In this document: positions 1-32,022 of the stretch, piece after piece
Layout of the letters: every line of letters starts with the position of its first letter
Numbering within the stretch: the first letter of the stretch is position 1
DNA from: a virus
Length of the DNA stretch: 32,022 nucleotides
Virus record (IMG/VR): IMGVR_UViG_3300025133_000401
Coordinates: 1-32,022 of that record
Direction: 5' to 3' (one strand)
The notes under the pieces: generated by a model
The model's input: only the letters and a program-made list of their open reading frames with translations
Databases searched by the model: none
What the model was told of the DNA's origin: nothing
Made by a program: the position numbers and the translations under genes

Positions 1-367
1 GAGTGGAGTCTGTCCAGAGAACCGGCGTCCATGTGCCTTCTTCGTAATCGTCTAAAAGATTAGCGGCTGTGGCAGACGAGACGCCCAGATAGATGCCAGC
101 AGACGCAGACCCTGGCAGCAGATCATTATTGCCGCCGTCTTCAGACCAGCCAGATAGTCCAGCAGACGCGAAGGAATTATCTCCACGCAAAAACGTCGAG
201 GACGAGGCAGTGCCTGTTGCTGACAGATGTGCGATGTCAACGGAACCAGACGTGATCTCTGAACTGTCTACTGCATTTGCAGCAATCTTTGCCGCTGTAA
301 CAGCATCATCCTCGATGTCGGCTGCGGTGGCTAATCTATTCGACGGGGCCGGTCCCACATAAGGCAT
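1..367 (-). CDS. Tail fibre/spike-type protein, N-terminal part, cut by the left window edge
   Basis: The reading frame begins at an ATG at 367 and stays open for 122 codons to the window edge, so only the N-terminal part is present. The start overlaps the stop of the preceding gene in a TGATG junction, which indicates translational coupling. The protein is rich in Ala, Ser, Gly and Asp. Near the edge it contains LLDDYEEGTWTPVL, a motif seen in many phage tail fibre and tail spike proteins just before a C-terminal beta domain. Its position right after the T7-like tail fibre gene fits a second adhesin component or receptor-binding subunit. The receptor-binding part would lie outside the window. 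The family assignment rests on this motif and on position; the exact role is inferred. Confidence 0.7.
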   Translation of the reverse strand, partial: MPYVGPAPSNRLATAADIEDDAVTAAKIAANAVDSSEITSGSVDIAHLSATGTASSSTFLRGDNSFASAGLSGWSEDGGNNDLLPGSASAGIYLGVSSATAANLLDDYEEGTWTPVLWTDST

Positions 368-705
368 CAGGTGATCTCCATTACACCAACGGTGATATCC
401 AGAGATGCTGAGTCATCCGACGAGAGACACTTGAGCAGATCACCCGCCTCCAATACATATTTCTGACCGCTCAGAACTTCCAAACTCGAATCTCCCGGTA
501 CGGGCACCTCGTTCAGCAGGGACGTGGCGTTGTCGCTATCGCTGCTGTCGGTCCAGGTCACGGTCACATCACGAGACGCAGCACTCTTGTTGCAGATCAT
601 CGCACCCAAAATGATGGTCTTGGTTGCGGCGGGTGTCGTGTAGACCGTATCAGCAGAACTGTTGCTGACACTGATGGTCTTTGCGTTTTTGAAAACATTC
701 GGCAT
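367..705 (-). CDS. Small beta-rich virion-associated protein, function unknown
   Basis: This gene encodes 112 residues and starts at an ATG at 705. It ends in a TGATG overlap with the next fibre-type gene and begins 13 bases after the tail fibre gene. The sequence is rich in Ser, Thr, Val and Asp. It reads like alternating beta strands (for example DVTVTWTDSS and SLDITVGVMEIT), with no signal peptide or membrane segment. The small size, the beta character and the place between two fibre-type genes suggest a small structural or fibre-accessory protein. I recognise no family with certainty. A chaperone or adaptor for the neighbouring fibre is an alternative. The gene is very probably real because of its tight coupling on both sides. 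Confidence 0.7.
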   Translation of the reverse strand: MPNVFKNAKTISVSNSSADTVYTTPAATKTIILGAMICNKSAASRDVTVTWTDSSDSDNATSLLNEVPVPGDSSLEVLSGQKYVLEAGDLLKCLSSDDSASLDITVGVMEIT

Positions 706-718
706 TTATCTATCCTCT

Positions 719-2077
719 TTAGCCTAAAGCAATCGCCAGCGCCGTGGCGTCAGCCAGAGTTACGTCAGGGGCGCTGACGGCAACCCATGCTGACCCGTTG
801 TAGTATTTCAGAAGTGAAGACCCGGTATTGAACACCAGATCGCCTTGATCTAGGCTAGACGCAGGGTCAGACGCTTCAACCCGGTATCTTTCCGCAAACG
901 AGTTGACCCCCGCGATGTTCGTTGCGACTGTCGCCATGTTCGTGACGTTGTCAGACGTTCCCAGCGTGTTCATGTCACTTACGACATCCGCTGTTCCCAG
1001 CACGTTCATGTCACTTACGACATCCGCTGTTCCCAGCACGTTCATGTCAGTTACGACATCGGCGGTAGCTAGGATAGCAAGATCAGCAACGGCATCAGCG
1101 GTCCCTAGGCGTCCGATTTCAGTTGCCTTACCGGCAACGGCTCCAATGTCTGTTGCGTCAGCAGCCACGCTCGTGATGTCACTAGCTATTGCCGCCAGCG
1201 TGTTCATATCGCTTACGGCATCGGATGTGCCCAAGGTGTTTAAATCGGAAACCACATCGGCGGTCCCCAATGTGTTCATATCGGTAATTACTTGCGACAC
1301 TGCTAGCGTGTTCATGTCTGCGATTACGTCAGACACGGCCAGGGTATTCATATCGGAAACCACGTCAGCGGTTCCAAGGGTATTCATATCAGCTACCACA
1401 TCTGTGGTTGCCAAGATCGCCATATCAGCTACCACGTCGGTGGTTGCCAAGATCGCCATATCAGCTACCGCATCGGCTGTACCCAAGCGGCCAATCTCAG
1501 TTGTCACACCCGCGACTACCCCTATGTCCGTGGCATCCCCGGCTACGGCAGTCACGTCAGACGCTATGCCAGCAACAGTGGTTACGTTAGATGAGATCCC
1601 CGCCACGGTGGATATGTTCGATTTGTCGCTGGTGGATAGCCAAGTGTTCTCAAGATAGTTCTTCGTGGCCGCATCTTGCGCTGAAGTTGGGTCACTAACA
1701 TTCTTGATGCGCGTTGTATCAGCATCGAACACACCGTCATTAGACTTTGTCAGTGCGTCCGAAAAGTCATCATCAACTTCCTGGCTTAGAAAGAAGTTCT
1801 GACGGCTATCCTTATCCATCGTGGCTTCGGAGAGGACACTACCGTCAGCATAGTCAACAAGACGGCCCGATAGAGGGGTCTCACGTTTGACTAAAACTAC
1901 CGCTCCGACTCCAGGGGCACTGGTAAGTGTAACGGTAGTTGATGTTGGGAAGGTGATCCCAATGTCTTCGACGTTATCTACGTACACGTGGATGTGGGAT
2001 GTTAATATGTAATCAAAGTTAATGGCAAAGGTCTGAGTCGAACCATTGCCCGTGAACGTCTCACGAGATAGTGCCAT
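719..2077 (-). CDS. T7 gp17-like tail fibre protein
   Basis: This 452-residue protein is the main tail fibre. Residues 1 to about 110 resemble the T7 gp17 N-terminal domain that anchors the fibre to the tail (start MALSRETFTGNGSTQTFAIN, then VLVKRETPLSGRLVDY and SRQNFFLSQEVDD). Residues about 155-380 are a long repetitive stalk built from 12-residue units of the type GTADVVSDMNTL, in two blocks. Residues 390-452 form a short non-repetitive end with a YNGSAWV motif. There is no large receptor-binding head as in T7 gp17 (553 residues), so receptor binding may be done by the products of the next two genes. The ATG at 2077 has an AAAGGAAC ribosome binding site. The anchoring role comes from the family; the division of labour is inferred. 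Confidence 0.9.
   Translation of the reverse strand: MALSRETFTGNGSTQTFAINFDYILTSHIHVYVDNVEDIGITFPTSTTVTLTSAPGVGAVVLVKRETPLSGRLVDYADGSVLSEATMDKDSRQNFFLSQEVDDDFSDALTKSNDGVFDADTTRIKNVSDPTSAQDAATKNYLENTWLSTSDKSNISTVAGISSNVTTVAGIASDVTAVAGDATDIGVVAGVTTEIGRLGTADAVADMAILATTDVVADMAILATTDVVADMNTLGTADVVSDMNTLAVSDVIADMNTLAVSQVITDMNTLGTADVVSDLNTLGTSDAVSDMNTLAAIASDITSVAADATDIGAVAGKATEIGRLGTADAVADLAILATADVVTDMNVLGTADVVSDMNVLGTADVVSDMNTLGTSDNVTNMATVATNIAGVNSFAERYRVEASDPASSLDQGDLVFNTGSSLLKYYNGSAWVAVSAPDVTLADATALAIALG
940..1490 (-). repeat. 36-bp tandem repeats encoding the fibre stalk, in two blocks
   Basis: Within the tail fibre gene, 36-bp units encode 12-residue repeats. One block (about 1190-1490) holds roughly eight units and the second (about 940-1110) roughly four to five. 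Two adjacent units near 970-1040 are almost identical at the DNA level. Each block is introduced by a related stretch (DATDIGVVAGVTTEIGRLGT and DATDIGAVAGKATEIGRLGT), so a larger segment was also duplicated. Confidence 0.85.
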
Positions 2078-2092
2078 TTATGGTTCCTTTAG

Positions 2093-5000
2093 TTAGTTGG
2101 AGTAGTCAGGTAGATTAGTCTCGTTGACCAATGCTTGGAGGGTGTTGTAGATACCGTAGGCGTTCTGGAGGGCCAGCATCCCAGTAGCGTTTCTAAGATC
2201 AGCCTTAGAGAACTCAGATTCGCCTGTTAGATGTTCCGCGCTGGCACCAACGGTTCTTCTCATCCTATCAAGGAGATCCGTAGTGGGGTTCTGCAATAAC
2301 CCAGAAGATGAAAGTCCTGATGAACGGTGGCTGAAGATTGGTTCAGCCCCAGAATAATCTATTATCGTGTCTAGAATGGGCGGTAAGATCGATGAGTACG
2401 CGCTCTTAGTGAACGAACCCGCCGCGATCCTATCCATGGATAACTTTTCCTCCAGATATGAATCCATATCCTCTTGCCCAGGCGCTCTTGATGCCACCTG
2501 TGCCAAGTATGCTAGAGACCCGGAGACCAGATTGAATGTGAACACCTGTGCGGATGTAGAATCCTTCAGCGCGATATTCCGTAGCAACTGCTTGGAGTAC
2601 GACACCGCCGCAAACGTGCGGAACTGGATGATGATTTTCCCCAAATCAGAAGTCATAAACTGACTGAGGTTCCCGATATCATTCTCTTGGATCATACGCT
2701 TGGTCTGCCGATCCACTGCGCCGATAAACACCGAAGCGGCTTCCTGATCATCCCAGGTATCCATCATAAGGCTCTTGATCTTCCGGCCAGTTAGCCCCCC
2801 TTCGACCTGATCTACCTTAGTGTTGATCTGGTGAAAGATGCGATCAAGCATATCCTGATCTTTAATACCCAACCCTTTCAGACGATCACTGATCTTCACG
2901 CTACCAGCAGCCGCCTCGTTGGCAAACTTATGGAACGCCGCACTTGCCGCTGTCCTCTGTAACGCCATATTAATGCCGTTCATCAGGGAAGCGTCAGCTA
3001 CTGCGCGTGTACCAACATGTGCAACTCTTTGTAGGCCCTCAAAATGACTACTGTCATCCAAAGTGCCCCCGACATCATCGAACCTATTGAAGTTCTGATT
3101 TCGGAGGCGATCAGTACCGGTCCCCATGAGTAGCTCAATTTCATCAAGAAACTCATTACTGAGTTTTCCCGTCCGTGCGTCCCTGAATAGGGTTCTGAGT
3201 GCTGGCATCCCCTGCAACGTGGCACGTAATCCCACCTCTGCGACGGTATTCCCGATCTCAGCGAGTTGTGCTAGACCAACTTGCCCCATGACACGCATGA
3301 AGTTGTAGTCTCGTATTAGACCGGAGATAGCCCTCGCTTTCGGGGACCAGTTTGTATTAATGGGCTGGCCAACTATGGAGCGGAAGATTACCTGAAGCTT
3401 CTCTTCTTCAGCATCCACGACACCTTTTTCAAGCCCCATGTCCGCACCACGTTGACGGATCTTCTTCAGTTCAGAAACAAAGTCTGATTCTGAGCTAATT
3501 CCGAGTTTAGCGAGGGCACCGTACCCGGACATTTGTTTGGAGTAACTATTGAACAAGCGTTCTGCGTTATTCTCCAACATGTCAGCGAAGTGGATGGTGT
3601 CTACTTCGTTTGTAGCTTTGTTTGTGGCCTGGATGGATACTGTCTCATCCAAGTCGGTCCTCTGCTTCGCACGATCAATGCGGGATCTGTTGGGATTAGC
3701 ATGGAGCTTGGACACGATATACGCGATATCATCATCACTCGTCCCGCTATTCCGCAACAGGTGAATTAACACCCCCTCACGATCTTTAGCGAACAGATTG
3801 GCGAAGGAGACATCATGCCCGAAACCCCGCTCCAGGATATTCTCCACATAAGAGGATGCGATCTTCATAACACGATCATCATCCATACCAGCGTTTCGCC
3901 CGATACCAGACATCGCGGTAGCTACTAGCCGGTTAACAGTTTTTTGGCCGTATAGTTCGTGCATCCTCCGAATGGCGTTCTGATTGTGGACACGCATGAT
4001 GTACGTACCACTTTCAGCCACCTCATCAAATCCACGGATACCAGCGGCTTTAGCGTCACGCAGTATGTCTGCATGTAGCTTACGGAGTTCCCCCGCGACC
4101 TTTGCGATATGGGGGTCAGGGTGTACGTCGGGTGACCGCACTGCGCGACCAACAGCCTCAAAGAACTCATCACGCCCTGTAGACTGACGCTTCCACCAGC
4201 CCATCTTTTGTGCCTTCGCGTATTCCCTAAATGCGGGATTAGCGGCACGGTAGAATTTGGTGGTGGATCTCCTGAAGTTTCTCGTCGCGGTCTCAGATGC
4301 GGTGTGGGGCGTTACTACAGCGTTCCCAGCATCATCCACGAGACCCACAGCATCCTCCGCGAGGAGAGATGCCAGCTTACGTGTTAGAGGGTTCTCAGAT
4401 TTCCCAAGCCGTCCCACCATGTCGTAGCGTATTTTCCCCAGCCTGGAGAACGGGACATCCTCCTCATCTGCTGACATATGCCGGATCGTGCCACTTTCGT
4501 GGGCACGGGCAGCACCTACACTGTCATCTGCGAGGTCTGGTAGGATACCGTCAGACGCCGCTTGCCCTCGTGGTGTGATCCCAGCGCCAGCCTCAACAGC
4601 TTCATCGACAGTAATCTTATCCATGATGCTCTGACCACCACGCTGGAGCGCAGCGCCATCGGAGGCTCTTAATGCCCCCCTGGATAACGCACCCGCTGCA
4701 CCACCCAATGTGAAGGCGGCTGCTGATGCGAACATGGCATCTTTCCACGTCTTATCGGCGGATTGACTTGCCATGAACGCTTCACCCCCTCCTATAGTTG
4801 GGGTAGCGGCAAGTCCCATCTTCAATGCACGGGCTATCCGGCCTCCCTTGCCAGCGACGATAAGGGGGGTAGCGGCACCTAATGTTGCGACTTCCATCCC
4901 TAACATCATCGGATCACCAATCGCTGCGCCAATCCGCAACGCAGTGCCAGACCATCCCAATTCCTCTAGCCGTTTGTTTTGCCCGTATTCCTCTACCATA

Positions 5001-5311
5001 CGTTTATGGATACTTTTCGCATGGCCCATGGAGTGGGCTTCAAGCAACTCATCCTGGTAGAGATCAGGCAGAGGGGTGCCATCAGGCATATGGGACATCT
5101 GATCCCAGGTATTGTCATCCCATTGGAAATCAGGATCGAAATCTAGTTCTTGACGGTTCAAGGCTTTCAACGTCCACGAACCGATCCACTCGTTCTCAAC
5201 TGCATCTTTTACGTCCTGCCAATCCATTGAGCGATTATATTTCGCTTCTTCAGCAAGACGATCCTCCTCCGTGGGTGTACGAAGGGGGAGAGCAGTCGAT
5301 GAATCAACCAT
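2093..5311 (-). CDS. Internal virion protein D, T7 gp16-like
   Basis: This 1072-residue protein occupies the gp16 position, just before the tail fibre. In T7 the gp14/15/16 set is ejected into the host envelope to build a channel for DNA entry. The protein is mostly alpha-helical and hydrophilic, with Gly/Ala-rich hydrophobic stretches at about residues 122-170 and 190-215 that could enter membranes. The C-terminal part includes QFRTFAAVSYSKQLL, typical of gp16-like proteins by my recollection. It is shorter than T7 gp16 (1318 residues), and I see no lytic transglycosylase domain at the N terminus. The ATG at 5311 overlaps the end of the upstream gene by 8 bases. The function is inferred mainly from order and size. 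Confidence 0.75.
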   Translation of the reverse strand: MVDSSTALPLRTPTEEDRLAEEAKYNRSMDWQDVKDAVENEWIGSWTLKALNRQELDFDPDFQWDDNTWDQMSHMPDGTPLPDLYQDELLEAHSMGHAKSIHKRMVEEYGQNKRLEELGWSGTALRIGAAIGDPMMLGMEVATLGAATPLIVAGKGGRIARALKMGLAATPTIGGGEAFMASQSADKTWKDAMFASAAAFTLGGAAGALSRGALRASDGAALQRGGQSIMDKITVDEAVEAGAGITPRGQAASDGILPDLADDSVGAARAHESGTIRHMSADEEDVPFSRLGKIRYDMVGRLGKSENPLTRKLASLLAEDAVGLVDDAGNAVVTPHTASETATRNFRRSTTKFYRAANPAFREYAKAQKMGWWKRQSTGRDEFFEAVGRAVRSPDVHPDPHIAKVAGELRKLHADILRDAKAAGIRGFDEVAESGTYIMRVHNQNAIRRMHELYGQKTVNRLVATAMSGIGRNAGMDDDRVMKIASSYVENILERGFGHDVSFANLFAKDREGVLIHLLRNSGTSDDDIAYIVSKLHANPNRSRIDRAKQRTDLDETVSIQATNKATNEVDTIHFADMLENNAERLFNSYSKQMSGYGALAKLGISSESDFVSELKKIRQRGADMGLEKGVVDAEEEKLQVIFRSIVGQPINTNWSPKARAISGLIRDYNFMRVMGQVGLAQLAEIGNTVAEVGLRATLQGMPALRTLFRDARTGKLSNEFLDEIELLMGTGTDRLRNQNFNRFDDVGGTLDDSSHFEGLQRVAHVGTRAVADASLMNGINMALQRTAASAAFHKFANEAAAGSVKISDRLKGLGIKDQDMLDRIFHQINTKVDQVEGGLTGRKIKSLMMDTWDDQEAASVFIGAVDRQTKRMIQENDIGNLSQFMTSDLGKIIIQFRTFAAVSYSKQLLRNIALKDSTSAQVFTFNLVSGSLAYLAQVASRAPGQEDMDSYLEEKLSMDRIAAGSFTKSAYSSILPPILDTIIDYSGAEPIFSHRSSGLSSSGLLQNPTTDLLDRMRRTVGASAEHLTGESEFSKADLRNATGMLALQNAYGIYNTLQALVNETNLPDYSN

Positions 5312-8300
5312 GCTTCCTCAATTGTTCTACTGCATCCGCAAATGCTTTTGCTGACCCATAACGTGAGATGATGTCATTAAGGAGTTCCTTGTATACATCT
5401 GTGTGTGCCTGGAAAGTTTTCCCCTCACTAGGCCCAGGTTGCGTAGAGGTTTTAGAAACATAGACGTTTCTAAGTTCAAGAAGCGCATTCAGGTCGTTCT
5501 GGACCATTTGAAGATTGGGCTTAACATTATCTTTCAAGGGGGAAGGAGGTGCCAGGGCTGGGCGCTTCGGGAGCTTGACCTTAACACGCGCTACCTTTGG
5601 AGGGAGGACTATGGCAAGGTTAGAGACTCCAGGCATTGTTAGATTTGGAACAGGAGACAACGCCCCCACTTTTGGGGGTGCCACTGGCGTGAGTAACTTA
5701 CGAATACCCCCATCCAGTTTCTTCCGTTCATTATTCATGTTTTTGATGAACTTGGTGTTGGCTTCGATTACTTGGTGCTGCCGCTTGGCATCCAGTGCTT
5801 GCCCAGCCAACTGGTCGCTTTGCCCCACACTTTGTATTACGGCTTCTTTGGGTTTCTCTGGCGTGTCCAGAGGAGGTAAGAGCCTCCCAGCTTTCGCAGC
5901 TTCCGCGACGGATGCCGCTAGACGCGCACGTCTCTGTTTTTCGATGTCTGATAAAACCGGTGGGGTGTATGGCTCGACGGGGCGCTCATCTCCTCTTGCA
6001 CTGTTAGTGAATGTGTTCCTCCAATTCGCTACCTTACCCTCGCGTTTTTCACGTTCAGAATTGTTGCGGGAGATGAGCGCACTGAAAAACGCCCCCTGCA
6101 CCTGACGGGCACGTAGATTGTGTTCAGCAGCAGTCTTAGGGGATAAAGCATAATTTGCTTGTCTCTCAGCTTGCGCCTGTTGTGCGTCTCTAAGCTTTTG
6201 CTCCTGTTTCATGTCATCGCGTAGCTCGTTAACCTCCTCAAAGTCCGCACTATCGAACACCTGGGAAGCATCCACCGCCATACCCCCCAAATCATGGGAA
6301 GCTATGAGCCAGCGGTTGCTGTCAGAGTTGGAGGGACGCATGAACAAGCTATCAGGATCGATACCCAAATGTTGGCCCTGACGTTCCCACCATGCTGACA
6401 GGAGTACCTCTGATGTTTCTTCAAAATTTGGGAAACGAGCGTTGGCCTGGAGGGATACCTTGTAGCCGTTGGAAGTCACGAAGGTGTTGTTAATACGATC
6501 CTTCGCCAACTTCACGGCTTCCTCTGGCCCAACGCCACCAGCGAGGAAATAGAGTTCCGCGATCTCAGAAACTTCCCTCGCCATATCATTGGCGTTCTTC
6601 GCGTTACCACCAAACCAGCTTCCAGAGCTAAGAGATTTCTTCACTGCTTGCTGGAATATCTGGAACGAGGGTCTAGCTAGACGCTCATCACCACTGCCAT
6701 AATATTGGATAGCGAGAGAGGCATTGAGCATCGCGTCGGGGGTCTTCTGCCCCAGCCGGTTCTCCAAGTTCCACACCATCTCTTGGTATGCATACGCCTC
6801 ACCGGAACCCTTCATATGCTCCCTGAGTGTCCTACCTTGATCAGGCATCGCACGTAGAATCTTGAAGAGCGCGTAGCCAGCAAGTTGGTCTTCCGTTAAT
6901 TCACCCTGCCCCGCTGCTACCTTCTGGAGGACATCCACAGAGATGCTGGCTCCATTACGCAACACACTTTCCCATTCAGGTACCGTGAGGCCAGAACCTT
7001 CCAGTGCTTTGTAGATGCCCTGGATCTGTGCTTGGGGGTTATCAGGGTTCTTCTCTTTTTCCTGATTGACGATGACATCAACCGCATTGCCTTGCCTGTC
7101 CTTCTTGGAGAGGGTGGCTACCTTACCCTTGGCACCAATAGGTTTAGAGAGGGGACGGATTACCCTGCTGGCCCCTCCACTACGGATTTGATTGGCATCA
7201 TTACTCGCCTGTTCCTTGTGCCAGACCTTAATCAGCACTTCGCGATGTGCGGTGAGCTTGGCTTTCGTATTGGCTCTAATCGCGGCTCTATTGGTTACCT
7301 GTAGCTGCTCATACATATTCTGAGAGATGGCATCAGGGTTTTGTGCCCTGAAGAGATCCAGTTTTTGAACATCCAGGTTACCAGAGGAGGCAGTATCACG
7401 GAATAATACCCTCGCCTGTGTGGCACCCTCCTCCGCTATCTTCTCATTCGCGCTCTCTGCCGCTGAGACGATACTAGCTACACTATCTGCATGTTTGGGG
7501 TTGCTAATGAGTGCGGGAGTGCCATCCGCCCGTTTAGTTGTTAGTAGGTGTTTAACAACTTCCTCGTAGCCTCCAGGTTGCTCTGAGAGCCGCTTTGCCA
7601 AGTTAATGACCATGAGGTCTGTTTCGGCGTGGTCGAGGCCAAATGTTTCCTTATTGGTTTTATAGAACCCCCTGACCAAGTAATTGACGTTCGCAGCGGT
7701 TTCGCTTGGATCATCCCCCCTAGCCGCCCCCCGGAGAAGTGCCTCATCCACCATGTGGGACATAGTTTCAGAAGTTTCTGTTTTGGACTTTTCTCTAAAC
7801 TGATTGTCAGAATTTTGAGTATTGAGCTTAATAGCGTCCAGCTTGAGACGGTTCCACACGTCATAGGAGCCTGACTTGTAGTGGGGGGACATGCCTTCAG
7901 CATTAGGTGTGAAGGTGTCCAACCACTCACCAAAACCCTGTCCTGATTTGGCAAACTCGCCACGGTCATAAGCGGACTGCATTTCACTTCCTGCCGCATA
8001 TGCCTTATTCATACCAACCAGCTTGTCCAACGCCGCGAGAGTGAAGTTGTTATGGCGTTGACGCATAGGGTGGTTGGGGTCTTCCACCATGGCTTGCTGT
8101 TCAGCGAGTGTCAGACCATGCAGAGTGCCCTTTGCGATGTCTGTTGCTTCTGACTTCTGCTTGGCTTCTTTTCTTACCTCTTCAGCTTCCTGCGCGGCTT
8201 GGTACCGCGACAATGCGGGTGCAACCCCGGATAATGCGGTGGCGAGGCGACCAGCCCTTGTTTCACTAGGACGTTGTACAGGAGGGGCTTGGACAAAGGT

Positions 8301-8372
8301 GTCTACCGGAGACGCTACAACAGCTAAGGATTGTCGCGAACTAGGGCGGAAATTGACTTGCTTACGCGCCAT
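5304..8372 (-). CDS. Internal virion protein C, T7 gp15-like
   Basis: This gene encodes a 1022-residue hydrophilic, mostly helical protein, larger than T7 gp15 (747 residues). It sits between the gp14-like and gp16-like genes, where T7 has gp15, a component of the internal core that is ejected with DNA. The N-terminal 110 residues are Ala, Gln and Glu rich and probably coiled coil. The middle consists of helical repeats, and the C-terminal region (about 850-970) is rich in Pro, Lys and Val. There is no signal peptide and no recognised enzyme motif. The ATG at 8372 has a clear AGAAAGGG ribosome binding site. The assignment rests on synteny and composition rather than a motif. Confidence 0.7.
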   Translation of the reverse strand: MARKQVNFRPSSRQSLAVVASPVDTFVQAPPVQRPSETRAGRLATALSGVAPALSRYQAAQEAEEVRKEAKQKSEATDIAKGTLHGLTLAEQQAMVEDPNHPMRQRHNNFTLAALDKLVGMNKAYAAGSEMQSAYDRGEFAKSGQGFGEWLDTFTPNAEGMSPHYKSGSYDVWNRLKLDAIKLNTQNSDNQFREKSKTETSETMSHMVDEALLRGAARGDDPSETAANVNYLVRGFYKTNKETFGLDHAETDLMVINLAKRLSEQPGGYEEVVKHLLTTKRADGTPALISNPKHADSVASIVSAAESANEKIAEEGATQARVLFRDTASSGNLDVQKLDLFRAQNPDAISQNMYEQLQVTNRAAIRANTKAKLTAHREVLIKVWHKEQASNDANQIRSGGASRVIRPLSKPIGAKGKVATLSKKDRQGNAVDVIVNQEKEKNPDNPQAQIQGIYKALEGSGLTVPEWESVLRNGASISVDVLQKVAAGQGELTEDQLAGYALFKILRAMPDQGRTLREHMKGSGEAYAYQEMVWNLENRLGQKTPDAMLNASLAIQYYGSGDERLARPSFQIFQQAVKKSLSSGSWFGGNAKNANDMAREVSEIAELYFLAGGVGPEEAVKLAKDRINNTFVTSNGYKVSLQANARFPNFEETSEVLLSAWWERQGQHLGIDPDSLFMRPSNSDSNRWLIASHDLGGMAVDASQVFDSADFEEVNELRDDMKQEQKLRDAQQAQAERQANYALSPKTAAEHNLRARQVQGAFFSALISRNNSEREKREGKVANWRNTFTNSARGDERPVEPYTPPVLSDIEKQRRARLAASVAEAAKAGRLLPPLDTPEKPKEAVIQSVGQSDQLAGQALDAKRQHQVIEANTKFIKNMNNERKKLDGGIRKLLTPVAPPKVGALSPVPNLTMPGVSNLAIVLPPKVARVKVKLPKRPALAPPSPLKDNVKPNLQMVQNDLNALLELRNVYVSKTSTQPGPSEGKTFQAHTDVYKELLNDIISRYGSAKAFADAVEQLRKHG

Positions 8373-8888
8373 CTATGAACCCTTTCTGCGAGGCTTGGCA
8401 TAATCGATAGCTGCTCCAGCTATTCCAGCCCCTGCACCAAGCAAGCTGGGCTGTGTTACAGGAACTCCTTGTGAACGAGATGTCCTTCTAGCGCCAGCGC
8501 CAGCGCGTTCATTGGCTATCTGTTCCAACCTGTTATCCCTGTTAATACGGATACGCTCTTCTGCACGGCCTTCTTCTGCGTACACATCCGCTATCAGACG
8601 ATCAACGGAGAGACCGGACACACCAGCATCAGCAGCAGATGCTTTAGCCGCTGAAGCTGCCCGTAAGGAATCTAAGTTAAGATCAAAAGCATCCCCAGAA
8701 GCTTGTGCTTTCACCTGATTTTCTTGATCAGCGAGTGCATTGGATTCGATCTGGAATGAGGCCTGAGCATTTTGTGCGTTAATAGCGTTCTGGCGTTCCT
8801 GTTGGTCCGCTGCATCCTGCTGACCCATATAGTCACTGACAGTGGAAATGGCAGATACGGCAAGACCAGCAGCAGCAATACTACACAT
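8373..8888 (-). CDS. Internal virion protein B, T7 gp14-like
   Basis: This 171-residue protein begins MCSIAAAGLAVSAISTVSDY, much like the start of T7 gp14 (a Met-Cys followed by a small-residue hydrophobic helix). Residues 20-125 form a long Gln, Asn and Ala-rich helical region, probably coiled coil. Near residue 150 is a second hydrophobic Gly/Ala segment. T7 gp14 forms the outer-membrane part of the ejection channel, and the two short hydrophobic segments fit such a role. The ATG at 8888 overlaps the stop of the upstream gene (TGATG) and has an AAGGAGG ribosome binding site. It stops one base before the gp15-like start codon. Confidence 0.8.
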   Translation of the reverse strand: MCSIAAAGLAVSAISTVSDYMGQQDAADQQERQNAINAQNAQASFQIESNALADQENQVKAQASGDAFDLNLDSLRAASAAKASAADAGVSGLSVDRLIADVYAEEGRAEERIRINRDNRLEQIANERAGAGARRTSRSQGVPVTQPSLLGAGAGIAGAAIDYAKPRRKGS

Positions 8889-9358
8889 CAGTATGCCTCC
8901 TTATAAAATGGGTAAAAAAGCTCCCCATTTATCAAAGAGGGGACAGTTTTATTAATCGTGAAACCAAGGAATCCCAGCCATCGTATGGCCTTTGCATTCT
9001 TGACATGGACATGGTTGTGCAAACGCAGATACTTAGTCTGCCACCTCGCCACCATTCGCCTACTCTCACGCAAGAATAAAGCAGCCTTTGTCTCCATCGA
9101 CTTATCAAAGTCGTCAGTCACTAGCATCCACGGTATGCCGACATCCTTGTTCTGAGTGAAGCTTACGCCGCAAACGCCAACCACCAGACCCTCATCAACA
9201 ATGGTGTTACACTCCGCGCTGTACGCAAATGACTGAGCTAAAGCCTGGGCGGCAGACCTACCGGTCTGAGCTTCCGCTTCAACACGGTCTTCGTGACGTA
9301 AACCTTCTTCAACAATGTCTAGGTCTAAGAGACACGCTGGCCTGTACCCTGTTAACAT
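8888..9358 (-). CDS. Internal virion protein A, T7 gp13-like, with GNAT-type features
   Basis: I place the start at the ATG at 9358 (156 residues), which has a GAGGG ribosome binding site and lies two bases after the gp12 stop. A longer frame upstream would overlap gp12 and lacks support. The protein resembles T7 gp13-type proteins: an N-terminal region with LTGYRPACLLDLDIVEEGL, a central VVGVCGVSF strand and a C-terminal NAKAIRWLGFLGFTI. The last segment matches the end of the acetyltransferase (GNAT) fold, where an Asn precedes a helix and GF strand. Gp13 of T7 is needed for virion morphogenesis. Whether this copy has acetyltransferase activity is unknown; the fold may be structural only. 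Confidence 0.75.
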   Translation of the reverse strand: MLTGYRPACLLDLDIVEEGLRHEDRVEAEAQTGRSAAQALAQSFAYSAECNTIVDEGLVVGVCGVSFTQNKDVGIPWMLVTDDFDKSMETKAALFLRESRRMVARWQTKYLRLHNHVHVKNAKAIRWLGFLGFTINKTVPSLINGELFYPFYKEAY

Positions 9359-9360
9359 TG

Positions 9361-11739
9361 TTAAACCCTCTTCGTTTTGGCGATGAATATTCCTTCCCAT
9401 TCGGCGCTTTGAAGAGAACAAGGTAAATGGCTGTCGCTGGAAATAGTGACATCCACTTGGTGCGCTCCTGCTTTGACCGGGAAGGTAAACATGCCGTCGC
9501 TGATAGGGGCGCTACCAACCGGGTTTGTCCCTTCTCCCAATATTCTTCCTGTGAATTTGTATTCGAAAGTGTCCCGGTATTTAGGCGTTACCTCGACTTT
9601 GAAATACCCGGTATTAGCGTAGAGAATGCGCCACCGATTAAGCTGAAGCCGCCCATCTGTTCGCGCACTGTCCCCCCCACCAAACCCTGATGACTTCATG
9701 ATCTGCTCAGACATGCCATATGTGAACGTGAACACTGCCCCTATGTAGCAATCGTCGGCAGAATAGTCCCCGGTAACACGCAAGGTTGTGCTAGACGGGC
9801 GCGTGGGTATTGGGAGGATCTCACCCTGGTTACCGTCGAACCCGACACCACCTCCAGTGACGATACGGTAGTTTGATTCGCTAGGTTCCGTATGGGTGTA
9901 TGGAAGCGTCCAAGTTGTCCAGTGATTGGTGCTGTCATAAACACCTGTGATGGACTGTTTGCGATCAAGGTGGACTAGATACTCTAGGTCGTTTTCCGTG
10001 CGTTGGGATGAGAAGTCGAGTTTGTCTAGAAACATCCCACCGGTACGGTTCACTACCATGTACATTATGCCGTCGATGATATCGATACCTAGAATTTCAT
10101 CGCCATCATCAAACTCCCAATAAGACCATGACGATTGCAATTTATCATCACCGGCCCAATGGTAGCGGTAAACCCATACACGGTTATCGTAAGTACCATC
10201 CCCAACTACTAAGATACTATTAACGTCGGATGAACCAACGATCATACGCACACTATCAGAAGGGATCATGCTTGGTACATGAGCGGTAACCAGTGAGGCG
10301 TCTTTCAGCCCAGTGTTGTCCTGTTGTGCGAAATACTCCCGAAGTCCGGCCCAATCCCCGGCCTTTGTCACGAAGTACATGTCATGCCCACTTGTGATGG
10401 GCGCGATATCGGGGTTCATTGAGAACTCAGTCGATGGCTTCATCTGCACCGTATTCGGCGTAAGCACCTCACCGTCCGTGGATAGCGAGAACTGAACCCC
10501 ATGGGAGGTGAGGATCATCTGCTCATTCATTGGGACTGCGTGATGCAGGATAGAAACCTGTTGGTGGGTTGACGCAATATCTATCGGGTCTGTATCCAGC
10601 ACCGTAGTGACGGTCTCTGGCCAGAAATTGAAGAAGTCAGCAGTGCGCGACATAATGACGTTTTCATCAGCAAGGAACCCAAGGCGATTCCTGTAGAAAA
10701 ATACACCGTTTAGTTTTTCACCAATGAAGCTTGGGTCAGCAGCGGATACATCATCCCCAGCACCTCTACCATCCCAAGAGATCTCTTCAAATACAAAGGT
10801 ATCCAGTGCTGTCCGTACCAATTGATGCGGCATCTCACTGACATCGAAATTATCATCTAGCCCTGGCTTAACGGTTTCTTCCCAGTGCCCACCAGATGCA
10901 TTAGTGTCATCGATATATTTGACCCACCAATTATCATAGCTGTTGTCTTCTGTACCAGCGATCTCAATGGTGAACCCATCATACCCTCTCTTAGGCAGAT
11001 CCTTGAATTGTTGGGTTTTACCCTTCAACAGGATCATCCCACTTGAACCTTCACTATCGTAGGCTTCGATATCGAAGTCAGACCCATCCGTCTTCTTTAT
11101 GTAAATAACATTACCGTTCAGGGCCACGGAATACCCAGTAGCTCCCGCTACTAAATCATCATAAAGCTCTGACGCGATGTTCGTGGTCTGGATGTCTGTC
11201 GCATCAGTAGTACTAGTCGTGAATGATGCTTCCTCCGTCCCGTCCAGTTTGATCTGGTAGTAAGCACCGTAAGCCCCCTTGCTGACGTGTATCATCGCAT
11301 CTGGATCACGGTCTGCGGACGCTGCCCCAGATTTTGCAGTGGTCTTATCCCGGTTCACTAGTATCGTGTAGTCCGCGATTGACACGGCTCTCATACGGGA
11401 TACCTCAGAGGAGGTGGGCAGGTACCCCTTACCGTCTGGGTATGTAACTGTGCATGTGACGCCTGATGTGAGGTTGTAGACCTTGAGATCCCCATTCAAA
11501 ACAACCACAGCATACCGTTCACTTGAATCCCGGTTAATGAAATGGACGTATGCTCCTGAGAAATCGGAGGTAGACAATCTTGATACGTGTTCGGTTGGAG
11601 GCCTCTTCGACAACCCATCTACTAAAGATGATAATCCATTGATTTGCGTCTCGCATTGAGATGCTAATCTAAGGGTTGCAGGTTGCTGGCTGATCCCGTT
11701 CGTTAGATTGGGTAAGCTCCGACTTATCGGAGTCGCCAT
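9361..11739 (-). CDS. Tail tubular protein B (nozzle), T7 gp12-like
   Basis: This protein has 792 residues, almost the length of T7 gp12 (794). It begins MATPISRSLPNLTNGISQQP, the hallmark N terminus of this family. Other family-like segments include GVFFYRNRLGFLADENVIMS and the C-terminal FTGRILGEGT. Gp12 forms the six-fold nozzle at the tail tip, to which fibres attach. I choose the ATG at 11739, which overlaps the gp11 stop as TGATG; a GTG one codon earlier is also possible. It lies in the conserved order capsid, gp11, gp12. The identification is secure from start motif, length and position. Confidence 0.95.
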   Translation of the reverse strand: MATPISRSLPNLTNGISQQPATLRLASQCETQINGLSSLVDGLSKRPPTEHVSRLSTSDFSGAYVHFINRDSSERYAVVVLNGDLKVYNLTSGVTCTVTYPDGKGYLPTSSEVSRMRAVSIADYTILVNRDKTTAKSGAASADRDPDAMIHVSKGAYGAYYQIKLDGTEEASFTTSTTDATDIQTTNIASELYDDLVAGATGYSVALNGNVIYIKKTDGSDFDIEAYDSEGSSGMILLKGKTQQFKDLPKRGYDGFTIEIAGTEDNSYDNWWVKYIDDTNASGGHWEETVKPGLDDNFDVSEMPHQLVRTALDTFVFEEISWDGRGAGDDVSAADPSFIGEKLNGVFFYRNRLGFLADENVIMSRTADFFNFWPETVTTVLDTDPIDIASTHQQVSILHHAVPMNEQMILTSHGVQFSLSTDGEVLTPNTVQMKPSTEFSMNPDIAPITSGHDMYFVTKAGDWAGLREYFAQQDNTGLKDASLVTAHVPSMIPSDSVRMIVGSSDVNSILVVGDGTYDNRVWVYRYHWAGDDKLQSSWSYWEFDDGDEILGIDIIDGIMYMVVNRTGGMFLDKLDFSSQRTENDLEYLVHLDRKQSITGVYDSTNHWTTWTLPYTHTEPSESNYRIVTGGGVGFDGNQGEILPIPTRPSSTTLRVTGDYSADDCYIGAVFTFTYGMSEQIMKSSGFGGGDSARTDGRLQLNRWRILYANTGYFKVEVTPKYRDTFEYKFTGRILGEGTNPVGSAPISDGMFTFPVKAGAHQVDVTISSDSHLPCSLQSAEWEGIFIAKTKRV

Positions 11740-12332
11740 CACCAGCCACCATTGATCTTACGCTTTAGCGTATTGAAGGTAGTCAGGTTGGAGTACAAAG
11801 CATTGTAGTCTGATGTCGCTGAAATAAAATCTTCAAAGGATGCTTGGGAATCTCCAAGTCCCTTGATGATCGCCTCGTCTGGATCAGTCTGGAAAGTTTC
11901 GTGGTAGAACTCCACGGCTGATTGGTATATGAAGTACTGCCGTACCGGCTCTGGTAGCTCATCCCAGGAGTAGTGGCGCACTATATCGCAGTACATACTT
12001 GACTGTGTGAAGACGAAGGTATGGTTCTTCCGGTCCCACATCTTCGTTCCACGCTGCACAGCGTCTATTGAGATTGATGTGTGCGTCGGGTCAATACGTA
12101 AAGCGTCTGTTGGTACGGTAAACTCGCCGTCAACATTAGGGAGTAACTGGTATTTCTCATCTGTGTTGAAATGGTACCCCCGCGACTGCTCCCGCTTCGA
12201 CACCTGTCGTAGCGTTGTTTTCGCGCTCATCGCATCGGAAAGTTGGGGGTTGTCCAGATCATTGACAGGACTTTCTCCAATCGTCTTGAGGAGGAAGTTA
12301 ACCGCCTCCAGTTCCGTCGTTAATGATGTCAT
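11739..12332 (-). CDS. Tail tubular protein A (adaptor/gatekeeper), T7 gp11-like
   Basis: This gene encodes 197 residues (T7 gp11 has 196). It starts LTTELEAVNFLLKTIGESPV, a typical gp11 N terminus. It also contains SKREQSRGYHFNTDEKYQL and the family-like segment DELPEPVRQYFIYQSAVEFY. Gp11 forms a ring joining the portal to the nozzle. The ATG at 12332 has an AAAGGG ribosome binding site. The stop codon overlaps the start of gp12, indicating coupled translation of the two tail proteins. The family assignment is confident. Confidence 0.95.
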   Translation of the reverse strand: MTSLTTELEAVNFLLKTIGESPVNDLDNPQLSDAMSAKTTLRQVSKREQSRGYHFNTDEKYQLLPNVDGEFTVPTDALRIDPTHTSISIDAVQRGTKMWDRKNHTFVFTQSSMYCDIVRHYSWDELPEPVRQYFIYQSAVEFYHETFQTDPDEAIIKGLGDSQASFEDFISATSDYNALYSNLTTFNTLKRKINGGW

Positions 12333-12349
12333 CGGGGGTACCCTTTAGA

Positions 12350-12541
12350 TTATACCAGTGCGTTGATGGCGTCCCAGATCTTCCTGGCATCTTGGTTTGA
12401 CGCTTGAACCCGCACTTCATTACCGTTCTCGTCATCGAACGTCATCGAACCGTCCTCGTATCTGGCGAACGACAAACTTGCGGTGGAAGCCCCCTTCTTG
12501 ACCGTCAAGGTCGCGAGGGCTGTGTAAGTTTTTGCAACCAT
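12350..12541 (-). CDS. Small protein between capsid and tail genes, function unknown
   Basis: This gene encodes 63 residues with a good AGAGGAG ribosome binding site ahead of the ATG at 12541. It lies directly after the strong terminator that follows the capsid gene, so its expression depends on readthrough, as for the genes downstream of T phi in T7. The sequence is compact and beta-rich (LATLTVKKGASTASLSFARY, then DGSMTFDDENGNEVRV), followed by a short helix. A small capsid decoration or head-completion protein is conceivable from its place, but I recognise no family. The gene is likely real given its ribosome binding site and tight packing against gp11. Confidence 0.6.
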   Translation of the reverse strand: MVAKTYTALATLTVKKGASTASLSFARYEDGSMTFDDENGNEVRVQASNQDARKIWDAINALV

Positions 12542-12558
12542 GATGGTTGTCTCCTCTT

Positions 12559-12613
12559 CAAAAGAAAAAAATGGGAGACCCAGTGCTCAATGAAGAACAT
12601 GGGTCTCCCATTT
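12559..12613 (-). terminator. Strong intrinsic terminator after the capsid gene (T phi-like)
   Basis: A perfect 14-bp inverted repeat (arms 12569-12582 and 12600-12613, core TGGGAGACCCA) has a 17-base loop. On the minus strand it is followed by a run of T residues interrupted by one C (TTTTTTTCTTTT when the end of the stem is counted). It lies 40 bases beyond the capsid stop codon, the position of T phi in T7. Confidence 0.93.
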
Positions 12614-12652
12614 AGTTGGAGCGGTACTGCTACTGCTACCTGAGTTTTAGCT

Positions 12653-13597
12653 CTAGGCTACGCTCAAGGTAGTGGCGCACTCAGGACGGAGGATGCCGTG
12701 ACCAAGCAAGTACTTGGCGACAGTCAAGGTGCCCTGCCAACGCTCCATATACGGATCACTGCCGATCTTCAGATCACGCAGCTTCACCGTACCAACTGCC
12801 TTCTTTTGCCAACAGGCTACGGCTACGTCGGTGTTGTCGTAAGTGTAGGTGTTCACCTCACCACTGACGCCAGCGTAGTCGTCCTGGGGCAGAAGGTTGG
12901 TTTTAAGCAACTCAATGTCTGCGACCTTGGCGATTTGAGCTTTCGCCAGATCACCATTGTTGGAGGTCCAATCACGGTCAATGAACTTGGTGTTCTGCGC
13001 CAGCAAGTAGTACTGAGCAGGGAGCATCGCGCAATATCGATCTTCACCAGGAATATCATCACCATCCATGGTCTCAGCAACGTCGAAAAGCCCACCCGCA
13101 AGGATATCGGAATCAGTGCGGTAAGACGCATTGACAAGGTCCGTACCAGCAGGAGCGCCGGTCACAGTTGGGGTAGACGTAGACGCAGCAAGGATAGCCA
13201 TTCGCAGCACGTTCTTGTCGAACGTGGTTGCGAGAGCTTCACCCGCTTCGAAGCTATAGATCGAACGATAATCGAAGTGAGAGATTGCCTCATCAATGTC
13301 TGGAATAAACACATCAGAGATCAACTTACTGTCGATTGAGATGGTACGCTCGTTCGCGTTGCTGGCTTGTCCAGTGATCTCTTCACCGGGAACGTGATAG
13401 GCCGCACTTACACGCCAAGTGGCAGGGAATTGCGCTGACTTGCCGTGTTGGATTGTGCGCTCAATATGCCGCCCCTTGGTGATGGTTTTCTGTGCAAACG
13501 CAGTAAGCACTTCACCGCCATACACTTCAAGGAAGTTGGCTAGGGCATTACCAGCACCATTGGCTTGGCCTACCCTAATGTTTGTCATATCAGCCAT
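12653..13597 (-). CDS. Major capsid protein, T7 gp10-like
   Basis: I place the start at the ATG at 13597, giving 314 residues (MADMTNIRVGQANGAGNALA). The upstream AAAGGG supports it, and the alternative upstream start would only add 15 unlike residues. Family-like segments include FLEVYGGEVLTAFAQKTI, SAQFPATWRVSAAYHVPGEE and the conserved DDIPGEDRYCAMLPAQYYLL before the last third. This is the HK97-fold shell protein, of which many copies build the head. It lies between the scaffold and tail genes and is flanked by terminators on both sides, so it forms its own transcription unit or shares readthrough. I see no slippery site for a longer gp10B-like form. Identification is secure. Confidence 0.95.
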   Translation of the reverse strand: MADMTNIRVGQANGAGNALANFLEVYGGEVLTAFAQKTITKGRHIERTIQHGKSAQFPATWRVSAAYHVPGEEITGQASNANERTISIDSKLISDVFIPDIDEAISHFDYRSIYSFEAGEALATTFDKNVLRMAILAASTSTPTVTGAPAGTDLVNASYRTDSDILAGGLFDVAETMDGDDIPGEDRYCAMLPAQYYLLAQNTKFIDRDWTSNNGDLAKAQIAKVADIELLKTNLLPQDDYAGVSGEVNTYTYDNTDVAVACWQKKAVGTVKLRDLKIGSDPYMERWQGTLTVAKYLLGHGILRPECATTLSVA

Positions 13598-13741
13598 AAA
13601 TATTGGCCCTTTGCTGTTGAAGGAAAACGACTCCAACCGCACGTATCACTTGATTGTTCCGGTCCCTCTGGCCTCGACCTTGGATTATCGGAGTTCTCGT
13701 TGGCGTATGGTTTGGAAATTTGTCCGGTAAAATGGACTAAT
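13598..13741 (-). promoter_or_regulatory. Capsid leader region, promoter expected but not clearly seen
   Basis: This 144-base gap separates the terminator behind the scaffold gene from the capsid start. T7 has its strongest late promoter (phi 10) in this position. The best partial match to the promoter sequence found elsewhere in this window is TTTTACCGGACA near 13709-13736, which shares the upstream half (TTACC then GACA) but lacks the CACCATAGG half. I see no open frame with a ribosome binding site here. A promoter is inferred from context only. Confidence 0.3.
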
Positions 13742-13776
13742 AAAAAAATGGGAGGGCTACTTCATTCACCCTCCCA
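13742..13776 (-). terminator. Intrinsic terminator between scaffold and capsid genes
   Basis: An 8-bp GC-rich stem (arms 13749-13756 and 13769-13776, TGGGAGGG against CCCTCCCA) with a 12-base loop is followed on the minus strand by seven T residues (13748-13742). It starts 12 bases after the scaffold stop codon and should reduce transcription entering the capsid gene. Confidence 0.9.
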
Positions 13777-13788
13777 ATAACCTATTCA

Positions 13789-14523
13789 CTATCCGAATAG
13801 ATTTGAACGTGCCAGTTTTGACTGCACGTCCTGTTGATAGGCCGGATCTTCCCGATACCGCTTATCACGCATAGCAGCCACCACTTCATTTTGGGATCGA
13901 AATACATCCCCAGCGGCACGACTACCCGTCTTATTACCCTGGATTAACCCAGGTTCCGCATCGCCCCTCATACGGGCGCTCATTGCTCGTATCGCAAACT
14001 CAGTAGCTGCCGGGTTATCCCCCTGCACAACATCATTATAACTTTCGACTTCATCGACACTGAGGTTAGACCTCATCCAGTTGCCCATCTCAGTGTACGC
14101 AGCGGCACCTCCCACAACATCCATCATGCGATTGGTTGCAGCAGTCGCTGTCGCGGTTTGACCATTGATGTATTGGTCAACCATGGCGCGGTCTATACCT
14201 ACTGCTTCAAGTTTACTGTAAGTAGTATCCGCTAACACGCCGGTAGCTTCCCACTCGTTCGTGGCATCCTGGATGGGATTGCCACTAGGTGGTGGTGGGG
14301 TTGTAGCAGCATCCGACTGCTCCCCGGCAGGGGCACCCTCCTGTGGTCCCTGTTTTAGCTTAGTGTACTCAGCCTGGAGAGATTGGTAGGAGGCTAACAT
14401 ATCTTCCCCGGTTTGGAATTGCTCCGGGAGCCAACCTGGACGGCCCTCTGTGGGCGCGTTGTCAGTAGAGGTAGGTGCGTTACCACCGGCCTCAAGGTTC
14501 TCAGTGTTAACTTCGATCTCCAT
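13789..14523 (-). CDS. Capsid assembly scaffolding protein, T7 gp9-like
   Basis: This 244-residue acidic protein lies just before the capsid gene. It carries the segment RPGWLPEQFQTGEDMLASYQSL, typical of T7-like scaffolds, followed by a coiled-coil-like AEYTKLKQ. A low-complexity Pro/Gly/Ala linker follows, then a helical domain and a basic C-terminal tail (RYREDPAYQQDVQSKLARSN), the part that usually contacts the capsid protein. T7 gp9 is longer (307 residues). It drives procapsid assembly and is lost during maturation. The ATG at 14523 overlaps the stop of the upstream gene (TAATG). The call is supported by position, motif and composition. Confidence 0.9.
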   Translation of the reverse strand: MEIEVNTENLEAGGNAPTSTDNAPTEGRPGWLPEQFQTGEDMLASYQSLQAEYTKLKQGPQEGAPAGEQSDAATTPPPPSGNPIQDATNEWEATGVLADTTYSKLEAVGIDRAMVDQYINGQTATATAATNRMMDVVGGAAAYTEMGNWMRSNLSVDEVESYNDVVQGDNPAATEFAIRAMSARMRGDAEPGLIQGNKTGSRAAGDVFRSQNEVVAAMRDKRYREDPAYQQDVQSKLARSNLFG

Positions 14524-14831
14524 TAGAACCGCCTCACCGTTGTGCCTTCACCCCGATTAATCAAGATGTCACCACGGTCATTCTTCATAGTCACTTTCAA
14601 ATTAGTAGAACGTACATTTGGCAAGATGCGGTTGTCGTTTACATCCCCACCCTCTGCACCAGCGGGTTCTTGTCGAGCACCTACAATGTCTTTGTTCGCC
14701 TCTTGTTGAGCCTGGAGGTCGCGATGCATCTTATTTTCAGCTTCTAGGGCCTCCATACGCTTCTTCATCTCCACCATGTCATCTGGTGTAGCGGTAGGCG
14801 TCTTTAGTTCAAGCGGCTTGGCTTTCCCCAT
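14523..14831 (-). CDS. Small coiled-coil protein between portal and scaffold, function unknown
   Basis: This gene encodes 102 residues and starts inside the last 23 bases of the portal gene at an ATG at 14831. Residues 17-48 form a charged helix with a heptad-like pattern (DDMVEMKKRMEALEAENKMH), likely a coiled coil. The C-terminal third is basic with short beta strands (NLKVTMKNDRGDILINRGEG). It ends in a TAATG overlap with the scaffold gene. Its place in the head operon and its overlaps on both sides suggest a head assembly role, perhaps helping portal or scaffold. I recognise no named family. It is almost certainly translated. Confidence 0.7.
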   Translation of the reverse strand: MGKAKPLELKTPTATPDDMVEMKKRMEALEAENKMHRDLQAQQEANKDIVGARQEPAGAEGGDVNDNRILPNVRSTNLKVTMKNDRGDILINRGEGTTVRRF

Positions 14832-16392
14832 TATTTGAAATCTCCTGTTGTTGTTGCATCATTTGACCAGCTTGGTTCACAGCGTTTGGCCCAAGTTCCT
14901 GCACCATTTGCATCATTTGAGCCTGTTGCTGTTCAGCCTGGATTTCCTCATCGGACTTAAATAGGCCCTCAGTATCAACTCCTCTAGCCGTGAATATACG
15001 TGTGGCTAGGTCACCTAGATTAACTCGCTGGCCGATCTCAGGTGGTAGGTTTTGTAAAATTGCTAGATCTTCTAGTGCGGAGCGGAGGTTGGTGATGTCC
15101 TGCCCACGCCCTAACGCTTCAACGCCTGTCACTATGATAGGCTTGATGTCATCTTTGGGCAGTTTCGGGATGCGTCCCTTCCCCTCCAGCCGCCATTGAA
15201 GGCGCTTGATAAATGGTAGCTGTAATTCTTGTGACAGCAAGGAGTACACACCACCAAGACTATCCTCCAATTCAGAAGCGATAAAACGGATCTCTTCAGC
15301 CGTTACACGTTCTGCGTCCCGCACCGCTTGCGTGGATAGAAGGAAGGCAAGGTTAAGGCGCTGCTCAATGCCAACTGCTTGGGTTTGAGCGACACGTATA
15401 TCAATGCCCTTATCTGCTTGCCATGTGGTCAAGTCATTTTCAAGGTCACCAGTGATTATGGCCCCGTTCTCCGCTTTCGCGAAGTCCTTGATCTTGGTCT
15501 TACTGTTTGGTCTTTTACCAATAACCACTTTAGCGGCAATTGCAGCACCTTCCACAATGGTCTGGGATAGGCCCTCCAACGATTGGAGATCACCGTAGTA
15601 CTCTTCTACATATCCCCTACCATAATCCTCATTAGAGATCGCTGACCAACGCAATGCCATGAAGGGGCACCGGTCCCTCTTATATGACCCGGTATTTACG
15701 ACAAGTCCCGTAACCTCCTGCTCCATCTCCCACTTACCCTCATCGGATAAATAAGTTCTAGTGTACAGAGGCAGATCCTTATCAACGCCCGTGTGCTCTT
15801 CGATGTCTTCAGACAGTTGATCAGCTATTTCACCTGGGAGAGTTTTCCTATCCAGGTACTCCACAGTGATGACCTCTAGGAGGTTACCTTCTGCATCTCT
15901 ACGGGCGACAAAACGATCCAGGTGGAACACTCTGATATTGGTGCCTTTAGTAGGCATGAAGAGCAGGACATTACCTGCAACAATTAGATGCTTTAACGAC
16001 TCCACTAAATCAACCCGATAGCCGGATTCAGCATCATTAAATTCTGTTTGCAAGGCACGTTCTATTTTGCCCAAACCCTTCTCAACTTCCGCCCTCATGC
16101 CCTCTTGCTGGGTCAATTCTTCCAGCGTGAAGTCATCGATCTGAAATCGGAAGAAGGGGATGTTCGCAGGGAACGCTGCGAGGAGCATCTTGGCAGCTAG
16201 ATTGTTTACGCCACGGGCACCCACACTCTGCCATGGTGTAGAGAACGATTGTGTTTTGTCATGCCCTTCGGGCGGCAACAGACCTGGGATCGTCAGCTTC
16301 GATGCTTCTCTTGCACGATCCAGGAATGGCCGTCGATTGTTCTCTAGTTTCGCGTATCTAGAGGCTATTACGCCTTCTTCGGATTTGTTCAT
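14809..16392 (-). CDS. Portal (head-tail connector) protein, T7 gp8-like
   Basis: This protein has 527 residues, near the T7 gp8 length (536). Family-like segments include RRPFLDRAREASKLTIPGLL near the start, GARGVNNLAAKMLLAAFPAN, a central RSAISNEDYGRGYVEEYYGDL region (from about residue 249) and ERVTAEEIRFIASELEDSLG, the long clip/stem helix. The C terminus is Gln and Met rich (QQQAQMMQMVQ). Twelve copies form the ring through which DNA enters and leaves. The start overlaps the stop of the upstream gene in an ATGA junction. Identification is secure. Confidence 0.95.
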   Translation of the reverse strand: MNKSEEGVIASRYAKLENNRRPFLDRAREASKLTIPGLLPPEGHDKTQSFSTPWQSVGARGVNNLAAKMLLAAFPANIPFFRFQIDDFTLEELTQQEGMRAEVEKGLGKIERALQTEFNDAESGYRVDLVESLKHLIVAGNVLLFMPTKGTNIRVFHLDRFVARRDAEGNLLEVITVEYLDRKTLPGEIADQLSEDIEEHTGVDKDLPLYTRTYLSDEGKWEMEQEVTGLVVNTGSYKRDRCPFMALRWSAISNEDYGRGYVEEYYGDLQSLEGLSQTIVEGAAIAAKVVIGKRPNSKTKIKDFAKAENGAIITGDLENDLTTWQADKGIDIRVAQTQAVGIEQRLNLAFLLSTQAVRDAERVTAEEIRFIASELEDSLGGVYSLLSQELQLPFIKRLQWRLEGKGRIPKLPKDDIKPIIVTGVEALGRGQDITNLRSALEDLAILQNLPPEIGQRVNLGDLATRIFTARGVDTEGLFKSDEEIQAEQQQAQMMQMVQELGPNAVNQAGQMMQQQQEISNNGESQAA

Positions 16393-16949
16393 ACCGCAAG
16401 CCTACTCTTGCCCCGCTTCCCGGCGCTGACTGACAACCGGTCACTATCACGAACCATCTTACCTCGACCACGTCTTGTCGCGCCGCCAAGTGGGGAAGCT
16501 CCCACCTCTGGTTCCGGTTCCGGTTCAGCCAAAGGGATTACAAGGGCCATATCATCCAACTCTCGTTGGCTGGGACCACCTATATCACCTTGGGGGCCGG
16601 AAGATCCTTGGGCTGCATTGCTCGAAACGGCTGCTGTCGTCTGGCCATTGTCTGGCCCCCCTGGCTGTCCATTGACGGTGCCGAAGGAGTTACTATCCGG
16701 GTTCTCCGTTGCATCAACTGTCGCAATGGCTGCTTGAGAATTGGCAATAGAGTTCGCGGCGGCGGCAGTAGCTGCTGCGATATCTGGGTTGGCGGCATCA
16801 TTTGCAGTCGTGCTAGCATTTGCAGCATTTGCAGCAGCGGCACTATTCGCGTTTGATTGCGCCTGTGCAGTCTCAGTCTGATCAACCGTGTCTATCGCAG
16901 CAGCGGCGTTAGCATCGCCGTCGCCGCCACCTCCACCACCACCGCACAT
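16389..16949 (-). CDS. Ala/Asn-rich low-complexity protein with MCGGGG start, function unknown
   Basis: This gene encodes 186 residues. It opens with Met-Cys followed by seven Gly, then has a long Ala, Asn and Thr-rich stretch (about residues 12-100), a Pro/Gly segment and a PEPEPEPE run (about 142-150). It ends in a strongly basic tail (RRGRGKMVRDSDRLSVSAG and beyond). It overlaps the previous stop as TAATG and the portal start as ATGA, so it is translated within the head operon. The layout is shared with the next upstream gene and suggests a virion or head-assembly role. The Cys at position 2 is not a normal lipobox because there is no hydrophobic signal before it. No family is recognised. 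Confidence 0.65.
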   Translation of the reverse strand: MCGGGGGGGDGDANAAAAIDTVDQTETAQAQSNANSAAAANAANASTTANDAANPDIAAATAAAANSIANSQAAIATVDATENPDSNSFGTVNGQPGGPDNGQTTAAVSSNAAQGSSGPQGDIGGPSQRELDDMALVIPLAEPEPEPEVGASPLGGATRRGRGKMVRDSDRLSVSAGKRGKSRLAV

Positions 16950-17179
16950 TACTGCACCACTAATCCGCTGGCCTTGTTAGCCTTCGGATCGCCGCCTACA
17001 GCTAGATCGACCTTCAGAGCGTTACGGCCTTTCTTCTTCGCCACCACACTTTTGTCCTGTTTCTTAGCGTCATCGCCAATCACAGGCGTTAACGGCTCCT
17101 CGCGTGGGGGAGCGGGAGGACGGACAACGGGGGGCGGGGGCGGGGCGGGTGAACTTTTATTCGAACCACCTATACACAT
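16949..17179 (-). CDS. Pro-rich small protein with MCIGG start, function unknown
   Basis: This gene encodes 76 residues, starting MCIGGSNKSSPAPPPPPVVR, followed by a Pro-rich region to about residue 33 and a basic Lys-rich C-terminal half (KKKGRNALKVDLAVGG). Short proteins with an MC or MG start, a polyproline run and a basic end are found near portal genes in other tailed phages by my recollection, but without a firm function. It is the first gene of the virion block, behind a candidate phage promoter, and its stop overlaps the next start. The ribosome binding site AGAGG at about -8 lies in a short potential hairpin (GAGAGGATCTC), which could tune translation. Confidence 0.65.
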   Translation of the reverse strand: MCIGGSNKSSPAPPPPPVVRPPAPPREEPLTPVIGDDAKKQDKSVVAKKKGRNALKVDLAVGGDPKANKASGLVVQ

Positions 17180-17276
17180 GGGAGATCCTCTCTATTTAGA
17201 CCCCCCAGGAAAAGAAAAGGCGTTGCCCTCACTGCGCGAAATATATCGCACTTGTGAGGACAACTGGAGCAGGAGG
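17180..17276 (-). promoter_or_regulatory. 5' leader of the virion transcript
   Basis: These bases lie between the candidate start of transcription and the first virion gene. No open frame with a ribosome binding site is seen. The transcript would begin GGAGACCTCC, much like the GGGAGACC start of T7 late transcripts. Near the 3' end a short GAGA/TCTC stem includes the ribosome binding site of the next gene. Confidence 0.4.
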
Positions 17277-17278
17277 TC

Positions 17279-17297
17279 TCCTATGGTGGGGGGTAAT
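17279..17297 (-). promoter_or_regulatory. Candidate phage RNA polymerase promoter before the virion genes
   Basis: The minus strand reads ATTACCCCCCACCATAGGA. It shares 17 of 19 positions with the site behind the RNA polymerase gene (26614-26632). The CACCATAGGA half resembles the T7 promoter CACTATAGGGA around +1, which places initiation at the G at 17281. The position, between the DNA metabolism block and the head genes, is where T7 has phi 6.5. The function is inferred from the repeated sequence and location. Confidence 0.75.
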
Positions 17298-17321
17298 TAT
17301 CAGAATGGCTGAAAACTGCTA

Positions 17322-17597
17322 TCAAGGAAAAGGGACATCAATAACACTCTCGCCTCGCAGTTCAGCCTTCCTTCGGCGCAAGTAAGAGATTGCCTTGTCC
17401 AGGTCTTCCTCCCCATTCTTTTCATCCGCCCTCATCGCATATTTGATCACGTTACCAAGCCAGAATGAGAGCTTGTTTTTCATGATAAATTCCAGGGGCT
17501 GTATCTCGTATTGGGCGTAATGATGTGGGTTGTAAACAGTGTCGTTATTCTTTTTATTTCCAGGGAGGTCTCTCAGGTAGTGGTAGTTGGCATCCAT
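17322..17597 (-). CDS. DUF3310 family protein (T7 gp1.7-like nucleotide kinase family)
   Basis: This gene encodes 91 residues. The pattern NPHHYAQYEIQPLEFI, FWLGNVIKYAMRADEKNG, EEDLDKAISYLRRRK is the DUF3310 signature. The family includes T7 gp1.7, which was shown to phosphorylate dGMP and dTMP; gp1.7 itself is about twice this length. A role in nucleotide supply fits the neighbouring exonuclease and ribonucleotide reductase, but kinase activity cannot be assumed for the short form. The ATG at 17597 has an AGAGGAAC ribosome binding site inside the end of the exonuclease gene (25-base overlap). It is the last gene before the candidate virion promoter. Confidence 0.85.
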   Translation of the reverse strand: MDANYHYLRDLPGNKKNNDTVYNPHHYAQYEIQPLEFIMKNKLSFWLGNVIKYAMRADEKNGEEDLDKAISYLRRRKAELRGESVIDVPFP

Positions 17598-18334
17598 AAA
17601 ATAGGTTCCTCTTTACTATCGTCATAATGATCAGCATCAAGGATGTGAGCCAACCGTGCTTGTGTGAGTGCGTGGTCCGCATCCAGACCAGCCTTGTCAT
17701 AGGCGGCGACGATAGCCTCCCACTCACCTACATCTTCACCCCTGCCATCAAGGATCTTAGCCGCCCTCTTCATTCCAATTCCTGGGACACCCTTGTAGCC
17801 ATCAACAGGGTCTCCAGCGATGGATTGCAGCATGTGTAAGCGATGCCCAGCTTCAGGTTCCACAACAACCATTTTCTGTTTGTCCGGGTTCCAATGCTTT
17901 CCAGGGATTTGCAGTAGATCCTTATCGATTGTGACAACGCATTTACGGCCCTTGATGGTCTTGTCACTGGTCATGAGGATGCCGATAACATCATCTGCTT
18001 CCAGGCCAGGGCGTTTATCACAATCGTAATTTGCTTCAGAGTATGCCTTGAGGGCAGGTAGCATGGGAGGTTTTCGCTGGTCTTTTCTATTCGACTTGTA
18101 GCTTGGTTCTAATTTTTTGCGCCAATTCGAAGTGTCGGTGAGACAGATGATTGGATGTGCTTTGAACCGTTCAGTGAAACTTGTGATGATACCATCGAAC
18201 ACGGCTTCAGCATGTTCCGGGTTCTGATCGATAGTGTACTCACCATCCTCCCAGCTACAATGGGTCTCCGTACCCAGAGCAGCGCGGTACAAGAAGATGT
18301 CACCATCGATTAGAAGTGTCTTGTCAGTGGTCAT
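17573..18334 (-). CDS. 5'-3' exonuclease / flap endonuclease, T7 gp6-like
   Basis: I place the start at the ATG at 18334 (253 residues), which has a strong AAAGGAG ribosome binding site. The protein shows the FEN/5'-exonuclease metal ligands in order: LLIDGD (D10, D12), LEADDVIG (E112, D114, D115), TIDKDL (D137, D139) and GDPVDGYKGVPGIGMKRAAK (D175, D178), the last being the helix-hairpin-helix DNA-binding motif. T7 gp6 removes RNA primers and degrades host DNA to feed phage synthesis. Here it would supply nucleotides together with the nearby ribonucleotide reductase. It overlaps the preceding small gene by 11 bases. Confidence 0.93.
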   Translation of the reverse strand: MTTDKTLLIDGDIFLYRAALGTETHCSWEDGEYTIDQNPEHAEAVFDGIITSFTERFKAHPIICLTDTSNWRKKLEPSYKSNRKDQRKPPMLPALKAYSEANYDCDKRPGLEADDVIGILMTSDKTIKGRKCVVTIDKDLLQIPGKHWNPDKQKMVVVEPEAGHRLHMLQSIAGDPVDGYKGVPGIGMKRAAKILDGRGEDVGEWEAIVAAYDKAGLDADHALTQARLAHILDADHYDDSKEEPILWMPTTTT

Positions 18335-18539
18335 GACACTCTCCTTTCGAATTGTTCGGGTGGGGTATTGGAATGATATAAGAGATGCGATCCCCCGCAC
18401 GGACCTCCATGTCGTGAAGCTCCATTAAGGTTGGGGTGCCTATGGGGGTATCTTCATCTTCGTGGCTATACACCTCGACGTATCCAGTTGAGAAGACGAC
18501 TGAGAACGCAAAGATGTGCGGCAGTGGGTGATCACCCAC
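18324..18539 (-). CDS. Small protein between ribonucleotide reductase and exonuclease, function unknown
   Basis: This gene encodes 71 residues from a GTG at 18539, overlapping the reductase stop by 8 bases and the exonuclease start by 11. The ribosome binding site is weak (AGAAAGA). The sequence starts with a hydrophobic beta-like part (LPHIFAFSVVFSTGYVEVYS), then an acidic loop (HEDEDTPIG) and a second beta part (GDRISYIIPIPH). No membrane anchor or enzyme motif is evident. The overlaps on both sides fit a translated gene in a compact operon. I cannot name a family. A small modulator of a neighbouring enzyme is possible, but unsupported. Confidence 0.55.
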   Translation of the reverse strand: MGDHPLPHIFAFSVVFSTGYVEVYSHEDEDTPIGTPTLMELHDMEVRAGDRISYIIPIPHPNNSKGECHDH

Positions 18540-20229
18540 AATCTTTCTGCCCTGTCGCTGGATCGATATAGCAAGCCGCGCCCTCGTTTTCCTCAGACCG
18601 TGGCTGGGCGTTTAGAATGCCGTACCGCTTACCGGCTGGACGGAACGTGGTGCATCCCTTGGCACCCCCTTTCCACGCCTCCATGTAAATATCCTTGAAC
18701 TCATCCCATGGTACGTCTTCACCCACGTTGCAAGTCTTGCTAACAGCAGAATCAACAAACTTAGTGGCTGATAGCAAAACTCTTAGATGGTCTTGTACGG
18801 AGCAATTGGCAGCGGTTTTCCCAGAAATACCAAAGACACGCTTACCATAGTCCTCTATCACTTCCGTCACCGGGCCTGTTTCCATCTGTATGACACGGCT
18901 GGTTGAGAGTGCGAATACTGGTTCAATGCCTGATGATACGTTATCCGCTGTCAGGCTTATTGTCCCTGTAGGTGCGATGGAAAGTAGGTGACTATTGCGG
19001 ATACCGTGCTCCTTGATACCATCTATGATGCTGGGCGGGAGGCTCCTAACAAACAGGGAGTCGAGGTACTTTTCATTGTACAGTGGGAAAGCACCCTTCT
19101 CCTTCGCTAACTCAACAGATGTGCGATACGCAGTGTCTCGGAGGAGACGAAGAACCACCTCCTGCATTTGGATGTAGCCGGTTGATCCATACGGGAAACC
19201 TACCGCTTCAATCATGTTGGCTGTGCCCGTCACGCCAATACCTAACCGGCGCTTGTTACACGCTTCGATCTGTTGTTCTGGCAGTGGGTAAATCGCGTCA
19301 TCGATGACGTTGTCCAGGGCACGGACCATCTCCTGGATGTCAGCGATGAACTTGATTTGATTGAAGACGGGGATCAAGGTGTCACCTTTTTCAAGGTATT
19401 TGACAAGGTTCAGGGAACCAAGCAGACAAGCCCCGTAGGGTGGCAGCGGTTGTTCGGCACAGGGGTTCGAGGCGGCGATAGTCTCAATGTACCGGAGGTT
19501 ATTCCCCCTATTGATATTATCGATGAACAAGACGCCGGGTTCAGCCCAATCCCAATTAGACCGCATGATCTCGTCCCACAGCGCACGGGCACGTACCGCT
19601 TTGTAGACCCGCCCATCGAAGGCCAGCCCGAAGTCTGTATCGAACTGCACCGCCCTCATGAAATCGTCGGTGATCCCTATAGAAATATTGAACTGATTCA
19701 GTGCATCCCCGCTCTGCTTACAGCGGATGAACTCTTCAATGTCTGGGTGATCGACACGTAACACCCCCATCATCGCGCCACGGCGCATCCCCGCCGACAT
19801 GATAGTGCGGCAGAGGGCATCGTAGATGGCCATAAAGCTGACTGGGCCAGACGATGGGGAACCCATTGTGGTGATGATGTCGCCCTTGGGGCGCAGGGTC
19901 GAGAAGTCATAACCAACCCCACCTCCACGCCTCATGGTTTCCGCTGCCTCTGCCGCGACCCTCATGATCCCGTCCATGCTGTCAGGGATTGAGTCCATAA
20001 CGAAACAGTTAAAAGGGGTGACCCGCCTAGCTGAACCTACAGCGGCTTGAACCCGCCCCGCAAACAACACCCGTTGCCTTTCAATCGCATCTCGTAACTT
20101 ATCGAAGTGGTCACTACTATCAGCCAGGGCATCTGCGACACGGGCAGCGAACTCCCTGAAGCTCTCACCATCTTGGCGGTATTTCGTTTTGTGTAACTCC
20201 TGTGAGATAGGCAGCGTTGGTCCTGTCAT
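18532..20229 (-). CDS. nrdJ: Ribonucleotide reductase, class II (adenosylcobalamin-dependent) type
   Basis: This 565-residue enzyme reduces ribonucleotides to deoxyribonucleotides for phage DNA synthesis. It has the active-site triad in NPCAEQPLPPYGACLLGSLN (N255, C257, E259). The reducible pair is C75 (TPFNCFVM) and C268, and a C-terminal Cys pair sits at 553 and 564 for re-reduction. GGGVGYDFSTLRPKG and SIAPTGTISLTADNVSSGIEPVF are typical of the NrdJ family. There is no separate beta-subunit gene, as expected for class II, so the host must supply cobalamin. It lacks an N-terminal ATP-cone. The start overlaps the GIY-YIG stop (ATGA). Class II enzymes are known from roseophages such as SIO1. 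Function is confident. Confidence 0.95.
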   Translation of the reverse strand: MTGPTLPISQELHKTKYRQDGESFREFAARVADALADSSDHFDKLRDAIERQRVLFAGRVQAAVGSARRVTPFNCFVMDSIPDSMDGIMRVAAEAAETMRRGGGVGYDFSTLRPKGDIITTMGSPSSGPVSFMAIYDALCRTIMSAGMRRGAMMGVLRVDHPDIEEFIRCKQSGDALNQFNISIGITDDFMRAVQFDTDFGLAFDGRVYKAVRARALWDEIMRSNWDWAEPGVLFIDNINRGNNLRYIETIAASNPCAEQPLPPYGACLLGSLNLVKYLEKGDTLIPVFNQIKFIADIQEMVRALDNVIDDAIYPLPEQQIEACNKRRLGIGVTGTANMIEAVGFPYGSTGYIQMQEVVLRLLRDTAYRTSVELAKEKGAFPLYNEKYLDSLFVRSLPPSIIDGIKEHGIRNSHLLSIAPTGTISLTADNVSSGIEPVFALSTSRVIQMETGPVTEVIEDYGKRVFGISGKTAANCSVQDHLRVLLSATKFVDSAVSKTCNVGEDVPWDEFKDIYMEAWKGGAKGCTTFRPAGKRYGILNAQPRSEENEGAACYIDPATGQKDCG

Positions 20230-20648
20230 GCGGTGGCGATCCTTTTTGTTTCTTTATTTTTGAGAGGCCGGAGGAGATACATCAGGCGCATCTCCTCATA
20301 TTCGGGGTAGTCACATGGGTACCCCCCCAGCCTGATATCTGTGGCAGGTGCGGCGACTAACTCTGCGTAGGAACGGAGGTGTGATCGAAGTCGAGTGGCC
20401 ATCGACGTGGTACTCTGGCCTACGTAAAAGCAACGCTCATGGAGCCAAATTACGTAGACACCGGGGTGTTTGAATTTAGACCAAACGGTATCCACATTAG
20501 CCGCTGAGACTTCAAAATCAGTGAGTCTCTGCCCAAGTTTGGCCGACTTCGTAACTACCGGAGAGGGGGCAAGCGAACTCGTAGTGCTCTCCTGCCTTTC
20601 GGATCGCCTCACACGCCGCGATCCCAACATCATCTGCTTTGCTGGCAT
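20226..20648 (-). CDS. GIY-YIG endonuclease domain protein
   Basis: The core of the GIY-YIG nuclease domain is clear: GVYVIWLHERCFYVGQSTTS (G63-Y65 and Y75-G77 as the two motifs), then R86 or R88 and H90 on the next helix. The usual catalytic Glu is less certain (EYEEMRLMYLLRPLKNKE near residues 117-135). Such free-standing nucleases can be homing endonucleases or repair/restriction-type enzymes. The ATG at 20648 has an AGAGGTG ribosome binding site, but this makes a 131-base overlap with the DNA polymerase gene. A GTG at 20495 without a good ribosome binding site would avoid it. The first 45 residues are Ser/Arg-rich and may be linker. Family is confident, biological role open. Confidence 0.8.
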   Translation of the reverse strand: MPAKQMMLGSRRVRRSERQESTTSSLAPSPVVTKSAKLGQRLTDFEVSAANVDTVWSKFKHPGVYVIWLHERCFYVGQSTTSMATRLRSHLRSYAELVAAPATDIRLGGYPCDYPEYEEMRLMYLLRPLKNKETKRIATA

Positions 20649-22446
20649 CCATCACCTCTATCTGCCACTCGTCATGCACATTAGCCACGAACTCGTAGTC
20701 GATCCCAGGTTGGAGACCCTTACCGATCTGCAAGTCTTGATCTAAAATAACTAAGGCCTTCTTCATCAAGACAGCACCAGTCCCTTGTAAGAGAGTGTTT
20801 AGGGCACTGTGTTTTGACCGTGCGTAGATCCGGCGTCCATCTTTGCCGAAAAGAAATCCCGGCTTGTCGATCTTCTCTCGCACCGTGGATACTAGTGTAC
20901 CCAAGGCAGGTAGATTCTTAGAGAAGGCTTGCCGACTTCGTTTACCAGCGGCCTTTCCCTCACCCAGGATTTCACCCAGTTTGTGGTCACCGGCCCCATA
21001 GATAAAGGCATAGAACCACGTCTTCACGAGGTCTCTCCCTGTTTGATCTTGCCCACCAATCTGGTAGGTCTTCTTTGGATCCAACCCTATCGCACGGGCG
21101 TTGGTGGAGTGGCTGTCTGTACCGTCTTCCTTCTTACCCTCCAGCACAGTAGTGATGTACGCACCCCCATCGTAACGCGCCATGAACCCTGCCAAGCAAC
21201 GCAACTCCAACCCCTCCGCATCAGCACCAACAAGTCGGGCACCGGGGGGCACTGTGAATAGTGACCTGCATTCCCTTCCATAAGGCGCACGGGAGGAAGG
21301 CACATTGACTATAATCTGGTGTGTCATCCGGCCAGTGACCGCGCCGTTCGTTGACACCCTGCCTCTGATCCTACCGTCTCTCCCAATGTGCTTCAGCCAT
21401 GCCTTCTTGCCCGTCGCTAAATCTGCGATACGCTTATCCAACATGAATAGCTCTGAGAGTAATTTCGCTTCGGGGTATGGTAGCGATGACAACACCTCTT
21501 CATCCACCTTCGCACTACCATCAGGCGTGAACAGCTTCGGGTTCCAGCCGTGCGCCTCTTTCAGACGTGCAGTTATCTGGTGTCGCGATCCAGGATTGAA
21601 GGGGATCTCCTTAGTCCGGTACGCGCCAACAACGACACGTTCCTTAACTACGGTAGACCCCTTTCCTTTAATCTCAGACTTTCGCTGATAGGTGTTCCTG
21701 GTTACTGGATCGATCCAATGGTCAACAGATTTGGTTGGTATGACATGAGGGGGAAACGTGGACTGAAGCTTCTTGTCCAGTTCCCCCCGCCTCTGCATCA
21801 AGGCACCATACAATTCACCAGCCCCGGCTTCATCGAACGCGAAACCAAATTTCTGCTGGCGATTGATGATGGTCTGCACTTGATGCTCCAGTGTGAAACA
21901 TTCGTTATGCACGAGGTCAGCCCCCCACCGCTCTAACAGCCTCCCCAACAACCCGGCGTTTAGCTCTACGTCATTTATGCAATAGTCGAGCATGTCCTGG
22001 TTGAAATTTTCCCACGGATCAAGCCCCTTCGCTTGCATGTCTTTCGAATAATCGCCCTTGTTGAACCCCAGACGATGCCCCCACGCCTCTAGGCCATGAG
22101 AACCTATCAGCCTAGTCGGGAAGCCTGGGTACTTTGATGTACTCCGCATATCCCAGTGTCTCAAATCAGCGAAAACGACACGAGAGATTGTCAGGGTGTC
22201 TCGAATAATGCCTCTGGGAGAGAAGTCTGGGTACACTTGTTTGATAGCGGGGATATCAAAGTCGATGATGTTGTGCCCGACAAGTACGTCTGCATCTTCC
22301 AACCGTGAAAGCGCGTCGGGAATTGAGTGCCCGGAATAGGTTGATGTTTCACCTGTACCCAAATCTTTAACGACAACGCAATGGATAGTGTCTAACGCAG
22401 GGAGTAGTCCGTTAGTCTCCGTGTCGAACAATAATCTATTAGTCAT
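20518..22446 (-). CDS. DNA polymerase, A family, T7 gp5-like
   Basis: I place the start at the ATG at 22446 (642 residues), with GGAG upstream and an 8-base overlap with the previous gene. The 3'-5' exonuclease is intact: LLFDTETNG (D8, E10), VGHNIIDFDIP (D62 or D64) and YCINDVE (D159). Polymerase motif A is GADAEGLELRCLAGF (D409), motif B RDLVKTWFYAFIYGAG (R471, K475, Y479) and motif C HDEWQIEV (H591, D592). Tyr at 479 matches T7 Y526. T7 gp5 has 704 residues; much of the difference lies around residues 230-285, where T7 carries the thioredoxin-binding loop. This is the replicative polymerase, working with the gp4-like helicase and the SSB. Confidence 0.96.
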   Translation of the reverse strand: MTNRLLFDTETNGLLPALDTIHCVVVKDLGTGETSTYSGHSIPDALSRLEDADVLVGHNIIDFDIPAIKQVYPDFSPRGIIRDTLTISRVVFADLRHWDMRSTSKYPGFPTRLIGSHGLEAWGHRLGFNKGDYSKDMQAKGLDPWENFNQDMLDYCINDVELNAGLLGRLLERWGADLVHNECFTLEHQVQTIINRQQKFGFAFDEAGAGELYGALMQRRGELDKKLQSTFPPHVIPTKSVDHWIDPVTRNTYQRKSEIKGKGSTVVKERVVVGAYRTKEIPFNPGSRHQITARLKEAHGWNPKLFTPDGSAKVDEEVLSSLPYPEAKLLSELFMLDKRIADLATGKKAWLKHIGRDGRIRGRVSTNGAVTGRMTHQIIVNVPSSRAPYGRECRSLFTVPPGARLVGADAEGLELRCLAGFMARYDGGAYITTVLEGKKEDGTDSHSTNARAIGLDPKKTYQIGGQDQTGRDLVKTWFYAFIYGAGDHKLGEILGEGKAAGKRSRQAFSKNLPALGTLVSTVREKIDKPGFLFGKDGRRIYARSKHSALNTLLQGTGAVLMKKALVILDQDLQIGKGLQPGIDYEFVANVHDEWQIEVMDASKADDVGIAACEAIRKAGEHYEFACPLSGSYEVGQTWAETH

Positions 22447-22615
22447 TTGGGTGCTCCGTAGCAAATCGTCGGTATGTACTGTCCAGGTATTTCTTCTTCT
22501 GTCCTGGGTTCCAATCCTTGATGGAGTTGGCGTATGCAATCGCCTTGTTTTCGTACTCCCGCCACGCCTTCGTTCGAGATGTTAATCGTGGCCGGTTAGA
22601 ACGGGCACTCCTCAT
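22439..22615 (-). CDS. Small basic protein between primase-helicase and DNA polymerase
   Basis: This gene encodes 58 residues from an ATG at 22615, with GGAGGGAG upstream, 20 bases inside the end of the primase-helicase gene. It ends 8 bases into the DNA polymerase gene. The protein is strongly basic and aromatic (TKAWREYENKAIAYANSIKD, then GQKKKYLDSTYRRF) and probably two helices. Its charge and its place between the two main replication genes suggest a nucleic-acid-binding or replisome accessory role. T7 has small unknown genes (4.3 to 4.7) at the same place, but I see no clear likeness to them. Existence is likely, function unknown. Confidence 0.65.
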   Translation of the reverse strand: MRSARSNRPRLTSRTKAWREYENKAIAYANSIKDWNPGQKKKYLDSTYRRFATEHPND

Positions 22616-24215
22616 CGCTAGTATCTCCCTCCGTTGGTTTAGTCGTCTCGAACAGCAGCCCGGTATCAGCGTCATACCCCAGCCACAGACACGCGCCTGT
22701 CGATTGGCCAGTGAACCGGTCTTTGAGTATCCGCAAGGTGGTGGTAGTCCGGTGCGCCATGCCCTCTGCTTGTTGATCCCGCTCTAACCCAATCATCAAG
22801 TAGCTCCAGAAGCCGATTGATCGCGACCCTTTGAAGTGACGGATCATGACGCGACCCCCCTCCTCATGTGGCTTACCTTCTGGAGTGGATAGGTGAGATA
22901 CAAAATGGATCATCAGATCTAACTCATGAGCCAGACCTGCCATTTCCTTCATGCATGTCTCCAGGCTCTCACGCTCGTTAGACGGGTCTGCTAATGCGGT
23001 GAGGTGGTCGAGGTAGATTATGCGGATGCCGAGACCCTGTGCCATAAATCGAATACGGGCTTTTATGACGGTCCAATCAGTCTCTCCGAAATGGTCGTAG
23101 AGATAAACTTGATCACCCATTGCCAGCACAGCATCGTGAAGCTCCCCCTCTTCCCAACCTGAATCGGGCACATGGAACAACTTCCCGGCGTGTTTCCCTG
23201 CAATCCGCTTCCCGGTCTCTGCGTTACTTTGTTCGAGGTAGATCACTCCCACACGCTGGCCAAGCTGGGTGACATCGAAAGCGATCTGCTGGGTGAGGAA
23301 GTCCGTCTTGCCAACCCCAGTACCAGCACCTAACGCATAAAGCTCACGGTACCGACGACCATATGTGAGTTCCGTCAGAGTGCTCCAAGCCCATGGCAGA
23401 CCAGTTTCGATTGGCTTCAAGATGTCATCAGCGATATCCGCAAGCGCGACGATGCCATCGGGGGCATAGGGACGTGCATTGAAAATTGCGGATATGATTG
23501 CCCGAATGTTACCAGCGACGAGCGCCTCATTGGCGTCTTTGTATAGGTCTGGTAACCGGGCTATTTTACAATGCCCGTGGTCGAACAGCGGTGCACACTC
23601 AGTGACAGCTTGTTGCCCAGCGACATCGTTATCAAACATCAAGATAACTTCCTGGAAGCCCAGCAGGTAATCCATGCTCTTTGAAATGTGCTTCTTCGCC
23701 GCCGCCGATCCACCTGGGATACTAACCACTGGCCACGCCCGATCATGGGCTTCCGCGATTGACAGGGCGTCAATTTCACCCTCTGAAATCACGATTTTCT
23801 TACCATGGTTCCAGAGGTGCTGACCAAAGAGGCCTACGTCCTTGGGCTGACCAAGGAAGGAAAACTTCTTCCCCTTGCCGCGCACCTTTTGAGCGATAAC
23901 ATTGCCGTCTTTGTCAGGATAATCAGCTACCTGGACCACGCTCCCCCCATGATCGACGGAGATGTGGTAGCCAAACATGCGGCATGTCTCTGCGCTGATC
24001 CCCCGCCTCTTCAACTCCTGGAACTCCCCCTGTTGGAGAAGATCTTTCGAGCGCGGGGTAGGTTGTATCCGGGGTGGCGAGGGGGCAGTATCAGCCGGAT
24101 CGAAAGCACGACATGAGAAACAATACGCGCCGCCATCAGTGTACGTGACATATGCATCTGATGATGGGCAGTGTGGACACGGTCCCTTGGATACAACCTC
24201 GTTCTCATCCAGCAT
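22596..24215 (-). CDS. DNA primase-helicase, T7 gp4-like
   Basis: This is a 539-residue bifunctional protein. An N-terminal Cys4 zinc motif (C13, C16, C32, C35) recognises primer sites. The TOPRIM primase core has ISEGEIDAL (E145) and MFDNDVAG (D195, D197). The RecA-like helicase has Walker A GAGTGVGKT (K303), a Walker B-like IRIIYLDHL (D403), and HFKGSRSIGFWSYLMIGLERDQQ at about 460-482 with the arginine region. The C terminus is acidic and ends in Phe (EGDTSDEECPF), like T7 gp4, where this tail binds the polymerase. It unwinds DNA and makes RNA primers for the gp5-like polymerase. The ATG at 24215 has an AAGGAG ribosome binding site. T7 gp4 has 566 residues. Confidence 0.96.
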   Translation of the reverse strand: MLDENEVVSKGPCPHCPSSDAYVTYTDGGAYCFSCRAFDPADTAPSPPRIQPTPRSKDLLQQGEFQELKRRGISAETCRMFGYHISVDHGGSVVQVADYPDKDGNVIAQKVRGKGKKFSFLGQPKDVGLFGQHLWNHGKKIVISEGEIDALSIAEAHDRAWPVVSIPGGSAAAKKHISKSMDYLLGFQEVILMFDNDVAGQQAVTECAPLFDHGHCKIARLPDLYKDANEALVAGNIRAIISAIFNARPYAPDGIVALADIADDILKPIETGLPWAWSTLTELTYGRRYRELYALGAGTGVGKTDFLTQQIAFDVTQLGQRVGVIYLEQSNAETGKRIAGKHAGKLFHVPDSGWEEGELHDAVLAMGDQVYLYDHFGETDWTVIKARIRFMAQGLGIRIIYLDHLTALADPSNERESLETCMKEMAGLAHELDLMIHFVSHLSTPEGKPHEEGGRVMIRHFKGSRSIGFWSYLMIGLERDQQAEGMAHRTTTTLRILKDRFTGQSTGACLWLGYDADTGLLFETTKPTEGDTSDEECPF

Positions 24216-24226
24216 GTCTGCTCCTT

Positions 24227-24370
24227 CTATCTGTGCCTATCGTGGTGCAACCTCTTCCCCCATCGCTTGTCCCAGGCCCACTGATGGATCTTTGAACCAA
24301 GCCGCTCAATCCACATCAAGATGCGCTCTTTAATCGTAAGGGATGAGACGGGTAGGAAATCGAACATCAT
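24227..24370 (-). CDS. 47-codon basic, Trp-rich small protein
   Basis: A short frame starts at tandem ATG codons (24370 and 24367) overlapping the stop of the HTH gene. It ends at a TAG at 24227, 11 bases before the primase start, and so fills the only gap between these two genes. The peptide begins MMFDFLPVSSLTIKERILMW and continues with a basic, Trp-containing helix (HQWAWDKRWGKRL). It is probably amphipathic and could bind membranes or nucleic acid. No family is recognised. Evidence is the exact fit in the operon and the coupled start; no close Shine-Dalgarno is seen apart from translational coupling. Confidence 0.5.
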   Translation of the reverse strand: MMFDFLPVSSLTIKERILMWIERLGSKIHQWAWDKRWGKRLHHDRHR

Positions 24371-24573
24371 GCGCCGCCGTCCCGGAGAGCGAAGGCACCG
24401 TAACGATTGCCGTCGATATCGTGCTTCATCTCGCAGATCACATCATGCCCAGCGTTTCTTAGGTCAGTGATCCGGGCGGTTAAATTCATCACGCCCATGT
24501 GCATGGCTGTGACACGAGTGACACTTCTCCCACCCTTGAGGGCTGTTAAGACCTTATTTGATTGTGGTGTCAT
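24367..24573 (-). CDS. Small helix-turn-helix protein
   Basis: I start this gene at the ATG at 24573, which overlaps the amidase stop (ATGA), giving 68 residues. A longer frame upstream would run inside the amidase gene. The pattern is a short winged helix-turn-helix: MTPQSNKVLTALKGGRSVTR, then LTARITDLRNAGHDVICEMK and a wing ending GNRYGAFALRD. This resembles the small phage HTH family (HTH_39 type in Pfam, from memory). It may regulate phage transcription or act as a DNA-binding accessory in replication. It lies between the amidase and primase genes, tightly coupled on both sides. The fold is fairly clear; the target is unknown. Confidence 0.75.
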   Translation of the reverse strand: MTPQSNKVLTALKGGRSVTRVTAMHMGVMNLTARITDLRNAGHDVICEMKHDIDGNRYGAFALRDGGA

Positions 24574-25004
24574 GGCTTTAATTCTCCTGTTGTGAGCCAA
24601 TGTGATACGTCGAAAGATGGACACGCCTTGTTCCGGTACAGATCGTGGTGCCCCAGAATTTCAGCGTTGGAATATTTCGATTGGAGGGATTCGAGCAATC
24701 CCGTCAGCGTCTCCATCTGCTCTGGTGTGAAATTTATCTCCGGTTTGGACAGGTCTTTCGACATGCCCCCGATTAGGCAGATGCCTATGGATCGATTGTT
24801 GTAGCCGCGCACATGAGCACCAGACGCCTCTTCATCGCGGCCTGTCTCTATTGTGCCATCCGTTGGTATGACGTAATGGTAGCCGATCCCTAGCCAGCCG
24901 CGCCTCCGGTGCCAGCGATCAATGTCAGCAGCCCTCGTCTTTCGATTAGGCGGCTCCGCACTGCAATGGACAATGATATAATCAGTGCGGTGGCGTGGCA
25001 TCAT
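24570..25004 (-). CDS. N-acetylmuramoyl-L-alanine amidase, T7 lysozyme (gp3.5)-like
   Basis: This 144-residue enzyme cleaves the amide bond between peptidoglycan sugar and peptide. Zinc ligands are H13 (YIIVHCSA), H119 (ILGHHDL) and C128 (NKACPSFD); Y42 in GIGYHYVI and K126 match catalytic positions of T7 lysozyme. It has no signal peptide, so access to the wall would need a holin, which is not in this window. T7 lysozyme (151 residues) also binds and inhibits T7 RNA polymerase; a similar brake on the phage polymerase here is possible, not shown. Two ATG codons (25004, 25001) overlap the RusA stop. Confidence 0.93.
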   Translation of the reverse strand: MMPRHRTDYIIVHCSAEPPNRKTRAADIDRWHRRRGWLGIGYHYVIPTDGTIETGRDEEASGAHVRGYNNRSIGICLIGGMSKDLSKPEINFTPEQMETLTGLLESLQSKYSNAEILGHHDLYRNKACPSFDVSHWLTTGELKP

Positions 25005-25447
25005 GATGAAGCCTCAACCTCAAACCAGTGGATATTGACACCGGGTTCCTCGCCGGGTTTAGCGTACCGCTTGGTCGCAAATAGCCCCACGATCTGCACG
25101 TCATCTTGCCACGCGATCTTGTTTAGGCTGTCCAGTGGCCCCTTTGAGTAGTTGTCAACATCCCCCCTGGGGTACTCCCTCGCCGGTTTTTTCGGTCTGG
25201 TCCGAATACTCTCAACGATGACGATGAGCGGTTTAACGGATTTCTTAATTTTCATAAGCGCGAGTTGTGCGTCCATCCCCCGCCTTGCGCTGTCATATTT
25301 TCTGTTCCTAAGAAACCCCCCACCACGGAGCGGCAAGCCGCGATGCTGTGGGCTGGGTTCTCCCTTCAGGGAGAGGGAAGTCACGGAATCCGTGAACGTC
25401 CCAAACCACCTGAGAGCCTCGTTGGCTAGATTAGAAATCGTCATCAT
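25001..25447 (-). CDS. RusA-family Holliday junction resolvase
   Basis: I place the start at the tandem ATGs at 25447/25444 (148 residues), overlapping the acidic tail of the SSB gene by 17 bases. A longer frame upstream would run deep into the SSB gene. The RusA signature is at residues 94-126: RGDVDNYSKGPLDSLNKIAW then QDDVQIVGLFATKR, with D96, D98, K102, D106, D115 and D116. The N-terminal LKGEPSPQHRGLP matches the family strand-loop. RusA enzymes cut four-way DNA junctions. T7 uses the unrelated gp3 endonuclease I for this job, so RusA probably replaces it, resolving recombination and replication intermediates before packaging. Confidence 0.87.
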   Translation of the reverse strand: MMTISNLANEALRWFGTFTDSVTSLSLKGEPSPQHRGLPLRGGGFLRNRKYDSARRGMDAQLALMKIKKSVKPLIVIVESIRTRPKKPAREYPRGDVDNYSKGPLDSLNKIAWQDDVQIVGLFATKRYAKPGEEPGVNIHWFEVEASS

Positions 25448-26132
25448 CGAACGGGGCTTCTTCGCCTTCGCTCTCGTAACCGAAGGCATCACCGGACTTG
25501 GATTTCGATTTCTCAAACTCGCTACCGTCTCCGTCGTACCCGCCTTCTTCCTCTCCAAAGCCCATGTCGTCCGCGCTTTGCTCACCAAAGACCACGAGGT
25601 TCACTATCTGTGCACCTTTTAGGTATTTTGAGATCCCGCACCCTGTCGCTGCCTCGAACCAACCAGCCGGATCGACCTCAAATGCGATGCGCCCGGTGGT
25701 CCCACTGCCGATTGGGGGCACCGGCTCCAACTTCTTTTTCGAGGCGTTATATACCGGTATTTTTTTCTCCCATTTTTTCCCGGCTTTCGTGACGCCTCCA
25801 GCATGACAAGCGAAACTGAACCTGACATCACCGGTCTCCTCCTCCGTCGTTTCATCGAAACAAACATTGTAGAGCGGGAATGGCTTGAAGGGGTTGGACT
25901 CGCGGGTAGCTCTGGGCAGTTCGTCGTATCGTTTCTTCGCACTCGCCACGCAGCTTTCATATATCTTGTCGAGGCCGGTTCGTTTGATCCAGGCGTCAGC
26001 CTCCAGGCGTGGCATCTCGATTTTCGTACTGAACTTTAGCGCCCCTTTATTGTAGCTTTCTGGCTGGTCAAGTCGGGGGTAGATAAAAGTACCAATTGGG
26101 GTAGTGAAGTTGAGGTATGTCTTACGTTGCAT
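25431..26132 (-). CDS. Single-stranded DNA-binding protein, T7 gp2.5-like
   Basis: This 233-residue protein has the length of T7 gp2.5 (232). It starts with TYLNFTTPIGTFIYPRLDQP and contains VRFSFACHAGGVTKAGKKWE and YLKGAQIVNLVVFGEQS, typical of phage gp2.5-like OB-fold proteins. The last 40 residues are highly acidic and end EEAPFDDDDF. This acidic tail with a terminal Phe is the gp2.5 hallmark that contacts the polymerase and helicase. It coats single-stranded DNA and coordinates the replisome. The start overlaps the 56-codon gene (TGATG), and its tail is overlapped by the RusA start. Confidence 0.93.
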   Translation of the reverse strand: MQRKTYLNFTTPIGTFIYPRLDQPESYNKGALKFSTKIEMPRLEADAWIKRTGLDKIYESCVASAKKRYDELPRATRESNPFKPFPLYNVCFDETTEEETGDVRFSFACHAGGVTKAGKKWEKKIPVYNASKKKLEPVPPIGSGTTGRIAFEVDPAGWFEAATGCGISKYLKGAQIVNLVVFGEQSADDMGFGEEEGGYDGDGSEFEKSKSKSGDAFGYESEGEEAPFDDDDF

Positions 26133-26302
26133 CAGTAGCTATCCTTTCCGAGGTGTTTCAGTTCGATGCCTTCGGCATCCAGGCGTACTAAGAGGTCGAG
26201 GGGAATTGGCTCACCCTCCTCCAAGAGGTGCTCTGCGAGATCGATTAGGTCGAGCAGCGATTCAGCATCTCGAAATAAGGTTGATGCCTCTGTCTCAGTC
26301 AT
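26132..26302 (-). CDS. 56-codon acidic helical protein
   Basis: A short frame starts at an ATG at 26302 (or the adjacent in-frame ATG at 26305), with a GGAGGAGG ribosome binding site in the end of the previous gene. It ends in a TGATG overlap with the SSB gene. The peptide is acidic and helical (MTETEASTLFRDAESLLDLI, then DLAEHLLEEGE), with a final amphipathic LVRLDAEGIELKHLG. There are no recognised motifs. Its exact fit between two coupled genes and a strong ribosome binding site make it a convincing gene, in the region where T7 has small host-takeover genes. Function unknown. Confidence 0.7.
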   Translation of the reverse strand: MTETEASTLFRDAESLLDLIDLAEHLLEEGEPIPLDLLVRLDAEGIELKHLGKDSY

Positions 26303-26573
26303 CATCCATCTCCTCCTCCAGGTAGTTGCGAACCGCCCGAAACTCCGGGCGCATCGTCGTCCCGTCGTCGTGGTTCATCAAATTTGAAGCCATGCCTAAG
26401 ACGCGCCGGGGATCGACGTGATAGCGGGAGCAGAGCAGAAGGAAAGACACAGCCAACCCCAGTGCCCGTGTCTCAGACGGGAATCTCTGTAGACTGTCTA
26501 CGACCTGCATAGCGGCGTTGCCGGTGGGCCGTACCGCCGCCATAGAGAGCTTGTCATCGATACGAGATTTCAT
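26295..26573 (-). CDS. Small protein of the early/middle region, function unknown
   Basis: This gene encodes 92 residues and is the first one behind the candidate promoter that follows the RNA polymerase gene. The ATG at 26573 has purine-rich AAAGGAAG and AGAGGA stretches upstream. The protein is mainly helical: an N-terminal part with METHASE-like basic residues (KSRIDDKLSMAAVRPTGNAA), a helix LGLAVSFLLLCSRYHVDPRR and an acidic end (RNYLEEEMDDD). The hydrophobic LAVSFLLLC stretch is short for a membrane span. Its stop is overlapped by the next start. I recognise no family. By analogy with T7 genes 1.1 to 2 it might act on the host, but nothing in the sequence shows it. Confidence 0.65.
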   Translation of the reverse strand: MKSRIDDKLSMAAVRPTGNAAMQVVDSLQRFPSETRALGLAVSFLLLCSRYHVDPRRVLGMASNLMNHDDGTTMRPEFRAVRNYLEEEMDDD

Positions 26574-26613
26574 TCCTCTAGCTTCCTTTCATGGTCGAAT
26601 ATTTTGGTTGAAA

Positions 26614-26632
26614 TCCTATGGTGTCGGGTAAT
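26614..26632 (-). promoter_or_regulatory. Candidate phage RNA polymerase promoter after the polymerase gene
   Basis: The minus strand reads ATTACCCGACACCATAGGA in the 84-base gap between the RNA polymerase gene and the next gene. It matches the site before the virion genes (17279-17297) at 17 of 19 positions, and its upstream half matches the site before the polymerase gene (29215-29234). The CACCATAGGA half resembles the T7 core CACTATAGGGA, placing the start at the first G of AGG. T7 has phi 1.1 in the corresponding place. Confidence 0.78.
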
Positions 26633-26657
26633 CGGCAAGCCATACCGATCTGCAAGC

Positions 26658-29174
26658 CTAAGCGAAAAAAAAGTCACAATCCACCACCTGCTTGAGGTCA
26701 AGCTTCCCCATTGGAAGTCGAGGCGGGATCTTGTGACGATGCTTTTCATCGATTTGCTTTTCGATGTCGGCGGCGAATTTCTCCAATACCGGCTGTTCGT
26801 ACATCTCCACGAAAGCCTCACGTAGACACTTAGCCATCGTCGGAGCGTCGGCTGCGTGGGTACCATACGAGTCATGCACCATCGCGAAACCTGTGATGCC
26901 GTGGTTAGCGGCGAGATTCACTGTCTTGATCATCGCGGATGCGTCCATCGAATGCACGTAGTTTGGAGAGATCCCGGCCTGTTGTTTACGCCTATCGATT
27001 TTCGACCAGTTGTCCTCCCGCACTGTGAGTTTGATTCTCTTTCCCGCGATTGATGTCTCGACCCGCCGGTCTCTGACGTTCGGGTAGGCTTGCTGCACTG
27101 GGAACCCTACGGGTGTGACCCAATGGACTGGGAGACCCGACAGTGACGCCAGCTTGGACATGTTTTTCAACCAGGACATGACATCAGCGGCTGCACCAAC
27201 GACATCTTCGATCACCTGCCACAAGGTGGTAGCGAGGTACGCCGCTGCCTTCTCCCCCTTGGAGTCGAAGGGGTTAACTCCACCCGGCTCAAATCGAAGA
27301 GGGTTGATCGTGTCATTGAGGATTTGGTCGGTCATCCCGTAGACGGTGGCGCTGTACGAATATGTCATGACCGGCCTCTTCACTGTAGATCTAGTCACCC
27401 CATATTCCAGCCATTGCGCGGCAAGGCGGCGATGATCGTACTGATTGGGAGGCCCGTACAGGTCTTCATCTACCGCCGCATGGAGTTTCTCGACCACGGC
27501 GTCAGCCACGACGGCGTAGATGTCGGCTGGAGTGGACTGGGGCACCAGATTGACGAGACGGCCAGTGTCTACTGAGAGGACTAGAGCAGACATATGCTGG
27601 AGGCCGTTGTTTGAACCGTCCATCGCACACACGAGGTGTGAATAGTGGTCGTCGCCTTTCTGTGCAGCCGACATCGCGGCGGTGAAATCGAAGATCGCAG
27701 CCAAGGCTTGCCAGGGTTTGTCGCCGTCACACCACTCGATGTTGTTGATGGGATCTCCTGCGATCCGCCTCCACAGATCTAGATTTTCCACGGCGTAATC
27801 GATCCGCCCCTGAAGCGGCAGCTTGTCCTTGCCCATGGTATTGGCAACTTGGATCGCGATCCAGCACATCGCCTCCTCACTGTCAACGAGACGACCATCG
27901 CCAAATTCTATCAGGCCTTTTTGGAGATCGTCGCCTTGGGGGCCGAGCGCGGGGCTGTTCGAGACGTAAGCCCTGCCTCTAAAATCGAGCGTCCAAATAT
28001 AGTATAGAGGCTCGTCTTGGTATCGCTGCGCCATGTAGATAGTCCGATCTGTTGCCATGTTGCGGCTGATCCGGCGTCGATGGGCCTCATAGGCCATAGC
28101 GGCGGATCGTTTCCAGTCCTTCAGGGCAGAAGTGGAGGTGTCGATGTCATGTGGTCGAGGTGGGAGGTCTACGTCATCGACGGACGCCAAGGGTTTTGGC
28201 AGCCCAGCCAGCGTGAGGGATCTTTCCCGGAAGTGCTCCGCGACCTCCAGCACTTGCCAATTCACCCTCCAACTCACCTCCTGGAGCGTGTTGACTGCCT
28301 TGTAAACTTCCGGCATCTCCCAGTTCGACACCTCCTCCAGGTAGTTCCTATTTCGGGTCTTGATCAGCGTGAGGTTGGCGGGAGATCTGGTGAGGAGGCC
28401 TCCGTCGAAAGGGTTTGTCCAGGGCTTCGGTGGGCAAACCATAGGCATCAAGACGGGTGAGAGAAGCTCGTCTCGTGAGTTTTTGTTGGCAATTGCCTGG
28501 AGACATTTGTCAGTCGGATACAGCGTCTTGATTGATGACCTCCATGCGCCGCGCCGCCCGATCCCAGACGTTGAGCCGTTCGCACCCACCTCAATCAGGC
28601 CGGTTGAGGTGCGAAAGAGATCGATGATCTTGACACCAAGCAGGACTTTCTCGCGATTTGTCCATGGCTTCCACTCCACGCCAAATCGGTCCATCATCGC
28701 CGTTAGCACCCGCCGCTTGTGTATGTAATTTGAGGTGCGCTTATTGAGTGATTCCAGCAAAACACGGCAATACCCCGGCATAGCCGAATGAAAACGAGAG
28801 AACCTGATCTCGTCTTCGATGACATTACCGATCTGCTGGCCGACTGATTGAAGCGCGGCAGGGCGTATCACTTTGTCGATGATCACTTTGGCGGCGAGGT
28901 ACGCCGACACGTCCGGGTCGATCTCATCAAGGAGACGGGCAGCTAAAAAGCGGGGACCAGCCTTGCCCGAATTTGCATCCCCAGCGAAATCAGCGATGGC
29001 GTCGGACAAGGGCTGGATGGCTAACCCAACCAAACTATTCCCGGTTTTCGAGAGGCTGTAACGCTCCATCGTACTCGCCTCCGAATCTTGCGCCCGGTAC
29101 CGGGCTATGCCCATCAGGGTTTGCTCCTCTTCGATGTCCAATTGTTTCTGACGTTGCACTGCTTCATCGACCAT
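26658..29174 (-). CDS. Single-subunit DNA-directed RNA polymerase, T7 gp1-like
   Basis: This 838-residue enzyme transcribes the middle and late phage genes from phage promoters. All catalytic residues of T7 RNA polymerase have counterparts: D519 in AMDGSNNGLQHMSA (T7 D537), R595, K599 and Y607 in TRSTVKRPVMTYSYSA (T7 R627, K631, Y639), H741 in PNYVHSMDAS (T7 H784) and D768 in MVHDSYGTHAAD (T7 D812). WTLDFRGRAYVSN (about 394-406) is also conserved. It ends CDFFFA, like the T7 C-terminal foot FAFA. T7 gp1 has 883 residues; the N-terminal promoter-binding domain here is shorter and diverged, fitting its different promoter. The ATG at 29174 follows GAGAGGG. It is placed right after attP. Confidence 0.97.
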   Translation of the reverse strand: MVDEAVQRQKQLDIEEEQTLMGIARYRAQDSEASTMERYSLSKTGNSLVGLAIQPLSDAIADFAGDANSGKAGPRFLAARLLDEIDPDVSAYLAAKVIIDKVIRPAALQSVGQQIGNVIEDEIRFSRFHSAMPGYCRVLLESLNKRTSNYIHKRRVLTAMMDRFGVEWKPWTNREKVLLGVKIIDLFRTSTGLIEVGANGSTSGIGRRGAWRSSIKTLYPTDKCLQAIANKNSRDELLSPVLMPMVCPPKPWTNPFDGGLLTRSPANLTLIKTRNRNYLEEVSNWEMPEVYKAVNTLQEVSWRVNWQVLEVAEHFRERSLTLAGLPKPLASVDDVDLPPRPHDIDTSTSALKDWKRSAAMAYEAHRRRISRNMATDRTIYMAQRYQDEPLYYIWTLDFRGRAYVSNSPALGPQGDDLQKGLIEFGDGRLVDSEEAMCWIAIQVANTMGKDKLPLQGRIDYAVENLDLWRRIAGDPINNIEWCDGDKPWQALAAIFDFTAAMSAAQKGDDHYSHLVCAMDGSNNGLQHMSALVLSVDTGRLVNLVPQSTPADIYAVVADAVVEKLHAAVDEDLYGPPNQYDHRRLAAQWLEYGVTRSTVKRPVMTYSYSATVYGMTDQILNDTINPLRFEPGGVNPFDSKGEKAAAYLATTLWQVIEDVVGAAADVMSWLKNMSKLASLSGLPVHWVTPVGFPVQQAYPNVRDRRVETSIAGKRIKLTVREDNWSKIDRRKQQAGISPNYVHSMDASAMIKTVNLAANHGITGFAMVHDSYGTHAADAPTMAKCLREAFVEMYEQPVLEKFAADIEKQIDEKHRHKIPPRLPMGKLDLKQVVDCDFFFA

Positions 29175-29214
29175 ATTTGATGCGCCCTCTCATAGTGGCT
29201 ATTGGAAACCGAAT

Positions 29215-29234
29215 TCCATAGGGTGTCGGCTAAT
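29215..29234 (-). promoter_or_regulatory. Possible phage promoter before the RNA polymerase gene
   Basis: The minus strand reads ATTAGCCGACACCCTATGGA. The first 13 bases match the site at 26614-26632 except for one base; the start region differs by one extra base (CCTATGGA instead of CATAGGA). It lies 40 bases before the polymerase start codon. It could be a weaker or diverged promoter giving self-amplification of the polymerase. The altered start region lowers confidence. Confidence 0.5.
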
Positions 29235-29297
29235 TCCCGTCACAAAAAACGTCACAAGATAGAATTACCATGCTAATCGTTGCCGATAAGAGAATGA

Positions 29298-29310
29298 TAA
29301 GTTTTTGATT
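29298..29310 (-). promoter_or_regulatory. IHF-consensus match inside the candidate attP
   Basis: The minus strand reads AATCAAAAACTTA, an exact match to the IHF consensus WATCAANNNNTTR. It lies between the two groups of GTCAC repeats, as expected for a bent attP. In an AT-rich region one such match could occur by chance. Confidence 0.5.
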
Positions 29311-29409
29311 TTGCTTAGTTTTAAAGAGCTAGGGAACTGCGTATAGGATAGCATTGCTGATCTGCATAGATTTGGATTAGTATTTATTGTCTGTTCTATA
29401 TATTTTTAT

Positions 29410-29430
29410 TGGCAGTTTTCTGCCATTTTT
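29410..29430 (+). terminator. Hairpin with T run on the plus strand, facing the integrase gene
   Basis: TGGCAG TTTT CTGCCA forms a perfect 6-bp stem with a 4-base loop, followed on the plus strand by TTTTT. It would stop rightward transcription before it becomes antisense to the integrase gene. On the minus strand it is followed by an A-rich stretch and is not a good terminator. A role in attP structure is an alternative. Confidence 0.5.
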
Positions 29431-29443
29431 AATGCACGAAACG

Positions 29444-30502
29444 TCACGAAACGTCACGAAAAGTCACAGGAAAAGTCACAATTTCTGGTCTCGTTTCGAG
29501 TAGCGATGCTGCTTCTGCGAGTTGCACAGGTGACAGATGTGCATAGCGGAGCGTCATGATCAAAGTCTTATGGCCTAGGTATTTTTGAACAACCTGAATC
29601 GGTGCGCCACGTTGCACCAAGCGACTAGCGCAAGTGTGCCTAGTCACATGGAAGGTGGTCTGCCAGTCATCGCTCAGACCAACGGTTTTTCGCATGTTAT
29701 GCCAGGATTTGTGCACCTCCTTGTATTTAAGGCGAAAGAGGCTATGCACCGCGCCCTTCTTAATTCGGTCCTCCATGACCTTTCGTACCCTGCCAGTCAT
29801 TGGTACAGATCGTGGCAGATTCCCTTTGTTTTTCCAAATTGATATTTGATTGGTCTCAAAAATTATATCCTTGGTAGGCTGCTCCAAGATCTCGCTGACA
29901 CGCATCCCGGTGTCCAGTCCGATTATCGTGAGATGCTCTAGGTCTCTATCACCAGTGTCACGAAAGTACTGGAGAATCTGGTCTTCCTCGTCATAAGAAA
30001 GATACCTGATGCGCCCTGGAGCCTCCTTGCGCCGCTCTATGAGCGGTACACGGCTGATCCAGCCTCGCTTGTGGGCGAAGCGCATCATCCGGGAGAGTGC
30101 AGCCAGCTTGCGGTTGATGGTACCATCCCTATTCCCCAGGCCGTCGAGGTGGTCGATCAGATCGTCTACGTCATCGTCAGAGATGGTGTCGGCTGGGCGA
30201 TCTGCACCCAGAAATTCAGCGACAACCTCCCCACTCCGATATAGCTCCTTGCCGGATTTCGCCTTCCGCCAATATTTTTTCTCCGTGCGGTCTAATAGCT
30301 CCCGCAACGAGAGGGTCGTGGAAGGCGTAGAGGAGGATGTAGCACCAATGTCTGGAATCGGTAAGCTTTGGGACAGAGAGGCCTTGATTAAGGCCTCACG
30401 CACCTCTGCTTCGACTCTCGTGCCAGAAAACTGCTCACGGTGCACACGCCCCTTCACCTGGATCTTGATTTGGTAACCATTAGATCTTTCATATATCGAC
30501 AT
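29444..30502 (-). CDS. int: Tyrosine-recombinase integrase
   Basis: This 352-residue protein has the full catalytic set: R201 (LDTGMRVSE), K226 in the beta-hairpin (IWKNKGNLPRSVP), H285 and R288 (FHVTRHTCASRL), H311 (YLGHKT) and Y320 (TLRYAHLSP). Residues 1-60 contain a small N-terminal domain (SNGYQIKIQVKGRVHREQF) of the kind that binds arm sites. Residues 60-160 are the core-binding domain. It would integrate the phage at a host attB using attP next to the gene. The ATG at 30502 has a GAAGGGG ribosome binding site in the end of the MarR-like gene. The last codons are formed from the GTGACTTTTC/GTGACGTTTC repeats of the candidate attP. Confidence 0.96.
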   Translation of the reverse strand: MSIYERSNGYQIKIQVKGRVHREQFSGTRVEAEVREALIKASLSQSLPIPDIGATSSSTPSTTLSLRELLDRTEKKYWRKAKSGKELYRSGEVVAEFLGADRPADTISDDDVDDLIDHLDGLGNRDGTINRKLAALSRMMRFAHKRGWISRVPLIERRKEAPGRIRYLSYDEEDQILQYFRDTGDRDLEHLTIIGLDTGMRVSEILEQPTKDIIFETNQISIWKNKGNLPRSVPMTGRVRKVMEDRIKKGAVHSLFRLKYKEVHKSWHNMRKTVGLSDDWQTTFHVTRHTCASRLVQRGAPIQVVQKYLGHKTLIMTLRYAHLSPVQLAEAASLLETRPEIVTFPVTFRDVS

Positions 30503-30505
30503 TTT

Positions 30506-30880
30506 CTACCCCTTCAATGAATCCGCTACCATCCGCCCCCTAGGCGTGATTTCCACTAGTTTCAGCCGCCGGTCTCTGGGGTTTTCGAACCGCTTCACGA
30601 GGCCTAGGCCAGCCCCCTTCCGGGTGCGCCCTGACTGAAGCTCGTTCCGATACCTATCAACGTCGGAGAGGTCAGCGACGATCCTACTGACAACCGACTG
30701 CGTCAGCCCCAGCCCCTGCGAGATATCGTACTGGCCAACAGGCTCTTGACTACTTGCCACGGCCAAAAAAACGAGCATCGTGTTCACCTGCATTTCGGGA
30801 TTAAGCTTTCGAAATTCAGTCAGGATTCGATAAGCACCGCCCATCTCTCTCTTGGTTGCATTTTGCTTCAGATTCAACAT
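30506..30880 (-). CDS. MarR-like winged-helix transcription regulator
   Basis: I favour the ATG at 30880 (124 residues), preceded by GAAAGGTTGAGAGAG; a TTG at 30907 would add nine residues. The protein has a MarR-type layout: a helical N terminus (TEFRKLNPEMQVNTMLVFLA), a helix-turn-helix (YDISQGLGLTQSVVSRIVADL), and a wing with KRFENPRDRRLKLVEITPRG, the classic MarR DxR wing. It probably acts as a dimeric DNA-binding regulator, perhaps for lysogeny control. It lies 3 bases upstream of the integrase gene, so the two are co-transcribed. A 13-bp palindrome just before the start may be its own operator. The family is confident, the regulated step is inferred. Confidence 0.85.
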   Translation of the reverse strand: MLNLKQNATKREMGGAYRILTEFRKLNPEMQVNTMLVFLAVASSQEPVGQYDISQGLGLTQSVVSRIVADLSDVDRYRNELQSGRTRKGAGLGLVKRFENPRDRRLKLVEITPRGRMVADSLKG

Positions 30881-31040
30881 CTCTCTCAACCTTTCTCGGT
30901 GTGACAATGACTGTCATTTTGTGCATGAAGAACATGTACTCACCTAAAATTCTTTCCATTGAGAACCCCATCGGGGTTTGCTTGGCATCCCATTCCGCGA
31001 ATACTAGCCCAAAAAAAGGCAGTCGGAAAAGAAAATTCAT
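30816..31040 (-). CDS. Possible 74-residue protein overlapping the MarR-like gene start
   Basis: A frame with an ATG at 31040 and a good AGAGAGG ribosome binding site encodes 74 residues and ends 65 bases inside the MarR-like gene. The N terminus is hydrophobic and aromatic (MNFLFRLPFFGLVFAEWDAK), followed by a Met-rich middle (MERILGEYMFFMHKMTVIV) and a basic, charged end. The long overlap with a well-supported gene argues against it; the ribosome binding site and position argue for it. It may be a leader that couples translation to the regulator. The hairpin AACCCCGATGGGGTT (30964-30978) lies inside it. Function unknown. Confidence 0.35.
   Translation of the reverse strand: MNFLFRLPFFGLVFAEWDAKQTPMGFSMERILGEYMFFMHKMTVIVTPRKVERDVESEAKCNQERDGRCLSNPD
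30906..30918. promoter_or_regulatory. 13-bp palindrome, candidate operator of the MarR-like regulator
   Basis: AATGACTGTCATT is a perfect inverted repeat around the central T at 30912. It lies 26 bases before the preferred start codon of the MarR-like gene. MarR proteins bind such short palindromes and often repress their own gene. Binding here is inferred. Confidence 0.45.
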
Positions 31041-31194
31041 GACTCAATACCTCTCTTTTGTACATATTGGAACATTGGTATAAAGCAAAAATCCTGTGCC
31101 CTTACCGTCAAGATGACGGCGTATGTGCGACTCCTTTAATACACAGGATTGTGTTTCCCCCTATTTTCCCCCAATTTTCCGGTACTCGAAAGAC
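30919..31194 (-). other. Early-region gap upstream of the MarR-like gene
   Basis: About 280 bases separate the winged-helix gene from the regulator. The gap holds the nested inverted repeat (31086-31150), a small uncertain gene (30816-31040), a short direct repeat of GGGGGAAA on the minus strand (around 31154-31178) and the operator-like palindrome at its end. A TTGACG at 31111-31106 is a possible -35 element for host polymerase, but no well-spaced -10 follows. Confidence 0.4.
31086..31150 (-). terminator. Nested inverted repeats, possible terminator or attenuator
   Basis: Outer arms AATCCTGTG (minus strand at 31150-31142) and CACAGGATT (31098-31090) enclose a second stem CCGTC/GACGG (31119-31115 and 31109-31105). 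After the outer stem the minus strand reads TTTGC then TTTAT. This follows the stop codon of the winged-helix gene by about 45 bases. An AAAGGAG purine tract is enclosed in the structure. A terminator or a regulated leader are both possible; no promoter is convincing here. Confidence 0.45.
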
Positions 31195-31857
31195 TCAAAT
31201 TGACAAGTCGCCCCAACATCTCTCAGATAGTTCAAGTGCAGTCTGCGAGAAACCAAAGACCCTCACCCAGCGATTTTGGAACGTAGCAGCGGCAAGCTCA
31301 TCTCCCTGGATGGGAGATCTGTAGTGGGCATATCTCGCAAGCATAGTGATGAGTTGCTTGCAGCAATGCCTGTACATCCATTCGGCAGACGGTACAACGA
31401 TGCTGCCTTTGCGGCCTGGAAGAGATACCAATGTGATCAACCCTTTGGCTTCTGTACTGACGATCAGGCGTCGAACACTTGCTTCCGATCCTAGGTAGGA
31501 TTGCCCCATTCCCACGATGTCTTTCCGGGTCGCGTGGAGGCTGAAGTCCCCCGCCGTGATAGCCTTTATGCGTGAGAGGAGCATCAGATAGCGGCACGGG
31601 CTGCGATAATCGACCCGGATCCCCATGGATGACGCACGGCACCCCACCAGCGTGGCAGTGATCTCCTGCGCTTGCCATAGGATGATGGCGCGTAGTGATG
31701 GTATGTTGTTGAACCCATCGACAACTGCGCGGAACTGGGCTGGGACATCGTGATCATGCCGCCAATTCGGCACGTTTTTCCCAACACGGGAGTGCCCCAA
31801 CAACCCGGATAGCTCCTCATCTACCACGGGCATCATGGTCGTAATAAAATCCGCCAA
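31195..31857 (-). CDS. Predicted winged-helix DNA-binding protein, function unknown
   Basis: The start is uncertain. A TTG at 31857 with GGAGG nine bases upstream gives 220 residues, and an ATG at 31836 gives 213. The frame is open further upstream to the window edge, but that part overlaps a better coding frame and reads unlike protein. Residues about 95-165 look like a winged helix: a helix LMLLSRIKAI, then ATRKDIVGMGQSYLGSEASV, RRLIVSTEAKGLITLVSLPG and a wing. The rest is helical and without recognised motifs. As an early gene next to the MarR-like regulator and integrase, it could be a repressor, an excision factor or a replication initiator. No family is assigned. Confidence 0.6.
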   Translation of the reverse strand: MADFITTMMPVVDEELSGLLGHSRVGKNVPNWRHDHDVPAQFRAVVDGFNNIPSLRAIILWQAQEITATLVGCRASSMGIRVDYRSPCRYLMLLSRIKAITAGDFSLHATRKDIVGMGQSYLGSEASVRRLIVSTEAKGLITLVSLPGRKGSIVVPSAEWMYRHCCKQLITMLARYAHYRSPIQGDELAAATFQNRWVRVFGFSQTALELSERCWGDLSI

Positions 31858-31861
31858 TTGT

Positions 31862-32022
31862 TCAGTCCTCCGACTTTTCCCATTGTGCGTGATATACCTC
31901 GCGGTCAACGGGGTCTGTTGACCAACGGTGGGCGATATACTCGCGCTCCCCGCTAGGCGGGGTGTGTGTCTCAAGGTAATAGGTATGGTCACCAACCGTG
32001 ACGTAGATGCAATCGCCTTGTT
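31862..32022 (-). CDS. C-terminal part of an unknown small protein, cut by the right window edge
   Basis: A frame enters from the right edge and ends at a TGA at 31864-31862, giving 52 complete sense codons in the window. It reads like real protein, with mixed charged and aromatic residues (CIYVTVGDHTYYLETHTPPS, then HRWSTDPVDREVYHAQWEKS). The other two frames here are interrupted or of odd composition. Its last codons carry the GGAGG ribosome binding site for the next gene, which is common in this genome. The N terminus lies outside the window. No family is recognised. Confidence 0.6.
   Translation of the reverse strand, partial: QGDCIYVTVGDHTYYLETHTPPSGEREYIAHRWSTDPVDREVYHAQWEKSED

Follow-up and report, generated by a model that had tools for sequence, protein, structure and literature searches.

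Whether the T7-type RNA polymerase (RNAP) of an uncultured temperate phage starts transcription at two nearly identical 19-base sequences in its own genome is the question raised by the 32,022-base virus record analysed here (the window). The genes of the window lie on the minus strand in a T7-like order. A MarR-like gene, a tyrosine integrase gene and the RNAP gene stand in sequence, as in temperate T7-like phages of the LUZ100/RHEph01 type, ahead of genes for SSB, primase-helicase, DNA polymerase, ribonucleotide reductase, exonuclease and DUF3310, which are followed by those for portal, scaffold, capsid, tail tubes, internal virion proteins and fibre (Table 1). The RNAP retains the catalytic residues D537, K631, Y639 and D812, and the closest known RNAPs are 35–39% identical to it. 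No close relatives were found in viral contigs with the single RNAP sequence of the window as query, positions 1–25000 had no megablast match among phages, and no host DNA or tRNA was detected in the record. Fragments from two other metagenomes (L133, IMGVR_UViG_3300008050_001231, and L107, IMGVR_UViG_3300025103_003431) are 99.8–99.9% identical to the window and represent the same phage species; L107 carries the 17279 site unchanged.

Table 1. Predicted promoters and associated features of the window (all on the minus strand).
Feature	Position	Strand	Basis
Predicted promoter after RNAP gene (phi1.1 place), ATTACCCGACACCATAGGA	26614..26632	-	Motif search, neutral template, relatives' places
Predicted promoter before portal block (phi6.5 place), ATTACCCCCCACCATAGGA	17279..17297	-	Motif search, neutral template, relatives' places
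Weaker third candidate promoter upstream of RNAP gene, ATTAGCCGACACCCTATGG(A)	29216..29234	-	Motif, template, place
Pair of GTGACG repeats immediately ahead of the third candidate	29238..29255	-	
T7-type RNA polymerase, 838 aa	26658..29174	-	phrog_414 (E 2e-231), PF00940
RNAP specificity loop; Glu706, Arg713, Lys715 at T7 positions 748, 756, 758	27000..27074	-	Alignment
Tyrosine integrase	29444..30502	-	PF00589
MarR-like regulator	30506..30907	-	Below Pfam cut-off; place as in LUZ100

A preliminary description had proposed that the two sequences, which it reported to share 17 of 19 coding-strand bases and to lie in gaps, are promoters for a T7-type polymerase with a new consensus. The coordinates and the count are correct. 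The window contains the pattern ATTACCC-NN-CACCATAGGA exactly twice, both times on the coding strand and in a gap, with no further site within three mismatches of the two-site consensus; the search pattern was derived from the two sites themselves, so this is circular and provides no independent proof. A comparison of all 11 intergenic gaps (1566 bases) yielded 17/19 as the best pair between any two of them, a value reached in none of 300 dinucleotide shuffles of the gaps, in which the best agreement was 16 (19 of 300). The agreement is therefore above chance, and the window by itself constitutes moderate evidence only. When the sites were ranked with a neutral template, ATTA.....CAC..TAG, which leaves positions −12 to −8 and −4/−3 free, the top ranks on the coding strand were taken by the 26614 and 17279 sites (10/10 each) and by the candidate at 29216–29234 (9/10). 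The motif consists of 19 non-palindromic bases ending in CATAGGA, in a register shared with the promoters of LUZ100, T7 and T3.

The places of the two sites are those of T7 phi1.1 and phi6.5, as had been suggested. The first begins 26 bases past the RNAP stop (26658), with a predicted start at 26616, 43 bases ahead of an ATG at 26573. The second lies between DUF3310/exonuclease (17322–18400) and the small genes preceding the portal gene, and its predicted start at 17281 is about 100 bases ahead of an ATG at 17179. Its equivalence to phi6.5 is judged from the neighbouring genes only, because the gene at 16949–17179 has no BLAST similarity to LUZ100 gp31.

The preliminary description had also proposed a scan of related phages for the motif. 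We performed an exact scan of IMG/VR and then re-read whole records with up to three mismatches. The contigs from the exact scan were mostly T7-like, and sites were found 7, 8, 6 and 7 times in G001, G002, G003 and G010, respectively, all on one strand, compared to no match of a reversed control pattern in the same four genomes at the same tolerance. A Rhizobiales prophage (G013), detected in a scan of bacterial genomes, has six sites. The motif thus recurs six to eight times per genome, on the coding strand only, in five other T7-like phages or prophages. A lack of conservation in relatives had been named as a ground for rejecting the promoter reading, and the reading withstands this check. 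Their consensus is ATTACCCCTCACCATAG(G/C)(A/C), and all IMG/VR contigs with ATTACCCCTCACCATAG in a 17-base exact scan carry T7-like genes. The sites in G002, G010 and G013 are located upstream of RNAP, about 35 bases past the RNAP stop, ahead of SSB, downstream of the lysozyme gene, in the gap between the exonuclease gene and the small pre-portal gene, and after terL. The 26614 and 17279 sites occupy two of these places, and places relative to genes are shared among these three genomes, RHEph01 and LUZ100. The number of strong sites is lower in the 32-kb window, two compared with six to eight per relative genome. No promoter site was found ahead of the capsid gene in the window, and the place after terL is beyond the record, which ends before the terminase genes.

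The scan of bacterial genomes used 16 fixed bases in 257 billion, for which we estimate about 120 chance matches; 63 stretches were found. Eight of the genomes were searched again with mismatches, and only those with clustered sites were taken further. A Rickettsiales genome (G019) with a weak pair of sites among ordinary bacterial genes was attributed to chance, as were the single matches in L106, G009 and G696. Portal relatives with other RNAPs (G022–G034) lack the template in the RNAP flanks and portal-upstream regions, with the exception of one D748 phage present in two records (G028, G029) with ATTAACCCACACAATAA; they were treated as uninformative. In one genome of this set the T7-like RNAP gene (G024:C1:13622-16033; L267, L269, L270) was matched in three pieces, one of them with a TAA, and is either a broken gene or a sequencing error.

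Experimental data are available for LUZ100, whose phage promoters phi1–phi8 were mapped by ONT-cappable-seq (PMC10134795). They read ATTACCACACAG(G/T)(T/C)(A/T)TGGA, except for the annotated phi5, which does not fit. LUZ100 shares with the window ATTACC at −16 to −11, the start G, the spacing and the gene order, including MarR-integrase-RNAP, and the window sites match the places of phi1 upstream of RNAP, phi2 after RNAP, and phi6 in front of the small pre-portal gene. Its promoter has 12 of 19 positions in common with the window motif, whereas its RNAP is only 36% identical, with Asp, Arg and Leu in place of the window's Glu, Arg and Lys at the T7 positions 748, 756 and 758. The best sites of G001–G003, G010 and G013 match all 17 specified bases at the same places, and their RNAPs share Glu at 748 and Arg at 756 with the window; they differ from it in having CT at −9/−8 with Gln758 and more sites per genome, and their RNAPs are 35–36% identical to that of the window. 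The T3 promoter ATTAACCCTCACTAAAGGG agrees at 13–14 of 19 positions, including ATTA, CC at −11/−10, CAC at −7 to −5 and AG at −1/+1, and its polymerase also has an acidic residue (Asp) at 748; the differences are A at −12, AAA at −3 to −1, and CT at −9/−8 with Gln758. For the T7 promoter TAATACGACTCACTATAGGG the agreement is 12–13 of 19, with CAC at −7 to −5, ATAG at −3 to +1 and the genome places of phi1.1 and phi6.5 in common. T7 has GA at −11/−10 with Asn748 and CT at −9/−8 with Arg756/Gln758, compared to CC at −11/−10 and CC or GA at −9/−8 with Glu, Arg and Lys in the window. The promoter of Rhizobium phage RHEph01 was predicted as ATTACCCCTCCCTTAAGCAAAG and was inactive in a cell-free screen (PMC11475235). 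We found RHEph01 sites ATTACCCCTC(A/C)CTTAAG on both sides of the RNAP gene, ahead of the portal block and downstream of terL; they share the ATTACCC left half and the places around RNAP and before the portal block with the window, but their right half is CTTAAG.

These comparisons qualify the claim of novelty. T7-type promoters are known as a kind, and LUZ100 already provides an example of the ATTACC left half, which has also been predicted in RHEph01. The left half differs from the T7 specificity region, as had been noted, in having CC and not GA at −11/−10, but it is nearer to T3 (ATTAACCC) and to LUZ100 and RHEph01 than to T7, and the motif is common to several phages. The exact spelling is new in the sense that it was not found in the literature retrieved by the left half of the motif. 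The window promoter is almost certainly real but fairly ordinary, in a new spelling. Promoter and polymerase together form a testable pair from a temperate, T7-like phage that has not been cultured; the prediction of cognate promoters has been named as the bottleneck to the use of new phage polymerases (PMC11475235).

T7 RNAP contacts −10/−11 through N748, −9 through R756 and −8 through Q758, and the T7 promoter tolerates almost no change at −9/−8 (PMC5937735). The residues at 748, 756 and 758 are Glu, Arg, Lys in the window, Glu, Arg, Gln in G001–G013, Asp, Arg, Gln in T3 and RHEph01, and Lys, Leu, Tyr in CRP-125. We called promoters beside 91 RNAPs with the neutral template, ignoring the bases under test, and clustered the RNAPs at 60% identity. 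There were 38 sense matches compared to one antisense match (at least 9/10). C at −11 was found in 8 of 9 RNAP clusters with an acidic residue at 748 and in none of 5 with a basic residue (p = 0.003 by Fisher's exact test, on a small number of independent clusters, 14 in all). The sole acidic exception is L179/L181, which may represent a register slip, as the neighbouring L178 reads ATTACCC. Promoter bases are in this way tied to specificity-loop residues across about 90 polymerases, and the window, with Glu at the 748 position and CC at −11/−10, conforms to the relationship.

Lys748 is often paired with ATTAGGT, an SP6-like spelling. Promoters of this type were observed beside the RNAP genes of L204, L217, L225, L245 and CRP-125 (L132), all with Lys748, and the ATTAGGT type makes up a second large class of promoters among marine T7-like phages.

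The two bases left open as NN in the initial motif do differ between the window sites (CC, GA), but they are positions −9/−8, which are strict in T7 and CT in the relatives. T at −8 is paired with Gln758 in T7, RHEph01 and G001–G013, though not in L184, and Lys or Arg at 758 is paired with C or A at −8. The three window sites have CC, GA and GA with Arg/Lys, compared to CT in the G001–G013 relatives with Gln758. The change of Gln758 to Lys is thus a partial explanation: it fits the loss of T at −8 in the window but not the mixture of CC, GA and GA within one genome.

These observations lead us to conclude with high confidence that the two sites serve as promoters of the T7-type RNAP which the phage itself encodes, with transcription starting at the first G that follows CATA. 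Counting against this reading are the unequal −9/−8 bases among the window's own sites, the small number of strong sites, the low identity of the RNAPs compared (35–39%) and the inactivity of the RHEph01 prediction. The sites could instead be operators or recombination sites of another phage protein, the MarR-like repressor or the integrase, both of which the phage encodes, and one candidate site adjoins GTGACG repeats. We consider this very unlikely, as the sites are always on the coding strand, are not palindromic, carry the T7-type CAC.ATAG ending and stand ahead of late genes, LUZ100 sites of the same type are mapped transcript starts, and the bases covary with RNAP residue 748. Less probable still is a role at the RNA level, for instance as an RNase III site or a leader structure: T3 RNase III sites do adjoin several T3 promoters, but here conservation ends with the start G, the motif lacks self-complementarity, the downstream leaders differ, and the covariation with the polymerase would be left unexplained. 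The least credible alternative is a chance match; a bare 17/19 is not rare genome-wide (we estimate about three such pairs among all same-strand 19-mers of the 32-kb window), but within the gaps no shuffle reached it, and chance is refuted by the recurrence of the same 17 bases at the same places in unrelated records.

With the sites taken as promoters, we infer binding, start sites and timing by analogy with T7 and LUZ100. Host RNAP transcription through the MarR-integrase region would yield the first phage RNAP, which would perhaps amplify its own gene from the weak 29216 site and would then initiate at 26616 for the replication genes and at 17281 for the portal/capsid block. In the specificity loop, Glu706 (T7 748) would read C at −11/−10, and Glu706 together with Arg713 would read the −11 to −9 region.

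The third candidate adds a weaker copy to the two strong ones originally described. It matches the motif at 13 of 17 positions, shares GA at −9/−8 with the 26614 site, and has a start G that lies one base further on than that of the two strong sites. The neutral template also reaches 9/10 once on the other strand, within the portal gene, and therefore the case for the 29216 site is carried by its place, about 43 bases ahead of the RNAP ATG, which is that of LUZ100 phi1 and is conserved in relatives. The LUZ100 MarR protein has been proposed as the repressor of the corresponding promoter. By analogy, it is possible that the GTGACG repeats in front of the 29216 site are MarR operators; it is equally possible that they are integrase arm sites. 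A second pair of GTGACG direct repeats is present at 29442–29457, at the 3' end of the integrase gene.

The motif is also usable as a probe, and it led us to integrated elements without a polymerase, which are possible satellites of T7-like phages. Clustered sites are present in Brucella pituitosa (G015) and Neorhizobium xiangyangii (G014), with four copies in each integrated element of about 12 kb (L122:7779-19434 in G015; L125/L126, G014:C14 at about 80–93 kb), and no RNAP-family gene was found anywhere in either genome. In both elements an 18-base tRNA 3' end is exactly repeated 11.6 and 12.6 kb away, from tRNA-Leu in Brucella (L122 7779–7796 and 19417–19434) and from tRNA-Ala in Neorhizobium. 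The repeats enclose genes for an integrase, an internal virion protein, RNase H, Rha, MarR and a resolvase; two of the promoter sites precede the internal-virion-protein gene, and the other two lie ahead of or within the Rha gene. The MarR protein is 38% identical to that of LUZ100 in Brucella and 59% identical between the two elements. The Neorhizobium element also has gp13- and gp14-like genes, and the Brucella element a TIR-domain CAP12-type gene. The compact size, intact ends and shared layout would favour a satellite over a decayed prophage. A literature search for satellites of T7-like phages found nothing relevant. We tentatively suggest, as a quite possible reading of the gene content, that the motif is a start signal common to a group of temperate T7-like phages and taken over by polymerase-free satellites, which would be switched on by the RNAP of a T7-like helper. 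A third element (G417; L288/L289) has internal-virion, MarR and resolvase genes together with a single site, ATTACCCCTCAGTATAGGA.
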